Shown: one piece after another, positions 1 through 64,000 of the stretch
How the letters are laid out: each line of letters starts with the position of its first letter
Numbering within the stretch: the first letter of the stretch is position 1
NCBI GenBank assembly: GCA_021848545.1
Contig: JAJZUL010000001.1
Span: 62,001-126,000, forward strand
Reading direction: 5' to 3'
Length of the DNA: 64,000 nucleotides
Source of the DNA: Pseudomonadota bacterium
Lineage (GTDB): Bacteria; Pseudomonadota; Alphaproteobacteria; Rhodospirillales; Magnetospirillaceae
Translations under genes and position numbers: made by a program
Notes under the pieces: generated by a model
Seen by the model: only the letters and a program-made list of their open reading frames with translations
The model's database searches: none
What the model was told of the DNA's origin: nothing

Positions 1-103
1 ATACCATCAGCACGAAACTGATCACCATCAGCAGGGTCGACAAGGCGTCGACGAAGCCGGGCCAGATATCGAGAGTGCGGCGTTTGCGGCGGGCCAGGGG
101 CAT
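1..103 (-). CDS. MotB/OmpA-like peptidoglycan-binding membrane protein (5' end only)
   Basis: Only the first 34 codons lie in the window; the gene runs off the left edge. The visible N-terminus is basic (RRKRRTLDIWPGFVDAL) followed by the start of a hydrophobic helix (LLMVISFVLMV). This layout is typical of the MotB-like, OmpA-domain proteins that pair with MotA/ExbB-like partners in alphaproteobacteria. The gene starts 23 bp downstream of the stop of the MotA/ExbB-like gene on the same strand, so the two form a putative ion-driven stator pair. The function is inferred from this N-terminus and the neighbour; the peptidoglycan-binding domain itself is not visible. Confidence 0.65.
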   Translation of the reverse strand, partial: MPLARRKRRTLDIWPGFVDALSTLLMVISFVLMV

Positions 104-126
104 GGATCAGCACTCCGTCCCGCCGG

Positions 127-1260
127 TCACGGCGCCTCGTCCGCGACAGCGGCGATGGTGCGCGCCAGCAGTTTGAATTCCGAGCGCAATTCGCCCACCA
201 CCTCGTCCCGGCTGCGCACCGTCTCTTCCACCAGACGGGCCAGAGAGGTATCCATGTTGCGGATATGGGAGCGCATGGTCTCGTCGATACCCCCGCCCAT
301 CTGGGCCGTATCGCTCAACCGGGCCAGCAGCGGACGGATCTCCAACTGGCTTTCGCCCAACTTGATCATCAGAGCCTGTTCCGTCCGCATATGGTCGGTC
401 AGGGCCGACATCTTGTCCATCAGCCCGTGCAGGGCGGCATTGGTGGCCACCCGGCCCTCCTCGCCGCTTTTGACCACGCGCTGCAATTCGTCGATGGAAT
501 CGGCGGTCTGTTCCAGCAGCGCCTGAAGATAGGCCGGCACCGGCTGGTCCTCGCCGACCGCCAACGATCCACCACCGCCAAGCTTGGTCTGACTGGCCAG
601 CCATTCCTCCAGATCGTTGTAAAAGGCGTTCTGCGCCTGCCCCGCCTGAAGATCGAGGAAGCCGACCACCAGCGACCCGGCAAGACCGAACAGCGAGGTG
701 GAAAAAGCGGTGCCCATGCCCCGCAACGGCGACGCCAGACCGGCCTTGAGCTTGGCGAAAGCGGCCACCGCGTCGTTGCCCGACACCGACAGCGAACGGA
801 TCACCTCCCCGATCGAACCGACCGTGTGGGACAGCCCCCAGAAGGTGCCCAGCAGACCCAGAAAAATCAGCAATCCGACGAAATAGCGCCCGAAATCGCG
901 CTGTTCCTCCAGCCTGGCCGCGATCGAATCGAGCAGGGAACGCAGCCCCATGGCCGACAGGTTCATGCGGTCGCGACGCTCGCCCAGCATGCTCGCCATC
1001 GGCGCCAGCAGCCGCAATTTCCCGCCCGACACCGGCTGACCGCGTCGCCAGCCATCCAGCCACTCGACCTCCGGCCGGAGAATCAGGACCTGGCGGAAAT
1101 TGATAATGACCCCGGTGATGAACACTCCCAGGATCAGACTGTTGAGACCGGGATTGGCGTGAAAAGCATGGATCAACCCGCCGCGCAGGACGACGGCGAC
1201 GATTGCGACCACCACCAGGAAGATCGCCATGCGAATGAGGAAATGGTTGGAACGGCTCAT
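127..1260 (-). CDS. MotA/TolQ/ExbB-family proton channel protein
   Basis: A 377-residue inner-membrane protein. Two N-terminal hydrophobic segments (about residues 10-27 and 37-54) are followed by a cytoplasmic stretch. Two further helices around residues 127-145 and 185-205 carry the glycine-rich pattern (GLLGTFWGLSHTVG, GMGTAFSTSLFGLAGS) of the MotA/TolQ/ExbB family. The C-terminal 150 residues are charged and probably coiled-coil. Such proteins form the channel-forming half of an ion-driven motor; the MotB-like partner begins just downstream. No flagellar genes are nearby, so the pair is more likely an envelope-associated stator than the flagellar motor itself. The substrate and cellular task are unknown. 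Confidence 0.8.
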   Translation of the reverse strand: MSRSNHFLIRMAIFLVVVAIVAVVLRGGLIHAFHANPGLNSLILGVFITGVIINFRQVLILRPEVEWLDGWRRGQPVSGGKLRLLAPMASMLGERRDRMNLSAMGLRSLLDSIAARLEEQRDFGRYFVGLLIFLGLLGTFWGLSHTVGSIGEVIRSLSVSGNDAVAAFAKLKAGLASPLRGMGTAFSTSLFGLAGSLVVGFLDLQAGQAQNAFYNDLEEWLASQTKLGGGGSLAVGEDQPVPAYLQALLEQTADSIDELQRVVKSGEEGRVATNAALHGLMDKMSALTDHMRTEQALMIKLGESQLEIRPLLARLSDTAQMGGGIDETMRSHIRNMDTSLARLVEETVRSRDEVVGELRSEFKLLARTIAAVADEAP

Positions 1261-1663
1261 GGCTGCCTGACACTCGTCCAGAAAAGCCTACGACACGCGA
1301 CGGCATCCATATCCCGACGCACGCGACCGGGCGCTTTGGTGCCCTGCCATGGTGAAGGCGCGTATCTCACCACGTTTTCGCCTTCCATGGGCCGCCCGGA
1401 CATCACGCCCCGGCGTCAGCGCATTGGTATCACGAATTGCGCCGCCGCAACAGCGACGATCCCGGCTACCCCAGGGGAATCGGGTGAACCCGCTTCCCCT
1501 GCATTATGTATATTTCCCTCAATCGCCGGGCGGTCGCGTCCGCGCCCTTGGCTATCCTCGCTTGCGCTCCGAGGCCCCGATGGAGCCTCTCCGCACGCTG
1601 CGGCGGCCTCAACGGCCTAGTCGCTCCGCTCCAACGCGCCTTCACCCGATTACCCTGCCGGCG
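1261..1663. other. 403-bp intergenic region with inverted repeats, no gene seen
   Basis: This gap separates the MotA/ExbB-like gene from the OmpA-family gene, both on the minus strand, and I see no convincing coding sequence. It holds two inverted repeats: CCATGG..AAGGCG pairing with CGCCTTCCATGG (about 1348-1390), and AGGGGAA..TTCCCCT with an inner GGGT/ACCC stem (1473-1500). A third short stem CCTCG/CGAGG lies near 1556-1574. The stretch 1540-1630 is rich in GGAGCG-like words that may be a genome-specific interspersed repeat. A promoter for the MotA-like gene must lie here, but I cannot place its boxes with confidence. Confidence 0.4.
1473..1500. terminator. Stem-loop AGGGGAA/TTCCCCT
   Basis: A 7-bp perfect outer stem AGGGGAA/TTCCCCT encloses GGGT-GA-ACCC, giving a compact hairpin downstream of the OmpA-family gene on the minus strand. 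No T-run follows on either strand, so it may be a weak or Rho-assisted terminator or an RNA-stabilising element. Confidence 0.35.
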
Positions 1664-2689
1664 TCACCGCGCCGTCAGAACCGCGTCCACGCGGTTCGGC
1701 GGTCCACCGCCCTCCAGCATGTTGCCCAAGGCCCGAATATCCATTCTGGTCGAGCTGATTCCCTGCTTCATCAGGTAGCGGCGAACCTCCAACGCCCTGG
1801 ACAGCGACAAGCGACGGGCCCGGCTGACATCGTTGGCCGATCCCTCGGCATAGCCGAGGATCTGCAGACTGATATCCTGGTTTTTCTTCATGCGCGCCGC
1901 CAAAGCGTCGAGAGCGTCATAGGCTCCGGCGGGCACATTGGTGCCGTCCGCGGTGAACATCACCGACAAGGTGTCGCCCTTTTGCTCCACCACCGGCGGC
2001 GCCTTGGCGACGATCGTCGCAACCGGCGCCGGATTCTGCGTCTCTATCTTGGCAACGATCTGGGCCGAAGCCGGAGCGGGAGCCGTGTCCGCCTCGGCCG
2101 CCTTTGCCGGAACAGGCTTGGCCGGCGCCGGTTTGGACACCACGACCGCCGCCGGCGGCTTGGGCTTCGGCGCCGTCTGCTTTTTCGCCTCGGGCGCCGG
2201 CATCGCTTCCGGTTTCGAGGGTTTGGCCACGGGGGACGGGCGCTTGGCTTCCGCCACCTTGACGGCCGGCGTCTCGATACGAGCCGGCGTCTTGACCGGC
2301 TGCGCGTGATGTTCGATGACCGCCGGGGCCGCTTTCACCGCCACCGCCCGGTGGACGGCCGCCTGCCGATGACGCGCCGGAACAGGGCGGCGAGGGGGAG
2401 CGTAGCGATGAAACACGATTCCGCCGCCCTCTTCCGGTGGCGTCTGGGGCGCGGCAGCGGATGCATCGACCTGGACCGGAGCGAATTGCGGGGGCGGACT
2501 GGCGGGGGCGGTGGAACCGCCCAACAGGCCGGCCAAATTCGGCGGCGGCCCCAAAGCCTTCAACACCTGCCGATTGACCTGAACGTCCGACTTGCCGGAA
2601 CCGCCGATCACCACCTGAGCCGTCGCTTTTCCGTCGCTGGCCAGCAATAGCGCGGTAAACACCCAGGCAATGACAAGCGCCGTCTTCAT
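1664..2689 (-). CDS. OmpA-family protein with Pro/Ala/Lys-rich linker
   Basis: A 341-residue secreted protein. The chosen ATG has a Shine-Dalgarno-like AGGGGA nine bases upstream and begins a clear signal peptide (KTALVIAWVFTALLLA, cleavage near ATAQ). A long low-complexity linker rich in Pro, Ala, Lys and Val (about residues 50-240) precedes a C-terminal OmpA-like domain (last ~100 residues, with the LQILGYAEG and SLSRALEVRRYL elements). OmpA domains bind peptidoglycan, so this probably spans periplasm or envelope. An ATG nine bases upstream is an alternative start. It may work with the MotA/MotB-like pair downstream, but the 400-bp gap argues against one transcript. Confidence 0.75.
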   Translation of the reverse strand: MKTALVIAWVFTALLLASDGKATAQVVIGGSGKSDVQVNRQVLKALGPPPNLAGLLGGSTAPASPPPQFAPVQVDASAAAPQTPPEEGGGIVFHRYAPPRRPVPARHRQAAVHRAVAVKAAPAVIEHHAQPVKTPARIETPAVKVAEAKRPSPVAKPSKPEAMPAPEAKKQTAPKPKPPAAVVVSKPAPAKPVPAKAAEADTAPAPASAQIVAKIETQNPAPVATIVAKAPPVVEQKGDTLSVMFTADGTNVPAGAYDALDALAARMKKNQDISLQILGYAEGSANDVSRARRLSLSRALEVRRYLMKQGISSTRMDIRALGNMLEGGGPPNRVDAVLTAR

Positions 2690-2822
2690 CGGACACATTC
2701 CCCTGATCGCCGGTGATCGCCTGGACACTAGCCCAGATTTCTCACACTTGCACCGATTTGATCGCATTTCGGGGAAACGAAGTGCCGAATCGCCACCGGA
2801 ATGCGACCTCGAAGGAGTGGGG

Positions 2823-3638
2823 TCAGTCGGGGTGGCCACCGTCTTTGCGAACCGACTGCAACAGCGAGAAAAGCGGCCGGTGCAACTGGTCGTTGGCCGC
2901 CACCACTTCTCCCTTTTGCAGCATATCGCCTTGACCGTCGAAATCGGTGACATACCCGCCGGCTTCGCGCACCAGAACGATACCACCGGCGATATCCCAG
3001 GCTTTGATACCCGATTCCCAATAGCCTTCGTAACGGCCGGCGGCGACATAGGCGAGGTCGAGCGCCGCCGAACCGAAACGGCGGATACCGGCGCTGTTGG
3101 CCATCACCGCTTCGGCATCGGCCAGGAACTGGCGATGTCCGGGGCGTCCTTTATAGGGAATGCCGGTGGCGAAGATCGCCTCGTCCATCCGCCGCCGGGC
3201 CGAAACCCGCAGGCGATGTTCGTTGAGATAGGCCCCTGCCCCTTTTTCGGCATGAAACATCTCGTCATGGACCGGCTCATAGACCACGCCGGCGATGATT
3301 TCGCCGTCGCGTTCAAGGCCGATGGAAATGGCGAAATGGGGAATGCCATGCAGAAAATTGGTGGTCCCGTCGATGGGATCGATGATCCAGCGATGGCTGG
3401 CATCGCTGCCTTCGATCCGACCGCCCTCCTCCATCAGAAAGCCGAAGGCGGGCCGGGCCTTCTGCAATTCCTGCCTCAGGATCTTTTCGGTCTTGAGATC
3501 CGCCGATGACACGAAATCCGACGGACCCTTGAGCGAAACCTGAAGCTGCTCGACCTCTCCGAAGTCGCGGATAAGCCCACGCGCAGCCTTGCGCGCCGCG
3601 CTCATCATCACATTGAGCGTCGCGGATCGAGTAATCAC
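2823..3638 (-). CDS. suhB: Inositol-1-monophosphatase family protein (SuhB-like)
   Basis: A 271-residue Mg-dependent phosphatase. The metal-binding signatures of the family are present: EEGG (about residue 71), DPIDGTTN (about 87-94) and WDIAGG (about 211). The start is GTG, preceded by AAGGA nine bases upstream. It lies 18 bp downstream of efp on the same strand, probably in one transcript. Family members hydrolyse myo-inositol-1-phosphate; SuhB also has a known role with the transcription and ribosome-biogenesis machinery in E. coli, which fits the translation-related neighbours. The actual substrate here is not shown by the sequence. Confidence 0.9.
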   Translation of the reverse strand: MITRSATLNVMMSAARKAARGLIRDFGEVEQLQVSLKGPSDFVSSADLKTEKILRQELQKARPAFGFLMEEGGRIEGSDASHRWIIDPIDGTTNFLHGIPHFAISIGLERDGEIIAGVVYEPVHDEMFHAEKGAGAYLNEHRLRVSARRRMDEAIFATGIPYKGRPGHRQFLADAEAVMANSAGIRRFGSAALDLAYVAAGRYEGYWESGIKAWDIAGGIVLVREAGGYVTDFDGQGDMLQKGEVVAANDQLHRPLFSLLQSVRKDGGHPD

Positions 3639-3656
3639 AGCTTTGTGTCCTTAAAT

Positions 3657-4220
3657 TTATTTCGCCCGTTCCACGTAGGAACAATCCCCCGTGGCGACGA
3701 CGATCTTCTCGCCCTCGGCGATGAAGGGCGGGACCAGGATTTTCAGACCGTTTTCCAGCTTGGCCGGCTTGTAGGAGGAGGACGCGGTCTGCCCCTTGAC
3801 CACCGGATCGGCCTCGACGACGACCATGACCACCTTTTCCGGCAGGGATACGCTGACCGGCGATCCCTCGACGAAATCCACCTCGACCACCATACCATCC
3901 TGAAGGAAGGCCGCCGATTCCCCGAGAACGTCGCGAGGGATGGAGAATTGCTCGAAGCTCTCGCTATCCATGAACGTCAACAGGGAATCGTCACCGAACA
4001 GATAGGTGCATTCCTTCTCTTCGACGTTGCACTTCTCCACCGTGTCGGCGGTCCGCCACCGTTCGTTGCTCTTGGTGCCGGTGCGGATATCCCGCATCTC
4101 GACGGTGATGAAGGCGCCACCTTTGCCCGGCTGCACGATCTGGGTCTTGAGAATCGCCCATTGCTTACCGTTATGTTCGATAATATTGCCGGGGCGCATC
4201 AGGTTGGCGTTGATTTTCAT
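3657..4220 (-). CDS. efp: Elongation factor P
   Basis: A 187-residue EF-P with the full three-domain length. EF-P binds between the P and E sites of the ribosome and relieves stalling at polyproline stretches. The domain I loop reads QPGKGGAF, placing the modifiable lysine at residue 33 (equivalent to E. coli Lys34). Lysine there predicts beta-lysylation by EpmA/EpmB rather than rhamnosylation of an arginine. Both enzymes are encoded immediately upstream (epmB, then epmA divergent), which makes the modification pathway self-contained apart from the hydroxylase EpmC, not seen here. efp follows epmB by 81 bp and precedes suhB by 18 bp. Confidence 0.97.
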   Translation of the reverse strand: MKINANLMRPGNIIEHNGKQWAILKTQIVQPGKGGAFITVEMRDIRTGTKSNERWRTADTVEKCNVEEKECTYLFGDDSLLTFMDSESFEQFSIPRDVLGESAAFLQDGMVVEVDFVEGSPVSVSLPEKVVMVVVEADPVVKGQTASSSYKPAKLENGLKILVPPFIAEGEKIVVATGDCSYVERAK

Positions 4221-4301
4221 GGATTTCGGCTCGTATGCGGGAAATTGGCGCGGACCCTAACAGGTTGCCCCGCCGAAGGCAACCCGGCGCCCGCTCACGC
4301 G

Positions 4302-5345
4302 TCAGTAGCGGTGCCGTTCTCCGTTCCAATCCTCGACCGTCCCGCTGCCGGCATCCCAATAGTCGGGAGCGATGGGCACCTTGCCGGCGCCGCCGGGAAT
4401 ATCCAGGACATAGGTGGGCTGGGCGATGCCGCTCAACCGGCCGCGCAACGCACGGACCAGGGCGCGGCCCTCGGCCACGGTCATGCGGAAATGGCCGGTG
4501 CCGCGGGCGCGGTCGGGATGGTGGAGGTAATAGGGTTTGACCCGGTTGCGGATCAAGGCCCGAAACAGGGATTCCAGCACGGCCGCGTCATCGTTCACCC
4601 CCCTCAGCAATACGGTCTGACCCAGCAGCGGGATGCCGCCGTCGGCCAGCCGGCCCAGGGCGGCGCGGGCGGGATCGGACAATTCCCGCGGATGATTGAC
4701 ATGGATCGCCAGCCAGACTCCCATCCCCGGCGGCGGCCGAAGCGCGCGCACCAAAGCGGGCGTCACCCGCGCCGGATCGGCGACCGGCACCCGGCTATGC
4801 CAGCGCAGGGTTTCCACATGGGCGATGGCGGCCACTTTTTCGGTCAGGGACTTGATACGGGCGGCGGACAGCATCAGGGGATCGCCGCCGGTGACGATCA
4901 CCTCGGAAATGGCCGGGTTGGCGGCCACATAGGCCAGGGCATCGTCGATCTGGCGCGCCGACAGACCGGCCTGCCCCCCCCCCACCTGCTCGCGGCGAAA
5001 GCAAAAGCGGCAATAGACGGGGCACACCAAAATCGGTTTCAACAACACCCGGTCGGGGTAGCGGTGGACCAGCCCCGCCACCGGGCTGTAGGCTGCGTCG
5101 CCGATGGGATCGTCCCGATCCTCGGGCAGATCGGCCAATTCGGCGGTGCCGGGCACGAATTGCCGGCGGATGGGATCATGGGGATCGTCGCGATCGATCA
5201 GATCGGCCAAAACCGGCGGCACGGCCACGGCGAAACGGGCGGCGGCGGCGGCCAGGGCCGCCTCGTCGCCGGGCGCGATCAGACCGGCGGCGACGAGATC
5301 GGCGATCTTGCGCAAGGTGGGACGGGGATGGGAAGCGGACGACAT
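4302..5345 (-). CDS. epmB: EF-P beta-lysylation protein EpmB (lysine 2,3-aminomutase family)
   Basis: A 347-residue radical SAM protein. The cluster-binding motif CPVYCRFCFRRE (CxxxCxxC) is followed by EVIVTGGDP and HSRVPVADPARVTPAL, as in KamA/EpmB. It converts alpha-lysine to beta-lysine for loading onto EF-P by EpmA. The start chosen (MSSASHPRPTL) gives the short N-terminus usual for EpmB. Its ATG shares three of the four bases of a CATG palindrome with the epmA start codon on the other strand. No obvious Shine-Dalgarno precedes it, and its leader lies within the epmA coding region. The neighbours epmA and efp fix the role. Confidence 0.93.
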   Translation of the reverse strand: MSSASHPRPTLRKIADLVAAGLIAPGDEAALAAAAARFAVAVPPVLADLIDRDDPHDPIRRQFVPGTAELADLPEDRDDPIGDAAYSPVAGLVHRYPDRVLLKPILVCPVYCRFCFRREQVGGGQAGLSARQIDDALAYVAANPAISEVIVTGGDPLMLSAARIKSLTEKVAAIAHVETLRWHSRVPVADPARVTPALVRALRPPPGMGVWLAIHVNHPRELSDPARAALGRLADGGIPLLGQTVLLRGVNDDAAVLESLFRALIRNRVKPYYLHHPDRARGTGHFRMTVAEGRALVRALRGRLSGIAQPTYVLDIPGGAGKVPIAPDYWDAGSGTVEDWNGERHRY

Positions 5346-6426
5346 GACGGATGACAGCCGAAAGGAATCGGGGCGAAGGGCAGGCCAAGAGTGGTGGCGC
5401 CCGGACGCATTGGCAAGGCGAAAGGCTGCTCTGGAGACGCGGGGACGGACAATCGCGGCCATCCGCGCCTTTTTCGCAGGATGCGGCTTTACCGAGGTCG
5501 AGACCCCCTGTCTCCAGGTCAGTCCCGGCCTGGAACCGCATCTGAAGGCGTTCCGCACCACCCTGTCCGACCCTTTTGGCGAGGCCGACCGCACCCTCTA
5601 CCTGCATACCAGCCCGGAATTCGCCATGAAAAAGCTTCTGGTCGCCGGGATGGAGCGCATATGGCAGATGGCGCGGGTGTTCCGCGACGGCGAACGCTCG
5701 CCCACCCATCATCCCGAATTCACCATGCTGGAATGGTACCGGGCCGGCGCCGGCCTGGAGATTCTGATGGAGGATTGCGCGACCCTGGTGCGCCGGGCCG
5801 CCGAAGCTTCCGGAATCGCCCGGTTGCGCCGGGGAAACGCCAGTTGCGATCCCTTTCGCCCCTGGGAAATGCTGACGGTGGCCGAGGCGTTCCGGCGCTA
5901 TGCCGATATCGATGTCCTGGCCACCGCCCCCGATCCCCTGGCGCCCGACCGCGACCATCTGGCGCGCGAAGCCCAGCGCATCGGGGTTTCCGTTTCGGCC
6001 TCCGACCGCTGGGACGATATCTTTTTCAAAATCGCCATGGATCGCATCGAACCCCATCTGGGGTGCGACGTCCCCACCATCCTTTACGCCTATCCGGCGG
6101 CGATGGCGGCCCTGGCCCGGCGCAATGCCGCCGATCCCCGGCTGTGCGATCGCTTCGAGCTTTACGCCTGCGGGCTGGAACTGGCCAACGCCTTTGACGA
6201 ACTGACCGATGCCGCGGAACAAAGGCGGCGTTTCGATGCCGATATCGCCCTGAAACGGACGCTTTACGGCGACACCTACCCCGTCGACGAGGATTTTCTA
6301 ACCGCCCTGGAAGCGGGATTGCCGGCCAGCGCCGGGATCGCCCTGGGACTCGACCGCCTGGTCATGGTGCTGACCGGAGCGGAGACCATCGATCGGGTGC
6401 TGTGGGCGCCGGTCGCCGGACGGTGA
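5344..6426 (+). CDS. epmA: EF-P lysine ligase EpmA (PoxA/GenX, LysRS-like)
   Basis: A 360-residue class II aminoacyl-tRNA synthetase paralogue that lacks the anticodon-binding domain of LysRS and instead ligates beta-lysine to EF-P. Visible class II elements are the motif 1 region FTEVETPCLQVSPG, motif 2 FRDGERSPTHHPEFTMLEWY and motif 3 GIALGLDRLVM near the C-terminus. The ATG at 5344 has GGGAAG eight bases upstream, inside epmB. The start codons of epmA and epmB overlap in CATG, so each promoter must lie in the other gene. The stop TGA abuts the stop of the convergent NsrR-like gene with no spacer. Confidence 0.95.
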   Translation: MTDDSRKESGRRAGQEWWRPDALARRKAALETRGRTIAAIRAFFAGCGFTEVETPCLQVSPGLEPHLKAFRTTLSDPFGEADRTLYLHTSPEFAMKKLLVAGMERIWQMARVFRDGERSPTHHPEFTMLEWYRAGAGLEILMEDCATLVRRAAEASGIARLRRGNASCDPFRPWEMLTVAEAFRRYADIDVLATAPDPLAPDRDHLAREAQRIGVSVSASDRWDDIFFKIAMDRIEPHLGCDVPTILYAYPAAMAALARRNAADPRLCDRFELYACGLELANAFDELTDAAEQRRRFDADIALKRTLYGDTYPVDEDFLTALEAGLPASAGIALGLDRLVMVLTGAETIDRVLWAPVAGR

Positions 6427-6819
6427 TCAGTCGCCGCTCAAATCGGCCAGGGTCTTGCCGTCGAACACGGCCAGAAACGCGGCCAAAGCCTCGTCCACCG
6501 TCGCCCGCAGCCGACAGCTCATCAACGGACAGGCGTCATCCCCGTCGAAGCAGGGCAGCAGATCCAGACTCTCCTCCTCCCGGAACAAAGTTCCGAGATT
6601 GATTTCGGCCGGATCGCGCGCCAGCCGCAAACCGCCATGTTTACCACGGACCGTCTGAATATGGCCGAGATCGACCAGTTGCCGGACGATCTTTTTCAGA
6701 TGCTCGGCCGAAATGGCGTAATATTCGGCAACTTCCCGCACGGTCACCACCCGGTCGCGTTCGCGCAACAGATAAAGAAGGAGCCGTAGAGAGTAATCGG
6801 TAAATTGAGTAATTTTCAC
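6427..6819 (-). CDS. Rrf2-family transcriptional regulator, NsrR-like
   Basis: A 130-residue Rrf2 protein with an N-terminal winged helix (KITQFTDYSLRLLLYLL, then SAEHLKKIVRQL and VRGKHGGLRLA). Three cysteines follow in the pattern C-X6-C-X4-C (LLPCFDGDDACPLMSCRL), the position of the Fe-S ligands in NsrR. The sequence resembles E. coli NsrR (TDYGLR, VRGKNGG, CRL, TLADL), so it is probably a nitric-oxide-sensing repressor; an iron-sensing or other Rrf2 role is possible. No NO-detoxification gene lies beside it. A 22-bp motif in its promoter region recurs near 24.07 kb and could be its operator. Confidence 0.8.
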   Translation of the reverse strand: MKITQFTDYSLRLLLYLLRERDRVVTVREVAEYYAISAEHLKKIVRQLVDLGHIQTVRGKHGGLRLARDPAEINLGTLFREEESLDLLPCFDGDDACPLMSCRLRATVDEALAAFLAVFDGKTLADLSGD

Positions 6820-6840
6820 GACGGGATGCTCGAGCCAGCG

Positions 6841-6862
6841 CCTATTCGGTCGTATAATGCAC
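6841..6862. promoter_or_regulatory. Candidate operator/promoter motif upstream of the NsrR-like gene
   Basis: The plus strand reads CCTATTCG-GTCG-TATAATGCAC, 22 bp upstream of the Rrf2/NsrR-like start codon (minus-strand gene). A near copy, CCTATTCG-ACCG-ATAATGCAC, occurs at 24069-24089. The half TGCATTAT on the minus strand resembles part of the NsrR half-site. The site could be an autoregulatory operator; this is inferred only from position and repetition. Confidence 0.35.
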
Positions 6863-6906
6863 CAATCACGACCGAGGTAACAGTCCGTCCTTTTGTCCGG
6901 TACGCC

Positions 6907-8609
6907 CTACACCCGTTCGGCGATCAGCCGTCGGAACGCGTCCGCCGATAGCGGTTGGCTCCAATAAAATCCTTGGACGTAATCGCAGCCCTTGGCACGC
7001 AAAAACTCCATTTGCGCCGCCGTTTCCACCCCCTCGCCCAGCACGGCCATGCCCAATGAATGTCCCAAGGCCACAATTCCTTCGACCAGACGGGCGTCCT
7101 CGTCCCGATCCAGCGCCCCCCCACGAAACTGCGATCGATTTTCAAGATATCGACTGGAAAGTGCTTGAGATAGCTGAGCGAGGCGTAGCCGGTTCCGAAA
7201 TCATCCACCGCCAATCGGCATCCCATCGCTTTCACGCGATTGAGATCGGCCAGAATTTCATCGCCGCTGGCGAGAAGCACCCCTTCGGTGATTTCGACGC
7301 ACAGCAACCGGGGATCCAACCCGCTTTCGGACAGAGCCCGGCCGAGGGCGTCGGAGACCTCGCCCCGATGCATCTGCCGGGGTGATACGTTGACCGCGAT
7401 TTCGATCGGACCGTACCCCAGCGTCTGCCATTCGGCGGCTTCGCGACAGGCCTCGGCGAACAGCCAGTCACCGATCGGCGTGATCAGCCCCATTTCCTCG
7501 GCCAACGGCACGAACTGCACCGGACTGATCGCTCCAAGATAGCGGCTGTCCCAGCGCAACAGCGCCTCGGCGCCGAAAATGCGGCCGGTGGCGACTTCGA
7601 TCAAAGGCTGGTAGACGAGCGAAAATTCATCATTGTCCAAAGCCTCGGACAATTCCCCCGCCAGCCGCCCCCGCGCCCGGGCGCGGGCATCCATGGTCAC
7701 GGTGAAAAAGCGGAACGTATCGCGCCCGGCCGCCTTGGCCTCGTGCATGGCGCTGGTGGCGTTGCGCATCAACCCCTCGACATCGTCGCCGTCACCCGGC
7801 CACAGACAGGCTCCGACCGAACAGGACATCAGGATTTGATGTCCTTCGATGGCGAACGGGGTCCGCATGCTGGCCAGCAGGCCGCGGATACGGGCTTCCA
7901 CGTCATCCACCGACGCGATATTGGGCAGAACGAGAGTGAATTCGTCACCACCGAAACGGGCCAGGGTATCGGTGGCGACGATGGAGGCCGACAGCCGCCG
8001 CGCGGTTTCGTAAAGCACCTTGTCGCCGACCGTATGGCCGAACGTGTCGTTGATCGCCTTGAATCCGTCGAGTCCGACGAAGAGCAACGCCACATGATGC
8101 CCGGAATTGCCGGCCAGCACCAGCGCCTGCAACAGGCGATCGAGAAACAGACCGCGATTGGGCAGATCGGTCAGCCAGTCGTAATTGGATTCCCGCCACA
8201 GCCGGTCGACGGTCTCGCGCATCTCGGTGACGTCGCGAAACGCCCCGATCCGCCGCGCCCGTTCGGGATCGTCGTCGGAGAGGCGGATCAACGACAGGGC
8301 TTCGCGATACGCGGCCCCGTTTTTCCGCCGCCCCCACAATTCCCCGCGCCAGCGGCCCTTCCACCGCATGGTTTCGGCGATCTCGACCCGGCAGGGTTCA
8401 TCCACCCGCAAGGAGCGCAGGCTCCAGCAATCCCTGCCGACGGCCTCCGACGCGGTGAAACCGGTGATCGCGGTAAAGGCGGCATTGACCGCCAAGACCC
8501 GGTCATTGCCGTCGGTGACGAAAACCGCCTCCGACAGAAGATCCAAAGCGATGCGGTACAAAGAGGGATCCACCCTCCCCGCCTCGTCCATCAGCTCTGT
8601 CTCGCGCAA
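6907..8609 (-). CDS. PAS-GGDEF-EAL protein with a homopolymer frameshift near the C-terminus
   Basis: This is a c-di-GMP signalling protein. A PAS/PAC region (about residues 15-130) is followed by an intact GGDEF (220-224, DNA reads FGGDEF) and an EAL domain (EAL at 348-350, later EITEG, DDFGTGYASL and KIDRSFV). Reading on after KIDRSFVGG leaves the family pattern. A shift at a run of seven C (plus strand 7116-7122) restores ALDRDEDARLVEGIVALGHS, then LGEGVET and YVQGFYWSQPL, ending at a TAG at 6907. With seven C the frame instead stops at 6924 after about 70 unrelated residues. The run is either a sequencing slip or a real or phase-variable frameshift. The start may be the TTG at 8609 or the ATG at 8591. 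Confidence 0.85.
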
Positions 8610-8656
8610 AACCGTCCCTGCTCCACCATCAGGCGCGCGCTACCTCCGGGGCGGTC

Positions 8657-9820
8657 TTACAACCCCTTCTCAAAAGCGGCGGGAGCGCGCAGGTACGCAC
8701 CGAACAAATCCGGCAACCGGCTCTCGAAATCGGTGAGCGGGTCGCCGGGGTCGAGCTTGTATGAGGCCGCTTTCTCACAAAAAATCTTAATCAATTTTTT
8801 GTTGGCAGGCGAATCGAATATCTCCCGAAACTTGTTTTCCCCTAATTTTTCCAGGCCGATCCGCAAAAAAACCGGCATGTACTGGAATTGAAGAAGACGA
8901 ATAACCTGATCTATGGTCTCTGCGGAAACAAGATGAAGGAAATCGGCAATTTGCTCCAAATCTTTTGCGTTTTTTTGCTCCATGATTTCAAGACGATTGC
9001 AATCCGTACACATCTCCCAGAAATTCTCGCCCATTTTTTCGTAAACGGCACCGTGAAGGAATTCATACCGTTCCTTGCCCAGAAAGGCGATTCCCTTGGC
9101 GGCCAACGGTTGGGTATCGAGCATTTCGCGCATCATGTCGTCAGACAAAATGCGACGGGCCTGCTCCATGTTGTGACGCCCGATATCGGCCAGTTGGGCA
9201 ATCGCATCCGGATTACGCAAGGTGGTGCAGCCCGGACCAAGCTCCAGCAACAGCTTGACCGGCAATTCGGCGAACAGCGGAATCAGCGGAACTTGCCAGT
9301 CGTAATTCAAATGATCGTTGATCGCCGCATAGAATTTGTCGGCCTGGGTAGGACTTGGTTTCGGCTGCTCCGATTCCGACCATTTGCCGCGAACCAGATT
9401 GGCGATGCGGTCCAACAGCGTGCGCGTCTCGGCCTTCATGACCGCATTGGCATCGGCGGACTTCTCCCAACGGCTTTCCGCATAGGCCTTGCAGCCGGAC
9501 CGGACCACCATGCCGACAACCTGATTGATGCTCCGCTCGCATTTGAGAGGCGCGTCGTCATCGGTCACCGGCTGCCCCGCCGCATCGACCAGAAGATCGG
9601 CGAACAACTGACGCTCCTTGGCGAAAACCTGGAGACAGCCGTAAAGCAGTTCCGGATTTCGTATCACCGTATTGTATGGATCGTCATAGGATGACAGGCC
9701 GGGAATGATCTTCGCCAGACGCTCGGTCACCGGCCCTTTAATGGTCCGGACGATCTCCTTACGGTTGGCCGCATCCTTGTCCTGCCGGCTGGTCGCCACG
9801 GTCTTGGCCGTTTGGGCCAT
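8657..9820 (-). CDS. Conserved-looking hypothetical protein, 387 aa
   Basis: I do not recognise a family. The product is a soluble, largely alpha-helical protein with no signal peptide or membrane segment. Its N-terminus is polar and basic, and a central stretch (QVPLIPLFAELPVKLLLELG) is rich in Leu and Pro. It has one CxxC (EMCTDCNRLE). A good Shine-Dalgarno (AGGGGG) precedes the ATG. It starts 8 bp after the stop of the DUF2336 gene on the same strand, so the two are almost certainly co-transcribed and may act together. The neighbouring EAL and GGDEF genes suggest, but do not show, a signalling role. Confidence 0.7.
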   Translation of the reverse strand: MAQTAKTVATSRQDKDAANRKEIVRTIKGPVTERLAKIIPGLSSYDDPYNTVIRNPELLYGCLQVFAKERQLFADLLVDAAGQPVTDDDAPLKCERSINQVVGMVVRSGCKAYAESRWEKSADANAVMKAETRTLLDRIANLVRGKWSESEQPKPSPTQADKFYAAINDHLNYDWQVPLIPLFAELPVKLLLELGPGCTTLRNPDAIAQLADIGRHNMEQARRILSDDMMREMLDTQPLAAKGIAFLGKERYEFLHGAVYEKMGENFWEMCTDCNRLEIMEQKNAKDLEQIADFLHLVSAETIDQVIRLLQFQYMPVFLRIGLEKLGENKFREIFDSPANKKLIKIFCEKAASYKLDPGDPLTDFESRLPDLFGAYLRAPAAFEKGL

Positions 9821-9828
9821 TCCACCCC

Positions 9829-10968
9829 CTAAAAAACCTGGTCTGAATTCAACGTCGCGGGCAATTGCCCCATGCGCGCCAGCAGATATTCGAGATCGTC
9901 ATTCTCGAATCGAACGCCGAGATCGCCGTACTGGGTCAGGATGCGTTCGATCATCCGCCGGGAAAAACGCTCCCGATCGCGAGGCCCGCCGTCAAATTGC
10001 ATGGTTTGGCGCAAATCGACGGCGGCCCGCATGGCCGTGTACAGTGTCTTGGGCAATCCGGCCTGGGCATACAGGGCGGCGAAGCCACGATTGCCGGCAT
10101 CATGGATCAAGGTGCGCGCATTTTCCACCGGGATGCGGGCGAGCTTGGCCAAAGCCGCCTCGAAAAACGTGATATCGCCCATGCAAACCGCCCGCAAAAT
10201 GATCGAGGGCGTCAGACGATTGTTGCGGAACAAATGGTCGGCCAGCTTGAGCGCGTCGGTTTCGGCCTCGGCCAGCCCCAGCACGGCCCGCTCCCGCGCC
10301 TGGACCAGCAGAATATCGGCGATACCGGGATCGAGATCCCGACGCTGCCGCAGATATTCGCGGATATCCTCCGACACACGGGTCATCAAGCGTTCGGCGA
10401 TGGTGACCGGCAAATTGCGGCGCAGGGCCAAAGGCTGGCTCACCAACCGGCTATCGCTATATTCGTCGACCACGCGCCCCAGGGTGGTTTCGCTGATCTC
10501 GGCGCCGGCGTTGGCCATCAGGGTGGCCACGGCCCCCTCGTCGTGGCTATCGACCAAGGCGTCGGCGACACCCGACGAGACGCGGGCGCGACGCGCGACC
10601 GCTTCGTTTTTCGAGTGATTGTGACCGCGGACGATATCGATAAGGTCCTCGTCCGACAGGACCTCGGAAAATTGCAGGATCGGCAGCGCCACCGTTTCCA
10701 CGTCGCGAGCCAGGGCGACCGCCACGTCATGGGGAAGCAGGGGATTTTCCTTGAGCTGCAGGGCCAGAGCCTCGCGCACCCGCACCTCGGCATCCCGGGT
10801 CATCGTGCGAAAGATGTCCTCGGCCATCCGGCGCTCGGTTTCACTCAAGCTCGGATGCTGTGCGGCGATCTTGCCGGCGATCTCCGCCCGAACCCCACCG
10901 TCGCTGTCAGCCAGAAGGCGCTGAATATCCTCGCCTTTTAGAAGCTGTGTCTCGTCCCGGTCAGCCAT
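9829..10968 (-). CDS. DUF2336 domain-containing protein
   Basis: A 379-residue soluble protein that I assign to the DUF2336 family, alpha-helical proteins common in Rhodospirillales and other alphaproteobacteria. The helical repeat-like character is visible as recurring pieces of the type VREALALQLKENPLLPHDVAVALARDVETVALPIL, with a C-terminal region rich in Arg and Glu. The molecular function is unknown; members often sit near two-component or c-di-GMP genes. Here it is the first gene of a pair with the 387-residue unknown, inside a region with GGDEF/EAL genes on both sides. Confidence 0.75.
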   Translation of the reverse strand: MADRDETQLLKGEDIQRLLADSDGGVRAEIAGKIAAQHPSLSETERRMAEDIFRTMTRDAEVRVREALALQLKENPLLPHDVAVALARDVETVALPILQFSEVLSDEDLIDIVRGHNHSKNEAVARRARVSSGVADALVDSHDEGAVATLMANAGAEISETTLGRVVDEYSDSRLVSQPLALRRNLPVTIAERLMTRVSEDIREYLRQRRDLDPGIADILLVQARERAVLGLAEAETDALKLADHLFRNNRLTPSIILRAVCMGDITFFEAALAKLARIPVENARTLIHDAGNRGFAALYAQAGLPKTLYTAMRAAVDLRQTMQFDGGPRDRERFSRRMIERILTQYGDLGVRFENDDLEYLLARMGQLPATLNSDQVF

Positions 10969-11091
10969 TCCCGTGTCCCAGACCGCCCCATTGAAGGCCC
11001 CTTGGCGCCCATCGCCGTCAAGTGGACACTATACAACCGTTGCAGCAAGGTGAACAGCCCGACGCCCCGTTTCCGGATTTGCGGCCGGATT

Positions 11092-11793
11092 TCAAAGCCC
11101 GGCCCGATCAAGCCAGCCGGACAGCATGATCCGGCCGGCCGGATCGAGAGCCGGCGCGCGACGACGATTCTCGCCCCGAAGCGCGGCGACGTCGATTGCC
11201 TGGGCGGCAAGCTCGGCCGTGTGGCCGATCAGCCAGGATTCCAGTCCATCCGCCGTCACCTCCGGATGAAATTGCAGGGCCAGCGCCGCGTCGCCCCACG
11301 AGAACGCCTGGACGGGCGTCATGGGGGTCGATGCCAAAAGCTCGGCGCCTTTGGGCAGCTCGATGATGTCGCCGTGCCAATGCAGGACCGGAATCCCCGT
11401 CAACGACGCCAGCGGCGATCTCTCTCCGGCCGGGGTCAGGCTGAGAGCCGACCATCCGATTTCCTTGCCGGCCGGATTGGCGCCCACCCCGGCCCCAAGG
11501 GCGCGCGCCATCAATTGGGCGCCCAGGCAGATGCCAAGCACCGCCCGGCCGGCTTCCAGACGCTTGGCGATAATCGCCGCCTCATCCGCCAAAAATGAGT
11601 AAAGGGCGTCGTCGCCGGCGCCGATGGGACCGCCCAATACGACAAGAAGATCGGGATCCTCGGCAATCAGGCCGCGCACATCGTCGCGACCGGCCTCGAC
11701 GTAGCGCGACGCGATTCCCCGCGCCGCCAAAATCGGCGCCAGCACGCCCAGATCCTCGAAGGCGACATGACGGATCGCGACACAGTTTTTCAT
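11092..11793 (-). CDS. Class I glutamine amidotransferase (GMP-synthase-like GATase domain)
   Basis: A 233-residue stand-alone GATase1 domain. The nucleophile elbow GICLGAQ is present, as are the HWHGD segment and the LQFHPEV motif carrying the catalytic His and Glu. The ATG at 11793 is preceded by AAGGGG seven bases upstream and fits the family start. Stand-alone members hydrolyse glutamine or gamma-glutamyl compounds and supply ammonia, or act on polyamine or peptide substrates. The acceptor here cannot be told from the sequence. It is divergent from the EAL-domain gene and separated by about 120 bp from the DUF2336 gene. Confidence 0.85.
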   Translation of the reverse strand: MKNCVAIRHVAFEDLGVLAPILAARGIASRYVEAGRDDVRGLIAEDPDLLVVLGGPIGAGDDALYSFLADEAAIIAKRLEAGRAVLGICLGAQLMARALGAGVGANPAGKEIGWSALSLTPAGERSPLASLTGIPVLHWHGDIIELPKGAELLASTPMTPVQAFSWGDAALALQFHPEVTADGLESWLIGHTAELAAQAIDVAALRGENRRRAPALDPAGRIMLSGWLDRAGL

Positions 11794-12000
11794 GACCTCA
11801 CCCCTTGTCCAGAATCGACCGGGGCGAATCGCCCGTGCGATCGGGCCTGGTCGCATCCCGGCTCCGGCATTGGCGGTTGTTCCGGCCATCCATGTGGTCG
11901 CCATATACTACGGAAGGTTGCGCCTAAACTTGCGCACATATTAATTTTCCTTTACCCTTTTTTTCGTTCACAATCCCCCTTGTAGTTCGGCAGGGTGCAT

Positions 12001-13680
12001 ATGGCGGATGAATCGGATCTTGTCGATAAATTGCGCCAACAACGCGATCGATTCATCGCGTTCGCGTTCGCCGGCGCGGACATGCTCGTCGAAATGCGCG
12101 ACAACGACATTATCGGCTATTCGGCGGGCGCCGGCGAGGCTCTGCATGGGCTGACGGACCGTGATCTGGTGGGCCGACCGCTTAAGGACTTCGTTCACCC
12201 CCGCGACCAGAAACTGTTCGAGGACGCCATTCAGCGCCTCCATAACAGCGGGCGCCTGGATCAATTGACCATTTCCCTGATCGGCCGCGACGAGGTGGTT
12301 TCGCGCATGCGCCTTTCAGGCATTCGCCTGCCCCAGATGACCTGCAGCCATCTGGTCCTGGGGCGGATACCGACCATGGCCGATAACGAGGCGCAGGGCC
12401 GCAACGTCGACGGCAAGACCCGCTTCGTCGAAACGATGCGCCAACGCCTTAACGACGCCAATCGCGCCGGCCAGGCGCTGACCCTGACCCTGGTGGATTT
12501 GTCCGCCAGCGATTTCAGCGGGCTCGACCCCGCCATCACCCAGAATCTGCTGACCACGCTTCATCACGCCTTGGACGGCATATCGGTGGATGGGGCTTCG
12601 GCCGGCCATCTGGGCGAACGCACCTTCGGTGTTCTGCATCATCCCGACACGACCCCCCATGTACTCGAAGAGAATTTGATGCGGGTGGGCCGGAAATTCG
12701 CCGATGGCAGGGTGGGATTGAAGCTGAAATCCAATTCCGTCGCCATGAAGGATAGCGGGCTGAGCAGCGACGACGTAACGAAAGCGCTGACCTACATCAT
12801 CAACAGCTACCTGCGCGACAGCACCCAATTCGCCATCACCACGCTGGCCGAGGGGGCGCAAATCGCTTTGGAGGACAGTCTGATCCGGGTGAAGAATTTC
12901 CGCAAAATGCTGCGCCAGGACAAGCTGACCTTTCTGTACCAGCCCGCCATCAATATCCGGACGGGGGCGCCCCTGAATTACGAGGCGTTCACCCGCATCG
13001 ATCACAACAACGCGCTTTTCACGCCGGCCCAGATCCTGCCTTTCGCCGCCGAAGCCGGCGTCATCGGCGAGATGGACGTGGCGGTGTGCCGCAAGATCCT
13101 GAGCCTGATGAGCGACCCCAAGCTCATTTCGCCGCTGGCCCACATCGCGCTCAACATTTCGGCTCATTCCCTGGTCAACCCCATCTTTTTCCGCAATCTG
13201 CAGCAGGTGCTGAAGGAGCATCAGCCTCGGCTGGGGCGGTTGATCCTCGAAATCACCGACGTCGCCACCATCTCCAATCTCGACGACACGCGGCGTCTGT
13301 TGACGCGCCTGCGATCCCAGGGCATTCGCATTTCCCTGGACGATCTGGGAGCCGGAAGCGCCGCCATCGATCTGTTGCGGACCTTGCCGGTGGATTTCGC
13401 CAAGGTCGATCACCATTACATCGCCGAAGCGAACACACCCAAGGGGCTGGCGGTGATTCGCGCGATCGCCAGCCTGTGCCGCGAGCTGGGCGTGGTGGCC
13501 ATCGCCGAGCGGGTCGAGGACGTCAAGACCCTGGCCCTGATCGCCGATGTCGGAATCGACTATGCCCAGGGATACTATTTCGACAAGCCCACCGCCGAGC
13601 CGCCGCAAAAGGTCCGCTATTACACCGAACAGGTGGAACGCGCCGGCCTGGCGACGCCGTCGCTCGCCAGCACCGCCTGA
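12001..13680 (+). CDS. PAS and divergent EAL-domain protein
   Basis: A 560-residue cytoplasmic protein. The N-terminal ~120 residues look like a PAS domain (VEMRDNDIIGYSAGAGEALHG, LVGRPLKDFVHPRD). The middle section is unassigned, and an EAL domain occupies about residues 300-545. Several signatures deviate: EAF (328-330) replaces EAL, DDLGAG replaces DDFGTG, and AERVED replaces AEGVET. The acidic residues and lysine that coordinate metal and substrate mostly remain, so activity is uncertain; it may be a c-di-GMP receptor. ATG at 12001 (AGGG upstream) is preferred to the GTG two codons earlier. Confidence 0.85.
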   Translation: MADESDLVDKLRQQRDRFIAFAFAGADMLVEMRDNDIIGYSAGAGEALHGLTDRDLVGRPLKDFVHPRDQKLFEDAIQRLHNSGRLDQLTISLIGRDEVVSRMRLSGIRLPQMTCSHLVLGRIPTMADNEAQGRNVDGKTRFVETMRQRLNDANRAGQALTLTLVDLSASDFSGLDPAITQNLLTTLHHALDGISVDGASAGHLGERTFGVLHHPDTTPHVLEENLMRVGRKFADGRVGLKLKSNSVAMKDSGLSSDDVTKALTYIINSYLRDSTQFAITTLAEGAQIALEDSLIRVKNFRKMLRQDKLTFLYQPAINIRTGAPLNYEAFTRIDHNNALFTPAQILPFAAEAGVIGEMDVAVCRKILSLMSDPKLISPLAHIALNISAHSLVNPIFFRNLQQVLKEHQPRLGRLILEITDVATISNLDDTRRLLTRLRSQGIRISLDDLGAGSAAIDLLRTLPVDFAKVDHHYIAEANTPKGLAVIRAIASLCRELGVVAIAERVEDVKTLALIADVGIDYAQGYYFDKPTAEPPQKVRYYTEQVERAGLATPSLASTA

Positions 13681-13684
13681 CGAA

Positions 13685-14548
13685 TCAAACGGCAGCCCGT
13701 TTGCCTCCGGGCGCCATGGCGAAGGTCACCGCGCAGATCACCACCAGACCGCCGGCCATCTGCAAGGCGGTGGGCGGCGTGCCCAACACCGCGCTGATGG
13801 ACATCGCCGCCACCGGCACCAGATTGAGGAACAGGGCGCCCTTGGCCGCCCCCAGCCGCACCAGCCCGGCATTGTAGAACAGATAGGCGAAGACCGTTCC
13901 CGCCACGGCCATGACCAGCAGGCTGATCGCCGCCCGCGGCCCGGGCATCGCCAGCGGCACCCCGGCCAGGATCACCGCCACCCCCAGGGTGATGGCCGCC
14001 CAGATCATCAGCACCGCCGTATTTCCCAGTGAATTTCCGGTCGGCATCAGGCGCCGCACCAGCACGTTATAGCCACCCCAGACCAGATCGGCGACCAGCA
14101 TCAGCCCGTCGCCCGGCGACAGGCTCAGCCGCGCCCCGGCCCCCAACACCACCGTCGCGACGCCGGCAAAGGCCAGGGGAACAGCCATCATCTGCCGCAC
14201 CCCCGGCCGTTCCCCCAGGAACAAGGCCGCCATCAGGGCGGTCACCAGCGGATTGGTGGCCATGACCAGAGCGCCGGTCACCGGCGAGGTCATGTGCATG
14301 GCGTTGAAGAACAGAACGTTGAACAGCCCGGCCGTCACCCCCAACACCCCCAGGGAACGGATGCGCCCCATCACCGGCACGGTGTTTCCGCGCATCCAGG
14401 CCAGCGGCACCATCACCAGCGCCGCCAGGATGAAGCGGCCCAGCGCGCCGGCCAGGGGCTGAATATCATGCACCACCAGACCGGCCAGGGGGAAATTGGC
14501 CCCCCAGAACACCACCGCCAGCACGGTCAGGACATAGGTCGCGCCCAC
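13685..14548 (-). CDS. EamA-family (DMT superfamily) transporter
   Basis: A 287-residue protein made of ten hydrophobic segments arranged as two EamA repeats, with N-terminal VFWGANFPLAGLVV and a second-half VWGGYNVLVRRL typical of drug/metabolite exporters. The start is GTG with AAGGAA seven bases upstream. It is divergent from the LysR gene (99 bp between starts), and a LysR regulator beside a transporter usually controls it, so an amino-acid or drug efflux role is likely. The substrate is unknown. Its stop lies 4 bp from the stop of the EAL gene. Confidence 0.88.
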   Translation of the reverse strand: MGATYVLTVLAVVFWGANFPLAGLVVHDIQPLAGALGRFILAALVMVPLAWMRGNTVPVMGRIRSLGVLGVTAGLFNVLFFNAMHMTSPVTGALVMATNPLVTALMAALFLGERPGVRQMMAVPLAFAGVATVVLGAGARLSLSPGDGLMLVADLVWGGYNVLVRRLMPTGNSLGNTAVLMIWAAITLGVAVILAGVPLAMPGPRAAISLLVMAVAGTVFAYLFYNAGLVRLGAAKGALFLNLVPVAAMSISAVLGTPPTALQMAGGLVVICAVTFAMAPGGKRAAV

Positions 14549-14647
14549 TGTTCCATTCCTTCAGGAATTTTTACGATGCCAAACTCTAAATGCTCATAAT
14601 ATGGGGCGCAAACGAGCTTCTCTTGCGATACGGAATAAGATTTTCTA

Positions 14648-15571
14648 ATGAAACGCCAACTGCCTTCGCTGCGGGCTTTGTGCGCTTTCGAAGCCACCGC
14701 CCGGCATCTGTCCATGGCGCGCGCCGCCGAGGAACTGCACGTTACGCCGGCCGCCATCAGCCAGCAGATCAGGGCGCTTGAGGAGCATTTGGGCGTCGCC
14801 CTGTTCCACCGTTCGGGCCGGCTGGCCCTGACGGCGGCGGCGGCGGCTGTCCTTCCCCAATTGAGCGACGCCTTCGACGCCCTGGAACGGGCGACGGATC
14901 GCCTGCGGGGCGTGCGGCCGGGCGGGTTGCTGATGGTGTCGGCCCCTCCCAGTTTCGCCGCGCGCTGGCTGATCCCCCGCCTCGACGCCTTCCACAACGC
15001 CCATCCGGACATCGATCTGCGGCTGGCCGCCACCACCCGACTGGTCGATTTCGCCGTGGACGATGTCGATGTGGCCATCCGCTACGGTCCCGGCCACTAT
15101 CCGGGCTTGCATGCGGACAAGCTCAAAACCGAGGAAATCGTGCCGGTGGCCAGCCCGCGTCTGGCCGAACGGCTGGCGGCGCCCCGCGATCTGCTCGACA
15201 TGGTCCTGCTGCACAACGAATCGATGGACTGGGACCCGACCTTTCCGTCCTGGCCGCGTTGGCTGCGCGACGCGGGGGTGGAAACCGGCGGCGCGTTGCG
15301 GCTGCGCCGTTTCAGCGACACCAATCTGGTGATCGAGGCGGCGGTGGCCGGCCTCGGCGTCGGCCTGACCTGGCGCACCCTGGCTTCCGAGGAACTGGCC
15401 CAGGGACGGCTGGTGGCGATCTTTCCCGGGCAGCCGTCGGGCAGCGCCTATCATCTGGTCTGCCCGCCCAGACGGCTGGACGATCCGCCGGTGGCCGCGT
15501 TCCGCCGCTGGGTGCGAACCCGGATGAGGGAAACGGAGGATGAGGGGCTCAATAATCCTGTTTCCAGGTGA
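14648..15571 (+). CDS. LysR-family transcriptional regulator, GcvA-like
   Basis: A 307-residue LysR protein. The N-terminal helix-turn-helix spans about residues 8-65 (FEATARHLSMARAAEELHVTPAAISQQI), followed by the linker helix and an effector-binding domain. The pattern (PSLRALCAFEA, RRLDDPPVAAFRRWV) is closest to the GcvA/AmpR-like subgroup. It is divergently arranged with the EamA transporter, its likely target. Its 3' end overlaps the end of tamB on the opposite strand by 23 bp. Confidence 0.9.
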   Translation: MKRQLPSLRALCAFEATARHLSMARAAEELHVTPAAISQQIRALEEHLGVALFHRSGRLALTAAAAAVLPQLSDAFDALERATDRLRGVRPGGLLMVSAPPSFAARWLIPRLDAFHNAHPDIDLRLAATTRLVDFAVDDVDVAIRYGPGHYPGLHADKLKTEEIVPVASPRLAERLAAPRDLLDMVLLHNESMDWDPTFPSWPRWLRDAGVETGGALRLRRFSDTNLVIEAAVAGLGVGLTWRTLASEELAQGRLVAIFPGQPSGSAYHLVCPPRRLDDPPVAAFRRWVRTRMRETEDEGLNNPVSR

Positions 15572-18500
15572 ATCCCACGGACCCCCCGCTCTGGTCGCCG
15601 ATCCCGGTGGTCACCGACAGGCCGTGGCCGACATTTTCCTCCAGCATGACCCGCCCCACCCCCTGCACACCCTGTTCGACGCGCACGAAGGTGTCGGGGC
15701 CGATATATTTGCCGAGACTGAGAGTCGGACCGCCGGCCGAGCCGCCTTGACCGCCGCCGACCTCCAGCATGTCGAGCCCCAACAGAGTGCGCAGATCGCC
15801 CAAAGGATCGAACCCGCCGTTCCCCCCCAGCCCCAGTCCCACCGCGGCCATCTGAGCCAGCTGCAATTGCTGAAAGGAGGTCAGCGTGCCGACATCCTTG
15901 CCGAACAGCAGCCGGGCGAGAATTTCCTCCTTGGGCAAAGGCGGCGTCGAGGTGAAACCGACGGAGGGGTGGTCGGCGCTGCCGCCAACCTGGACGGTCG
16001 CGACGATATCCTGGGCCTGGGCCTGGGCCGAAACGTCGAGCAGCGGATCGATGGCGGGACCGCCGGCGAAGGTGACGGAGCTGGCGGGCGACAGGGTGAA
16101 GATGCGGCCGAACAGATCGTAGCGGCCCCGCACCGGATTGAGCGATCCGCTCAGAACCGGCTTATCCAGCGTGCCCGTCGCCTTGACGGCCCCGCGCCAT
16201 TCCGATTCAAGCCCGCGACCGCGAACGTAAGCGTGGTGAATGGCGACCCCCACGTCCAAAGCCATCGGCAGCGATGGTCCCGCCGAGGCCGGCGCGGGCG
16301 ACGTCTTGGGCGCGGGAGCGATGGGCCGCCCCTTGCCGTCGACCTCGATCACATCCAGGGTCGGCGGGCCGCCGCCGGCCAGACGGCCGATATCGAGTTC
16401 GGCGCGATCGACCACCAGGGCGCCGGACAGATGGCCCCCCTGTCCGCTGCCGGCGACGGACAGGGTACCGGACGCGGTCGCCTCGCCCTCGCCGGTGGAC
16501 AGAACCCGGAATTCGGTCAATACCGCTTTCGCGTCATAGGCCCCCGACAGGGCGGCCCGTCCGTCGAAGGCCACCCGTCCCTTGCCGCCATCCCCCCCCG
16601 TGCCGGTCACCGTGACCGTGTTGCCGGCCAGGACCGCCGTCGCCGCGACTTTCGACAAAAGGGTGCCGGTGGCGAAATGATCGATGCGGCCATCGGTGAT
16701 GGCGGCCCGCCCGGACCAGACCGGCGCGGCGACGGTGCCGCCCATGGTGACGTCGGCTTGCAGCCGGCCCAGCAACGCGGTCCCGTTCAGGGGCAAGGCG
16801 GCGCTCAAGGCGCCCATGTCGCCGGTCATGCGCAACCGGCCGGCGATCGGCGCAGCCCCATTCCACACCCACGGAACCGACAAGCGGGCCGTCGCCCGCA
16901 ACCGGTCGCCGCCCCGGGCCTCGATATCGGCGTTCACCCGCCCCCGACTCACCGCGACGTTCGCCTTGGCCCCGATGCCGCTGACCAACGCGCCCCCCGT
17001 CCCGCCCCAGCCCAGATCGCGCCCGCTGACGATCATGCGGCCGTCCGGCTGAGCGACGGTGCCGCCGATGGTGGCGGAGCCGTCCACGGCGCCCCGCAAC
17101 GCCATATCCGGGGCCAGCAGCGCCACCAGCGAAAGCGGGACGGCCTTCATCCGCGCCCGCACGGCCAGACGTCCGTCGCGCAATCCGCCCTGGGCATCGA
17201 TGCGACCGCCATCGACCATGACCGACAGCGGCGACGCGACGATCGTTTTCGGCCCCCAGACCAGACGGGTCCGATGGATCAGCCCCATCCTGTCGGAGCC
17301 GGCCTGAACGGACAGATGGTCGAGATCGACGCTCCCGCCTTCCTTTTGCAAAGCGACGGACCCGCTGGCGGCCAGACTCGCTCCCCGGCCCTTGGCATCG
17401 ATGCGGAATCGGGGGGCCGTCGTCAAACGGCTGGCCTCCGCCCGCACCGACACCTTGCCCGCGTGGATGCCCGCTATCGCCAGGGCATCCGCGCTCCCCT
17501 CCAGACGCACCGTCTGCCCCCGGGCCGGATCGAGCCGAGCCGTCATATGGATGGCCCCGGAAGCCTGTGTTCCGATCACCTTCGCCCAATCGGCCAGACG
17601 CGCCGCGTCCAGCACCAGCCGGCCTTGGATTCCTCCGTTGCGAAGGGTGAGCGCCCCCGTGATCCGCGTCCCCTTCGCCGTCAGGGCAATGGGATCAAGG
17701 CGCAGGCCACCGGCGGTCGCGATCCCGATCCGTCCCGACAAAGGCGGCGCGCCCATCGCCGTCACATCCGTCACGGCGGCGCCCCCTTGAAATGACGGAT
17801 TTTCAATGGAACCAATGAGATGGCCAGCAATTCTCACCCTTCCAGAGAGGCCGTGACCCACCCATGAAACGGTCGGCAGATCGATATCGCCCCTCAGCGA
17901 CAGACGTGGCGTCACGTCTCCGGCGGCATCGACGGTCCCGCCGGCGGCGGATATCCGCCCCGATACCAGACGAACCGGTTTGCCGGGGGCGACGGCCAGC
18001 ACGGCGTGAACGCCCGGCTGCCGACCCAGCAGACGGTCGATCGCCCCATTCCCCGTGACCAGCCCTTCCGTTCGGCCGGCCATGGCCAGCCGGAGCCGCC
18101 CCGCCGGCACATCGCCGGTCAGAACCAGATCGACAACGGCTCCGCCGGTCACCTTTCGCCCGACCAACCGACCCAGATCCTTGACTTGCAGATGGCCGCT
18201 CAGACGGCTGTCGCGCCCCCACTTGGCCATGACACCGCTCAGGACCAGATCGGCGGCCCCATCCGTCACCCCCACCCGCCCCAGGGTGATGCGCCCGGCA
18301 TCGGAATCGATAACGGCCGCCAGATCGGCGAATAGTGTGTCGCCGCCGAATCCGGCGCCATGCCAGCCGGGCCGCAGAACCTCCAGCCGCGCCGTGGTGG
18401 TCCATCGCCCGTTTCGGCGTACCATTCGGGCCTCAAGCCCCATTCCGCGCCAGGAACCGGGGCCTGCCCGCCCCGGACCGGCCAATGCCCGCGCCGTGAT

Positions 18501-19211
18501 CGTCGGCGCCCGCGCGGTTCCGGCGATGGTGCCCTGGGCGTCGAGGCGCCCGCTTGCCGTCACCCCCGCCAAAGCCGCCCACGGGGTCGGATCGGGCACA
18601 TGAACCCCCCACGACAGATCGAGAGCCCGGCCCGTGGCCCGGCCGATCAGCGACAGGCGGGACCCGTCATCGGCGGCGACATGAAGGGAAAAAACGGCGT
18701 TGCGCGTCTCGGTGCCGGTGACCGCAAGACGGGTCGGGCGTCCCAGAACCGGAGCCGCCAGAGTCACCGGCAAATTCACATGGCCCAGGCGCAAGCCGCC
18801 CGGAAAAGCGGCCAGCCAATCCAGCGGATTTGCCGGCGCCGCGTTGGGCGCCGCCCGGGGCGGGCGCAAGACGGCAATGTCCTTCGCGCTCAGATCCGTC
18901 ACCGCCAGACGACCCGCCAGCAAGGATTGGGGAGATACCGCCATGCGCAAATCGCGGATACGGAGCCAGGCCCCCCGGCCGTCGCCAAGCTCGATTTGGC
19001 CGACGGTCACCGCCAATGGCCAAGCCAGCCGCAGATTTTCGACCGTCACCGTCCGCCCGGCCGAGGACATCAGCCTCCCGGCGAGATGGGCGAGCGCCCG
19101 TTCGATCGCCGGCTTGTGGGTCAGCGCCGCCACCACGGCGATACCGAGGACCGCCGCCGCCAGAATCGCGATGAAACGGCCTGTCTTACGCCGGCCGGAA
19201 TCGTCCGTCAT
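15549..19211 (-). CDS. tamB: Translocation and assembly module protein TamB
   Basis: A 1220-residue AsmA-like envelope protein. An N-terminal signal anchor (FIAILAAAVLGIAVVAAL) is followed by about 1000 residues of repetitive beta-strand sequence and a C-terminal DUF490/TamB domain (KPVLSGSLNPVRGRYDLFGR onward). It ends with an aromatic, FTWKQDY. TamB spans the periplasm and works with the outer-membrane TamA in protein assembly and lipid transport. Length and order (tamA upstream, 9 bp between genes) fit the family. The long high-GC open frame on the opposite strand is a shadow. Confidence 0.95.
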   Translation of the reverse strand: MTDDSGRRKTGRFIAILAAAVLGIAVVAALTHKPAIERALAHLAGRLMSSAGRTVTVENLRLAWPLAVTVGQIELGDGRGAWLRIRDLRMAVSPQSLLAGRLAVTDLSAKDIAVLRPPRAAPNAAPANPLDWLAAFPGGLRLGHVNLPVTLAAPVLGRPTRLAVTGTETRNAVFSLHVAADDGSRLSLIGRATGRALDLSWGVHVPDPTPWAALAGVTASGRLDAQGTIAGTARAPTITARALAGPGRAGPGSWRGMGLEARMVRRNGRWTTTARLEVLRPGWHGAGFGGDTLFADLAAVIDSDAGRITLGRVGVTDGAADLVLSGVMAKWGRDSRLSGHLQVKDLGRLVGRKVTGGAVVDLVLTGDVPAGRLRLAMAGRTEGLVTGNGAIDRLLGRQPGVHAVLAVAPGKPVRLVSGRISAAGGTVDAAGDVTPRLSLRGDIDLPTVSWVGHGLSGRVRIAGHLIGSIENPSFQGGAAVTDVTAMGAPPLSGRIGIATAGGLRLDPIALTAKGTRITGALTLRNGGIQGRLVLDAARLADWAKVIGTQASGAIHMTARLDPARGQTVRLEGSADALAIAGIHAGKVSVRAEASRLTTAPRFRIDAKGRGASLAASGSVALQKEGGSVDLDHLSVQAGSDRMGLIHRTRLVWGPKTIVASPLSVMVDGGRIDAQGGLRDGRLAVRARMKAVPLSLVALLAPDMALRGAVDGSATIGGTVAQPDGRMIVSGRDLGWGGTGGALVSGIGAKANVAVSRGRVNADIEARGGDRLRATARLSVPWVWNGAAPIAGRLRMTGDMGALSAALPLNGTALLGRLQADVTMGGTVAAPVWSGRAAITDGRIDHFATGTLLSKVAATAVLAGNTVTVTGTGGDGGKGRVAFDGRAALSGAYDAKAVLTEFRVLSTGEGEATASGTLSVAGSGQGGHLSGALVVDRAELDIGRLAGGGPPTLDVIEVDGKGRPIAPAPKTSPAPASAGPSLPMALDVGVAIHHAYVRGRGLESEWRGAVKATGTLDKPVLSGSLNPVRGRYDLFGRIFTLSPASSVTFAGGPAIDPLLDVSAQAQAQDIVATVQVGGSADHPSVGFTSTPPLPKEEILARLLFGKDVGTLTSFQQLQLAQMAAVGLGLGGNGGFDPLGDLRTLLGLDMLEVGGGQGGSAGGPTLSLGKYIGPDTFVRVEQGVQGVGRVMLEENVGHGLSVTTGIGDQSGGSVGFTWKQDY

Positions 19212-19220
19212 GATCGCCGC

Positions 19221-20987
19221 TTAGAATGCCTGACCGAGACTGAGATAGATCTGGAAGCGCTTGTCGATGCCCGATCGCGGATCAAGCGGAAAAGCCAGAT
19301 CGGCGCGCACCGGTCCCACCGGCGTGTAATAGCGTAGGCCGATGCCCGCCCCGCTGAACAGGGGAAGATGGAAATCGGGGGCCGATGTGGCATAGGCGCG
19401 GCCGGCTTCGATAAAGGGAACCACGCCGACGGTCCTGGTGGCCCGCATCCGGATTTCCCCGCCGAACGCCACGGCCGAATCCCCCCCCAGCGGCGTCCCG
19501 CCATCGGTGACCGGCCCGGCCATCTGATATCCGAAGCCGCGAACGGAACCGGCCCCGCCGACATACAGCCGCTTGTCCGGCGGCACGGCGAAATCGCTGG
19601 CGCCCAGGATGGTACCATCCCGCGTCCAGCCGGCCAGAACCACCCGGGGCGCGTCCCACACCTTCACATATTTGGTGGCGTACAGATCGAGCCGCTGAAA
19701 AGCGGTATGATTGCCGATCAGGGAGAAATAGGGCTGCGCCGTCAGCGTAATACGATCGCCGGCGGTGGGATCGAGCGGATTGTTGCTGCTGTCGTGACGC
19801 AGTTCCAAAGGCAGCGAGAACAGCGACACGTTGTAATGGGCGCCGATCTGGGTTTCCAGGGTTCGTTCATAGGCGGCGGACAGCGAAATCCGCCAGTTCA
19901 GCCCCAGCATTCGCGACAGCCCCACCGACCCGCCTTCGGTTTGCGAGATGAAAGCCGAAGTACGCTGGGTTTCGGCCTTCACCGCCGAAATCAGATCCTG
20001 GTCGCGCCGGAGCACGTCCGGCAGGGTCAGATCGAGCTCGACGGCATTGCGGGTCTGGCTGCCAGCCACCTTGGCGCGCAGCCGCTGGGCGCCGCCCCAC
20101 AGATTGCGATCCTCCCAGAACGCCTCACCGCCCAAACCTTCGGTCGATGACCAGCTGCCCCCGAAACCGATCGAATGCGGTTTGGCCTCGGTCACGTCCA
20201 ACGCGACGGGCAACGCCCCATCGGCCAAGACCTTTTTGGCGGTGGAAATCCGGACCGAACTGAACAGACGGCTGTCGAGCAGACGCTTGCGCAGGGTCTC
20301 GACGGCGCCGATGGAAAATCGCTGCCCCGGGCGCCAGGGAATGCGGTTGCGCACCCACCGTTCGTCCACATGCTTGAGGCCGGTGATGGTGACGGGTCCG
20401 AAGCGCGCCTCGCGGTCAAGGGCGACGACCAGGTGCACCCGCATGCGATGGTTTTCCATATCCACCACGACGCGGCGCGACGCCACCCGCGCCAGGGGAT
20501 ATCCCCGCTCCGCCAGATAATGCAGCAGGACCTGCTGGGCGGCGATCACCGAACGGGTGGCGGCCGGATCGCCCCGGGCCAGCCCCAGGACCGACAGGAC
20601 CGGCGGCGGCGGCAATCGGCCCGGCCCTTCATATTGGATTTCATAGGCGCCCAGTCGAAACAGCGGACCGGGATCGACGCGGATGGCCACCGCCGCCGGA
20701 CGGGGCGCGCCGTTCACGGCGATATGAACGGTTCCGGCGTAATAGCCCCAGGCCCGCAGGACGGAAAGGATGCGGCCGCGATCGTCGTCGGCGCGGCGCC
20801 GCAACGCCAACAGATCGGGGGGCGGCCGATCCTGAAGCGACATCAGCCAGGATTGTTGGGCGATGGCGTGACGCAGGTCCCCCTGCTCCACGCCCGAAAG
20901 AACGGTCCGGTAGGCCAAACTCTCCCGAGCCACGGCCATATCCGCCGTCAAAAGGAGCAGCGCGCCGATCAAAATCAGAAACCGCAT
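19221..20987 (-). CDS. tamA: Translocation and assembly module protein TamA (Omp85 family)
   Basis: A 588-residue outer-membrane protein. A signal peptide (RFLILIGALLLLTADMAVA) precedes POTRA domains (about residues 25-240) and an Omp85 beta barrel with conserved pieces such as YVGGAGSVRGFGYQMAGP, ending in a terminal Phe (YLSLGQAF). The start chosen begins the signal peptide with GGAG four bases upstream; a longer frame upstream lacks support. It forms an operon with tamB. The divergent DUF455 gene starts 76 bp away. Confidence 0.94.
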   Translation of the reverse strand: MRFLILIGALLLLTADMAVARESLAYRTVLSGVEQGDLRHAIAQQSWLMSLQDRPPPDLLALRRRADDDRGRILSVLRAWGYYAGTVHIAVNGAPRPAAVAIRVDPGPLFRLGAYEIQYEGPGRLPPPPVLSVLGLARGDPAATRSVIAAQQVLLHYLAERGYPLARVASRRVVVDMENHRMRVHLVVALDREARFGPVTITGLKHVDERWVRNRIPWRPGQRFSIGAVETLRKRLLDSRLFSSVRISTAKKVLADGALPVALDVTEAKPHSIGFGGSWSSTEGLGGEAFWEDRNLWGGAQRLRAKVAGSQTRNAVELDLTLPDVLRRDQDLISAVKAETQRTSAFISQTEGGSVGLSRMLGLNWRISLSAAYERTLETQIGAHYNVSLFSLPLELRHDSSNNPLDPTAGDRITLTAQPYFSLIGNHTAFQRLDLYATKYVKVWDAPRVVLAGWTRDGTILGASDFAVPPDKRLYVGGAGSVRGFGYQMAGPVTDGGTPLGGDSAVAFGGEIRMRATRTVGVVPFIEAGRAYATSAPDFHLPLFSGAGIGLRYYTPVGPVRADLAFPLDPRSGIDKRFQIYLSLGQAF

Positions 20988-21063
20988 CCGGCTCCACCCT
21001 CTCTCGCGACCCGGCCATATACCATGATACGGTGGCGCCCCTTCGCCAACCCGCCGCCTTGTC

Positions 21064-21882
21064 ATGAATACGCTTTCAGCCGCCGCCGCCGACATCCTCG
21101 TCACCGCCGAACCCGCCGGAAAATGCCGGCTGACCCGCCATCACGCCGCCCGTTGGCGCGCCGGACATATGGACGGACCGGGCTCGACGATCATGCCCGC
21201 GCGCCCCCGGCGACCGGACCGGCCGGTCCTGATGGCGCCGCGCGACATGCCGCGGCGGTCCTATGGGGCCGGGCTCGGCCGCATCGCCCTGCTGCACGCC
21301 TTGGCCCATATCGAACTGAACGCCATCGATCTGGCCTGGGACATCATCGGGCGTTTCACCGCCGAATCCCTGCCCCGCGCCTTTTACGACGATTGGCTGG
21401 GCGTGGCGGAGGAAGAGGCGACCCATTTCGAAATGCTGAACGGTCTGCTCGCCGCTTCGGGGGCCGCCTATGGGGATCTTCCCGCCCATGACGGATTGTG
21501 GCAGGCGGCGGAAAAAACCGCGGACGACGTGTTGGCCCGTCTGGCCGTGGTGCCCCTGACCCTGGAAGCGCGCGGCTGCGATACCACGCCGGCCACCATC
21601 GCCAAATTACGACGCAACGGCGACGAGGCCACGGCCGAGGCGTTGACCGTCATCGCCCGCGATGAAACCGGCCATGTCGCCGCCGGCATGCGCTGGTTCC
21701 GCCATGTCGCGGCAGGGCGCGGAATCGACCCGAAAGCCGAATACCACCGCCTGCTGGCCGAACGCTACCGGGGAGCGCTCAAGGCGCCCTTCAACCACGC
21801 GGCCCGCGCCCAGGCCGGCATGCCCCGGGATTGGTACGAGGATCAGATCAGCCCGGCCAGGGGCGAGGACGGATCGGCGTAG
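21064..21882 (+). CDS. DUF455 ferritin-like family protein
   Basis: A 272-residue protein of the DUF455 family, related to diiron ferritin-like proteins such as MiaE. The likely metal-ligand helices are visible: [15 protein letters not shown] (about residue 81), [11 protein letters not shown] (about 120) and [13 protein letters not shown] (about 200). These supply two E/D-ExxH type sets. The reaction is not established; MiaE hydroxylates a tRNA base, but DUF455 members are largely uncharacterised. The gene is divergent from tamA, and its last 40 bp overlap the end of thiSG on the opposite strand. Confidence 0.85.
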
Positions 21883-22820
21883 CTTTTACGCGGCATGCGC
21901 CCCGCCTGATAGGCGAGCCGCCCGGCCTCGACCGCCAGGCGCATGGCCCTGGCCATGGCGATGGGGTCCTTGGCGTTGGCGATGGCGCTGTTGAGCAGAA
22001 CGCCGTCACAGCCCAGTTCCATCGCCACCGCCGCATCGGACGCGGTCCCGACGCCGGCATCCACCAGAACCGGCACCGACACGCTTTCCTTGATCAGACG
22101 GATGGTGACCGGATTGAGAATGCCCAGGCCCGACCCGATCAGCGATCCCAGCGGCATGATGGCGACGCAGCCCATATCCTCCAGCCGCTTGGCCTGGATG
22201 GGATCGTCCGAGCAATAGACCATCACCTGGAACCCGTCCTTGATCAGCGCTTCGGCCGCTTTCAAGGTCTCGGGCATATCGGGATAGAGCGAGGTGGTGT
22301 CGCCCAGAACCTCCAGCTTGACCAGGGACCATCCCCCGGCCTCGCGGGCCAAACGCAGGGTGCGGACCGCCTCGTCGGCCGTGTGGCAGCCGGCGGTGTT
22401 GGGCAGGAAGGTGTAGGTCTTGGGGCTGACGTAATCGACCAGCATCGGCTGGGACGGATCGGTCAGATTGACCCGGCGCACCGCCACGGTGACGATTTCG
22501 GCCCCCGACGCCTCGATGGCCCGCGCCGTCTCTTCGAAATCCTTGTACTTGCCGGTTCCCACCAGCAGGCGCGAACGGAAGCGGCGGCCGGCCACCTCGA
22601 ACCCGTCATCATTGACGCCATCGCCGCCACCGATGAAATGGACGATTTCCAGCCGGTCGCCGTCGCCCAGCGCGACCGACCCGTAGGCGGATTTGGGAAC
22701 GATTTCGAGATTGCGCTCGACCGCGACCTTGCGCGGGTCGAGCCCCAATCGATCCAGCATCTGATCGACGCTCAAGGGGGCGACGAATTCCCGCTCTTCT
22801 CCATTGACGAGGAGCTTCAT
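21843..22820 (-). CDS. thiSG: Fused sulfur carrier ThiS / thiazole synthase ThiG
   Basis: One 325-residue frame joins a ThiS domain (residues 1-66, starting [11 protein letters not shown] and reaching the HFIGGG tail) to a complete ThiG TIM barrel (about 72-325). The ThiG Schiff-base lysine is in SLVKLEV (K168). ThiG builds the thiazole phosphate of thiamin from DXP, dehydroglycine and sulfur carried as a thiocarboxylate on the ThiS C-terminal glycine. In the fusion the GGG continues directly into ThiG, so a free C-terminus would require processing. ATG at 22820 is chosen because it starts the ThiS fold. No TPP riboswitch pattern was found upstream. Confidence 0.93.
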
Positions 22821-22965
22821 GAATAAATTTCCCGGATGTGCGGCGTGAAGGGGCCACAGTATGGGGCGACGGCCATCGGGATGCAACGGCGCTCCCGCGT
22901 TCGATTTTGATCGCCCCCGGTCGTGAAGCGCTCGCGCACATGGATTTCAAGCGATTGGCGGCCCC

Positions 22966-22994
22966 TTGACACGGGGGATGGCAACGCGTAAAAG
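22966..22994 (+). promoter_or_regulatory. Sigma-70-type promoter for tRNA-Cys
   Basis: TTGACA at 22966-22971 is followed by a 17-base spacer and TAAAAG at 22989-22994. It ends 30 bases before the mature tRNA-Cys. The perfect -35 and ideal spacing make this a convincing stable-RNA promoter, and it probably also reads into tRNA-Asn. Confidence 0.75.
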
Positions 22995-23024
22995 CACGGT
23001 CCTCACGTCGGCCGCGGCGGGACC

Positions 23025-23098
23025 GGCCGGGTGGCAGAGTGGTCATGCAGCGGACTGCAAATCCGCGTACGTCGGTTCGATTCCGGCCCCGGCCTCCA
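23025..23098 (+). tRNA. tRNA-Cys (anticodon GCA)
   Basis: A 74-nt cloverleaf. The acceptor stem GGCCGGG pairs with CCCGGCC, followed by T and an encoded CCA. The anticodon stem CGGAC/ATCCG region holds ct-GCA-aa, and the T loop reads GGTTCGATTCC. The anticodon GCA specifies cysteine. Confidence 0.97.
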
Positions 23099-23166
23099 TC
23101 CGCTGATACGCCGCACGGCAGACGTGATACCCAGGTTTCGAAGCCGCGCGACCGCCCGGTTTCTGA

Positions 23167-23242
23167 TCCGGAGTAGCTCAGTCGGTAGAGCAGGCGGCTG
23201 TTAACCGCCGGGTCGGGGGTTCGAGTCCCTCCTCCGGAGCCA
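23167..23242 (+). tRNA. tRNA-Asn (anticodon GTT)
   Basis: A 76-nt cloverleaf. The acceptor stem TCCGGAG pairs with CTCCGGA, followed by G and an encoded CCA. The D arm is AGCTCAGTCGGTAGAGC, the anticodon loop ct-GTT-aa sits on GGCGG/CCGCC, and the T arm is GGGGGTTCGAGTCCCTC. It lies 68 bp after tRNA-Cys, probably in one transcript. Confidence 0.98.
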
Positions 23243-23246
23243 GTTC

Positions 23247-23286
23247 GGCCCCAGATACGGCGACAGCCGTGTCTGGGGCCGTTTTG
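23247..23286 (+). terminator. Rho-independent terminator after the tRNA pair
   Basis: GGCCCCAGA (from 23247) pairs perfectly with TCTGGGGCC (to 23280), with an inner ACGGC/GCCGT stem around a GACA loop, followed by GTTTTGCTTTT. This is a strong intrinsic terminator for the tRNA-Cys/tRNA-Asn transcript. Confidence 0.9.
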
Positions 23287-23362
23287 CTTTTGCCTCGCGT
23301 CGCGCTTGCCCCATCCGCCGCCATGGCGGCATGCTGGCATGGTCACGATGACGGGGAACCCC

Positions 23363-24055
23363 ATGACCGCCTATCTTTTCGGTCCCGTTGCGCCGCCGGC
23401 ATTGCCGGTGGTCGGTGAAACCGGCCTCTATCCGGTCCGCCGCATTTTTTGCGTGGGCCGCAATTACGCGGCGCACGCCCGCGAAATGGGCGGCGACCCG
23501 GTCATCGAACCCCCCTTCTATTTCACGAAATGCGCCACCGATCTGGTCCCGGAGGGCGGCGCCATCGCCTATCCCCCCGCGACCGCCAATTTCCATCACG
23601 AGGTCGAACTGGTCGTCGCCCTGGCGGCGCCGCTGTTCCAGAGCGATCCCGGCCAAGCCGCAAAGGCGGTTTTCGGTCAGGCGGTGGGAATCGACTTCAC
23701 CCGGCGCGATCTTCAGACCATCGCCAAAAAGGCCGGCCGTCCCTGGGATCTGGGCAAATCCTTCGATGGCGCCGCCCCCGTCTCCGCCCTCCGGCGTTGT
23801 ACCGCGCCGGCGACCCGGGGCGCCATCCGTCTTGCGGTCAATGGCGAAACCCGCCAGCAGGGCGAGATCGCCGACATGATCTGGCCGGTCGCCGAGCTTC
23901 TCGCCCATCTGTCGCAATATCACCGGCTGGACGTGGGCGATCTCATCTTTACCGGAACCCCCGACGGTGTCGGCCCGGTCGTCATCGGCGACCGAATTGA
24001 TGCCGAAATCGACACTATCGGTCATTTATCGGTGATGGTAACGACACCGCGTTGA
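23363..24055 (+). CDS. Fumarylacetoacetate hydrolase family protein (fumarylpyruvate hydrolase-like)
   Basis: A 230-residue FAH-fold enzyme. The motif FCVGRNYAAHAREMG, the PFYFTKCATDLV segment and the metal ligands in FHHEVELVV are those of maleylpyruvate or fumarylpyruvate hydrolases. GIDFTRRDLQ and FTGTPDGVGP complete the family pattern. These cleave C-C bonds of beta-diketone-like intermediates in aromatic catabolism, or act as oxaloacetate decarboxylases. No other catabolic genes lie nearby, so the substrate is open. ATG at 23363 follows GGGGA by five bases. Confidence 0.9.
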   Translation: MTAYLFGPVAPPALPVVGETGLYPVRRIFCVGRNYAAHAREMGGDPVIEPPFYFTKCATDLVPEGGAIAYPPATANFHHEVELVVALAAPLFQSDPGQAAKAVFGQAVGIDFTRRDLQTIAKKAGRPWDLGKSFDGAAPVSALRRCTAPATRGAIRLAVNGETRQQGEIADMIWPVAELLAHLSQYHRLDVGDLIFTGTPDGVGPVVIGDRIDAEIDTIGHLSVMVTTPR

Positions 24056-24068
24056 CCATTGATCCGCC

Positions 24069-24089
24069 CCTATTCGACCGATAATGCAC
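24069..24089. promoter_or_regulatory. Second copy of the CCTATTCG..TAATGCAC motif
   Basis: CCTATTCG-ACCG-ATAATGCAC lies about 20 bp before a small open frame and about 210 bp before the 492-residue gene. It is nearly identical to the site at 6841-6862 upstream of the NsrR-like gene. GATAAT within it could also serve as a plus-strand -10 box. It may mark a shared regulator. Confidence 0.35.
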
Positions 24090-24108
24090 AACGGATTTGC
24101 CGTAGCTC

Positions 24109-24303
24109 ATGCTTCGCGATATTTTGGAACAAACCGGTATGAACCGGATCGTATCCTTGACCCGGCACAATCCGGCTGGTTTGCCCGGCCGTGAGGGCTT
24201 AGGGAGAATGACGGCCGAAGACCGTCGGCGGCAGGCGGGGGAGACTGCGTTGACGTCGTTGATGGGATCGGCCTCCGGACGATGGAGCGGCCGCTGGCCA
24301 TGA
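24109..24303 (+). CDS. Possible small leader protein, 64 aa
   Basis: A short frame begins MLRDILEQTG and ends so that its TGA overlaps the ATG of the following 492-residue gene as ATGA, an arrangement typical of translational coupling. It has no family I recognise, no clear Shine-Dalgarno and an Arg-rich, low-complexity C-terminus, so it may be only a leader or a chance frame. It is the only candidate gene in the gap 24056-24299. Confidence 0.3.
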   Translation: MLRDILEQTGMNRIVSLTRHNPAGLPGREGLGRMTAEDRRRQAGETALTSLMGSASGRWSGRWP

Positions 24304-25778
24304 GTACGCCGACCAAGGAAGATCTTGACAGCATCGCCGACGGGGTCATCGAACAATCCTATTGCGCAACGGTTGACGATCTGTTCAAGCCGGCCTCTTG
24401 CGACATTATCGGACGGTATCTCGGCAATTTTTTGAACCAACTGGTAATCACGCCGACCGAGCTGGTCCATTCGGCGAAATACCAGAAGCGTCTCCACGAC
24501 GCGGGCCGAACCATGCTGAATGTCGTGGACAAGGTCGGCACCTTTCAGGCCCGGGTCAAAGGCGAATCCCCCACCACCCGCATCCGCGACCTTCACACCC
24601 TGGTCAGCGACGCCAGCCGCAAGGTGTGGGACGACGACCGCGACCATCCCGCCCCCGCCATCAAACCCGAAACCTTCGCCGACGCCATCGACAAACTGGC
24701 GCCCACCGAGCGCAGCTATCTCGGCTATCGGATGCTGGCCGAATACCTGTCGCAATTTAAGGTCTGGAAGGAAAAGATCGAGACGCTGCTGAAAATTCTG
24801 ACCTTGTGCGAGGGCCGCGCCGCCTACGACATGGTGGAATTCCAGTTGGGCGAGACGTTCCGGCGCGAACCCGCTCTCGACCAATTGCTGGGCATGCCGG
24901 AATACCAGGAAACCCGCTGCAACCAATTGATCGATTTATGGAAAGGCTGCTGGAACGGCGAGGACGACCCGTCGCCGACCGTCAGTCAGGTGGCCGCCCT
25001 GATCGCCGCGAACAAGGCGCCCACGGTCAAAGCCGCCATTGAATCGACATTGCTGCGCATGCTGAGCGGCAAGGCGCCGTTGCGTTCGGCCTCGCCGCGC
25101 CTGGAACTGCAAGCGGTGTTCGAGCTGGCGCGGCGCATATTCGTGGACCAGATGCCGATCGGGGGCGTCAAAACCCTGGCCCTGCTGGAAAAACGGCAAA
25201 CCCGGCATCTGAACGCCGAGGGCATCACCGACATCCTGCGGGAAGAGCGGGTGCTCGTCGACCGTCTGCTGGCGCTCACCGAGCTGGCGGGCCTGGCGGT
25301 CGGCCAAAGCAGCCGGGCCATCCTCCAAACCTTCTTCGACCATTATTTCGGCGACCGCGACCTTGTTCCCCGCCTGATCTCGGGCCAGGAACAACCGGTG
25401 CCCAAGCTGCAGACCCTGACCCAGATCCACCGCGCGCTGAAAGGGTCGTGGCTGGCGGACGACGACAAGGCCAGAGCCATGACCGCGATCGAAACCGCCC
25501 AGGCCGAGCTGTTGAAACGGTCGCGACTGTTCGAACAGATCGAGAAAAAGGGCGAAGGACCGTCGCAAAAGGCCCTGACCCTGATCGAACTGTGCCGCAA
25601 GGGGACCTTCATCGAAGGCGCCAACCTGGATTCGGTCCGCCTCATGGCGCAGAACTACATGCGCGATCCACAATTCCTGCCGGACTATATCGGTACCGCC
25701 GAGGGCGACGAGCGCCAGCGCAAGATGGCCCTGCTGACCCGCACCCTGGCCACGCTCGGCATACCCTGGCCGGCGTGA
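24300..25778 (+). CDS. Hypothetical protein, 492 aa
   Basis: I recognise no family. The product is a long, soluble, mostly alpha-helical protein with no signal peptide or membrane segments. Helices are rich in Leu, Ala and Arg (for example LLRMLSGKAPLR and LVDRLLALTELAGLAVG). The ATG at 24300 overlaps the stop of a 64-codon upstream frame; an in-frame ATG at 24282 is the alternative. It is followed by a PAS-GGDEF-EAL gene on the same strand after about 180 bp, so a link with c-di-GMP or stress signalling is possible but not shown. Confidence 0.7.
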   Translation: MSTPTKEDLDSIADGVIEQSYCATVDDLFKPASCDIIGRYLGNFLNQLVITPTELVHSAKYQKRLHDAGRTMLNVVDKVGTFQARVKGESPTTRIRDLHTLVSDASRKVWDDDRDHPAPAIKPETFADAIDKLAPTERSYLGYRMLAEYLSQFKVWKEKIETLLKILTLCEGRAAYDMVEFQLGETFRREPALDQLLGMPEYQETRCNQLIDLWKGCWNGEDDPSPTVSQVAALIAANKAPTVKAAIESTLLRMLSGKAPLRSASPRLELQAVFELARRIFVDQMPIGGVKTLALLEKRQTRHLNAEGITDILREERVLVDRLLALTELAGLAVGQSSRAILQTFFDHYFGDRDLVPRLISGQEQPVPKLQTLTQIHRALKGSWLADDDKARAMTAIETAQAELLKRSRLFEQIEKKGEGPSQKALTLIELCRKGTFIEGANLDSVRLMAQNYMRDPQFLPDYIGTAEGDERQRKMALLTRTLATLGIPWPA

Positions 25779-25958
25779 CCCGTTGCTGACGCAACGCGGC
25801 GAAAAGCCCCCCCCGGTCCCGCCCTATGCGCGAAAAGATGAGGGATTGCGCGCGGTTGCTTTACTGTCGCGTGCGTGCATCGCAATATAATGTTGGCGCG
25901 AATATTTTCCACATCTGATGTTGTAGTTTTGTGCGGATTAAGTGACTATATTACCAAC

Positions 25959-27692
25959 ATGATCGACGACCTCCCCATACTGGACACCCTGCTTGGAACG
26001 ATCCGCGATGCGGTTGTTCTGACCGATCGGACCGGCCAACCGCTTCGGGTAAACACGGCTTTCGAGGTTTTATCGGGTTTTCAGGAAACGGAATTCATCG
26101 GCACGGCGGTCCCCTACGCGGTGGCGGCGCGCGAAACGGTAGCCTCCGTTGTTTCCAACGGGGCGGGACGGCGGACGCTCGGGTTTCGTTGCGCCGGCGG
26201 CAATGACTGCCATGTCGAGGTGACCGTCAGCCCGGTTGTGCCACCGGCCCCGACCTCCGATACGGATGTCGCCTTCGTCGTCCTGATCCGTCCGGCGGAC
26301 ACTCTCGAACGGGGCACCGCCAAGGCCCGCTTCGGCTACGATCTTCTGACCGGCCTGCCGGGCCGCGACCTGTTTCTGGACCGCGTCGAGCAATCGGTGC
26401 TGCAAACCTACCGGACGGGCGGGTCGGTGGCGCTGCTGATGATGGGGTTGGACCGCTTCACCCTGGTCAACGACGCTCTCGGCCATCAGGCCGGCGACCG
26501 CCTGCTGATCGAGGTATCGCGCCGTCTGCGTCAATGCATTCGCGAAGCCGATACCGTCGTCCGCCTGGAGGGCGATCGCTTCGCTTTGGTGCTGGTGATC
26601 GCCGACGATGACGACGCGGTGGTCATCGCCGAAAAAGTGCTGGCCGCCATGAACGAGCCTTTCACCGTCGAGGGCAACGAGGTCGTTCTGACCTTTTCCA
26701 TCGGCATCGCCATTTACCCCCTGGATGCGGTGGACGGCCCGCATTTGATCAAACAGGCCGAGAACGCGCTGCATCATGCCAAAAGCGGCGGGCGCAACCA
26801 GTACCGGTTCTTCGCCCGGGACATGAATCGCAAAGCCAAGGCGCGGCTTGAACTGGAATCGCGCATGCGCCGGGCCCTGAACCAGAACGAATTCGAGGTC
26901 TATTACCAGCCCAAGGTTCGCGCCGAAGACGGCGAAATCGTCGGTGCCGAAGCTCTGATCCGTTGGAACGATCCCGATTACGGCATGATTTCACCGACCG
27001 AATTCATCCCCGTGGCCGAAGAGACCGGACTGATCGGCCAGATCGGATCATGGGTGCTGCTGCAGACCTGCAAACAGAACCAGGCGTGGCAGGACCAGGG
27101 GATCGCCCCGCTACGCATCGCCGTCAACGTCTCCGCCCGGCAATTCCGCGACCGCGGTTTCGTCGATGTGGTGCTGCATACCCTGAAGGAAACCGGGCTC
27201 GATCCCAGTTGGCTGGAACTGGAAATCACCGAAAGCATGCTGATGCACGATATCGAAGTGGCGGTCGAGAAAATGACCCTGCTGAGGACCATCGGCGTCG
27301 GCCTGTCGATCGACGATTTCGGGACAGGCTATTCCTCGCTGTCCTATCTCGGCCGTTTCCCCATCACCACCCTCAAGATCGATCGCGCCTTCGTCGCCGA
27401 CGTGGACACCAATCCCAAGACCGCTGAAATCGCCCGGGCGATCATCGGCCTGTCCCGGGGTCTCAATCTCGAAGTGGTCGCCGAAGGCTGCGAAGTGGCC
27501 GAGCACGTCCTGTTCCTGAAAACCCATGGCTGCCACACGGTCCAGGGATTTCTGTATTCGCAGCCGGTTCCGGCCCACGAATTCGAACTGATGCTGCGCG
27601 GAAAAGTCCTGAGCGCCCATCACAAGGACGCCCCCGGCACCCAGCAGGTTCTGGTGGGAACGACCCTGATTGGCCCGTCCCTTCCCGCCTGA
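25959..27692 (+). CDS. PAS-GGDEF(degenerate)-EAL protein, probable c-di-GMP phosphodiesterase
   Basis: A 577-residue protein from the chosen ATG. A PAS domain (about residues 8-115) precedes a GGDEF domain whose signature is EGDRF (204-208), so cyclase activity is probably lost; such domains often bind GTP and regulate the neighbour. The EAL domain is complete: AEALIRW (EAL 331-333), [25 protein letters not shown] and AEGCE. The net activity is therefore likely hydrolysis of c-di-GMP. The start is uncertain: the frame extends upstream to a GTG at 25875, and no start has a strong Shine-Dalgarno. Confidence 0.85.
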
Positions 27693-27720
27693 CACTGATC
27701 CCGCGTCCAAAAACGAACGG

Positions 27721-27746
27721 CGCGTCCCGCCCTGGGGCGGGACGCG
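27721..27746. terminator. Bidirectional terminator hairpin
   Basis: CGCGTCCCGCC pairs perfectly with GGCGGGACGCG around a CTGG loop. It lies between the convergent EAL gene and gltD. On the minus strand a GTTTTTGG follows within a few bases, and on the plus strand T-rich sequence follows, so it can serve both genes. Confidence 0.75.
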
Positions 27747-27768
27747 CTTTCCATCGTCTGTCTTCTTT

Positions 27769-29184
27769 TTATCGGGGAAGCTCGCTGGAGCCCATCAGGA
27801 AGGCGTCGACCTCGCGCGCGACCTGGCGGCCTTCGCGAATGGCCCATACCACCAGGGACTGGCCGCGACGCATGTCGCCGGCGGCGAAGACCTTGGATAC
27901 CGACGTCTGATAACGGTCGGTATCGGCCAGCACATTGCCGCGCCCGTCCTTCTTGACCCCCAGCCCGTCCAGCATCCCGGTATGCACCGGATGGACGAAC
28001 CCCATGGCCAACAGCACCAGATCGGCCTCGATCCGGAATTCGGTTCCGGCGAAGGGCTTGAAGGCCGAATCCACTTCGACGCAATCCAGCCCCACCAAAC
28101 GGCCGCCTTCGCCGCGGAAAGCGGTGGTGGCCACCGACCAGCGCCGGGCGCACCCTTCCTCGTGCGAGGACGAACTGCGCATCTTATTGGGCCATAGCGG
28201 CCAAACCGCCGCCTTGTCTTCCCTTTCCGGCGGCTGCCCCATGATCTCGATCTGAGTGACGGAGACGGCGCCCTGGCGATTGGAGGTGCCGACGCAATCG
28301 GCGCCGGTATCGCCACCGCCGATCACCACCACCTTCTTGCCCTTGGCCAGAATTTCGGGACCATCGATGGCCTCGCCCGCCAGACGGCGATTCTGCTGGG
28401 TCAGGAAATCCATGGCGAAATGCACGCCGTCAAGGTCGCGGCCCGGAATCGGCAGATCGCGCGGCTGCTCAGAACCGCCGGCCAGAACCACCGCGTCGAA
28501 ATCCTTGACCAGGGAATCGGCCGGAATATCGATGCCGATATGGGTGCCGGTGCGGAACTCCACCCCTTCGGCCTCCATCTGGGCCACCCGGCGATCGATG
28601 ACGGTCTTTTCCAGCTTGAAATCGGGAATGCCGTACCGGAGCAGGCCGCCGACCCGGGCGTTCTTTTCGAACACCACCACCTGGTGACCGGCACGCGCCA
28701 ATTGCTGCGCCGCCGCCAATCCCGCAGGCCCGGACCCCACCACCGCCACGCGCTTGCCGGTGCGCCGGGTCGCCGGTTCGGGCGCCAGCCATCCTTCGGC
28801 CCAGGCCCTCTCGACGATGGCCTGCTCGATGGTCTTGATCGCCACCGGCACGTCCTGAATATTCAGGGTGCAGGCCGCTTCGCATGGAGCCGGACAGATC
28901 CGGCCGGTGAATTCCGGGAAATTGTTGGTCGAATGCAGGGTTTCGATGGCATCGCGCCAGCGTCCGTGAAAGACCAGATCGTTCCAATCGGGAATGATGT
29001 TGTTGACCGGACATCCCTGGTGACAGAACGGGATGCCGCAATCCATGCAACGCGCGCCCTGGCGGGCCAGTTCATCCTCGGCCATCGGCAACGTGAATTC
29101 GCCGAAATGGCGCAGCCGCTCGCCCACCGGCTGATAGCGGGGGGTCTGGCGGTCGAATTCCTTGAACCCGGTCGGCTTGCCCAT
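27769..29184 (-). CDS. gltD: Glutamate synthase (NADPH) small subunit
   Basis: A 471-residue FAD-containing subunit that takes electrons from NADPH and passes them to GltB. The N-terminal Fe-S ligands lie in [17 protein letters not shown]. Two dinucleotide-binding folds follow ([16 protein letters not shown] and [15 protein letters not shown]). The ATG has GGGAGG eight bases upstream and lies 1 bp past the gltB stop, so translation is probably coupled. With GltB it forms GOGAT, converting glutamine plus 2-oxoglutarate to two glutamates. Confidence 0.96.
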
Positions 29185-29185
29185 C

Positions 29186-32100
29186 TCAGCGGCCTCCCGC
29201 CACGGCGCGATCGCCGTCCACAAGACCGCCGCCGGTCGCCGTCACCGGCGCCGCGTGCATTTCGAGCAGGGCGCGCCGGTAATCCACCGGCATCACCTTG
29301 ACGAACTTGGGCATGTAATACTCCCAATTCAGAAGAATATCGTGAGCGCGCTTCGAGCCGGTGTAGTGGATATGGCTTCGCAGCAGCGACAGGATTCGCG
29401 CATCATCGTCACGGGTCATGTCGTGCATGACGTCCACCTTGCCGTGGCCTTCCAGATCGCCCGTCTGGCCTTCGTACTCGGTGTTGGCCTCCTCCTCGGC
29501 GGCGACCGGCTCCAGTTCGACCATGGCCATATTGCAGCGCTTCTCGAAATCCCCGGTCTCGTCCAGCACATAGGCGACGCCGCCCGACATGCCGGCGGCG
29601 AAATTCCGACCCGTCTGACCGATCACCAGGACGCAGCCGCCGGTCATATATTCGCAGCCGTGGTCTCCCACGCCTTCCACCACGGCGATGGCCCCGGAAT
29701 TGCGCACGGCGAAGCGCTCGCCGGCCACGCCTCGGAAATAGCACTCGCCGTCGATGGCCCCGTACAGGACCGTATTGCCGACGATGATATTGTCCTCGGC
29801 CACCAGCCGCGACCCCGTCACCGGCCGCACCACCAGGCGTCCGCCGGACAGGCCCTTGCCCACGTAATCGTTGGCTTCGCCCTCCAGGTCCATGCTGACG
29901 CCACGCGCCAGGAAAGCGCCGAAGGATTGCCCGGCGGTGCCGGTCAGATGGACATGGATGGTGTCGTCGGGCAGTCCGGCATGGCCGTACCGCTTCGCCA
30001 CCTCGCCCGACAGCATGGCGCCGACGGTACGGTCGACGTTATGGATCGGCAGATCGATGGAAACCGGCGTCTTGTCCGACAGGGCCGGCTCCGCCCGGGC
30101 GATCAGCGTGCGGTCGAGCACCCCGTCCAGGTCGTGTTCCTGGCTCTCGCAATGGACGGTGGCCACCCCCGCATCGGCCTTCACCTTATGGAACAGCGCC
30201 GAGAAATCGAGCCCCTTGGCCTTCCAATGGTCAATGGCCTCCCGCGTGTCCAGAAGATCGACACGTCCGATCATGTCGGAGAAGCGGCGGACACCCAACT
30301 CCGCCATCAGGGCGCGAACCTCTTCGGCGACGAAGAAGAAATAATTGATCACATGCTCGGGCTGGCCGGTAAAGCGCTTGCGCAGTTCGGGGTCCTGGGT
30401 GGCAACCCCCACCGGGCAAGTGTTGAGATGGCATTTCCGCATCATGATGCAGCCGGCGGCGATCAGGGGCGCGGTGGAAAAACCGAATTCATCGGCGCCC
30501 AGCAAGGCCCCCACCACCACGTCGCGGCCGGTCCTGAGCGCGCCGTCCACCTGCACCGCGATGCGGCCGCGCAAACGGTTCAGCACCAGGGTCTGATGGG
30601 TTTCCGCCAGCCCGATCTCCCACGGGCTGCCCGCATGCTTGATCGAGGTCAGCGGCGACGCGCCGGTGCCGCCGTCGAAACCGGAAATGGTCACATGGTC
30701 GGCCTTGGCCTTGGACACGCCGGCCGCGACCGTCCCCACGCCGACTTCCGACACCAGTTTGACGGAAATCCGGGCTGCGGGATTGACGTTCTTGAGATCG
30801 AAGATCAGCTGGGCCAGATCCTCGATGGAATAAATGTCGTGATGGGGCGGCGGGCTGATCAGGCCGACGCCCGGCGTGGAATGACGCACCTTGGCGATAT
30901 TGGCGTCCACCTTGTGGCCGGGAAGCTGACCGCCCTCGCCCGGCTTGGCCCCCTGCGCCATCTTGATCTGGATATCGTCGGCATTGACCAGATATTCGGC
31001 GGTCACGCCGAACCGGCCCGACGCCACCTGCTTGATGGCCGAGCGCATGGAATCGCCGTTGGGCAACGGTTTGAACCGCTCGGACAATTCACCGCCTTCG
31101 CCGGTATTGGACTTGCCGCCGATGCGGTTCATGGCCAAAGCCAGGGTGGTATGAGCCTCCCACGAGATCGAGCCGAACGACATGGCGCCGGTGACGAAGC
31201 GTTTGACGATCTCGGCGGCCGGTTCCACCTCGTCCAACGGCACCGGCGTACATTTCTCGGTGGCGAACCGGAACAGCCCGCGCAGGGTCAGCAGGCGCTG
31301 GGACTGGTCATCCATGTGGCGGCTGAAGGCCTTGAAGGTCTCGAAGGACGAACCGCGGACCGCGTGCTGCAGGGCGGTGATGCTTTCCGATGTCCAGGCA
31401 TGGTCCTCGCCGCGCAGCCGCACCGCGTAATCGCCGCCGACATCCAGGGCGTGACGATAGACCGGCGCATCCGAATAGGCCAACCGGTGACGACGGACCG
31501 CCTCCTCGGCGATTTCGGCGATGCCGACCCCGCCGATGCGGCTGGCGGTCCCGGCGAAATACTTGGCCACGAACGCCGCCGACAGGCCGATGGCGTCGAA
31601 GATCTGGGCGCCGCAATAGGATTGGTAGGTGGAAATCCCCATCTTGGCCATGACCTTGAGGATCGCCTTGTCCATCGCCTTGATGTAGCGCTTCTGCGCC
31701 TCGGCCGGGCTCAGATCGCCGGGCAGGGTCGGGCACATGGCCGCCACCGTCTCGAAGGCGAGATAGGGATTGATGGCCTCGGCGCCGTAGCCGGCCAGAC
31801 AGCAGATGTGATGAACCTCGCGCGCCTCGCCGGTCTCGACCACCAGTCCCACCTGGGTCCGCAACCCTTCGCGGATCAGGTGATGGTGGACGGCGGAAAC
31901 CGCCAGAAGCGACGGAATGGCGATGCGGTCGGCCGACAGGCCGCGATCCGAGAGGATCAGGATATTGTATCCCCCGTCGGCCTTGGCCCGCGCCTCGGCG
32001 CACAGCGCCTCAAGCGCCGGTTCCATCCCCGCCGCGCCGGCTGCGGCGTCCCAGGTGATGTCGAGGGTCACCGACCGGAAGGCCGAGTCGGAGGCCTGTT

Positions 32101-33841
32101 CGATGCGGCGGATCTTTTCCAGATCCTCGTTGGTGAGAATCGGCTGCCGGACTTCCAGCCGCTTGCGCTGGGCGCCATCCTCGTCGATCCCCAGAAGGTT
32201 GGGCCGGGGACCGATCAGGGACACCAGGCTCATCACCGATTCCTCGCGGATGGAATCGATGGGGGGATTGGTGACCTGGGCGAAACATTGCTGGAAATAC
32301 TGGAACAAGGTGCGCGAGCGCGACGACAACACCGCCAGCGGCGTATCGCTGCCCATGGAACCGACCGCTTCCTGACCGGTCACCGCCATCGGCTGGATCA
32401 GGAATTTCAGGTCCTCCTGGGTGTAACCGAAGGCCTGTTGACGGTCGAGAAGCGTGTCGGAATTGGGAAGCGCCGGCGTGACGTCGATGGCCAGATCCTC
32501 AAGGACGAACTGGGCCTGATCCAGCCAACGGCGATAGGGCCGCGCGGCGGCCAGATCGGCCTTGACCTCGGCATCGTCGATGATCCGGCCCTGCTCCAGG
32601 TCGATCAGCAGCATCTTGCCGGGCTGGAGCCGCCACTTCTTGACGATGCGCTCTTCGGCGATGGGCAGAACGCCCATCTCGGACGCCATCACCACCAATC
32701 CGTCATCGGTCACCAGATAGCGGGCCGGCCGCAATCCGTTGCGATCCAGGGTGGCGCCGATCTGGCGCCCATCGGTGAAACACACCGCCGCCGGACCGTC
32801 CCAGGGTTCCATCAGCGCCGCATGGTATTCGTAGAAGGCGCGGCGTTCCTCATCCATCAGCGGATTGCCGGACCACGCCTCGGGAATCAGGGTCATCATG
32901 GCGTGAGCCAGCGAGTAGCCGCCCATCACCAGCAATTCCAGCGCATTGTCGAAACACGCGGAATCCGACTGGTCCTCGGCGATCAACGGCCACAGCTTGG
33001 CGAGATCGTCCCCCAGCACCGGCGAAGCGGTCGATTGGCGCCGCGCGTTCATCCAGTTGAGATTGCCGCGCATGGTGTTGATCTCGCCGTTATGGCTGAT
33101 CATGCGGAAGGGATGGGCCAGACGCCAACTGGGGAAGGTATTGGTCGAAAACCGCTGATGGACCATGGCCAGCGCCGATTCCATGCGGGGATCGGCCAGA
33201 TCGCGGAAATAGGTGCCGACCTGGTCGGCCAGCAGCATCCCCTTGTAGACCATGGTCCGGGTCGACAGGGACGGCAGGTAGAAATCGGCTTCGGCACCGG
33301 CCGGCACCGCGTTTTCGGCGCGCTTGCGGATGACGAACAGCTTGCGTTCCAACGCCTCGGTGTCGGCGCAGGACGCCCCTCGTCCGACAAAGATCATGCG
33401 GATGGCCGGCTCGCTGGGCAGAACCGAAACGCCGAGGTCGCTATTGTCGGTCGGCACGTCACGCCAGCCCAGGACCACCTGGCCTTCGTCGCGGATCAGC
33501 GTCTCCAACGTATGCTCGCAAGCGCGGCGCAGACCGGCATCCTGGGGCAGAAACACCAGACCCGCGCCATATTCCCCGGCCGCCGGCAAGGTCATGCCCA
33601 GCGCGGCCGCCTCGGCGCGCAACAGGCCGTCGGGCATCTGGATCAGGATTCCGGCGCCATCACCCGCCTTGGGGTCGGCGCCCACGGCGCCGCGATGAGT
33701 CAAATTCACCAGCAGCTGCAAACCCTGGCGGACGATGTCGTGGGATTTTCGATTCTTGATATCGGCGACGAATCCCACCCCGCAGGCGTCATGTTCTTGG
33801 CGCGGGTCATAAAGTCCCTGTCCGTCGGGCAATACGCTCAT
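29186..33841 (-). CDS. gltB: Glutamate synthase (NADPH) large subunit
   Basis: A 1551-residue amidotransferase/flavoprotein. After a 19-residue propeptide the nucleophile Cys20 sits in HDACGVGFV. The FMN domain and the 3Fe-4S motif [18 protein letters not shown] follow, then the GXGXG C-terminal beta-helix domain. The full usual length is present. ATG at 33841 places the propeptide correctly and has AAAGGA upstream. The enzyme assimilates ammonia into glutamate in the cytoplasm. The 1600-codon open frame opposite is a shadow of this gene. About 280 bp separates it from pstB. Confidence 0.97.
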
Positions 33842-34060
33842 CTCACTCTCGGTCCTTTTGACGGGGCGCAACCCACGCAGCCCCTGGTGATAAGCCACAG
33901 AGATGGGCCGCATCGACGAAGCCCCCTTCGCGATCGTCCATCCGGATGCCGGTTATCGGCGTAAACACGCACTCATACGGCATTCCGCCGTATTCGCCAA
34001 CCCCGCCCTGCATCACCGCCCTAGATTCGAGCGGAGATGCCCCATGGCCGCCCCGGACGC

Positions 34061-34092
34061 AAAACCAGCCGGTCACCATGGCGACCGGCTGG
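34061..34092 (-). terminator. Rho-independent terminator after pstB
   Basis: CCAGCCGGTC and GACCGGCTGG form a 10-bp stem around an 8-base loop containing CCATGG. On the minus strand TTTTGCG follows the stem. It lies 32 bp past the pstB stop. The remainder of the 280-bp gap between gltB and pstB shows nothing else I can name. Confidence 0.8.
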
Positions 34093-34123
34093 CGGAAACC
34101 CGTGATCGGGAACGCGTTCGGCT

Positions 34124-34903
34124 CTATCCGAATCGGCCGGTGATGTAATCCTGGGTCCGCCGCTCGCGGGGACTGGAAAACATGGTCGCGGTAGCGTCGA
34201 ATTCCACCAATTCCCCCATATACATGAAACCGACGAAATCGCTGACCCGCGCTGCCTGCTGCATGTTGTGGGTGACGATGACGATGCAATAATCCTTGCG
34301 CAATTCCCAGATCAATTCTTCAATCTGGGCGGTGGATATGGGATCGAGCGCCGAGGCCGGCTCATCCAGAAGCAGGACTTCCGGCCGGATGGAAATGGCG
34401 CGCGCGATGCACAGACGCTGCTGCTGGCCGCCCGACAGGCTGAGCCCGCTGCGATGGATCTTGTCCTTCACCTCGTCCCACAAAGCGGCGCCGCGCAAGG
34501 CCCGCTCGACTTCGTCATCCATTTCCGACTGCGACATCTTGCGATACATCCGCAAGGGAAAGGCGATGTTCTCGTAGATCGACATGGGAAACGGAGTCGG
34601 TTTCTGAAACACCATGCCGACGCGGGCCCGCAGTTCGGTCAGATCGCACTTGGCGGACAGCATGTTCTCGCCATCCAGCAGAATCTGGCCGGTGGCCCGG
34701 TGGCCCGGATACAGATCGCTGATCCGGTTCAGGGAACGCAAAAGGGTCGATTTGCCACATCCGGAGGGCCCGATCAGCGCCGTCACCATACGATCGCGAA
34801 AGGCCATCGAAACGTTTTTGAGAGCCTGGGTCGCGCCATAATAGAAATCGAGATTACGGACTTCGATCTTGATGTCGGATATGGGCTCGTTGGTCACGGT
34901 CAA
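34124..34903 (-). CDS. pstB: Phosphate ABC transporter ATP-binding protein
   Basis: A 259-residue ABC ATPase. The Walker A motif GPSGCGKST, the PstB hallmark [20 protein letters not shown], the signature [14 protein letters not shown] and Walker [13 protein letters not shown] are all present. It energises high-affinity phosphate uptake by PstC and PstA. The start is TTG (or the GTG two codons on) with GGGAG upstream. It is separated from pstA by a 205-bp leader, so it may have extra expression control. phoU and phoB are not in the window. Confidence 0.96.
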
Positions 34904-35108
34904 ACATCTCCCTTAAGGGCCATCGCCCTGACGGTAAAAGCAAGCAATTGAAAAATAGACCCGCAGTTGCGGAAAACTAATAATGCAGACGATCCCGTAA
35001 CCCAAGGGCTCAACGAGGATTTCCCGGATATATTATCAAACTGTAACTGAGCTATTGTCCCGACATGACCGTCGGCCGGGCGTCCTTGATCGCATCACGC
35101 TCCCGCCG

Positions 35109-36059
35109 TTATATGCGTTCCCGGGTCATGATGTAGCGGGACAGGATGTTGATGATGAAGACGAAAGCGGTCACCAGGAAGGCCGCCGCATAGGCCAGGG
35201 CGACGGCGGAGGAAAAGGGCTCGCTGTAGAAGGTCCAGATCGCGTAGGTCAGGAAGCCGATGGGCGAGTGGGTCAGATGCCCGTCCCACATGTAATTGGA
35301 CCAGCCGGCGGTATAAAGCAGCGGCGCCGTTTCACCCACCGAGATGGCCAAGGCCAGCATCACGCCGGTCAGCACGCCCGGCATCGCCGCCGGCAGACAC
35401 ACCCTCAGGATCACGCGGCGTTCCGACATGCCCAAGGCATAGGCAGCCTCCCGCAAGGCGTCGGGTAGTTCGCCCAACGCGAACTCGGTGGAGCGCGTGA
35501 TGTAGGGCAGACACATGACGGCCAGAACGATACAGCCCGCCGCAACCGAGAAATTCCAGCCCAGCCCTTCGACCATGGTCACATAGCCGAAATAACCCAA
35601 CACGATCGACGGCACCCCGACCAGAACGTCGGCGACGAAACGAATGGCGCGCGCCCAGCGGCTGTAACGATATTCGGCGACGTAAACGCCCGCGGCCACG
35701 CCCAGCGGCACCGCCAGCAGCAAGGCCCCCACCGACAGGACCGCCGTCCCCTCGATGGCGTTCAGCAGGCCGCCGCCCGTACCTTGGGTGACGGTGGTGA
35801 ACAGGGACGGCGACATGGCGCTCCAGCCGCCGACGAACACCGTCCACAGGATCGACCCCACCAACAGGACCATCAGCCCCACGCCAAGGCTGGTCAAAGC
35901 CCACCCGGCGATACTGAAGGCCCGCCGGCCCAGGCTGACCTTACGAATGATTTTCGGCACGGCCACGCCCCTTCCGCTGCCGCCGGCGATGGTCAGGCTC
36001 GAACGGCTCGACGCCTGAGCCGATTCGGGGGATGCATGGTTGTCATCGCCCGAAATCAT
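35109..36059 (-). CDS. pstA: Phosphate ABC transporter permease PstA
   Basis: A 316-residue inner-membrane permease. A polar N-terminal extension of about 45 residues precedes six transmembrane segments. The EAA-type cytoplasmic loop is visible as ELPDALREAAYALGMSERRVI. It pairs with PstC to form the phosphate channel. Its ATG overlaps the pstC stop in ATGA, so translation is coupled. Confidence 0.95.
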   Translation of the reverse strand: MISGDDNHASPESAQASSRSSLTIAGGSGRGVAVPKIIRKVSLGRRAFSIAGWALTSLGVGLMVLLVGSILWTVFVGGWSAMSPSLFTTVTQGTGGGLLNAIEGTAVLSVGALLLAVPLGVAAGVYVAEYRYSRWARAIRFVADVLVGVPSIVLGYFGYVTMVEGLGWNFSVAAGCIVLAVMCLPYITRSTEFALGELPDALREAAYALGMSERRVILRVCLPAAMPGVLTGVMLALAISVGETAPLLYTAGWSNYMWDGHLTHSPIGFLTYAIWTFYSEPFSSAVALAYAAAFLVTAFVFIINILSRYIMTRERI

Positions 36060-37060
36060 CGCTGGACCGCCCCTGCGGGATTACCGGCAAAGCTCCATAC
36101 TTTCAGGATTCCCCGGGCCAGCGCATTGACGCCGATCGAAATGATCAAAAGAATCAGCGCGATCTCGGCCAACGAGCGGACGGCCATCTGGGTCGGGTCC
36201 TGCAAGGCACTGTCGAGCTGCGAAACGATGAAGGCCGCCATGGTGGAGACCGGCGAATAGATGTTGGATGGCAGGTAATTGAGAGCGCCGCCGCTGACCA
36301 TCAGCACCGCCATGGTCTCGCCCAGGGCGCGGCCGAGAGCCAGGATGGTGGCGCCGATCAACACGGTGCGCGTCCCCGGCAGCAGCACTCGCCAGACCGT
36401 CTCGAATTTGGTCGCGCCCAGCGCCATCGCCGCTTCCCGCAGCGCCGCCGGCTGACTGATCAGCGCGTCGCGGAGTATGGAGGCGATCAGGGGCACGATC
36501 ATCATCGCCAGCACGATGCCGGCCGTCAGAAGCCCGTACCCGCTGCCCGGCAGCCCGCCGAAAAACGGAAGCCAGGACAGCGTCTTGGCCATGAAGGGAT
36601 AAACGTGATGGCCCAGCAGGGGCACCAGCACGACATAGCCCCACAATCCATAAACCACGCTGGGAATGGCGGCGAACAGCTCGACGATCACCGACATCAC
36701 GGTGCGGAGCTTGCCGCGGACCACTTCCGCCAGAAAGATCGCCGCCCCCACGCCGACCGGCACCGCCAGGAGCAGCGCGATCAGCGACGACAGCAACGTG
36801 CCGGCGATCAGGAACAAGATCCCGTAGCGGGCGCCGGGCATGATGGTGACGCCATTGACCTGGATCGGGTTGGCGTAGACGTTGCCGATGTTCCAGGTGT
36901 CGCGGAAAATGAAGCCGATCCCGTTCACATGGGCCGCCGGCCACGAATAAATGACCAGAAACAGGATGATGGCCGCCAGGCTTGCCGGCACCCCCCCGGC
37001 AATGACGGCCATCCACGTCTTGAACCGCATCGGCTTGAAACTGATCGACCTAAAGCTCAT
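36056..37060 (-). CDS. pstC: Phosphate ABC transporter permease PstC
   Basis: A 334-residue permease with six to seven hydrophobic helices and the EAA-type loop QPAALREAAMALGATKFETV. The ATG at 37060 has AGGA eight bases upstream; a longer frame upstream lacks a start signal. It follows pstS after about 210 bp containing a GC-rich stem-loop, an arrangement that usually makes the binding protein more abundant than the permease. Confidence 0.95.
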   Translation of the reverse strand: MSFRSISFKPMRFKTWMAVIAGGVPASLAAIILFLVIYSWPAAHVNGIGFIFRDTWNIGNVYANPIQVNGVTIMPGARYGILFLIAGTLLSSLIALLLAVPVGVGAAIFLAEVVRGKLRTVMSVIVELFAAIPSVVYGLWGYVVLVPLLGHHVYPFMAKTLSWLPFFGGLPGSGYGLLTAGIVLAMMIVPLIASILRDALISQPAALREAAMALGATKFETVWRVLLPGTRTVLIGATILALGRALGETMAVLMVSGGALNYLPSNIYSPVSTMAAFIVSQLDSALQDPTQMAVRSLAEIALILLIISIGVNALARGILKVWSFAGNPAGAVQR

Positions 37061-37224
37061 CGGCGAGTTCCTGCCCCTGACCGGAGCGTGTTCGACGCGC
37101 TGGCGACGACATTGGTCTGACCGTCTACCCGTAGCGCTCGCTTCTGGCAACCATGAAAATGACAGGGGACGGGAAACCACCGGGCGCCGCAGAATTTTTT
37201 TCTTATACCCGGCGGGGTAGGAAC

Positions 37225-37256
37225 GCGCCGCCACTCCCGGATGGGCGTGACGGCGC
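37225..37256 (-). terminator. Stem-loop between pstS and pstC
   Basis: GCGCCG and CGGCGC with adjacent CAC/GTG pairs form a GC-rich hairpin 17 bp after the pstS stop. There is no immediate T-run, although a run of seven T lies about 40 bases further on. It may attenuate read-through to pstCAB or stabilise pstS mRNA. Confidence 0.45.
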
Positions 37257-37272
37257 TTTCCGATCGATATCC

Positions 37273-38361
37273 TTAGTGGATCTTTTCGATCTGCTTGCGG
37301 CTCAGCTCGCGAATGGCGGCCGGCAGCGGCACGAAGCCGACCTGCTCCATGAAGTGCTTGGAGTTGCCATGCTCGGCGCTCATGGCCCAGGTGAAGAACT
37401 TACGCATGTGCTCGGCCACTTCCTTGCTGGCCTGCTTCTCCTTCACGATCGCATATTCGTAGTTCACGATCGGATAGGCGGACTTGCCCGGGGCGTAGAT
37501 CAGGCTGATCCGCTCGTCGGCCGGGGTCTTCTTGGCCATCGCCACCACGGCGTCGCTGACGGTCTTGTTGCTGATCAGGACGTAATTGCCGTCCCGGTTG
37601 CCGATGCGGGCCTCACCCATCTTGGCTTCCTTGATGGCGTTCCGGAAGCTGACGCCGATATAGGCGATCGAGTACGGGGTGGTCTTCAGAGTGGCGACCA
37701 TGCCGGGATTGCCCACGGCGCCCTGGCTGCCCGGAACCGCCGGCCAGCTGACCGTCGTGCCGTAGCCGACCGCCTTGTTCCAGGACGGCGTGCTGAACGA
37801 CAGGTACTGGGAGAAGATGAAGGTATCGCCGCTCCCGTCGGTGCGATGCACCGGCACGATCATCTTGTGCGGCAGCTTCACGCCGGGATTGGTCTTCGCG
37901 ATCATCGCGTTGTCCCAGTACTTCACCTTGCCTTCATAGATGTCGGCGATGGTGTTGGCGCTCAGCTTGAGGTGGTCGCCATTGAGACCGGGGACGTTGT
38001 AATTGATCATCTGCGAGGAGATGGCCAGCGGGATGTTGAGCATGCCCTTGTGAGCCATCATCTGGGCGTTGCTCAAATAGGCGTCGGAAGCGCCGATCTG
38101 GGCGATACCCGAAATGGCCTGGGAGATGCCGGTGCCGCTGCCGGTCGACTGGGTGGTGATCTTCAGGTTGGGATTGACCTTGGCGTAAGCCGGAACCCAC
38201 AGATTGAAGAGCGGGTAGAGCAGGCTGGAGCCCGTCTCCAGCATGTGGGTCGTCGCGGCCACAGCGGTGCCGCCGCCGAGCAGGGCACCGGCAACCATCG
38301 CGGCCATCACGAAGCTGCCCTTAGCAGCCTTTCGGCTCGGCAAACGAGTTCCGTTGTTCAC
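37273..38361 (-). CDS. pstS: Phosphate ABC transporter substrate-binding protein
   Basis: A 362-residue periplasmic binding protein. The start is a GTG with a near-perfect AGGAGG five bases upstream, followed by a signal peptide (SFVMAAMVAGALLGGGTAVA). The mature protein has the PstS patterns ETGSSLLYPLFNLW, STGSGTGISQAISG and HRTDGSGDTFIFSQYL, in which Ser, Thr, Arg and Asp bind phosphate. It is first in pstS-pstC-pstA-pstB. Pho control is expected, but only a weak box-like repeat is seen upstream. Confidence 0.95.
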   Translation of the reverse strand: MNNGTRLPSRKAAKGSFVMAAMVAGALLGGGTAVAATTHMLETGSSLLYPLFNLWVPAYAKVNPNLKITTQSTGSGTGISQAISGIAQIGASDAYLSNAQMMAHKGMLNIPLAISSQMINYNVPGLNGDHLKLSANTIADIYEGKVKYWDNAMIAKTNPGVKLPHKMIVPVHRTDGSGDTFIFSQYLSFSTPSWNKAVGYGTTVSWPAVPGSQGAVGNPGMVATLKTTPYSIAYIGVSFRNAIKEAKMGEARIGNRDGNYVLISNKTVSDAVVAMAKKTPADERISLIYAPGKSAYPIVNYEYAIVKEKQASKEVAEHMRKFFTWAMSAEHGNSKHFMEQVGFVPLPAAIRELSRKQIEKIH

Positions 38362-38402
38362 ATCATCCTCCTGGGGCTTGAAGCGGAAAAACTCGGACAA
38401 TT

Positions 38403-38427
38403 GGATAAAGCACGTGGATAAAGCACG
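38403..38427. repeat. 12-bp tandem direct repeat in the pstS leader
   Basis: GGATAAAGCACG occurs twice with a 13-bp period (38403-38414 and 38416-38427), 42-66 bp upstream of the pstS GTG. It could be a protein-binding site or simply a local duplication. Confidence 0.6.
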
Positions 38428-38490
38428 GCGCCTGAAGCAGGCCTTCGAATACTATGCCCATCTGACGCAGAACATTGCGGTGAATTCTTA

Positions 38491-38518
38491 GTAACGCAAC
38501 CATTAACATTTACGTCAC
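38491..38518. promoter_or_regulatory. Weak PhoB-box-like array upstream of pstS
   Basis: GTAAC, TTAAC and GTCAC recur at 11-12 bp spacing about 130-157 bp upstream of pstS, reminiscent of the 11-bp direct repeats bound by PhoB. A further GTCACA pair lies at 38683-38700. Neither matches the consensus closely. The surrounding 389-bp gap between pstS and mnmA holds no gene I can support. Confidence 0.3.
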
Positions 38519-38750
38519 GATCGAACTATTTCCCGCCAACTCCGCGCAATTCAAAACCTATAGTTACCGTCCTGCAACATAGCAGCCGGGACCTTTTATA
38601 ACAAAGCGCGGGAGGCACTATATCCGGATTTACCGAAACGAATAGTCCCCCCGCCTCTTTCAACTTGCATTTTAACGAAACCGTCACACCAAAAGTCACA
38701 GGGTGCGGCGGGCCCGAAGGAGGGAGGCGGTTCGATGCCGCGGAGCGGCC

Positions 38751-39857
38751 TCAATCCGCTCCGGCGATCCATCCCCCACCCAGCACCCTTTCTCCTTGAT
38801 ACAGCACGCAGGCCTGGCCGGGCGCGACCCCGATTTCCGGCTGATCCAGAATGACCTCGGCCGTACCGTCGTTCCGACGCAGCACGCGGGCGGGCCGCGG
38901 CGGCCGCGTCGAACGCACCCGCGCTTCCACCCGCGTTTCCATTTCGTCGCCGCCCAGCCAATTCACCGCGCGCAAAAACACGCGACGCCGCGTCAGCGCC
39001 GCCTGCCCGCCGACGATGATTCGCGCCGCCCGGGCGTCGATGGCCACCACATAGCGCGGATCACCACCGCCCAACCCCAGCCCCTTGCGCTGGCCGATGG
39101 TGTAATGGGCGATGCCGGCATGGGCGCCGATCACCCGCCCCTCCAGATCGACGATCTCGCCCGGCCGCAAAGCGTCGGGCGCCAACTGGGCGACGACCCG
39201 CGCATAATCGCGGTCGGGCACGAAACAGATATCCTGGCTGTCGCGTTTTTCGGCCACCGGCAGGTTGTGGCGCCGGGCGATGGCCCGGGTTTCCTCCTTG
39301 CTGGTCATAGCTCCCAGGGGGAAACGCAAATAGGCCAATTGATCGCGGGTGGTCGCGAACAGGAAATAGCTTTGATCGCGCGCCGGATCGACCCCCTTGG
39401 CCAAAATCGGGCCATCGGGACCGTCAAAACGGCGCACATAATGGCCGGTGGCCAGAGCCCCTGCGCCGAGATCGCGGGCGATGCCGGTCAGATCGCGGAA
39501 CTTCACCGTCTGATTGCATAGAACGCAAGGGATCGGCGTCTCGCCATCGGCATAGGACTGGGCGAACCGGGTCATGACCTCGGTCCGGAAGGTGGTCTCC
39601 ATATCGACCACGTAATGGGGAATGCCGAGCGCGTCGGCCACCGCCCTGGCGTCGTGGATGTCCTTGCCGGCGCAGCAGGAATTAGCCCGGCCGATGGCGG
39701 CGCCATGGTCGTAAAGCTGCAAAGTCACGCCCACGACGTCATGGCCGGCTTCCACCAGCAAGGCCGCCGTGGCCGAGGAATCGACCCCGCCCGACATGGC
39801 GACCACCACGCGGGTCGGGGACGTGTCCCCTTCCCCGTCGGTAGCGAGACCGCTCAT
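38751..39857 (-). CDS. mnmA: tRNA 2-thiouridine(34) synthase
   Basis: A 368-residue tRNA thiolase. The PP-loop SGGVDSS binds ATP. The catalytic cysteines are in CVLCN (near residue 112) and DICF (near 210), and the family segments TGHYVR and [13 protein letters not shown] are present. It transfers sulfur, ultimately from IscS, to U34 of tRNA-Lys, -Glu and -Gln. It is the last gene of the isc operon, 6 bp after iscX, which links sulfur mobilisation directly to tRNA thiolation. Confidence 0.96.
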
Positions 39858-39863
39858 CAGCCG

Positions 39864-40058
39864 TCAGTCGCGCTCGTCGATCCAGGCCATCTGGATGGCC
39901 TCCAGGATCTTTTCGGACGAGGCTTCGGGATCGTCGTCGAATTCCTCCAACGCGCACACCCAATCATGCAGATCGGTGAAGCGCAGATTGACGTTGTCGA
40001 CGTCCGGATGAGCGTCTTCCAGGGCGATGGCGATGTCGATGACGTCAGTCCATTTCAT
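39864..40058 (-). CDS. iscX: Fe-S assembly protein IscX
   Basis: A 64-residue acidic protein ([20 protein letters not shown], then TDLHDWV and [12 protein letters not shown]) matching IscX/YfhJ in length and sequence. It binds IscS and modulates Fe-S assembly, possibly as an iron-dependent regulator. It lies 9 bp after fdx, in the usual hscA-fdx-iscX order. Confidence 0.95.
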
Positions 40059-40067
40059 GGGCGCGGG

Positions 40068-40406
40068 CTACTTCTTGTCCACCATCATGTTGCGGGTGGC
40101 CGAGGGTATGGTGACGGTCAGACCGTCGAGCTTGCCGTCCATGATGATCTGGCACCCCAGGCGCGACGTCGCGGTCAGGCCGAAGGCGAGATCCAGCATG
40201 TCCTCCTCGTCGTCGCTGGCCGGGGTCAGCTTGTCGAACCATTCCGGCGCCACCACCACATGGCAGGTCGAACAGGCCAGCGACCCTTCGCAGGCTCCCT
40301 CGATGTCGATCTTGTTGCGATGGGCGATTTCAAGGATGGACAATCCTTCCGGAGCCTCCACCTCGGTGGGGCTTCCGTCGGGACCGATGAACGTCATCCT
40401 GGGCAT
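40068..40406 (-). CDS. fdx: Isc-type [2Fe-2S] ferredoxin
   Basis: A 112-residue adrenodoxin-like ferredoxin. Cluster cysteines are in [11 protein letters not shown] (CX5CX2C) and a distal LGCQI. It supplies electrons for cluster assembly on IscU. The ATG at 40406 ([11 protein letters not shown]) has AAGGAG ten bases upstream, so the longer frame is not needed. It sits between hscA and iscX. Confidence 0.95.
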
Positions 40407-40472
40407 CTTGAAGATTCTCCTTATTGTCGCGGCGCCACGCCGCCGGTTTTTGGGCGCCACCGGGCCAGAGGT

Positions 40473-42368
40473 TTATTCCCCGTCGCTCAGCGCCTCGTCA
40501 AGATGATCGACGGCAATTCCGGCCAAAGCCTGGCGAATACCGCGATCCATCCGCTTTTCGGCGAACCCCTTGGTCGCCGTCTCCAAATCTTCGACGGCGC
40601 CGTTGACCGTGTCGCGGTCGCCGCCGGCGATGGCGGCCTCGACGGCGGCCAGCGCCTCATCGATGGCCCGCCGCTCGGCATCGGACAACAGATCGCCATC
40701 GGCGGCCAGCGCCGACCCCACCGCCAGGGCCGACCGCCTGGCCTCGACCACCGCCTCGGTGAACAGGCGCCGATCCATGTCGTCGCGGGCGTTTTCCAGG
40801 GAATCGCGCAGCATCCGCGCCATCTCCTCGTCGCCCAGGCCATAGGAGGGCTTGACCGCCACATGCTGTTCGATCCCGGTGGTGGTCTCCTGGGCCGAAA
40901 CGGTCAGCAACCCGTCGGCATCGACGGCGAAGGTCACGCGAATGCGGGCGGCGCCGGCGGTCATGGGGGGAATGCCGCCCAAAACGAAGCGGGCCAACGA
41001 CCGGCATTGATCGACCATCTCGCGTTCGCCCTGGACCACATGGATGGCCATGGCGGTCTGGCCGTCCTGGTAGGTGGTGAATTCCTGGGCCATGGCCACG
41101 GGGATCGGCTGGTTGCGGGGGATGACCTTCTCGACGATCCCGCCCATGGTCTCGATCCCCAGCGACAGGGGCGTCACGTCCAGCAGCAGGGTGTCCGACC
41201 CGGCGGTCAGGGCTTCGGCCTGGAGAGCCGCGCCCACCGCCACCACCTCGTCGGGATTGATGTCGGACAGGGGCGGACGGCCGAACATCTCCGCCACCTT
41301 GGCCCGCACCAGCGGCATGCGCGTGGAGCCACCCACCAGAACCACCCCGTGGATATCGGCGGCGGTGGCCCCGGCATCCTCCAGCACGCCCCGGCAAATC
41401 TCCAGGGTGCGCTCGATGAAAGGCGTCGCCAGCCGGTCGAGAGTGGCGCGGTCGAGGAAATGACGCGACGGCTTGCCGTCCACTTCGATCATCCATTCCC
41501 CGCCCATTTTCCGCGACAGGCATTCCTTGCCGAGGCGGGCGACCATCAGCGCCTGCTTGGCCTCGCCGGCGGTGATGGTCTGTTCGCCGAGATTGGCGGT
41601 CCGCTCGGCCAGGAAATATTCGGCCACGGCATGATCGATATCGTCGCCGCCCAGCGCGGCGTCGCCGCCGGTGGCCTTCACCTGGAAAACGCCCTTCTCC
41701 ATGCGCAGCAGCGAGATATCGAAGGTCCCGCCGCCCAGATCATAGACGGCATAAAGCCCTTCGGCGCCGTTATCGAGTCCATAGGCCAGGGCCGCCGCCG
41801 TCGGTTCGTTGACCAGCCGCAGTACTTCCAGCCCGGCCAGCCGCGCCGCGTCCTTGGTCGCGGTGCGCGCGGCATCGTCGAAATAGGCGGGCACCGTCAC
41901 CACCGCCCGATCCACCGCGCGGCCCAGAGCGGCTTCGGCGCGGCCGCGTATGGCGCGCAGGATATCGGCGGAAATCTCCACCGGCGTCAGCACCCGACCC
42001 GAGACGCGCAACCGCACCATGCCGCCCTGGGGCGCCGATTCCACGTCGTACGGCAGGGTGCCGGCCAGACCCTTGACGTCCTCAAGCCCGCGTCCCATCA
42101 GCCGCTTGATGGAACTGACCACCCGTTCCGGCGTCTCCAGGATCGCCTCACGCGCATGTTCGCCGACGACGACCGAGCCATCCTCGCCGTAACAGACCAC
42201 CGACGGCATCAGGCCGCGACCGTCTTCGCCGCGCAGCACTTCGGGCTTGCCGGCCTGCACCATGGCCACGACCGAATTGGTCGTGCCGAGATCGATGCCC
42301 ACCGCCAGACCGGTTTCGTCGGCGTGAGGGGCCGGCGTCTCGCCGGGTTCGTGAAGTTGGAGCAGCAT
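40473..42368 (-). CDS. hscA: Fe-S assembly chaperone HscA (Hsp70 family)
   Basis: A 631-residue Hsp70. The ATPase domain carries GIDLGTTNSVVAM, DLGGGTFDISLL and LVGGSTRMPLV; the substrate-binding domain begins near LSLGIETMGG. It recognises the LPPVK peptide of IscU and helps release clusters with the co-chaperone HscB. The ATG at 42368 is preferred to the GTG two codons earlier because AGGGA then has a nine-base spacer. A 194-bp gap with a palindrome separates it from hscB. Confidence 0.95.
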   Translation of the reverse strand: MLLQLHEPGETPAPHADETGLAVGIDLGTTNSVVAMVQAGKPEVLRGEDGRGLMPSVVCYGEDGSVVVGEHAREAILETPERVVSSIKRLMGRGLEDVKGLAGTLPYDVESAPQGGMVRLRVSGRVLTPVEISADILRAIRGRAEAALGRAVDRAVVTVPAYFDDAARTATKDAARLAGLEVLRLVNEPTAAALAYGLDNGAEGLYAVYDLGGGTFDISLLRMEKGVFQVKATGGDAALGGDDIDHAVAEYFLAERTANLGEQTITAGEAKQALMVARLGKECLSRKMGGEWMIEVDGKPSRHFLDRATLDRLATPFIERTLEICRGVLEDAGATAADIHGVVLVGGSTRMPLVRAKVAEMFGRPPLSDINPDEVVAVGAALQAEALTAGSDTLLLDVTPLSLGIETMGGIVEKVIPRNQPIPVAMAQEFTTYQDGQTAMAIHVVQGEREMVDQCRSLARFVLGGIPPMTAGAARIRVTFAVDADGLLTVSAQETTTGIEQHVAVKPSYGLGDEEMARMLRDSLENARDDMDRRLFTEAVVEARRSALAVGSALAADGDLLSDAERRAIDEALAAVEAAIAGGDRDTVNGAVEDLETATKGFAEKRMDRGIRQALAGIAVDHLDEALSDGE

Positions 42369-42488
42369 CGCCACCAGTCCCTATGTCCATGATCCGCCCG
42401 GCTGTCTGGCGACTCCGTCGCAGCGGACGCACTGTGGTTGTCACCGCGGTCCGACTCCCCGCCACGGGGATCGACCCAAGAGAGTCGA

Positions 42489-42510
42489 AAGCGATTGGAG
42501 CCAATCGCTT
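42489..42510. repeat. Perfect palindrome AAGCGATTGG/CCAATCGCTT between hscB and hscA
   Basis: A 10-bp perfect inverted repeat with a 2-base centre lies in the 194-bp gap between hscB and hscA. No T-run follows. It could be an operator, an mRNA processing hairpin or an attenuator that sets HscA level relative to IscU. Confidence 0.55.
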
Positions 42511-42562
42511 AATCCGCTTTCCGTCAATACGTTACGGAGCAATCCCGATCTTTGACCGCGCT

Positions 42563-43186
42563 CTACCGCCCCGCCATGCGCACCTTGCGGGAGCGCGCAT
42601 CCTCGACCAGCTTCAGCAGATACTTCAACCGCACCGCCAACTGCGCCGCCTCGCCCTGGCGGTTGGCGGCAAACGCGGCGGACAAATCCTTCTGGCAGCC
42701 TGCCACCTCGGCTTCCGCCTCGGCGATCAGGGCGCCGATTTCGGCGACATCGGCCGCTTCGGCGATGGCTTCACGCTTTTCCATCTGCTCCATCAGCAGG
42801 ACCGGATCGGAAATGGTGGCGCTGGAATTGAGATCGACCGGCTTTCCCGCCAAACGCAACAGATAGGCGGCCCGCTTCAGCGGGTCTTTCAGGGTCTCGT
42901 ACGCATCGTTGAGCGCCGTCGCCTGCTGCTGGGAAAAGGCTTTCTCCCGCGAGGATTTGGCGGCGAACCGGTCGGGATGCAGACGGCGCTGAAAGCCGAA
43001 ATACTGGCGGTCCAGCGCGTCCAGATCGACATCGTAGCCCGGCCCCAGCCCCAGGCGGGTGAAATGGTCGATATCGCCGGGACCCTGAACCGCGCCGCAG
43101 ACGGAACAGAACAGGGCCCGCGCCGCCACCGGCCCCTTGCAGGACCAGCAGGAAATGACGGCGGGAGCGGCAACGGAAACGGTCAT
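42563..43186 (-). CDS. hscB: Co-chaperone HscB with N-terminal tetracysteine domain
   Basis: A 207-residue J-domain protein. The HPD motif is in FQRRLHPDRFAAK (residues 70-72), and a C-terminal three-helix domain binds IscU. The first 35 residues carry CWSC (C13, C16) and CSVC (C27, C30), a probable zinc knuckle that E. coli HscB lacks but that strongly recalls the N-terminal domain of eukaryotic mitochondrial HSC20 (CWxC...FCxxC). It stimulates HscA ATPase and delivers IscU. It follows iscA with 2 bp between the genes. Confidence 0.94.
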   Translation of the reverse strand: MTVSVAAPAVISCWSCKGPVAARALFCSVCGAVQGPGDIDHFTRLGLGPGYDVDLDALDRQYFGFQRRLHPDRFAAKSSREKAFSQQQATALNDAYETLKDPLKRAAYLLRLAGKPVDLNSSATISDPVLLMEQMEKREAIAEAADVAEIGALIAEAEAEVAGCQKDLSAAFAANRQGEAAQLAVRLKYLLKLVEDARSRKVRMAGR

Positions 43187-43188
43187 CG

Positions 43189-43527
43189 TCAGACGTGGAA
43201 CGATTCGCCGCAGCCGCATCGTCCCTTTTCGTTGGGATTGCGGAAGACGAAACCGTTCTGCATCTTTTCCTCGACCCAATCCATCTCGGTCCCAAGGATG
43301 AACATCGTCGCCTTGGGATCGATGAGGACCGTCACCCCCTTATCCTCGACCACTTCGTCGTAGGGGGTCTGTTCGTCGGCATACTCCAGGGTGTAGCGCA
43401 GGCCCGAACAGCCTTTGGACTGAACCCCGATACGGATGCCGACCGACGGCTTGCCACGAGCCGCCAGCATGGCCTTCACCCGCTCGGCGGCGGCATCGGT
43501 AAGCGTAATGGGCGCCATGCGTTCCAT
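43189..43527 (-). CDS. iscA: Fe-S assembly protein IscA
   Basis: A 112-residue A-type carrier. The three conserved cysteines are in SKGCSGLRY and GRCGCGESF. It receives clusters from IscU and passes them, especially [4Fe-4S], to target proteins. The ATG at 43527 has AGGAGG seven bases upstream, better than the earlier in-frame start. It lies 36 bp after iscU. Confidence 0.95.
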   Translation of the reverse strand: MERMAPITLTDAAAERVKAMLAARGKPSVGIRIGVQSKGCSGLRYTLEYADEQTPYDEVVEDKGVTVLIDPKATMFILGTEMDWVEEKMQNGFVFRNPNEKGRCGCGESFHV

Positions 43528-43563
43528 GCCAACCCCTCCTGTTTGCAATTCCCCTGACCGGCC

Positions 43564-43980
43564 CTATTCGGCGGCGGTGTCGGTGCCGTTCCCGGACTCG
43601 GACCCGGTCTTCTTTCTGTAATCGGCGATGGCGGCCTTGATAGCGTCTTCGGCCAGGACCGAACAATGGATTTTAACCGGTGGCAGCGCCAATTCCTGCG
43701 CGATCTCGGTATTTTTGATCTGAGCCGCCTCGTCCAGGGTCTTGCCCTTGACCCATTCGGTGACCAGCGAGCTCGACGCGATGGCCGAGCCGCAGCCGAA
43801 GGTCTTGAACTTGGCATCCTCGATGATGCCGTCGGCGCTGACCTTGATTTGCAGCTTCATCACGTCGCCGCAGGCCGGCGCGCCCACCAGACCGGTGCCG
43901 ACGCCTTCGTCTTCCTTTCCGAACCCGCCGACATTGCGGGGGTTTTCGTAATGATCGATGACTTTGTCGCTGTACGCCAT
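43564..43980 (-). CDS. iscU: Fe-S cluster scaffold IscU
   Basis: A 138-residue scaffold. Cluster ligands are the cysteines in GAPACGDVM, TFGCGSAIASSS and KIHCSVLAED, with the conserved Asp after the first Cys. The LPPVK motif bound by HscA is intact (LALPPVKIHC). The ATG has GGAGG five bases upstream. It sits between iscS and iscA as in other isc operons. Confidence 0.97.
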   Translation of the reverse strand: MAYSDKVIDHYENPRNVGGFGKEDEGVGTGLVGAPACGDVMKLQIKVSADGIIEDAKFKTFGCGSAIASSSLVTEWVKGKTLDEAAQIKNTEIAQELALPPVKIHCSVLAEDAIKAAIADYRKKTGSESGNGTDTAAE

Positions 43981-44037
43981 TTCATCCTCCGCGATCAACG
44001 GCCGCAGCCGTTTATCTAAAAATTTCGCCGCATTGCC

Positions 44038-45291
44038 TCAATGTTCGGCCCATTCGATCGATTTCAGATCGACACCGTCCAGGTGCATTTCCCACAACGG
44101 GCTCAATTCCCGCAGATGGTTGACCGCCTTGACCACATGGTCGATGGCGTAATCGATATCGGCCTCGGTGGTGAAGCGCCCGATACCGAACCGCAGGGAG
44201 GTATGGGCCATTTCGGCGTCGAGCCCCAGCGCGCGCAGCACATAGGAGGGCTCCAACGACGCCGAGGTGCAGGCCGACCCGGACGACACCGCCAGATCCT
44301 TGACGCCCATCATCAGCCCCTCGCCCTCGACGAAGGCGAAGGACAGATTGAGATTGCCGGGAACGCGCTGTTCCGGATCGCCGTTGAGATAAACCTCGGG
44401 CAACCTGGCCTGAATCCCGTTCATCAGGCGGTCGCGCAGGAAGCGCAGACGTTCGCCCTCGGTGGCCATCTCGGCCTTGGAAATGGCGCACGCTTCGCCC
44501 AGTCCCACGCAGAGCGGCGTCGGCAGGGTGCCGGACCGCATGCCCCGCTCCTGGCCGCCGCCATTGATCAGCGGCACCAGACGCACCCGCGGCCGACGGC
44601 GCACGTACAGGGCGCCGATCCCCTTGGGCCCGTAAAGCTTGTGGCCGGAAATGCTCATCAGATCGATATTCATGGCGTTGACGTCGAGCGGGATCTTGCC
44701 CGCCGCCTGCGCGCAATCGGTATGAAAGAACGCGCCCTTGGCCCGGCAGATGGCGCCGATCTCGGCCAGGGGCTGGATGACGCCGATCTCGTTATTGACC
44801 CCCATCACCGAGACGATCGCCGTCTTGTCGGTCACCACCGATTCCAGCTCGGCCAGATCGATCAGGCCGTTCTTCGCCACCGGCAGATAGGTGACCTTGA
44901 AGCCTTCCTGCTCCAGATGGCGGCAGGTATCGAGCACGCATTTATGCTCGGTCACCACCGTCACGATATGGTCGCGCTTGGCCTTGTAGAAGTGGGCGAC
45001 GCCCTTGATGGCGAGATTGTTGGACTCGGTCGCGCCCGAGGTGAAGACGATCTCCTTGGCGTCGGCGCCGATGATGGCCGCCACTTGCGCCCGGGCCGTC
45101 TCCACCGCCTCTTCGGCCTGCCACCCATAATAGTGGTTGCGTGAATGGGGGTTTCCGAACTTTTCGGTGAACCAGGGCAGCATCTTTTCGACCACGCGCG
45201 GATCGCACGGGGTGGTGGCCTGGTAGTCCATATAGATCGGCTCGCCCGGCCCACGGCCGATGATGCCCTTGTCGATAGTGACCGCAGTCAT
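44038..45291 (-). CDS. iscS: Cysteine desulfurase IscS
   Basis: A 417-residue PLP enzyme that takes sulfur from cysteine for IscU, MnmA and others. The PLP lysine is in [16 protein letters not shown] and the persulfide cysteine is in [21 protein letters not shown] on the long mobile loop of class I desulfurases. Start ATG at 45291 is preceded by GAGGAAG. It follows the NifS-like gene by 17 bp. Confidence 0.96.
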
Positions 45292-45308
45292 CACAGTGCT
45301 TCCTCTCA

Positions 45309-46454
45309 TCACGCGGCGCTCGCCGCTCCATGAACGTCCATACCCTTGCGCCGGGCCAGTTCGGCCCACGCCTCGATGAATTTTTCCACGTCGGTCCCGG
45401 TGCTGCCCCAGCCCAGGCTTACGCGGATGGCCGAGCCCGCCAATGCGGGCGTCAGCCCCATGGCGGCCAGGACATGGGAGGCCGCCATCTTTCCCGACGA
45501 GCAGGCCGCCCCGGCACCGACCATCACGCCGGCAAGATCAAGGGCCATCACCTGGGTCTGACTTGCCACTCCCGGCAGGGCCAGACAAGAGGTATTGGGC
45601 AGGCGAGGCGCCCCTTTGCCGATCACGACCGCCGCTGGAACACGCCGCAGAGCGTCCTCTTCCAGCCGGTCCCGCATATCACGCATGCGTAATATGGTGA
45701 TTTGATCGTCGGCATCCTTTTTTGCAAGAGACGCGGCCACACCGAAACCCGCTATTCCGGAAATATTTTCGGTCCCGGCCCGACGCCCCCGTTCCTGGCC
45801 GCCGCCCTTCAGCAGCGGCGCCGGTGCCGGTTCGAAATCGGCCAGAACCAAGGCGCCGACGCCCGACGGTCCACCCATCTTGTGGGCGGACAAGGTCAGC
45901 AGATCGATACCCAATTCAGCCATGGAGACCGGCAGGCGGCCCGCCCCTTGAGCGGCATCGCAATGAAGCCGGGCGCCATGGCGGTGGGCGAGGCGGGCCA
46001 CTTCGGCGACCGGCTGCACCACCCCCGTCTCGTTATTGGCCAGCATCACCGAAACCAGCGCGGGCGCATCGGCCCGACGCAACCGGTCTTCCAGCGCGCC
46101 CAGATCCACCAGACCGTCGCCATCGACGGGAATGGGATCGATGTCGGCCCCGGCCTGGGCGCCAACCGATACATGTTCGATCGCGGAGATCAGCAGAGAG
46201 CGCCCGCCCCACCCCGCAAGAGCCAGGGCGTTGGCCTCGGTCCCGCCGGAGGTGAAGATCACGTTTTCGGCCCGGGCGCCCACCAGAGCGGCGACCGCCG
46301 CCCGCGCATCCTCGACGCGGCGCCGCGCCATCCGGCCGGCCGCATGCACCGAAGAGGGGTTGCCGGGCTCGGCCAGGGCCTCGGCCATGACAGCCACCAC
46401 CTCGGGACGCGCCGGAGCGCCGGCGTTGTAATCGAGGTAGCGCGAACCGAACAC
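45309..46454 (-). CDS. Second cysteine desulfurase (NifS/IscS-like)
   Basis: A 381-residue PLP-dependent desulfurase paralogue placed between iscR and iscS. The start [19 protein letters not shown], the PLP site [15 protein letters not shown] and the catalytic loop [17 protein letters not shown] fit the class I/NifS group. Its sequence is well diverged from the adjacent iscS, so it is not a recent duplication. A paired desulfurase in the isc operon is seen in some alphaproteobacteria; whether it serves a different acceptor cannot be told here. It lies 27 bp after iscR. Confidence 0.92.
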
Positions 46455-46481
46455 CTGATTCTCCTTTTTCTCGGCGGAGGC

Positions 46482-46952
46482 TTATTCGGCGGCGGCGATG
46501 CCGCCCTGCCCCGCTCCGTGGAACATGCCGGACGTCCCCAGAACCCGGCGCTCGACCACATCGGCCAGGGACACCGAGGACAGGTACAGATAAATCTGGT
46601 TGCCCAACTCCTCCCACAGATCGTGGGTCAGGCAACGGCCCTTGTTGTGATGGCATCCGGCCGGCGTTCCCGGCGAACAGCGGGTGGTCTGGATCGGTTC
46701 GTCCACCGCCAGAATGATGTCCGAAATGCGCAATTGCTCGGCCGGCCGCGACAAAAGATAACCGCCGCCCGGCCCGCGCACGCTTTTCACCAACCCGCCC
46801 TTGCGCAATTTTCCGAACAATTGCTCCAGATAGGACAGGGAAATTTCCTGGCGGTCGGCGATATCGGCAAGCGCCACCGGACTCCCTTGGGAATGGTTGG
46901 ACAGATCCACCATCGCCATGACCGCGTACCGCCCTTTGGTGCTGAGCTTCAC
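46482..46952 (-). CDS. iscR: Fe-S cluster-responsive regulator IscR
   Basis: A 156-residue Rrf2 regulator. The helix-turn-helix is in LSYLEQLFGKLRKGGLVKS, with VRGPGGGYLL in the wing. The [2Fe-2S] ligands are C92, C100 and C107 with the adjacent His in CLTHDLW; the spacing C-X7-C-X6-C is longer than in E. coli (X5, X5). It should repress this operon when its cluster is loaded. It is preceded by cysE, and a probable IscR type-1 box overlaps the promoter upstream of cysE. Confidence 0.95.
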   Translation of the reverse strand: MKLSTKGRYAVMAMVDLSNHSQGSPVALADIADRQEISLSYLEQLFGKLRKGGLVKSVRGPGGGYLLSRPAEQLRISDIILAVDEPIQTTRCSPGTPAGCHHNKGRCLTHDLWEELGNQIYLYLSSVSLADVVERRVLGTSGMFHGAGQGGIAAAE

Positions 46953-47033
46953 GTCGTCGTCTCCCGTAACGGCACCGGACCACCCCGGCCATTCGTCCGC
47001 GCGGCCAATCCCGGCCGCCGGACCGTCTTATCC

Positions 47034-47783
47034 CTAACCGCCCGATGCGGTGGGGATATCGTTGTCTTCAACCGCATTGCCGGCCACCACCCTGGGATGG
47101 CGTACCGGACTGCCCTCGCTATGGCCCCGCACCTCGCCTTCGAGGTCGGCGACCCGCTCCATCAAGGTCACCACCTGCCCACGCAGCCCTTCGATGGCGC
47201 GCACCACCGGATCGGGCAGATCCTCCGGCAAGCCGTAAGCGCAGAATTCCGCGTCCTCGGGCTTGCGGCGGCGCATCACCGGCCGCGCCGGCACGCCCAC
47301 CATGGTCATCCCGGCCGCCACATCGGTCAGCACCACCGCATTGGCGCCGATGCGCGCCCCGGCGCCGATCAGGATCGGTCCCAGCACCTGGGCGCCGGAC
47401 CCCACGATCACGCCGTCCTCCAAAGTGGGATGACGCTTGCCCAGATGCAGCGAGGTGCCGCCCAATGTCACGCCCTGGTACAGGGTGACATCGTCACCGA
47501 TCACGGCCGTTTCGCCGATCACCACGCCGGTTCCGTGATCGATGAACAACCGACGTCCGACCACGGCGCCCGGATGTATTTCGATGCCGGTGAATATCTT
47601 GGCCAGGTGCGACAAAAATCGCCCCAAAACCCGAAAACCGCGCAGCCAGCACAGATGAGCGAGCCGATAGGCCAGCACCGCGTGCAATCCCGGATAGCAC
47701 AGCAGAACCTCGGTCCAAGAGTGCGCTGCGGGATCACGCTGCCGTATCGACAGAATATCTTCGCGAAGAGCCTTGAAAATCAT
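47034..47783 (-). CDS. cysE: Serine O-acetyltransferase
   Basis: A 249-residue hexapeptide-repeat acetyltransferase ([37 protein letters not shown], then the LbH repeats). It makes O-acetylserine for cysteine synthesis. The length and the acidic C-terminal tail place it with the short EpsC-type enzymes. It lies 81 bp upstream of iscR on the same strand and has a strong promoter with an IscR-like operator 140 bp upstream, so cysteine supply appears built into the Fe-S operon. Confidence 0.95.
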
Positions 47784-47922
47784 GGTTCACGTTATGCTAA
47801 TCTAGAGTTCGTTCGCCGCCCCGCATGAGGGGGAACGCGTCCGCTGGCGGCTTTCCCCGACTTCGCGGGAACACCCGATCCATGCGGCCGTACGCGATTA
47901 TGGGACGGCGATTCTGGTTACG

Positions 47923-47951
47923 TATATAGGATGCCCGACTACGGGAGTCAA
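47923..47951 (-). promoter_or_regulatory. Sigma-70 promoter of the cysE-isc operon
   Basis: On the minus strand TTGACT (47951-47946), a 17-base spacer and TATATA (47928-47923) form an almost ideal promoter about 140 bp upstream of cysE. The surrounding gap 47784-48088 holds no gene. Confidence 0.8.
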
Positions 47952-47955
47952 GTTT
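47931..47955. promoter_or_regulatory. Candidate IscR type-1 box overlapping the cysE promoter
   Basis: A 25-bp site with core GACT-N5-AGTC, flanked by AAACTT and GGGCAT (minus strand), matches most positions of the IscR type-1 consensus (ATASYYGACT...AGTCRRSTAT) outside the A/T-rich centre. It covers the -35 box, so bound IscR would block transcription of cysE-iscR-isc-hsc. Confidence 0.65.
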
Positions 47956-48088
47956 AGCCGACCTTTCGTACCTTGCCGTTTTTACACCCGCCCTTTATTT
48001 CCCGATACCGTGACTCGAGTTTTAACGATTTCGGATTCGACTCGGTTGGTGCCCATTGCGACACCGGGGACACTGCACGGAAGAAACG

Positions 48089-48775
48089 ATGCCCGACGTG
48101 ATTTTTAATGGACCTGACGGCCGCCTCGAGGGCCGCTACCATCACGGCCGCACGCCCAATGCTCCGATCGCATTGCTGCTGCACCCCCATCCACAGCATG
48201 GGGGCAGCATGAACAACAAGGTCGTCTATGCCCTGTATCAGACCTTCGTGCGGCGCGGGTTTTCAACCCTTCGCTTCAATTTCCGGGGCGTCGGCCGCAG
48301 CCAGGGACGGTTCGACAACGGTCTTGGAGAATTGGCCGATGCGGCCGCCGCTTTGGATTGGATGCAGACCTACAATCCCAACACCAGCGCCTCGTGGGTG
48401 ACGGGATTTTCGTTCGGCGCCTGGATCGGCATGCAATTGCTGATGCGCCGCCCGGAACTGGACGGCTTCGTCTCGGTGGCGCCGCCGGCCAACCATTACG
48501 ATTTCTCGTTTCTGGCCCCCTGCCCCTCGTCCGGCCTGATCCTTCAGGGCACGGCCGACACCATGGTACCGGAAGCGGCGACGGCGAAGCTGGCGCAGAA
48601 ATTGGCGATGCAGCGCAATATCGAGGTCACCTATCGCACGGTGGACGGCGCCAGCCATTTCTTCCACGACCACCTCGACACCCTGACCGAGGAGGTCGAC
48701 AGCTATCTCGCCCAGGCGGTCACGGAACGGCCGGCCCCGGAGCCGCCGGTGGAACTGGCCGAGGCGTTGTCTTAA
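48089..48775 (+). CDS. Alpha/beta hydrolase (dienelactone hydrolase-like)
   Basis: A 228-residue hydrolase. HPHPQHGGSMNN is the typical loop of this group, GFSFGAW holds the nucleophile Ser, GTADTMVP the Asp and GASHFFHD the His. Members are esterases of unknown physiological substrate. The ATG at 48089 has GGAAG five bases upstream. It is divergent from cysE and convergent with the aminotransferase gene, whose stop is 4 bp away. Confidence 0.88.
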   Translation: MPDVIFNGPDGRLEGRYHHGRTPNAPIALLLHPHPQHGGSMNNKVVYALYQTFVRRGFSTLRFNFRGVGRSQGRFDNGLGELADAAAALDWMQTYNPNTSASWVTGFSFGAWIGMQLLMRRPELDGFVSVAPPANHYDFSFLAPCPSSGLILQGTADTMVPEAATAKLAQKLAMQRNIEVTYRTVDGASHFFHDHLDTLTEEVDSYLAQAVTERPAPEPPVELAEALS

Positions 48776-48779
48776 CGTT

Positions 48780-49928
48780 TCAGCGGCGCCACAGGTTGAG
48801 GCGGCGCACCGCCTCGACCATGTCGGCGGTGGCGCCGGCGAAGGAAAACCGCACGAAGCGATGGCCGCGCACGGGGTCGAAATCGACGCCCGGCGTGGCG
48901 GCGATGCCGGTCTCGGCCAGCATGCGGGCGCAAAAATCCTGGGAATCGTCGGCGATGCCGGCCAGATCGGCATAGACGTAAAAGGCCCCGTCCGACGGCG
49001 CCAGACGGGCGAAGCCGGCGCGGGTCAACCCGTCCCGCAGAATGTCGCGATTGGCGGCGTAAACGGCCACCCGCCGGTCCAGTTCCTCGCGGCACTCGAA
49101 GGCGGCGATGGCGGCGATCTGCGACAGGGTCGGCGGCGAGATGAACAGATTCTGCTGCAAACATTCCACCGCGCGGACCAGATCGGGCGGCAGCACCAGC
49201 CAGCCCAGACGCCAGCCGGTCATGGCGTAATATTTGGAAAAACTGTTGACCACCACGGCGTGGGCGCCATGGGCGCTAGCGGTAGCGGCCGCCTTCCCAA
49301 AGGTGATGCCGTGGTAGATTTCATCCGAAATCAAACGGATGCCGTGGGTCTCGCACCAACCGGCCAGGGCGGCCAGCTCGGCTTCGGACATCATGACGCC
49401 GGTGGGATTGGCGGGGCTGGCCACGATCACCCCGTCCAATTCCCCCTCCATGCCCGCCAGATCGCGCGCGGTCAGGCACCATCCATTGTCCGGCCCCACC
49501 GCGATGGGCACGCAGGTGATGTCCAGCGCCTTCAGGATGTTGCGATAGGCGGGATAGCCCGGCGCCGCCACCGCCACCCGGTCGCCGGCGGAAAAGGAGG
49601 CCAGGAAGGCCAGCAGGAAGCCCCCCGACGAGCCGGTGGTCACGGCGACCCGCTCGGCCCCGACGGCGAGCCCATAGGTCTCGGCGTAATGGCGGGCGAT
49701 GCGTTCGCGCAAGCCGTCGATACCCAGGGCCAAAGTATATCCCAGGGACTCGCCGTCCAGCGCCGCCCGCGCCGCCCTCAGCACCCCCGCCGGCGCCGGT
49801 CCTGACGGCTGGCCCACCTCCAGATGCAGGACGTCGCCGCCTTCGGCGGCGCGCTGCTGGGCGCGGCGCATGACGTCCATGACGATGAAGGGATCGATGC
49901 GCCCCCGTTCCGCGACCTTGAACGTCAT
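48780..49928 (-). CDS. Pyridoxal phosphate-dependent aminotransferase (class I/II)
   Basis: A 382-residue aspartate-aminotransferase-fold enzyme. The PLP lysine is in NSFSKYYAMTGWRLGW, with SPANPTG and SDEIYHG before it and RFSFAG near the end (the Arg binds the substrate carboxylate). It probably transaminates aromatic or neutral amino acids; the specificity is not evident. It starts 4 bp after the gamma-glutamyltransferase-like gene, so both are probably co-transcribed. Confidence 0.92.
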   Translation of the reverse strand: MTFKVAERGRIDPFIVMDVMRRAQQRAAEGGDVLHLEVGQPSGPAPAGVLRAARAALDGESLGYTLALGIDGLRERIARHYAETYGLAVGAERVAVTTGSSGGFLLAFLASFSAGDRVAVAAPGYPAYRNILKALDITCVPIAVGPDNGWCLTARDLAGMEGELDGVIVASPANPTGVMMSEAELAALAGWCETHGIRLISDEIYHGITFGKAAATASAHGAHAVVVNSFSKYYAMTGWRLGWLVLPPDLVRAVECLQQNLFISPPTLSQIAAIAAFECREELDRRVAVYAANRDILRDGLTRAGFARLAPSDGAFYVYADLAGIADDSQDFCARMLAETGIAATPGVDFDPVRGHRFVRFSFAGATADMVEAVRRLNLWRR

Positions 49929-49932
49929 TGCG

Positions 49933-51237
49933 CTATCCGCCCTGCCCCACGGTCACGGCAAAGCCGTACCCACGGGGATCGGTGGCGATTCGGCAACGCG
50001 CGGCACTGGCCCGCCCGCTTTGGCAATGGAAGGCGTTGACATGGCTGCCGCCGACCGACGCGGCCGCCACCGCCCGATCGATGCCCCGACCATGTCGGGA
50101 GGTCGCGACCAGCGTGGCGGCCAGAGCGGCGGCCGCATTCCCGCCACCGGCGGCGCCGGCGAAATGCACCTCGCCGGTGGGCATGTTGACCACCATTCCC
50201 GGCACCGCCGCCACCTGGCCCGGCTTGGGCGGCGCCGCCAGCACGATACCGGTCCCGGGCGCGACACGGCCGTCGCCGAACAGACGGTTGGCGGTAATGC
50301 CGCAGGCCACCGCGTCCCCCTTGGAATCCAGAACGACGAAACCGGTGCCGGCCGATGGCGCAGCGGACCGGACCTCCCGCGCCGCGCCGCCACGAACCAG
50401 TTCGGCCACGCCGTCACCCGGCGGCAACACCGCCGTATCGTCGCCGACGGCGACCTGGGTTCCCGCCACGAAACGGGGACGCGTATCGCTCAGATCCCGT
50501 ACGGTGACATTGGCGCCGATCGATCGCGCCGCATCGGCGAACCGACGTTGCAGACCGCCGGCATAAAGGGAACCGGGATTACGCCGCAACGACGCGATCA
50601 CCGCCGCCAGATCGTAATTGCGCATCAGATCGCCTTCGGCCAGAACCTTGCCGTCGGGATGAAAGAAGATTCGTTTGGCGGCCGGATCGGCGGCCAGACG
50701 CGGCGCGGCGATCGCCAGATCGTTGGCCAGGGCCCGCGACACCATCACGCCGCGTTCGGCCATGAGCTCGGCCGGAGCCAGCAGCGACGCCCAGCGGAAT
50801 TTTCCATAGGTGGCCTGCAGGGCGTAGAAGCCCCGGACATTGGCGGGAATCGCCGCCGGAATCCGGCCTCCCGTCGCCGCCACGGCGGGAAATTCGACGA
50901 CCCGGGTCACGTTGCCGTGTTTCTCATGCACCAGGCATGTGCCGCCCCCCCCCAGGGTGGCCGTTGACGGGAGGGTAACGGCCAGGGAGAAATAGAGAGC
51001 GGTGGCGGCATCGACGGCGTTGCCGCCGGCGGATAGTACGTTCTGGGCGACCATGACCGCCCTGGGCTCGTCGCCGGCCGCTTCGCCGGCGAAGCCTTGC
51101 ACGTGACCGACCGCCCCTTTCGGTATGGGGGTGGCGCACCCATTAAGAATAAAGGCTAATAGCGCGAAAAGGGCCACACGGCCGCCGATGCCGCCCGGCG
51201 ATGCGAACGACGGAGAACTATCCTTGCTCAAGCGCAT
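49933..51237 (-). CDS. Gamma-glutamyltransferase-family lipoprotein
   Basis: A 434-residue divergent member of the Ntn-hydrolase GGT family. From the ATG at 51237 it has a lipoprotein signal ending LLAFILNGC. MVAQNVLSAGGNAVDAATAL and LGGGGTC match the N-terminal GGT signatures, and AGTGFVVLDSKGDAV holds the predicted processing Thr. It is shorter than classical GGT (about 550-580), so substrate handling may differ. Its start overlaps the start of the divergent M48 protease gene by 14 bp. Confidence 0.82.
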   Translation of the reverse strand: MRLSKDSSPSFASPGGIGGRVALFALLAFILNGCATPIPKGAVGHVQGFAGEAAGDEPRAVMVAQNVLSAGGNAVDAATALYFSLAVTLPSTATLGGGGTCLVHEKHGNVTRVVEFPAVAATGGRIPAAIPANVRGFYALQATYGKFRWASLLAPAELMAERGVMVSRALANDLAIAAPRLAADPAAKRIFFHPDGKVLAEGDLMRNYDLAAVIASLRRNPGSLYAGGLQRRFADAARSIGANVTVRDLSDTRPRFVAGTQVAVGDDTAVLPPGDGVAELVRGGAAREVRSAAPSAGTGFVVLDSKGDAVACGITANRLFGDGRVAPGTGIVLAAPPKPGQVAAVPGMVVNMPTGEVHFAGAAGGGNAAAALAATLVATSRHGRGIDRAVAAASVGGSHVNAFHCQSGRASAARCRIATDPRGYGFAVTVGQGG

Positions 51238-52567
51238 TTTCCTTTTGGCGATTATCGTGCCCGCCGTTCTGGCGAGCGCCCTGCGGGCCGTCGCCGGGGG
51301 GCCAATCTTCATTCGCGACGCCGAAGTGGAAAATACCATCCGGATTTTGGCGACGCCAGTTTTCAAGGCGGCCGGACTCGACCCCAAGGCGATCCACATC
51401 TACATCCTCCTCGACCCCACGGTGAACGCCTTCGTCGCCGGCGGCCAGAACCTGTTTCTCGACACCGGCCTTTTGCTGAAAGTGCAGAATGCCAGCCAAT
51501 TGATCGGCGTCATGGCCCACGAAACCGGCCATATCGCCGGCGGACACATCATCCGCATGTCGAACGCGATCAAATCCTTGACCACCGAAGCCATCGCCAG
51601 CCTGCTTCTGGGGGCGGCGGTGGGCGTCGCCTCGGGCCAGCCCGGCGCCGGCGCGGCCGTCCTCATGGGCGGGCAGAATGTGGCCGACCGGGGCATGCTC
51701 GGCTACAGCCGGAACAAGGAAGCCACAGCCGATCAGGCCGCCCTCAAGTACCTGGACGCGTCCCATCAATCGGCGCGGGGCATGCTGCAATTCATGGAGA
51801 TTTTGCAAAACGAGCAATTGCTCTACGCGGCCCATCCTGACCCTTACCTGCAAAACCACCCTTTGACCCCGTCGCGCATCAGGCTGATCCGCCATTGGGT
51901 CGAGACCTCGAAATGGAGCAACACCCCGGTCCCGCCCTACAAGGTCAAGCTGTTCCGGCGCATGCAGGCCAAATTGTTCGCCTTTCTGGAGCCGCCGGCC
52001 CGCACCTTCGACCGCTACAAGGCGGATGATCACAGCATTTCCGCCCGCTATGCCCGGGCCATCGCCGCCTATCGCATTCCCGATGTGCCGAAGGCCCTGC
52101 GTCTGATCGACGGCCTGATCGCCCAACGCCCAAAGAACCCTTATTTTTACGAAATGAAGGGACAGATCCTGTTCGACAACGCCAAAGGGGCCGAGGCGCT
52201 GGGCCCCTACCGCACCGCCGTACGGCTGCTGCCCGACAATCTGCTGATGCGCATGGAACTGGCCCATGTGGAAATCGAACAGGACGATCCGTCGCTGCTG
52301 GCCGACGCCGCCGCCAATCTCAACATGACCGTGGATGGCGAGCCCGACAACGCGGCCGCCTGGCACCTTCTCGGCATCGCCTACGGCAAACAGGGCAAGG
52401 AGGGACTGGCCTCTTATGCCCTGGCCGAAGAGGCCCTGCTGGAACATCATCTGGGGCAGGCCCACTATCTGGCCGAAAAGGCCGCCCGCCTGCTGCCCAA
52501 GAAAGGCCCGGTCTGGCTGCGTCTCCAGGACATCCGCACCACCCTGCTTCAGGATGGCGCGGGATGA
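51224..52567 (+). CDS. M48-family zinc metalloprotease with TPR domain (BepA-like)
   Basis: A 447-residue periplasmic protease. The start is TTG with GGAGA seven bases upstream, followed by a signal peptide (IFLLAIIVPAVLASAL). The zinc motif is HETGH (about residue 100), and the third ligand is in the NKEATADQAAL segment. A TPR-rich C-terminal half (about residues 270-440) follows. The domain order matches BepA/YfgC, which assists LPS-transport and outer-membrane assembly and degrades misfolded proteins. Upstream ATGs in frame lie inside the divergent gene and lack support. Confidence 0.88.
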   Translation: MLKRIFLLAIIVPAVLASALRAVAGGPIFIRDAEVENTIRILATPVFKAAGLDPKAIHIYILLDPTVNAFVAGGQNLFLDTGLLLKVQNASQLIGVMAHETGHIAGGHIIRMSNAIKSLTTEAIASLLLGAAVGVASGQPGAGAAVLMGGQNVADRGMLGYSRNKEATADQAALKYLDASHQSARGMLQFMEILQNEQLLYAAHPDPYLQNHPLTPSRIRLIRHWVETSKWSNTPVPPYKVKLFRRMQAKLFAFLEPPARTFDRYKADDHSISARYARAIAAYRIPDVPKALRLIDGLIAQRPKNPYFYEMKGQILFDNAKGAEALGPYRTAVRLLPDNLLMRMELAHVEIEQDDPSLLADAAANLNMTVDGEPDNAAAWHLLGIAYGKQGKEGLASYALAEEALLEHHLGQAHYLAEKAARLLPKKGPVWLRLQDIRTTLLQDGAG

Positions 52568-52589
52568 TCCCGTCGCTCACCGGGGGGCG

Positions 52590-52683
52590 CTATAATCGCC
52601 GAAACGGGTGGCGGGTGCGGGTCGAGAACAGCAGCAAATGGCCGCCGACGATGAAGCGCAGGAACATCACGGCTTTCGAGCCT
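52590..52683 (-). pseudogene. Remnant of a P-type (H+-type) ATPase C-terminus
   Basis: In the minus frame ending at a TAG at 52590 the sequence reads KAVMFLRFIVGGHLLLFSTRTR, with the last few residues HPFRRL. The core GGHLLLFSTRTR resembles a C-terminal membrane segment of P3A-type proton ATPases. There is no start codon context and no upstream continuation, so only a decayed fragment remains. The assignment is from memory of that motif. Confidence 0.4.
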
Positions 52684-52733
52684 GTACAAGTCTGAAATCG
52701 ACTCGGGAAGCCACACCCTTCCCCCTCCGACCC

Positions 52734-52817
52734 TAGAGCCGTTTCCGATCAATCGGAAAACGCCGCGCGGGCTTGTCGCATTTTCCGACTGATCCTGTCA
52801 GATCGGAAAATGCTCTA
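52734..52817. repeat. 84-bp imperfect palindrome with TAGAGC..GCTCTA ends
   Basis: TAGAGC-CG-TTTCCGATC (52734-52750) is the inverted complement of GATCGGAAA-AT-GCTCTA (52801-52817) apart from the two-base centre. A second inner pair, ATCGGAAAA-CGC and GCATTTTCCGA, nests inside. The symmetry suggests a small mobile or REP-like interspersed element. Its right end supplies the stop codon of the adjacent monooxygenase-like gene. Confidence 0.7.
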
Positions 52818-53126
52818 AAATCCGTATTCGCGTCCGACCAGACAGACCCGGACCCGAAACTGGCTGTACCATTCCCTGGCCCGCGCCTGCGCCTGACGGT
52901 GCTGTTCGTTGTTCTTCCACTTCTCTATGGATTCGAGGGAATCCCAATAGGAAATAGTGATTCCGATCTCCTGGCGGGCCGATTCGAAGCCGAGAAATCC
53001 CGGCTGGGTCGATGCGAGATCCAACATCGCCTTCGCCGTCTCCGCATAGCCGTCATCGAGCTCCGCCCTGACCGACGTGAAGATGACCGCGTAATAGGGG
53101 GTATTGATCTTGGGAGAAGTTGCCAT
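52815..53126 (-). CDS. Antibiotic biosynthesis monooxygenase (ABM) family protein
   Basis: A 103-residue dimeric alpha+beta barrel protein (YYAVIFTSVRAE, then GFLGFESARQEIGITISYWDS and WKNNEQHRQAQARAREWY). The pattern fits ABM-domain proteins, which include quinol monooxygenases, heme-degrading enzymes and many of unknown role. The ATG at 53126 follows AGGG. Its stop codon lies in the palindromic repeat to the left. Confidence 0.85.
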   Translation of the reverse strand: MATSPKINTPYYAVIFTSVRAELDDGYAETAKAMLDLASTQPGFLGFESARQEIGITISYWDSLESIEKWKNNEQHRQAQARAREWYSQFRVRVCLVGREYGF

Positions 53127-53271
53127 GACACCCTGACATCTGCCGTGGACAGCGGACATCCACCGGAATCGTCGCAGCCCTTACCAAAGCCGTGCGCGAA
53201 ACCGTCCGGCGGAAGCTTACAATGATAGCATCCGCCGGCTTCTGCCTCGTGTCAAAGATGACGTGCCCGCG

Positions 53272-53664
53272 TCAGGCCGACGCCGGCGCCGTCAAAGCGG
53301 GACCGGACGGCGGCCGCCCCGCACGATAGGTGAGCATGCCCCGAATGACACGGTAGGCATACCACACCCAGGCCGGGACAAAAACCAGCCAACCAAGGAG
53401 GCCAAACGGAAAAAGAAGAAAAGCGAAGGCGCTCCAGAGCAGGAATACCAGGGACGAGCGTAGCCGCCAATGGCGATGACGCTCGCTGAAAGCGTCGATG
53501 CTCACGATCCGCGAGTGGCGGGTGTCGATGAACACCTGAAGCCAGATCGTCACGATATAGAAAACAAGACCCGTCGCCATCGCCACATAGGCAATGCGAG
53601 CGCGCTTTTCAGCGCGCTCGCGTTCCTGCGGGACCGAAGACGTTGGGGACGTATTCGACTCCAT
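53272..53664 (-). CDS. Small membrane protein downstream of petC
   Basis: A 130-residue protein with a charged N-terminus and three likely transmembrane helices (about residues 24-46, 70-87 and 89-108), ending in an Ala/Pro-rich tail. I do not recognise the family. It begins 11 bp after the petC stop on the same strand, so it belongs to the pet transcript and could be an accessory or assembly subunit of this bc1 complex, or simply a hitchhiker. Confidence 0.6.
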   Translation of the reverse strand: MESNTSPTSSVPQERERAEKRARIAYVAMATGLVFYIVTIWLQVFIDTRHSRIVSIDAFSERHRHWRLRSSLVFLLWSAFAFLLFPFGLLGWLVFVPAWVWYAYRVIRGMLTYRAGRPPSGPALTAPASA

Positions 53665-53675
53665 TATTTACCCTT

Positions 53676-54482
53676 TTACCGGTGATTCCACCACCGCTCG
53701 TGGGACGTATCCACGCGGCGCCAGTACACCTTATACAGCAAGAAGCTGAAGATCGTCAGCAGACCGAACAGCCCCATGATCCACGGCCCGAGCGCCGCAC
53801 GCTCCTTGGCATGGGGATGGGCGACCACATACAGGAAATCGACGATATCCTGGGCGGTCTGATCGAACTGAGCCGGGGTCATGGTGCCCTTCGTCAGCTG
53901 CTTCACCCCCATCGCCACCTTGGCCGGCTGGCCGTAAAGCCACCCTTCCTTAATCACCGGCGACTGCAAGCCTTGCAGATTGGCCAGCACGTCCGGCATC
54001 GCCACATTGTGGAACAGGACGTTGTTGACGCCGGTCGGACGGGTCGGATCGAGATAGAACGACTTGAGGTAGGTGTAGAGCCAATCCGGGCTTTGGGCTT
54101 CGGCCATCACCGTCAGATCCGGCGGCGTGATCGAAACGAACTGTTTCATGATGCCTTTCGGCATCGCCGTGACCACCGTGTCGTGAACGAGGCGACCGCT
54201 CTCGTTCAGATATTTCTGCATCTCGGAATTGGTGATCCCGAGTTGCTTGGCGATGGAGGAGAAACGAGTCCCCTGAATGCTGTGACACGCCGCGCAACGA
54301 TGCAACACATACAGCGCGCCGGTACGCAGATTGGCGAGATTGGAAGTATCCACCTTCATGTGCATCAACGGCGGGACCGAAGTCTTCGTTGAGGCACGGG
54401 CCGCGGGGCCGGAGAACGCAACCGCGAGCGCCAGTGGCAGCGCGGCAGCGGTGAGGCGGACGGTGCTAAAAGAGCGACGCAT
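53676..54482 (-). CDS. petC: Cytochrome c1 of an atypical bc1 complex
   Basis: A 268-residue membrane-anchored cytochrome. After a signal peptide the heme motif CAACH appears near residue 68, the axial Met lies in NVAMPDVLANLQG, and a single C-terminal helix (LGPWIMGLFGLLTIFSFLLYKVYW) anchors it. It carries electrons from the Rieske protein to a soluble or c4-type cytochrome. The segment SPDWLYTYLKSFY and the short length recall beta/gammaproteobacterial c1 rather than the usual alphaproteobacterial form. ATG at 54482 gives the better ribosome-binding spacing; 54488 is possible. Confidence 0.93.
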   Translation of the reverse strand: MRRSFSTVRLTAAALPLALAVAFSGPAARASTKTSVPPLMHMKVDTSNLANLRTGALYVLHRCAACHSIQGTRFSSIAKQLGITNSEMQKYLNESGRLVHDTVVTAMPKGIMKQFVSITPPDLTVMAEAQSPDWLYTYLKSFYLDPTRPTGVNNVLFHNVAMPDVLANLQGLQSPVIKEGWLYGQPAKVAMGVKQLTKGTMTPAQFDQTAQDIVDFLYVVAHPHAKERAALGPWIMGLFGLLTIFSFLLYKVYWRRVDTSHERWWNHR

Positions 54483-54523
54483 GATCATTAGTCCTCGATA
54501 AGCGGGCGACGATGGTACGCCAG

Positions 54524-55954
54524 TCAGTGTGTCAGACCACCTTGGGTGAGACGCTCGGGCACCTTGCCATCCTGGGTAAGCTTGGGGCTCACCAAAGCAA
54601 GGAGCAGGATGAAGGCGATATACAGCGTCGGGATCCAGTTGGTCTGCAGCATCAGCCCCCAGCTATGGGCATCGATGGCGTACATCCAGAAATCCACGCC
54701 CCAGACCAGAGCCTCCAGCACCACGAGCCAGACGATCGTCGTCATAGCGGAACGCTGGCGATTGAAGTAGGGCAGCAGGAAGAAGGTCGTGTAGTACAGC
54801 AGGGTGGCGTGCATACCGATGACCATATTGTGCTCGGTCGCCTGGCCATTGGCGATGACGCCCAGCCAGATGAACACCACCGGCATCGCCAGAAGGTTGA
54901 CCTTGTAGAGGAACGAGCGGTAGCGGATCGAACGGATCGGGTTGCGGTCGAGCAGCGGCATTGCGGCCAGCATCACGAACGCGGCGGCGAAGGTCATAAC
55001 ACCGTAGAGCTTATCCGGAACCCCGCGCAGCATCGCGTAGAAGGGCAGGAAGAACCAGAGCGGATGAATGTCCGAGGGCGTCTTGATGCCATTGGCCGGC
55101 GCGAAGTTCAGCTTGTCGACCAGATAGCCCCAACCCGACGGATTGTAGAAGACGAACCAGAAGAAGACGAGCATGAAGACGCTGACGCCGAAGATGTCCT
55201 TCACCGAATAGTACGGATGGAAGGGAATGCCGTCCTTGGGCCAGCCGTCCTTGTTCAGGTTCTCGCGGATATTGACGCCGTCGGGATTGTTCGAGCCGAC
55301 CTGATGGAGCGCGATGATATGCACCAGCACCAGCGCCATCAGCGCGAAGGGCATCAGGAAGACGTGGAACACGAAGAAACGGTTCAGGGTCGGCTGGCCG
55401 ACGATGAAGGAACCGCGCAACCATTCGGCGATCCCGTTGCCGATCACCGGAATGGCGGTCACGAAATTCACCACCACCATGGAGCCCCAGAAGGACATCT
55501 GGCCCCAGGGCAGCAGATAGCCGAGGAAGGCTTCGCCGGCGAGCACCAGATAGATGGCGATGCCGATCAGCCACAGCAATTCGCGCGGCTTCTTGTACGA
55601 ACCGTACATGATGCCGCGATACATATGCAGATAGACCAGCACGAAGAAGAGCGAGGCGCCGGTAACGTGCATGTACCGGATCAGCCAGCCCCAGTGCGAA
55701 TCCCGCATGATGCCCCGCAGAACCGACCAGAAGGCCAGATGCGTATTGGGCTGATAATGGATGGCGAGAAACAGGCCGGTCGCAAGCTGCAGGACCAGCA
55801 CCAGCATCGAAAGCGAGCCGAAGAAGTACCAGAAGTTAAAATTCTTCGGGGCGGCATAGCCGGTCAAATGCTCACGCCACATGTCAACCACCGGAATCCG
55901 GTGATTGATCCACCCCATCAGCCCACGCTGTTCACTCGTTGTCCCAGTCGTCAT
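54524..55954 (-). CDS. petB: Cytochrome b of an atypical bc1 complex (PLWF Qo motif)
   Basis: A 476-residue cytochrome b. The four heme histidines are H96, H110, H197 and H212. The second pair is separated by 14 residues, and the loop HQVGSNNPDG follows, features I associate with beta/gamma-type cytochrome b. The Qo-site motif, normally PEWY, reads PLWF (298-301, HPLWFFLPFYA). The Glu that accepts a quinol proton is therefore missing. The C-terminus is long, with extra hydrophobic helices. AGGTGA lies six bases before the ATG. Confidence 0.94.
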   Translation of the reverse strand: MTTGTTSEQRGLMGWINHRIPVVDMWREHLTGYAAPKNFNFWYFFGSLSMLVLVLQLATGLFLAIHYQPNTHLAFWSVLRGIMRDSHWGWLIRYMHVTGASLFFVLVYLHMYRGIMYGSYKKPRELLWLIGIAIYLVLAGEAFLGYLLPWGQMSFWGSMVVVNFVTAIPVIGNGIAEWLRGSFIVGQPTLNRFFVFHVFLMPFALMALVLVHIIALHQVGSNNPDGVNIRENLNKDGWPKDGIPFHPYYSVKDIFGVSVFMLVFFWFVFYNPSGWGYLVDKLNFAPANGIKTPSDIHPLWFFLPFYAMLRGVPDKLYGVMTFAAAFVMLAAMPLLDRNPIRSIRYRSFLYKVNLLAMPVVFIWLGVIANGQATEHNMVIGMHATLLYYTTFFLLPYFNRQRSAMTTIVWLVVLEALVWGVDFWMYAIDAHSWGLMLQTNWIPTLYIAFILLLALVSPKLTQDGKVPERLTQGGLTH

Positions 55955-56017
55955 GCTACGTCACCTGTTTTGCGAATGGACTGGATCGTCCCGTTTGCGG
56001 GACGCATCCCCACCACC

Positions 56018-56878
56018 CTACTTGTTTCCAGCCTTCTTGTTGCCAGCCGCCTTGTTTTCGACCTTCTTGCTCACCGCCTTGACGGGCATGGCGAGCGCCG
56101 AAGCGAGAACGCCAGGAAGCGGCTGCGAAGCCCGATCCTTGACGTAGGTGGCGTAATCAAGCGGCCCGATCCCCTCGATCAGCTTCGGATCCAGCACCTC
56201 GGCATAGGCTGCCACCGCCTTGCGCTGCTCCGGGCGCAAACGCCGGGCGATCACTTCCATCACATGTCCGGCGCTGTTGTGGCGCTGTCCCGTGGCGAAA
56301 AGATTGAGTTCGTTTTCGACATAAGTCGCGTGCTGACCCGCCAGAGTCGGAATCGCCATCGGCGCATTGCCCAGACCGCTCGGCATATGGCAGGCGGCGC
56401 AGGCCGGCACCTTATGCGAAGGCACGCCACCCTGGTAGATGAGGTAGCCCTCTTTGGCGAGGTCAAAAGGAACCTTCGGCGTCGCCGCGTTGGCGTTGGC
56501 CTTGAGGTTCAGCGTCTGCGACGAGAAGTAGCGGGCGATATTCTGCAGATTGGCGTCGCCGGGTGCCGGCGGCACGGTCTGGATCATCGCCGACATGGTG
56601 GCGTTCTGACGCGCACCGCTGCGGAAATCCTCGAGCTGCTTGAGCAGATAATTATAGTTCTGCCCAGCCAGATTCGGGAAATTGGGGGCCATGCTGTTGC
56701 CGTGCTGGCCATGGCACGAAGCGCAGACCGCGACGTCGCCCGCCCCCTGAGCGGCATTGCCCTGAGGGGCAACGCCAAGATATGGCGCCGTTGCCGCGGC
56801 GTGCGCGAATGGCGCGCCGAGAACCAGCAAGGAGCCGAAAACGGCTGCCGGAAGCAGCCGAGATGAAACCTGATGCAT
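56018..56878 (-). CDS. Diheme cytochrome c4-like protein
   Basis: A 286-residue periplasmic protein. A signal peptide (VFGSLLVLGAPFAHA) precedes two cytochrome c domains with CASCH (about residue 52) and CAACH (about 163) and axial-Met segments. The tail is rich in Lys and Asn (KKVENKAAGNKKAGNK). Cytochrome c4 shuttles electrons between the bc1 complex and terminal oxidases. Its place between petA and petB is unusual and indicates that it is the dedicated partner. ATG at 56878 or GTG at 56896 (overlapping the petA stop) may be the start. Confidence 0.9.
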   Translation of the reverse strand: MHQVSSRLLPAAVFGSLLVLGAPFAHAAATAPYLGVAPQGNAAQGAGDVAVCASCHGQHGNSMAPNFPNLAGQNYNYLLKQLEDFRSGARQNATMSAMIQTVPPAPGDANLQNIARYFSSQTLNLKANANAATPKVPFDLAKEGYLIYQGGVPSHKVPACAACHMPSGLGNAPMAIPTLAGQHATYVENELNLFATGQRHNSAGHVMEVIARRLRPEQRKAVAAYAEVLDPKLIEGIGPLDYATYVKDRASQPLPGVLASALAMPVKAVSKKVENKAAGNKKAGNK

Positions 56879-56892
56879 TCCTCTGCCCCTCT

Positions 56893-57564
56893 TCACCAGA
56901 TGCTCGGCGTCCAGGATTTATCGGCACCGCTTGGCGAACCCTCACCGACCCGCACCACGGTATCGCTGACCCAATAATAGGGGGGAACGGGCATGTTGAG
57001 CGGAGCCGGCGAACCTTCGATGACCCGGGCCGAAAAATCGTACATGGACCCATGACAGGGGCAGTGGAAACCGCCGTACCACCACTGGGTCACGGTATGA
57101 GGCGCGGGACGATAGTCCGGAATGCACTGCGCATGGGTGCACAGAGCCACCGCGATGAACATGTGCGGCTTCAACGCGCGGTAATTGCCGTTGACGTAGG
57201 CCGGAGCCGGCTGCTGATTGGCCTGACTCGCGGCGTCCTTCAACCGCTTCAGAAGACCGGGCTCGGACAGCGTCTTCAGCATCCAGTCCTTACGATGCAG
57301 AATCCACACCGGCTTCTTTTTCCACTCGGCAAGGAGCAACTGCCCCGGCTCAACTTTGCTGACATCGATATCAACGGGAGCCCCGAGCGCGGCGATCGCC
57401 TTACCCGGATTCATGGTTTGAATCAGTATGTCGGCAAAAAGTCCAACTGCTCCGGCCCCAAGCACACCTACGGCACCGATAAGAAACCGGCGCCTTCCTA
57501 CAGAATGCTCGTCTTCCGGAAGCAAGGAATCCATATGTGGTACAGACATCGCTTCTCGACTCAT
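56893..57564 (-). CDS. petA: Rieske [2Fe-2S] protein of an atypical bc1 complex
   Basis: A 223-residue Rieske protein. A twin-arginine signal anchor (VGRRRFLIGAVGVLG) is followed by the cluster-binding motifs CTHAQC (142-147) and CPCHGS (168-173), with Tyr two residues after the second. The usual first motif is CTHLGC; the Leu that shields the cluster is Ala here and the next Gly is Gln. It takes electrons from quinol at the Qo site. The ATG at 57564 has AGGGG seven bases upstream. It is the first gene of petA-c4-petB-petC. Confidence 0.92.
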   Translation of the reverse strand: MSREAMSVPHMDSLLPEDEHSVGRRRFLIGAVGVLGAGAVGLFADILIQTMNPGKAIAALGAPVDIDVSKVEPGQLLLAEWKKKPVWILHRKDWMLKTLSEPGLLKRLKDAASQANQQPAPAYVNGNYRALKPHMFIAVALCTHAQCIPDYRPAPHTVTQWWYGGFHCPCHGSMYDFSARVIEGSPAPLNMPVPPYYWVSDTVVRVGEGSPSGADKSWTPSIW

Positions 57565-57882
57565 AGAGTTGCCCCTGCAAGGGCCTCCGCTTGACATTCG
57601 TCAAACACCCCTGCGACGAATGCTTTTGTTAATGGAGGCGGGAGCCCGATTGATGGGCGGAGCTTATACCCCACCATTGCAGAGGGCTAGTAATACTACA
57701 TTACAAATCGTTAATGTTTCAATCTTGGAATGCTAACAAACAAAGTTTTAAAGGTGAGTTGTTGGGGTTTTAGGAGGCCGGCCGCACAACCACCGGAACG
57801 ATACAGCCCCATTTGACATCGGCGCCCCCCCTCCTTAATAAGTGCCTGCAATGGCGACGAGCCGCATATCGTGGTGGATTTC
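57565..57882. promoter_or_regulatory. Divergent AT-rich control region between petA and the SDR gene
   Basis: This 318-bp gap is AT-rich near 57690-57760, unlike the surrounding high-GC DNA. On the minus strand TTGAAA, an 18-base gap and TAGTAT could be the petA promoter. A short inverted repeat GTAAT..ATTAC (57690-57704) overlaps it. No coding sequence is convincing here. Confidence 0.4.
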
Positions 57883-58656
57883 ATGACCGAAGACTTCGAA
57901 ACGCTGCGTGGGTACGAACCGGAACAGGGGGCGTTGGACGGCCGGGTGATCTTGATTACCGGCGCGGCCGGCGGCATTGGCCGGGCGGTTGCCCGCGGCT
58001 GCGGGCGTCACGGGGCGCAATTGCTGCTGCTCGATCACGATGAACGCGGACTCAATAGTCTATATGACGAATTCATTGCCGAACGGTGGCCGGAGCCGGT
58101 CCTGTGCCCGGTGGATCTGGGCGGTGTCGGCATCGAAAACCTGCGTCAGGTCGCCGATGCCGTCGGCGCCCAGTTCGGCCGGCTCGACGGATTGCTCAAC
58201 AATGCCGTCTGGATGGGGCCGTTCACGCCTTTCGAACATTACGTGCCCCAGACGTGGGGGCATGTCATGAACGTCAATCTGGCGGCGCCCTTCTTCCTGA
58301 CCCAATGGTGCATGCCGCTTCTGCACAAGGCGCCCGACCCGGTTCTGCTGTTTTCGCTGCAGGACGCCAGCCGCGCCTATCACGGCGCCTTCGCCCTGGC
58401 CAAGGCCGGACAGCGGGCGATGGTCGACATGCTCGCCGCCGAGTACGGTCCCGAAAGCATCCGCCCGGTGCGGGTGATGGGCATCGACACCGGGCCGGTC
58501 GAAACCCATGGCCGACGCCAGAATTATCCGGGTGAGGATCCGAACCTGCACCCGGCGCCGGAAACGGTGGTGGGTCCCTATCTTTGGGCGCTGGGTCCGA
58601 ATTCGGCGGGCCATACCGGCCTGGTCCTCGCCCGCAAGACGGGGAACGCCGGATAA
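57883..58656 (+). CDS. SDR-family protein lacking the catalytic Tyr (YciK-like)
   Basis: A 257-residue Rossmann protein of the YciK-like SDR group. The cofactor motif TGAAGGIG (27-34) and the NNA segment (106-108) are present. The catalytic YxxxK reads FALAK: Phe170 replaces the Tyr while Lys174 stays. A normal dehydrogenase reaction is therefore unlikely, and a structural or redox-sensing role is possible. It is divergent from petA. In Acidithiobacillus an SDR gene accompanies the pet operons, so the link is probably functional. ATG 57883 or GTG 57871/57874 may be the start. Confidence 0.88.
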   Translation: MTEDFETLRGYEPEQGALDGRVILITGAAGGIGRAVARGCGRHGAQLLLLDHDERGLNSLYDEFIAERWPEPVLCPVDLGGVGIENLRQVADAVGAQFGRLDGLLNNAVWMGPFTPFEHYVPQTWGHVMNVNLAAPFFLTQWCMPLLHKAPDPVLLFSLQDASRAYHGAFALAKAGQRAMVDMLAAEYGPESIRPVRVMGIDTGPVETHGRRQNYPGEDPNLHPAPETVVGPYLWALGPNSAGHTGLVLARKTGNAG

Positions 58657-58686
58657 GAACTCTGTATTTTCTGTGAAGCGAACACG

Positions 58687-58720
58687 AACACCGCCTTCAT
58701 TGTGAAGGCGGTGTTTTGTT
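58687..58720 (+). terminator. Rho-independent terminator after the SDR gene
   Basis: ACACCGCCTTCA and TGAAGGCGGTGT form a 12-bp perfect stem with a TTG loop, followed by TTTGTTTTAT. It ends the SDR transcript about 30 bp after the stop codon. Confidence 0.9.
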
Positions 58721-59004
58721 TTATCGATCGCGGCGGAACATTTGGCCACGCGATCCATCGCTCTATGTCGGACCGTCCCCTTAGAGCCCGACCCCCAATT
58801 CAGCGCGCAGCAATACATTGGCGAAGGGCGTCCGGTCCCTCATCGGAACCGTGAATAGATCGGGCTAACATCCTCAACCGCGCCCGACCAGGCATCTCCG
58901 TACGCCGAAAGCGCAAACGCTCAGGATGGTCCAACGACTTCGCCCGCTCCATCCTCGGCCAAATGCGATGACCCCGGCGAAACCCCACCCCGCCATCGGC
59001 AAGG
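58721..59004. other. Gene-free stretch between the SDR gene and hynL
   Basis: Both strands contain only short frames; for example, a plus-strand piece reads RPGISVRRKRKRSGWSNDF and a minus-strand frame ends LRQCIAAR. None has a start signal or a family I recognise. The stretch probably contains decayed coding DNA marking the boundary between the pet locus and the hydrogenase operon. Confidence 0.35.
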
Positions 59005-60723
59005 TCAGCTGACCTTGATCCGCAGGGTCTCCCGCCCGTCCTCGCCCACCATATGCACCGCGCAGGCGATGCAGGGATCGAAGCTGTGGAGGGTCCGGAG
59101 GATTTCCAGGGGCTGGTCGGGAACGGCAAGCGTCTGTCCCTTCAGCGCCGCCTCATACGGCCCCGGCTGACCTTGGGCGTCACGCGGCCCCGCGTTCCAG
59201 GTGGTGGGCACCACCGCCTGATAATTGGCGATCCTGCCGTCTTCGATGGTCAACCAATGCCCCAGCGCGCCGCGCGGCGCTTCCATGAAGCCGACGCCGC
59301 GCGTGCGCGCCGGCCAGGTCTCGGGCTCCCATTTCGCTTCGTTGTGGGTGGCAAGGTCGCCCGCCTTGATGTTGGCGACCAATTGACGGAACCAGCCGCG
59401 CATGAAATCCAGATAGATCTTGGTTTCCAGCGTCCGGGCCGCCGTCCGCCCCAGGGTCGAGAACAAAGCCGTCGGCGGCAGATCCAACGTCTTGAGGGTC
59501 ATGCCGACCAGTTCCCTGGCCTGGGCGTTGCCGGTGGCGTACAGCATCAGGACGCGGGCGAGCGGCCCCACCTCCATGGGCCTGCCCCGCCAGCGCGGCG
59601 ATTTCAGCCAGGAATATTCCGCACCGACGTTCAACTGCTCATAGGGCGGATTGGGGCCGGTGTAATGCAGCTCGGTCTCGCCCTTGAAGGGATGCAGACC
59701 GATTTTCTTGCCGCCGCCGTAGCGATACCAGGAATGATCCACGAATTCCTGAATCTGGTCGTCGGCGTCCAGGTCCAGCGGATGGATTTTTGTGAGATCG
59801 CGATCCAGGATCACGCCGCGCGGCACCAGAAAGCTGGCGACATCGTCGGTATCGCCGGTGGGATAATCGCCGCAGGTGAGGAAATTGCCGGTTCCCTCGC
59901 CGACCGTGGCCCAATCCTTGTAGAACCCGGCGATGGCCAGGGTGTCGGGAAGATAGGCTTGGTTGACGAAATCCTCCATGCGGGTGATGACGTCGGAAAC
60001 CCGCGCCAACTGCTCCATATTGATGGCGGAGTCGGAATTGGGATCGATGGGACAGGGCACCCCGCCGACGACGAAATTGGGATGCGGATTCTTGCCGCCG
60101 AAGATGGTGTGGATCTGGACGACGTCACGCTGCCATTCCAGAGCGTCCAGGTAATGCGCCACCGCCAGCAGGTTGGCCTCGGGCGGGAGCTTGTAGCCGG
60201 GATGGCCCCAATAACCGTTGGCGAAGATGCCGAGCTGGCCCTCATCGACGAAGGTCTTCAGCTTCTTCGCCACGTCGGCGAAATAGCCGGGTGAGGAGCG
60301 CGGATAGGTGCTGATGGAAGCGGCCAGCGCCGCCGTGGCCTTGGGATCGGCCTTCAGCGCCGATATGACATCGACCCAATCCAGGGCATGCAGGTGGTAG
60401 AAATGCATGACATGGTCGTGGACGTACTGGGCCGCGATCATCAGGTTGCGGATCAGTTGCGCATTGGGTGGAATCTTGTAGCCCAGCGCGTTTTCCACCG
60501 CCCGCACCGACGCGATGCCGTGCACCAGGGTGCAAACGCCGCAGATGCGCTGGGCGAACGCCCAGGCGTCGCGCGGGTCGCGCCCGCGCAGGATGATTTC
60601 GATGCCGCGCACCATGGTGCCCGACGAATAGGCCTGGGCGATGGCGTTGCCCTGCATCTGCGCCTCGATGCGCAGATGTCCCTCGATGCGTGTCACCGGA
60701 TCGACAACCAGCCGTGTGCTCAT
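59005..60723 (-). CDS. hynL: [NiFe]-hydrogenase large subunit (Isp-type, group 1)
   Basis: A 572-residue catalytic subunit. The nickel ligands are in RICGVC (C61, C64) and DPCIACAVH (C551, C554). After His557 there is a 15-residue tail that a maturation endopeptidase would remove. The rest follows group 1 uptake hydrogenases (RIEGHLRIE, HDHVMHFYHLHALDW). It is last in hynS-isp1-isp2-hynL, 16 bp after isp2. The order with two genes between the subunits is that of Thiocapsa Hyn and Aquifex-type enzymes. Confidence 0.96.
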   Translation of the reverse strand: MSTRLVVDPVTRIEGHLRIEAQMQGNAIAQAYSSGTMVRGIEIILRGRDPRDAWAFAQRICGVCTLVHGIASVRAVENALGYKIPPNAQLIRNLMIAAQYVHDHVMHFYHLHALDWVDVISALKADPKATAALAASISTYPRSSPGYFADVAKKLKTFVDEGQLGIFANGYWGHPGYKLPPEANLLAVAHYLDALEWQRDVVQIHTIFGGKNPHPNFVVGGVPCPIDPNSDSAINMEQLARVSDVITRMEDFVNQAYLPDTLAIAGFYKDWATVGEGTGNFLTCGDYPTGDTDDVASFLVPRGVILDRDLTKIHPLDLDADDQIQEFVDHSWYRYGGGKKIGLHPFKGETELHYTGPNPPYEQLNVGAEYSWLKSPRWRGRPMEVGPLARVLMLYATGNAQARELVGMTLKTLDLPPTALFSTLGRTAARTLETKIYLDFMRGWFRQLVANIKAGDLATHNEAKWEPETWPARTRGVGFMEAPRGALGHWLTIEDGRIANYQAVVPTTWNAGPRDAQGQPGPYEAALKGQTLAVPDQPLEILRTLHSFDPCIACAVHMVGEDGRETLRIKVS

Positions 60724-60739
60724 GGCTCCGTTCCCCCTC

Positions 60740-62011
60740 TCAAGCGCCGGCCGGTTCGTCGTCCAGATAGGTGGCGACGAAATCGGTCAAACCCTGAACC
60801 TCGATCTCCATGTGATATTCCTCCATCGCCTCTTCGATGGTGTGATGGCAGTAGGCGCACATGGTGATCAGCTTGTCGGGGTTCACCTTTTCCAGTTGGG
60901 CCTTCTTGCGCTTGAACGCCGTCAGTCTCAGCTTGGTCGCCCGCTCGTTGGCGCCGACGCCGCCGCCGCCGCCGCAACACCAGTTCATCGCGCCCGCATC
61001 GTCGGTCTCGACGAAGTCCGAGGCCACCAGCGCCATCAGACGGCGCGGCTCCCGATCGATTCCGCCACGGCGATTGATCTGACAGGGATCGTGAAAGGTC
61101 ACCCGCCGCGACTCCATCCCCTTGGTCGGCAGTTTGCCTTCGGCCCGCAGCCGATCGAGCAGTTCGACGATATGCACGACCTCGAAATTAAAGGCGCGGC
61201 CCATGAGGTTGGGGCCTTCCCACCGCAGCGCCTGATAGGCATGCCCGCATTCCGGACTGACGACGCCCTTGACCCCCAACCGTTCGGCCGCCTCGACCAC
61301 CCGCGCCACCAGAATGCGGGCGATGTCGCGGCTGCCGATTTGAACACCGACATTGGTCGCCTCGAAACCGTCGCTGGCGATGGTCCAACTGATGCCCGCC
61401 TTTTTGAAGATGCGCGCCATGGAAGACAGGATTTCCGGGTAATCCATGGTTTCCTGGGCCGACAGGATGACCATGTAATCGACGCCGGGCTGGTCGAAAC
61501 CGATGTCGATCCCGGTTTCGGCGACGGAGCGCTTGACCTGGGCGCGCAGCGCCGGCGCCAGATTGCCCATAAGACTGTTGGTTTCGACATGACGCACGGC
61601 GGCGCCGATCAGTTCCTTGGGCGTATGGCCGGCGGCGCTCATGCCCTCGCGCATCTTGCGGATCATCAGGGTGATGTCGTTGCCGACCGGACAGACCAGG
61701 GTGCAGCGGCCGCACAAGGTGCAACTGTCGTAAACCAGGGTTTCCCATTCCCCGAGATCGGCGTCGGTGACCGGCCGGACCAAACCCAGCATGGCGCCGA
61801 TGCGCCCGAACAGGGTGAATTCGCGCCGCCACAGACGCCGCATCGGGTCAAGCTTGCGGATGGGGATATAACGGGGGTCCTCGGTCTCCCGGTAGAACAC
61901 GCATGCCTCGGCGCACAGGCCGCAATGGACGCAAGAGGTGAAGAAACTGGCGACCGGCGCGTCGATTTGTTCGCGCAGCGCGTTCAGGCCCCGCTCCAAG
62001 GACGCCGTCAT
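60740..62011 (-). CDS. isp2: Isp2: HdrD-like Fe-S oxidoreductase of the hydrogenase operon
   Basis: A 423-residue soluble protein. Two [4Fe-4S] motifs (CVHCGLCAEAC and CTLCGRCTLVCPVG) are followed by two CCG-type domains, the first reduced to SPECGHAY with HDPC, the second with NWCCGGGGG and MCAYCHH. This is the HdrD/DsrK pattern. With Isp1 it should connect the hydrogenase to the quinone pool or to thiol/sulfur redox chemistry at the membrane. Its start overlaps the isp1 stop in ATGA. Confidence 0.93.
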   Translation of the reverse strand: MTASLERGLNALREQIDAPVASFFTSCVHCGLCAEACVFYRETEDPRYIPIRKLDPMRRLWRREFTLFGRIGAMLGLVRPVTDADLGEWETLVYDSCTLCGRCTLVCPVGNDITLMIRKMREGMSAAGHTPKELIGAAVRHVETNSLMGNLAPALRAQVKRSVAETGIDIGFDQPGVDYMVILSAQETMDYPEILSSMARIFKKAGISWTIASDGFEATNVGVQIGSRDIARILVARVVEAAERLGVKGVVSPECGHAYQALRWEGPNLMGRAFNFEVVHIVELLDRLRAEGKLPTKGMESRRVTFHDPCQINRRGGIDREPRRLMALVASDFVETDDAGAMNWCCGGGGGVGANERATKLRLTAFKRKKAQLEKVNPDKLITMCAYCHHTIEEAMEEYHMEIEVQGLTDFVATYLDDEPAGA

Positions 62012-62670
62012 GATTCCGCTCCTTTCCGGCCCTGGATGGCGCCGTTGTAATAGCGCGAGAAGACGAAACTCACCGAATGCATCAGCTTGGTGAAGGGAAA
62101 CACGATCAGCAGCGCGTCCACGCTCAGCACATGCACGGCCAGCATCATTTCAGGATTGCCGAACAGCTTGTTGGCGGCGACATAGCCGGTCACCAGGGGC
62201 AGCACGCTCAGCAGCAGCACCAGATAATCCTCGAAGCCGGTCAGCGCCCGGCGCACCGGGTCCATCACCCGCGAGAAGAACAGGATGATCGCCGCCACCA
62301 CCGCCAGCGCCGTCGCGCTTTCGACGATGGCGCGGTTGGCGGCCGGCCAGGACAGACCCAACGCGTCCCGGATCAGGGCGATGTGAGGCGCGAACAGAAG
62401 GAAGGCGGCGAAAAAGCCGAGATGAAACACATATCCGCCGAGATAGGTGCCCGGCGCGAAACGAACCAATCCCGGCCGAGGGATGGAACGTGTGAAAATC
62501 GTGGCCAGACCCTGCCGGATGGGATGGCCCTTGGCCGGCGCCAGGTCGGTCTTGCGCCCCAGCACCACCATTTCCACCAGCCGAAGCGTGATCCCGGCGG
62601 CGAATATGGCGAGCGCGACGTCGAAAGCGGGTCCGCGCGCCCACATGAAGAGCGTGAAGGCCGGATTCAT
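62008..62670 (-). CDS. isp1: Isp1: NarI/DsrM-like cytochrome b subunit
   Basis: A 220-residue membrane protein with five likely helices and several His in membrane positions (for example FHLGFF, AVHVLSVDA and KLMHSVSF) able to bind b hemes, as in NarI and DsrM. It would exchange electrons with quinone. The ATG at 62670 overlaps the hynS stop (ATGA), and its own stop overlaps the isp2 start in the same way, so the genes are tightly coupled. Confidence 0.92.
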   Translation of the reverse strand: MNPAFTLFMWARGPAFDVALAIFAAGITLRLVEMVVLGRKTDLAPAKGHPIRQGLATIFTRSIPRPGLVRFAPGTYLGGYVFHLGFFAAFLLFAPHIALIRDALGLSWPAANRAIVESATALAVVAAIILFFSRVMDPVRRALTGFEDYLVLLLSVLPLVTGYVAANKLFGNPEMMLAVHVLSVDALLIVFPFTKLMHSVSFVFSRYYNGAIQGRKGAES

Positions 62671-63755
62671 GACGGCTTCTCCAGATCGTGGGCATCGACG
62701 GTTTCGTGTTTCCTGGCGGCCTCGGCTTTCACGCCGCGCCCGACCAGGGCGCCGGCCGCGCCGACGACCGCCCCGACACCGACACCTCCGGCCGCCAGCG
62801 CCCGGTAATCGCCGGTGGGCACCGACAGCGGCTTGTAGAACCCGCCGCCATCCCAGAAATCGGGCTGGGTGCACCCCAGGCAGGGATGCCCGGACTGGAT
62901 GGGAAAACTGACCCCGCCATTCCATTTGACGGTCGCGCACACGCTGTGGGTGGTCGGCCCCTTGCAGCCCAGCTTGTACAGGCACCAGCCGGCCCGCGCG
63001 CCCTCGTCGTCGAAGGTTTCCGCGAACAATCCCTTGTCGTAGAACGGGCGGCGATAGCAGCGGTCATGGATGACGTCGCCATAGAACGCTTTCGGCCGCC
63101 CCAGATCATCCAGCTCCGGCACGCCGAAAGTCAGGAAATGCGCGAGCACGCCGGTCATGACCACGGGAATCGGCGGGCATCCCGGCACGTTGATGATCGG
63201 CTTGTCGGTGATGATGTCCGACACGGCGCGCGCGCCGGTGGGATTGGGCATGGCGTGGGGAATGCCGCCATAGGCGGCGCAGGTCCCTACCGTGACGATG
63301 GCGGCGGCGCCGGCCGCCGTCTCTTTCAAAACGTCCAGATTGGACCGGCCGGCGAAGCAGGAATAGGCCGGGTTCGCCACCGGTATCGACCCCTCCACCA
63401 CCACCAGATACTTGCCGTAATTCTCCTTCATCGCCTGATGGCGCGCCGCCTCCGCCTGGTGGCCCGCCGCCGCCTGCAGGGTGTCCTGGTAATCGAGGGA
63501 GATCGTGTTGAAGATCATCTCCTCGATGGTCGGCGCGTGCGAGCGCGTGATCGATTCGGTGCAGCCGGTGCATTCCTGGAACGACAGCCAGATCACCGAC
63601 GGCCGGCGCGCCCGCTCCAAAGCCTGGGCGATGCGGGGCGCCAATGCCGGCGGCAACGCCATCACCGAGGCCAAGGTCGCGCAATATTTCATGAAGGTGC
63701 GCCGGCTGACGCCATGCGCGGCCATGGTCTCCGACAATAAGGGTCTGGTCTTCAT
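62667..63755 (-). CDS. hynS: [NiFe]-hydrogenase small subunit
   Basis: A 362-residue subunit. A twin-arginine signal (VSRRTFMKYCATLASVMAL) exports it with the large subunit. The proximal-cluster motif is the standard CTGC (C62, C65), not the extended-Cys form of oxygen-tolerant enzymes, so oxygen sensitivity is likely. Further Cys and His ligands for medial and distal clusters follow. The C-terminus has a hydrophobic Gly/Ala-rich segment that may anchor to the membrane. AAGGGG precedes the ATG. It is first of hynS-isp1-isp2-hynL. Confidence 0.95.
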   Translation of the reverse strand: MKTRPLLSETMAAHGVSRRTFMKYCATLASVMALPPALAPRIAQALERARRPSVIWLSFQECTGCTESITRSHAPTIEEMIFNTISLDYQDTLQAAAGHQAEAARHQAMKENYGKYLVVVEGSIPVANPAYSCFAGRSNLDVLKETAAGAAAIVTVGTCAAYGGIPHAMPNPTGARAVSDIITDKPIINVPGCPPIPVVMTGVLAHFLTFGVPELDDLGRPKAFYGDVIHDRCYRRPFYDKGLFAETFDDEGARAGWCLYKLGCKGPTTHSVCATVKWNGGVSFPIQSGHPCLGCTQPDFWDGGGFYKPLSVPTGDYRALAAGGVGVGAVVGAAGALVGRGVKAEAARKHETVDAHDLEKPS

Positions 63756-63820
63756 GTCCCCCCCTTTGGATGGGGACGCGAAAAGGCCGCACCACCATCC
63801 AGCCGTTCCATATCAGCCTT

Positions 63821-64000
63821 CTACACCGGCGTGCCGCCATCCAATGCCGCCAAGCGGTCCTCCAGCACCTTCAGCCCCCGCACCGCATCTTCGCGCTGGG
63901 TCTTGAGGATGTCGGGCATCATGGTGATTTCGACGAAACGGGATTGAAGGGCGCCCGCCATGTCCCGATGATCGATGCGCCATACGCCGGGAATCGCCGT
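63821..64000 (-). CDS. HupH/HyaF-like hydrogenase expression protein (3' end only)
   Basis: The last 59 codons of a gene enter from the right edge and end at a TAG at 63821. The visible part begins TAIPGVWRIDHRDM and ends LEDRLAALDGGTPV. The GVWRIDH segment followed by a helix resembles the C-terminal domain of HupH/HyaF hydrogenase maturation proteins. It lies 65 bp upstream of hynS on the same strand, which supports that reading. The short length keeps this tentative. Confidence 0.5.
   Translation of the reverse strand, partial: TAIPGVWRIDHRDMAGALQSRFVEITMMPDILKTQREDAVRGLKVLEDRLAALDGGTPV

Follow-up and report, generated by a model that had tools for sequence, protein, structure and literature searches.

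The 64,000-nucleotide stretch of DNA analysed here (the window) carries, at positions 53272–58656, a complete second cytochrome bc1 complex together with a dedicated cytochrome c4. In the explanation that we favour, and to which we give somewhat better than even chances, this module came from gammaproteobacteria, probably took the place of the inherited bc1 and most likely runs, at least in part, in reverse, perhaps raising electrons taken from sulfur or iron.

The locus encodes a bc1 complex and a cytochrome c4

The sequence-only reading of this locus had described the order petA–c4–petB–petC–membrane gene with a divergent SDR gene, and all six ORFs were found open (Table 1). For five of the six, profile or PDB matches gave the identity. 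Together, cytochrome b, Rieske protein and cytochrome c1, with all heme and cluster motifs, make up a cytochrome bc1 complex; cytochrome b keeps its heme histidines, the Rieske protein its two boxes, and c1 and c4 their CxxCH sites, all intact. The c4 protein has two CxxCH motifs and matches solved cytochromes c4 in sequence (E 6e-36 to 6q2u/8smr, a comparison of sequences rather than of predicted structures), and its C-terminal tail is missing from a c4-like protein encoded on contig C21 of the same genome. The 130-aa membrane protein had no Pfam, NCBIfam or PDB match. Homologues of it lie directly 3' of petC in G390 (57% identity), which belongs to a different alphaproteobacterial family, in a Rhodanobacter MAG (44%) and in G962 (46%). 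For petA, identity was 77% to G390, 72% to the Rhodanobacter MAG, 70% to G962 and 56% to G983. Comparison with G390 placed the likely starts of petA and SDR slightly inside their ORFs.

Table 1. Features of the module and its surroundings (window coordinates)
Feature	Position	Strand	Remarks
Small membrane protein, 130 aa	53272..53664	-	'membrane' read from sequence
petC, cytochrome c1	53676..54488	-	PF02167; CxxCH
petB, cytochrome b, 476 aa, C-terminal extension	54524..55954	-	PF00033, PF00032; all four heme His present
Qo motif PLWF replacing PEWY	55052..55063	-	in module petB
Diheme cytochrome c4 with C-terminal extension, Lys-rich here	56018..56896	-	two CxxCH; PDB c4 matches 6q2u/8smr, 1etp
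petA, Rieske iron-sulfur protein, gamma-type	56893..57597	-	TIGR01416 above cut-off; start probably near 57549
CTHAQC cluster box of Rieske protein	57124..57141	-	CTHLGC in ordinary Rieske proteins
Divergent control region	57598..57870	.	50% G+C
Divergent SDR, YciK group	57871..58656	+	YciK structures are best matches; start probably 57883
Terminator-like hairpin 3' of SDR	58686..58716	+	14-pair stem then T-rich tail

The cytochrome b had been read as a beta/gamma form, and the HQVGSNNPDG loop, a helix-D histidine step of 15, the lack of PEWY and its position in the tree all agree with this. Among 171 cytochrome b rows (four genes being counted twice through overlapping loci), the histidine step was 14 in all 32 PEWY rows and 15 in 138 of the 139 others. 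PLWF occurred in 8 of the 171 rows, 5 of which are module members. In an 81-row set of Rieske proteins, CTHxQC was present in 5/5 module rows and in none of the other 76.

The divergent SDR does not have the catalytic Ser and YxxxK of a classical catalytic SDR. All three module SDRs carry Phe at the Tyr position (GAFALAK or GGFAMAK) and have the Ser shifted or lost, while the nucleotide-binding motifs TGAxxGIG and NNA are kept. From these residues we infer that the role of the SDR is structural rather than catalytic. The region between SDR and petA had been called AT-rich. It is indeed lower in G+C than the window (64%) and includes one stretch of 38%; however, it is not unusual, since a scan of the window in 200-base steps shows two further places with lower G+C and one with the same value. 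Promoter and terminator scans of the region gave no excess over shuffled sequences: the single sigma70-like match (57722-57693, - strand) is no more than shuffles give, and 4 terminator-like sites were found against 5.2 expected.

Distribution of the module

The six-gene block is also present in G390 and in the Rhodanobacter MAG. G962 carries it without the SDR, and in G983 the module consists of petA-c4-petB-petC. A further cytochrome b is encoded in each of the other four module genomes (G390, G962, G983 and G1083). A PetB-only search across the host's family and order, covering 60 genomes besides its own, returned no close PetB, and in the 295 genomes of G390's family the sole match at E 1e-150 was G390 itself. 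In related loci the usual arrangement is the simple petABC that had been assumed: petA immediately precedes petB, in the same orientation, in all 28 loci holding both, as read by eye from the listing (a 29th, L015, is cut by a contig end). A strict scripted gap rule gave 19/28 pairs because 9 petB ORFs were over-extended at their starts.

Carriage on a plasmid was considered and rejected: tblastn of PetB against plasmids gave 101 records, all below 60% identity and none covering 80%. The hydrogenase genes next to the module were likewise rejected as part of a mobile block, none being seen beside it in the Rhodanobacter MAG, G962 and G983 stretches. The contig with the G390 locus extends just 411 bases past the SDR and is thus silent on hydrogenase.

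Ancestry of the module

Transfer of the whole module, as proposed from the sequence, was supported by trees of the joined PetABC proteins. The window sequence grouped with G390 (support 99), then with the Rhodanobacter MAG (98), G962 (100) and G983 (100), inside gammaproteobacteria; these values are SH-aLRT supports from a quick search, and the gammaproteobacterial set was assigned from named neighbours. Whether the genes fall inside alphaproteobacteria had been put forward as the deciding test, and the joined PetABC came out against alphaproteobacterial descent: forcing it together with 10 alphaproteobacterial relatives of the host was rejected (p-AU 0.00016 and 0.00024). With PetB alone this placement was not quite rejected (p-AU 0.055). 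PetA alone and PetC alone had the same nearest rows (FastTree). These results support uptake of the block as one unit from gammaproteobacteria.

The suggested codon-usage check was less clear-cut and found the module weakly atypical. Compared with 37 other window genes, petB and SDR are ordinary, petC and c4 lie towards the edge, and petA and the short membrane gene fall beyond all 37; window genes were called by a crude codon model seeded with some of the pet genes, and in short genes noise inflates the score. As compositional proof of recent transfer this is weak.

Two other origins would account for the block. It could be an ancient duplicate within alphaproteobacteria that passed down vertically and disappeared from other lineages, which would fit the result for PetB alone and the host-like codon usage of petB and SDR. 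The rejection of the joined placement, the histidine step of 15 with PEWY lacking, and the absence of a close PetB from the host's 60 relatives and from all of G390's family except G390 make this extremely improbable. Alternatively, since the assembly is a draft, gammaproteobacterial DNA might have been placed here by a contig mix-up or contamination. This too is very improbable: the block lies within a 166.7-kb contig among ordinary chromosomal genes (as read from their translations), contamination of the assembly is given as 0.23%, the nearest relative belongs to a different genome within the same class, and codon usage is near that of the neighbours for part of the block.

The inherited bc1 complex

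The imported module is the second bc1 of this genome, which also keeps an inherited alpha-type copy that the sequence-only reading had missed, together with the split and the stop codon described below. Its cytochrome b has PEWY and a histidine step of 14 and groups with those of the host's relatives; among plasmid records it was nearest to Tistrella and Azospirillum (63-67%). It is on this cytochrome b that the assignment of the host to alphaproteobacteria is based. The inherited genes are split: petBC and petA lie on separate contigs, petA on C52. While petB and petC are open, this petA, the sole other TIGR01416 match in the genome, has an in-frame TAG between CTHLGC and CPCHGS, which might reflect an error in sequencing or variation within the population. 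Because the inherited copy is split and one of its key genes is interrupted by a stop codon, it appears that the borrowed complex now does the work, probably in place of the inherited one.

Respiratory context in the genome

Matches to PF00115 (COX1 family) in the genome were restricted to CyoB and a NorB-type protein. CyoB scored above the TIGR02843 cut-off, is accompanied by CyoA and CyoC, and its subunit II has no CxxxC copper motif, as in a bo3 quinol oxidase. The NorB-type protein (PF22085, no CxxCH) is read as a qNOR. Thus, the PF00115 search, which covered COX1-family proteins, showed no cytochrome c oxidase in the assembly (completeness 99.75%), a point also missed in the sequence-only reading; with 85 contigs, an oxidase may be missing from the assembly. 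The module is not tied to the missing oxidase, as G390, G962, G983 and G1083 have 3 to 6 PF00115 matches each.

SoxX, SoxA, SoxY and SoxB were above cut-off, and the genome has three RuBisCO large chains and one weak relative. It also contains a Cyc2-like porin-cytochrome gene followed by a c4-like gene. The Cyc2-like protein of the host (G000) had no Pfam or NCBIfam match but shows AXPXFAR[Q/K][T/Y], one CXXCH, PXL and a length of at least 365 aa. This strict motif is found in G000 and G390 and is altered in G962 and G983 (FARQL) and in G1083 (YARQM). Cyc2-like genes are present in 5/5 module genomes and in 13 of 35 others searched. The gene is common in the host family (11 of 30 relatives) and so did not arrive with the module.

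Direction of electron flow

The module bc1–c4 would connect the quinone pool with periplasmic c-type carriers. Electrons at the c level would come from the Sox system and perhaps Cyc2, and as no cytochrome c oxidase was seen in the assembly, they could not pass straight to oxygen by that route. At least part of the flow would then be reversed, from c4 to c1, with the Rieske protein and cytochrome b reducing quinone at the expense of proton-motive force. The quinol would supply both the bo3 oxidase and the formation of NADH for fixing CO2. The direction of flow through a bc1 complex is not readable from its sequence; the direction and partners given here are those that we consider most likely from the gene complement. 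Uphill flow has been proposed for the petI bc1 with c4 of At. ferrooxidans in the available text of PMC2754497. In a stronger form, which we put forward only tentatively, the imported bc1–c4 would be the sole working complex III in a cell lacking cytochrome c oxidase, a dedicated uphill pump from cytochrome c to quinone with its Qo site retuned by PLWF and the Rieske CTHxQC box, and with the SDR as a non-catalytic, nucleotide-binding partner.

The same complex could also run forward. Electrons from hydrogenase, sulfur enzymes or NADH would then pass through quinone, bc1, c4, the other c4-like protein and the Cyc2-like protein to external ferric iron. Hydrogenase genes of Isp-like content at 59005-63755, next to the module, and the succession of Cyc2-like and c4-like genes are consistent with such a route, and a similar one with the bc1 complexes and CycA has been proposed for At. 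ferrooxidans growing on H2 and ferric iron (PMC7735108, in part). However, Cyc2 is presented mainly as an iron oxidase in the accessible part of PMC8406198, and no hydrogenase was seen beside the module in the Rhodanobacter MAG, G962 and G983 stretches, so that we regard this route as doubtful. An ordinary forward bc1, kept as a spare complex III and feeding a missed cytochrome c oxidase or another c-level acceptor, is unlikely but a genuine contender: the assembly is fragmented; among possible acceptors, which would include nitrite reductase and peroxidase, the search covered the COX1 family; the solved entries 8smr/8snh contain cytochrome b, Rieske protein and c4 together; and several COX1-family genes are present in each of the other module genomes. 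What stands against it is the PF00115 result in a nearly complete genome. Finally, the complex might be a degraded structural relic like those on record for acidophilic Acetobacteraceae (in the portion of PMC10715153 available); with its heme and cluster ligands intact and the block kept in other genomes, we consider this highly unlikely.

An entire complex III, along with its own electron carrier, has crossed proteobacterial classes; it is present in two alphaproteobacterial families and in this host stands beside a split, damaged native copy. If cytochrome c oxidase is truly absent, the organism offers a direct test of the proposal that certain bc1 complexes serve uphill electron transfer, and the Rieske box and Qo motif, which have changed as a pair, provide concrete residues for testing. 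Were the dedicated uphill pump real, it would be a natural example of a bc1 that has specialised in reverse flow and can move between classes.

Comparison with known systems

The best PDB matches of the window cytochrome b and Rieske protein are chains of 8smr, and the sequence best matched by the window c4 is also present in 8smr/8snh. The cytochrome b of those entries has 403 residues and PVWY, whereas the window protein exceeds it by about 70 residues and carries PLWF. The G983 operon (L175, in a genome placed among gammaproteobacteria) shares the four-gene order and PLWF with the module and has CTHLQC as its Rieske box, at 56/49/56/47% identity (petA/c4/petB/petC), and that genome also holds another bc1; unlike the window, neither SDR nor small membrane gene was found at its locus.

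The host resembles Acetobacteraceae with a deranged bc1, as described in the accessible text of PMC10715153, in having petA apart from petBC, a damaged Rieske gene, a bo3 quinol oxidase and Cyc2 homologues. Unlike them, it retains the cytochrome b histidine ligands, its Rieske gene is damaged by a stop codon, and it possesses a complete imported bc1.

The gene set had been equated with that of the Acidithiobacillus pet operons. This held for the presence of bc1, c4 and SDR in one locus but not for the order or for the SDR. According to the available portions of PMC2754497 and PMC10654088, the Acidithiobacillus genes run in one direction as cycA-sdrA-petA-petB-petC, compared with petA-c4-petB-petC-membrane gene and a divergent SDR in the window, and the window SDR lacks the catalytic Tyr and Ser, which SdrA is said to retain. 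Named Acidithiobacillus loci were not among the matches listed, and the link is a resemblance in gene content drawn from published descriptions. In that content, the petI/petII loci of At. ferrooxidans are like the window in combining bc1, diheme c4 and SDR in one locus, with two bc1 complexes per genome, and At. ferrooxidans likewise has a group 1e hydrogenase and Cyc2 (PMC2754497, PMC7735108, as far as their accessible text describes).

Gene content of the pet block and changes at the Qo site

The block lies on contig C7 (166.7 kb), one of 85 in a draft assembly of 3.17 Mb with a completeness of 99.75% and a contamination of 0.23%. Frames and identities, checked by Pfam, NCBIfam and PDB sequence matches, bore out the sequence-only reading of petA-c4-petB-petC followed by a membrane protein gene, with a divergent SDR gene. 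For the membrane protein, none of these three databases gave a match. A 784-codon open frame antisense to petB and c4 (window 54512-56866, plus strand) is probably a by-product of high G+C.

Features of the pet block and of related loci in the host genome (G000; C, contig; L, locus)
Feature	Location	Strand	Basis or remark
petA, Rieske protein	window, first in run 57597 to 53272	-	profile/PDB sequence matches
Diheme cytochrome c4	window, second in run, after petA	-	profile/PDB sequence matches
petB, cytochrome b	window, third in run	-	profile/PDB sequence matches
petC, cytochrome c1	window, fourth in run	-	profile/PDB sequence matches
130-aa membrane protein	window, last in run, to 53272	-	open frame
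SDR, divergent from pet run	window, from 57871	+	profile/PDB sequence matches
NiFe hydrogenase operon, adjoining pet block	window 59005-63755		converges on SDR; small chain, gap at isp1 place, Isp2-like, large chain
Cyc2-like porin-cytochrome, then diheme c4-like protein	G000:C21 (L226:7969-9994)		
SoxX, SoxA, three-heme cytochrome c, SoxY, SoxB	G000:C6 (L227:5551-11572)		
Native Rieske gene	G000:C52:84786-85268 (L064:1447-2037)		in-frame TAG

In a cytochrome b alignment of 171 rows, in which four genes are present twice via overlapping loci, the helix-D His step was 14 in 32/32 rows with the Qo motif PEWY and 15 in 138/139 rows without it. The window protein has a step of 15 and the motif PLWF, common to seven other rows, four of them module members. 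Across 81 rows, the Rieske box reads CTHLGC in 75, CTHFGC in one and CTHxQC in five, the latter being the module rows. The Rieske tip docks at the quinol oxidation site of bc1, and it is there that the CTHxQC and PLWF changes meet.

The block SDR is nearest to YciK structures. All three module SDRs retain the nucleotide-binding motif and NNA, but Phe stands in place of the catalytic Tyr of YxxxK, and the catalytic Ser is displaced or absent, whereas At. ferrooxidans SdrA, likened to a complex I subunit, is described as retaining N, S, Y and K (PMC2754497). The module SDR may have a structural, nucleotide-sensing role.

The module was probably acquired from gammaproteobacteria

Sharing of the locus by close relatives would have spoken for vertical inheritance; no close PetB was found in 60 genomes of the host's family and order, where the best matches reached 50% at full length and 55% at most, over a partial alignment. 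Among 398 genomes across the phylum, a close PetB occurred only in G390 (76%), of the host's class but another family; the runner-up by score had 55% identity, with partial alignments up to 59%. G390 was also the only one of 295 genomes of its family with a match at E 1e-150. In the class of G361, judged by tree neighbours to be the gammaproteobacteria, 22 of 369 genomes passed E 1e-148. G962 (73%) and G983 (56%, aligned along almost the whole protein) stood out; three further genomes also reached 56%, but over about 390 residues. A Rhodanobacter MAG (71%) was one more among the best 80 matches listed in a scan of named genomes. The six-gene arrangement is identical in G390 and the Rhodanobacter MAG; G962 lacks the SDR and G983 has petA-c4-petB-petC only. 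The contig with the canonical bc1 of G983 also carries a split cytochrome b-like pair (G983:C3:229419-231999).

In a joined PetA, PetB and PetC tree (81 rows, quick search, SH-aLRT support), the window grouped with G390 (99), then with the Rhodanobacter MAG (98), G962 (100) and G983 (100). This clade sits inside a gammaproteobacterial group that also contains the other bc1 of G962 and G983; alphaproteobacteria of the host's family and order (16 rows) are separated from it (100). Forcing the window to join 10 alphaproteobacterial rows cost 115 log units (p-AU 0.000155), and forcing both the window and G390 to join them cost 113 (p 0.000239). With PetB alone and 26 such rows, the cost was 56 units (p 0.055); PetA alone and PetC alone had the same nearest rows as the joined tree. 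Horizontal transfer of the whole module, as proposed from the sequence, is well supported on the joined proteins. Gene searches, arrangement and trees together suggest that the module is a gammaproteobacterial duplicate moved between classes. Codon usage, a further check put forward earlier, gave a mixed answer: the block is partly host-like, so the transfer was not very recent or the donor was of similar composition.

The native bc1 genes are split and petA carries a stop codon

The window bc1 is the second bc1 of this genome. The other cytochrome b, on contig C31, is alpha-type (PEWY, step 14). It falls with relatives of the host in the tree, and its closest matches among plasmid records come from Tistrella and Azospirillum (63-67%); from these features the host is read as an alphaproteobacterium. 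A cytochrome c1-like gene directly follows this petB. The native petA lies apart from petBC, unlike in all 28 related loci holding both genes, where petA directly precedes petB (listing read by eye; 19/28 by a strict script rule). The sole other Rieske gene, alphaproteobacterial, has iron-sulfur assembly-, nifV- and cysE-like neighbours, as labeled from their translations. Its in-frame TAG interrupts the stretch that separates the two cluster-binding boxes, and the frame is open both before and after it; at this position relatives have Phe, Tyr or Trp in 23/28 rows, the other five being unmatched by the search pattern.

In FastTree trees the native copies sit on long terminal branches: 0.557 for petA (median 0.199, second of 29), 0.281 for petB (median 0.118, fourth of 30) and 0.511 for petC (median 0.175, fourth of 26). 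This is compatible with relaxed constraint but does not prove it, since among alignment columns where no more than one row deviates, petB differs at 1/165, petC at 4/60 and petA at 4/71.

Electron donors, acceptors and the role of the imported complex

PF00115 matched only two host proteins, CyoB of a bo3 quinol oxidase (CyoA, CyoB and CyoC all above cut-offs) and a NorB-type protein (contigs C51 and C74; L186, L187). The latter, with a fused cytochrome c-like domain lacking CxxCH, is read as a putative quinol-type nitric oxide reductase. No cytochrome c oxidase was seen by PF00115 in this 85-contig assembly scored 99.75% complete. SoxX, SoxA, SoxY and SoxB scored above cut-off, SoxZ was not identified in the profile search, and the genome encodes three large chains of RuBisCO and one more protein weakly related to them. 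The hydrogenase, putatively group 1e from gene content, follows as far as read the At. ferrooxidans order hynS-isp1-isp2-hynL; an Isp1 gene was not identified in the operon.

The Cyc2-like protein, a putative porin without Pfam or NCBIfam match, has the N-terminal motif published for Cyc2 (PMC8406198). Its pairing with a c4-like gene recurs in 7/8 family loci (L233-L237, L239 and L243; not L246). Cyc2-like genes occur in 5/5 module genomes (one being the query source) versus 13/35 others, a non-random draw whose counts ignore relatedness; G424, a congener of G390, has neither module nor Cyc2-like gene. Because 11/30 genomes of the host's family carry one, we place this gene outside the transferred block.

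Donors at the level of cytochrome c, Sox and perhaps the Cyc2-like protein, are thus present, with no oxidase at that level seen in this assembly. A bc1 complex in such a setting could drive electrons uphill, the direction suggested for petI of At. ferrooxidans (PMC2754497), or could pass them forward to ferric iron outside the cell, a route put forward for the same species grown on H2 (PMC7735108). For an autotroph with Sox we favour the uphill direction, in which the imported bc1 may run. A strict link between module and oxidase absence is weakened because the other four module genomes have PF00115 matches: three in G390, six in G962 (one below cut-off), four in G983 and five in the Rhodanobacter genome.

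Comparison with known systems

In Acetobacteraceae, split and damaged bc1 genes alongside a bo3 oxidase have been described, and transfer of a gamma-type Rieske gene was also proposed (PMC10715153). We found no report of the petA-c4-petB-petC arrangement in the present hosts among open-licence titles and abstract beginnings. An Acidithiobacillus identity of the module is unproven. The set of bc1, c4 and SDR is itself already known, from Acidithiobacillus and Acidiferrobacter (PMC10654088); added here are its presence as a second bc1 copy, the broken native Rieske gene, the lack of a detected c oxidase and the combination of CTHxQC with PLWF, four features that make the host's module a variant of that set.
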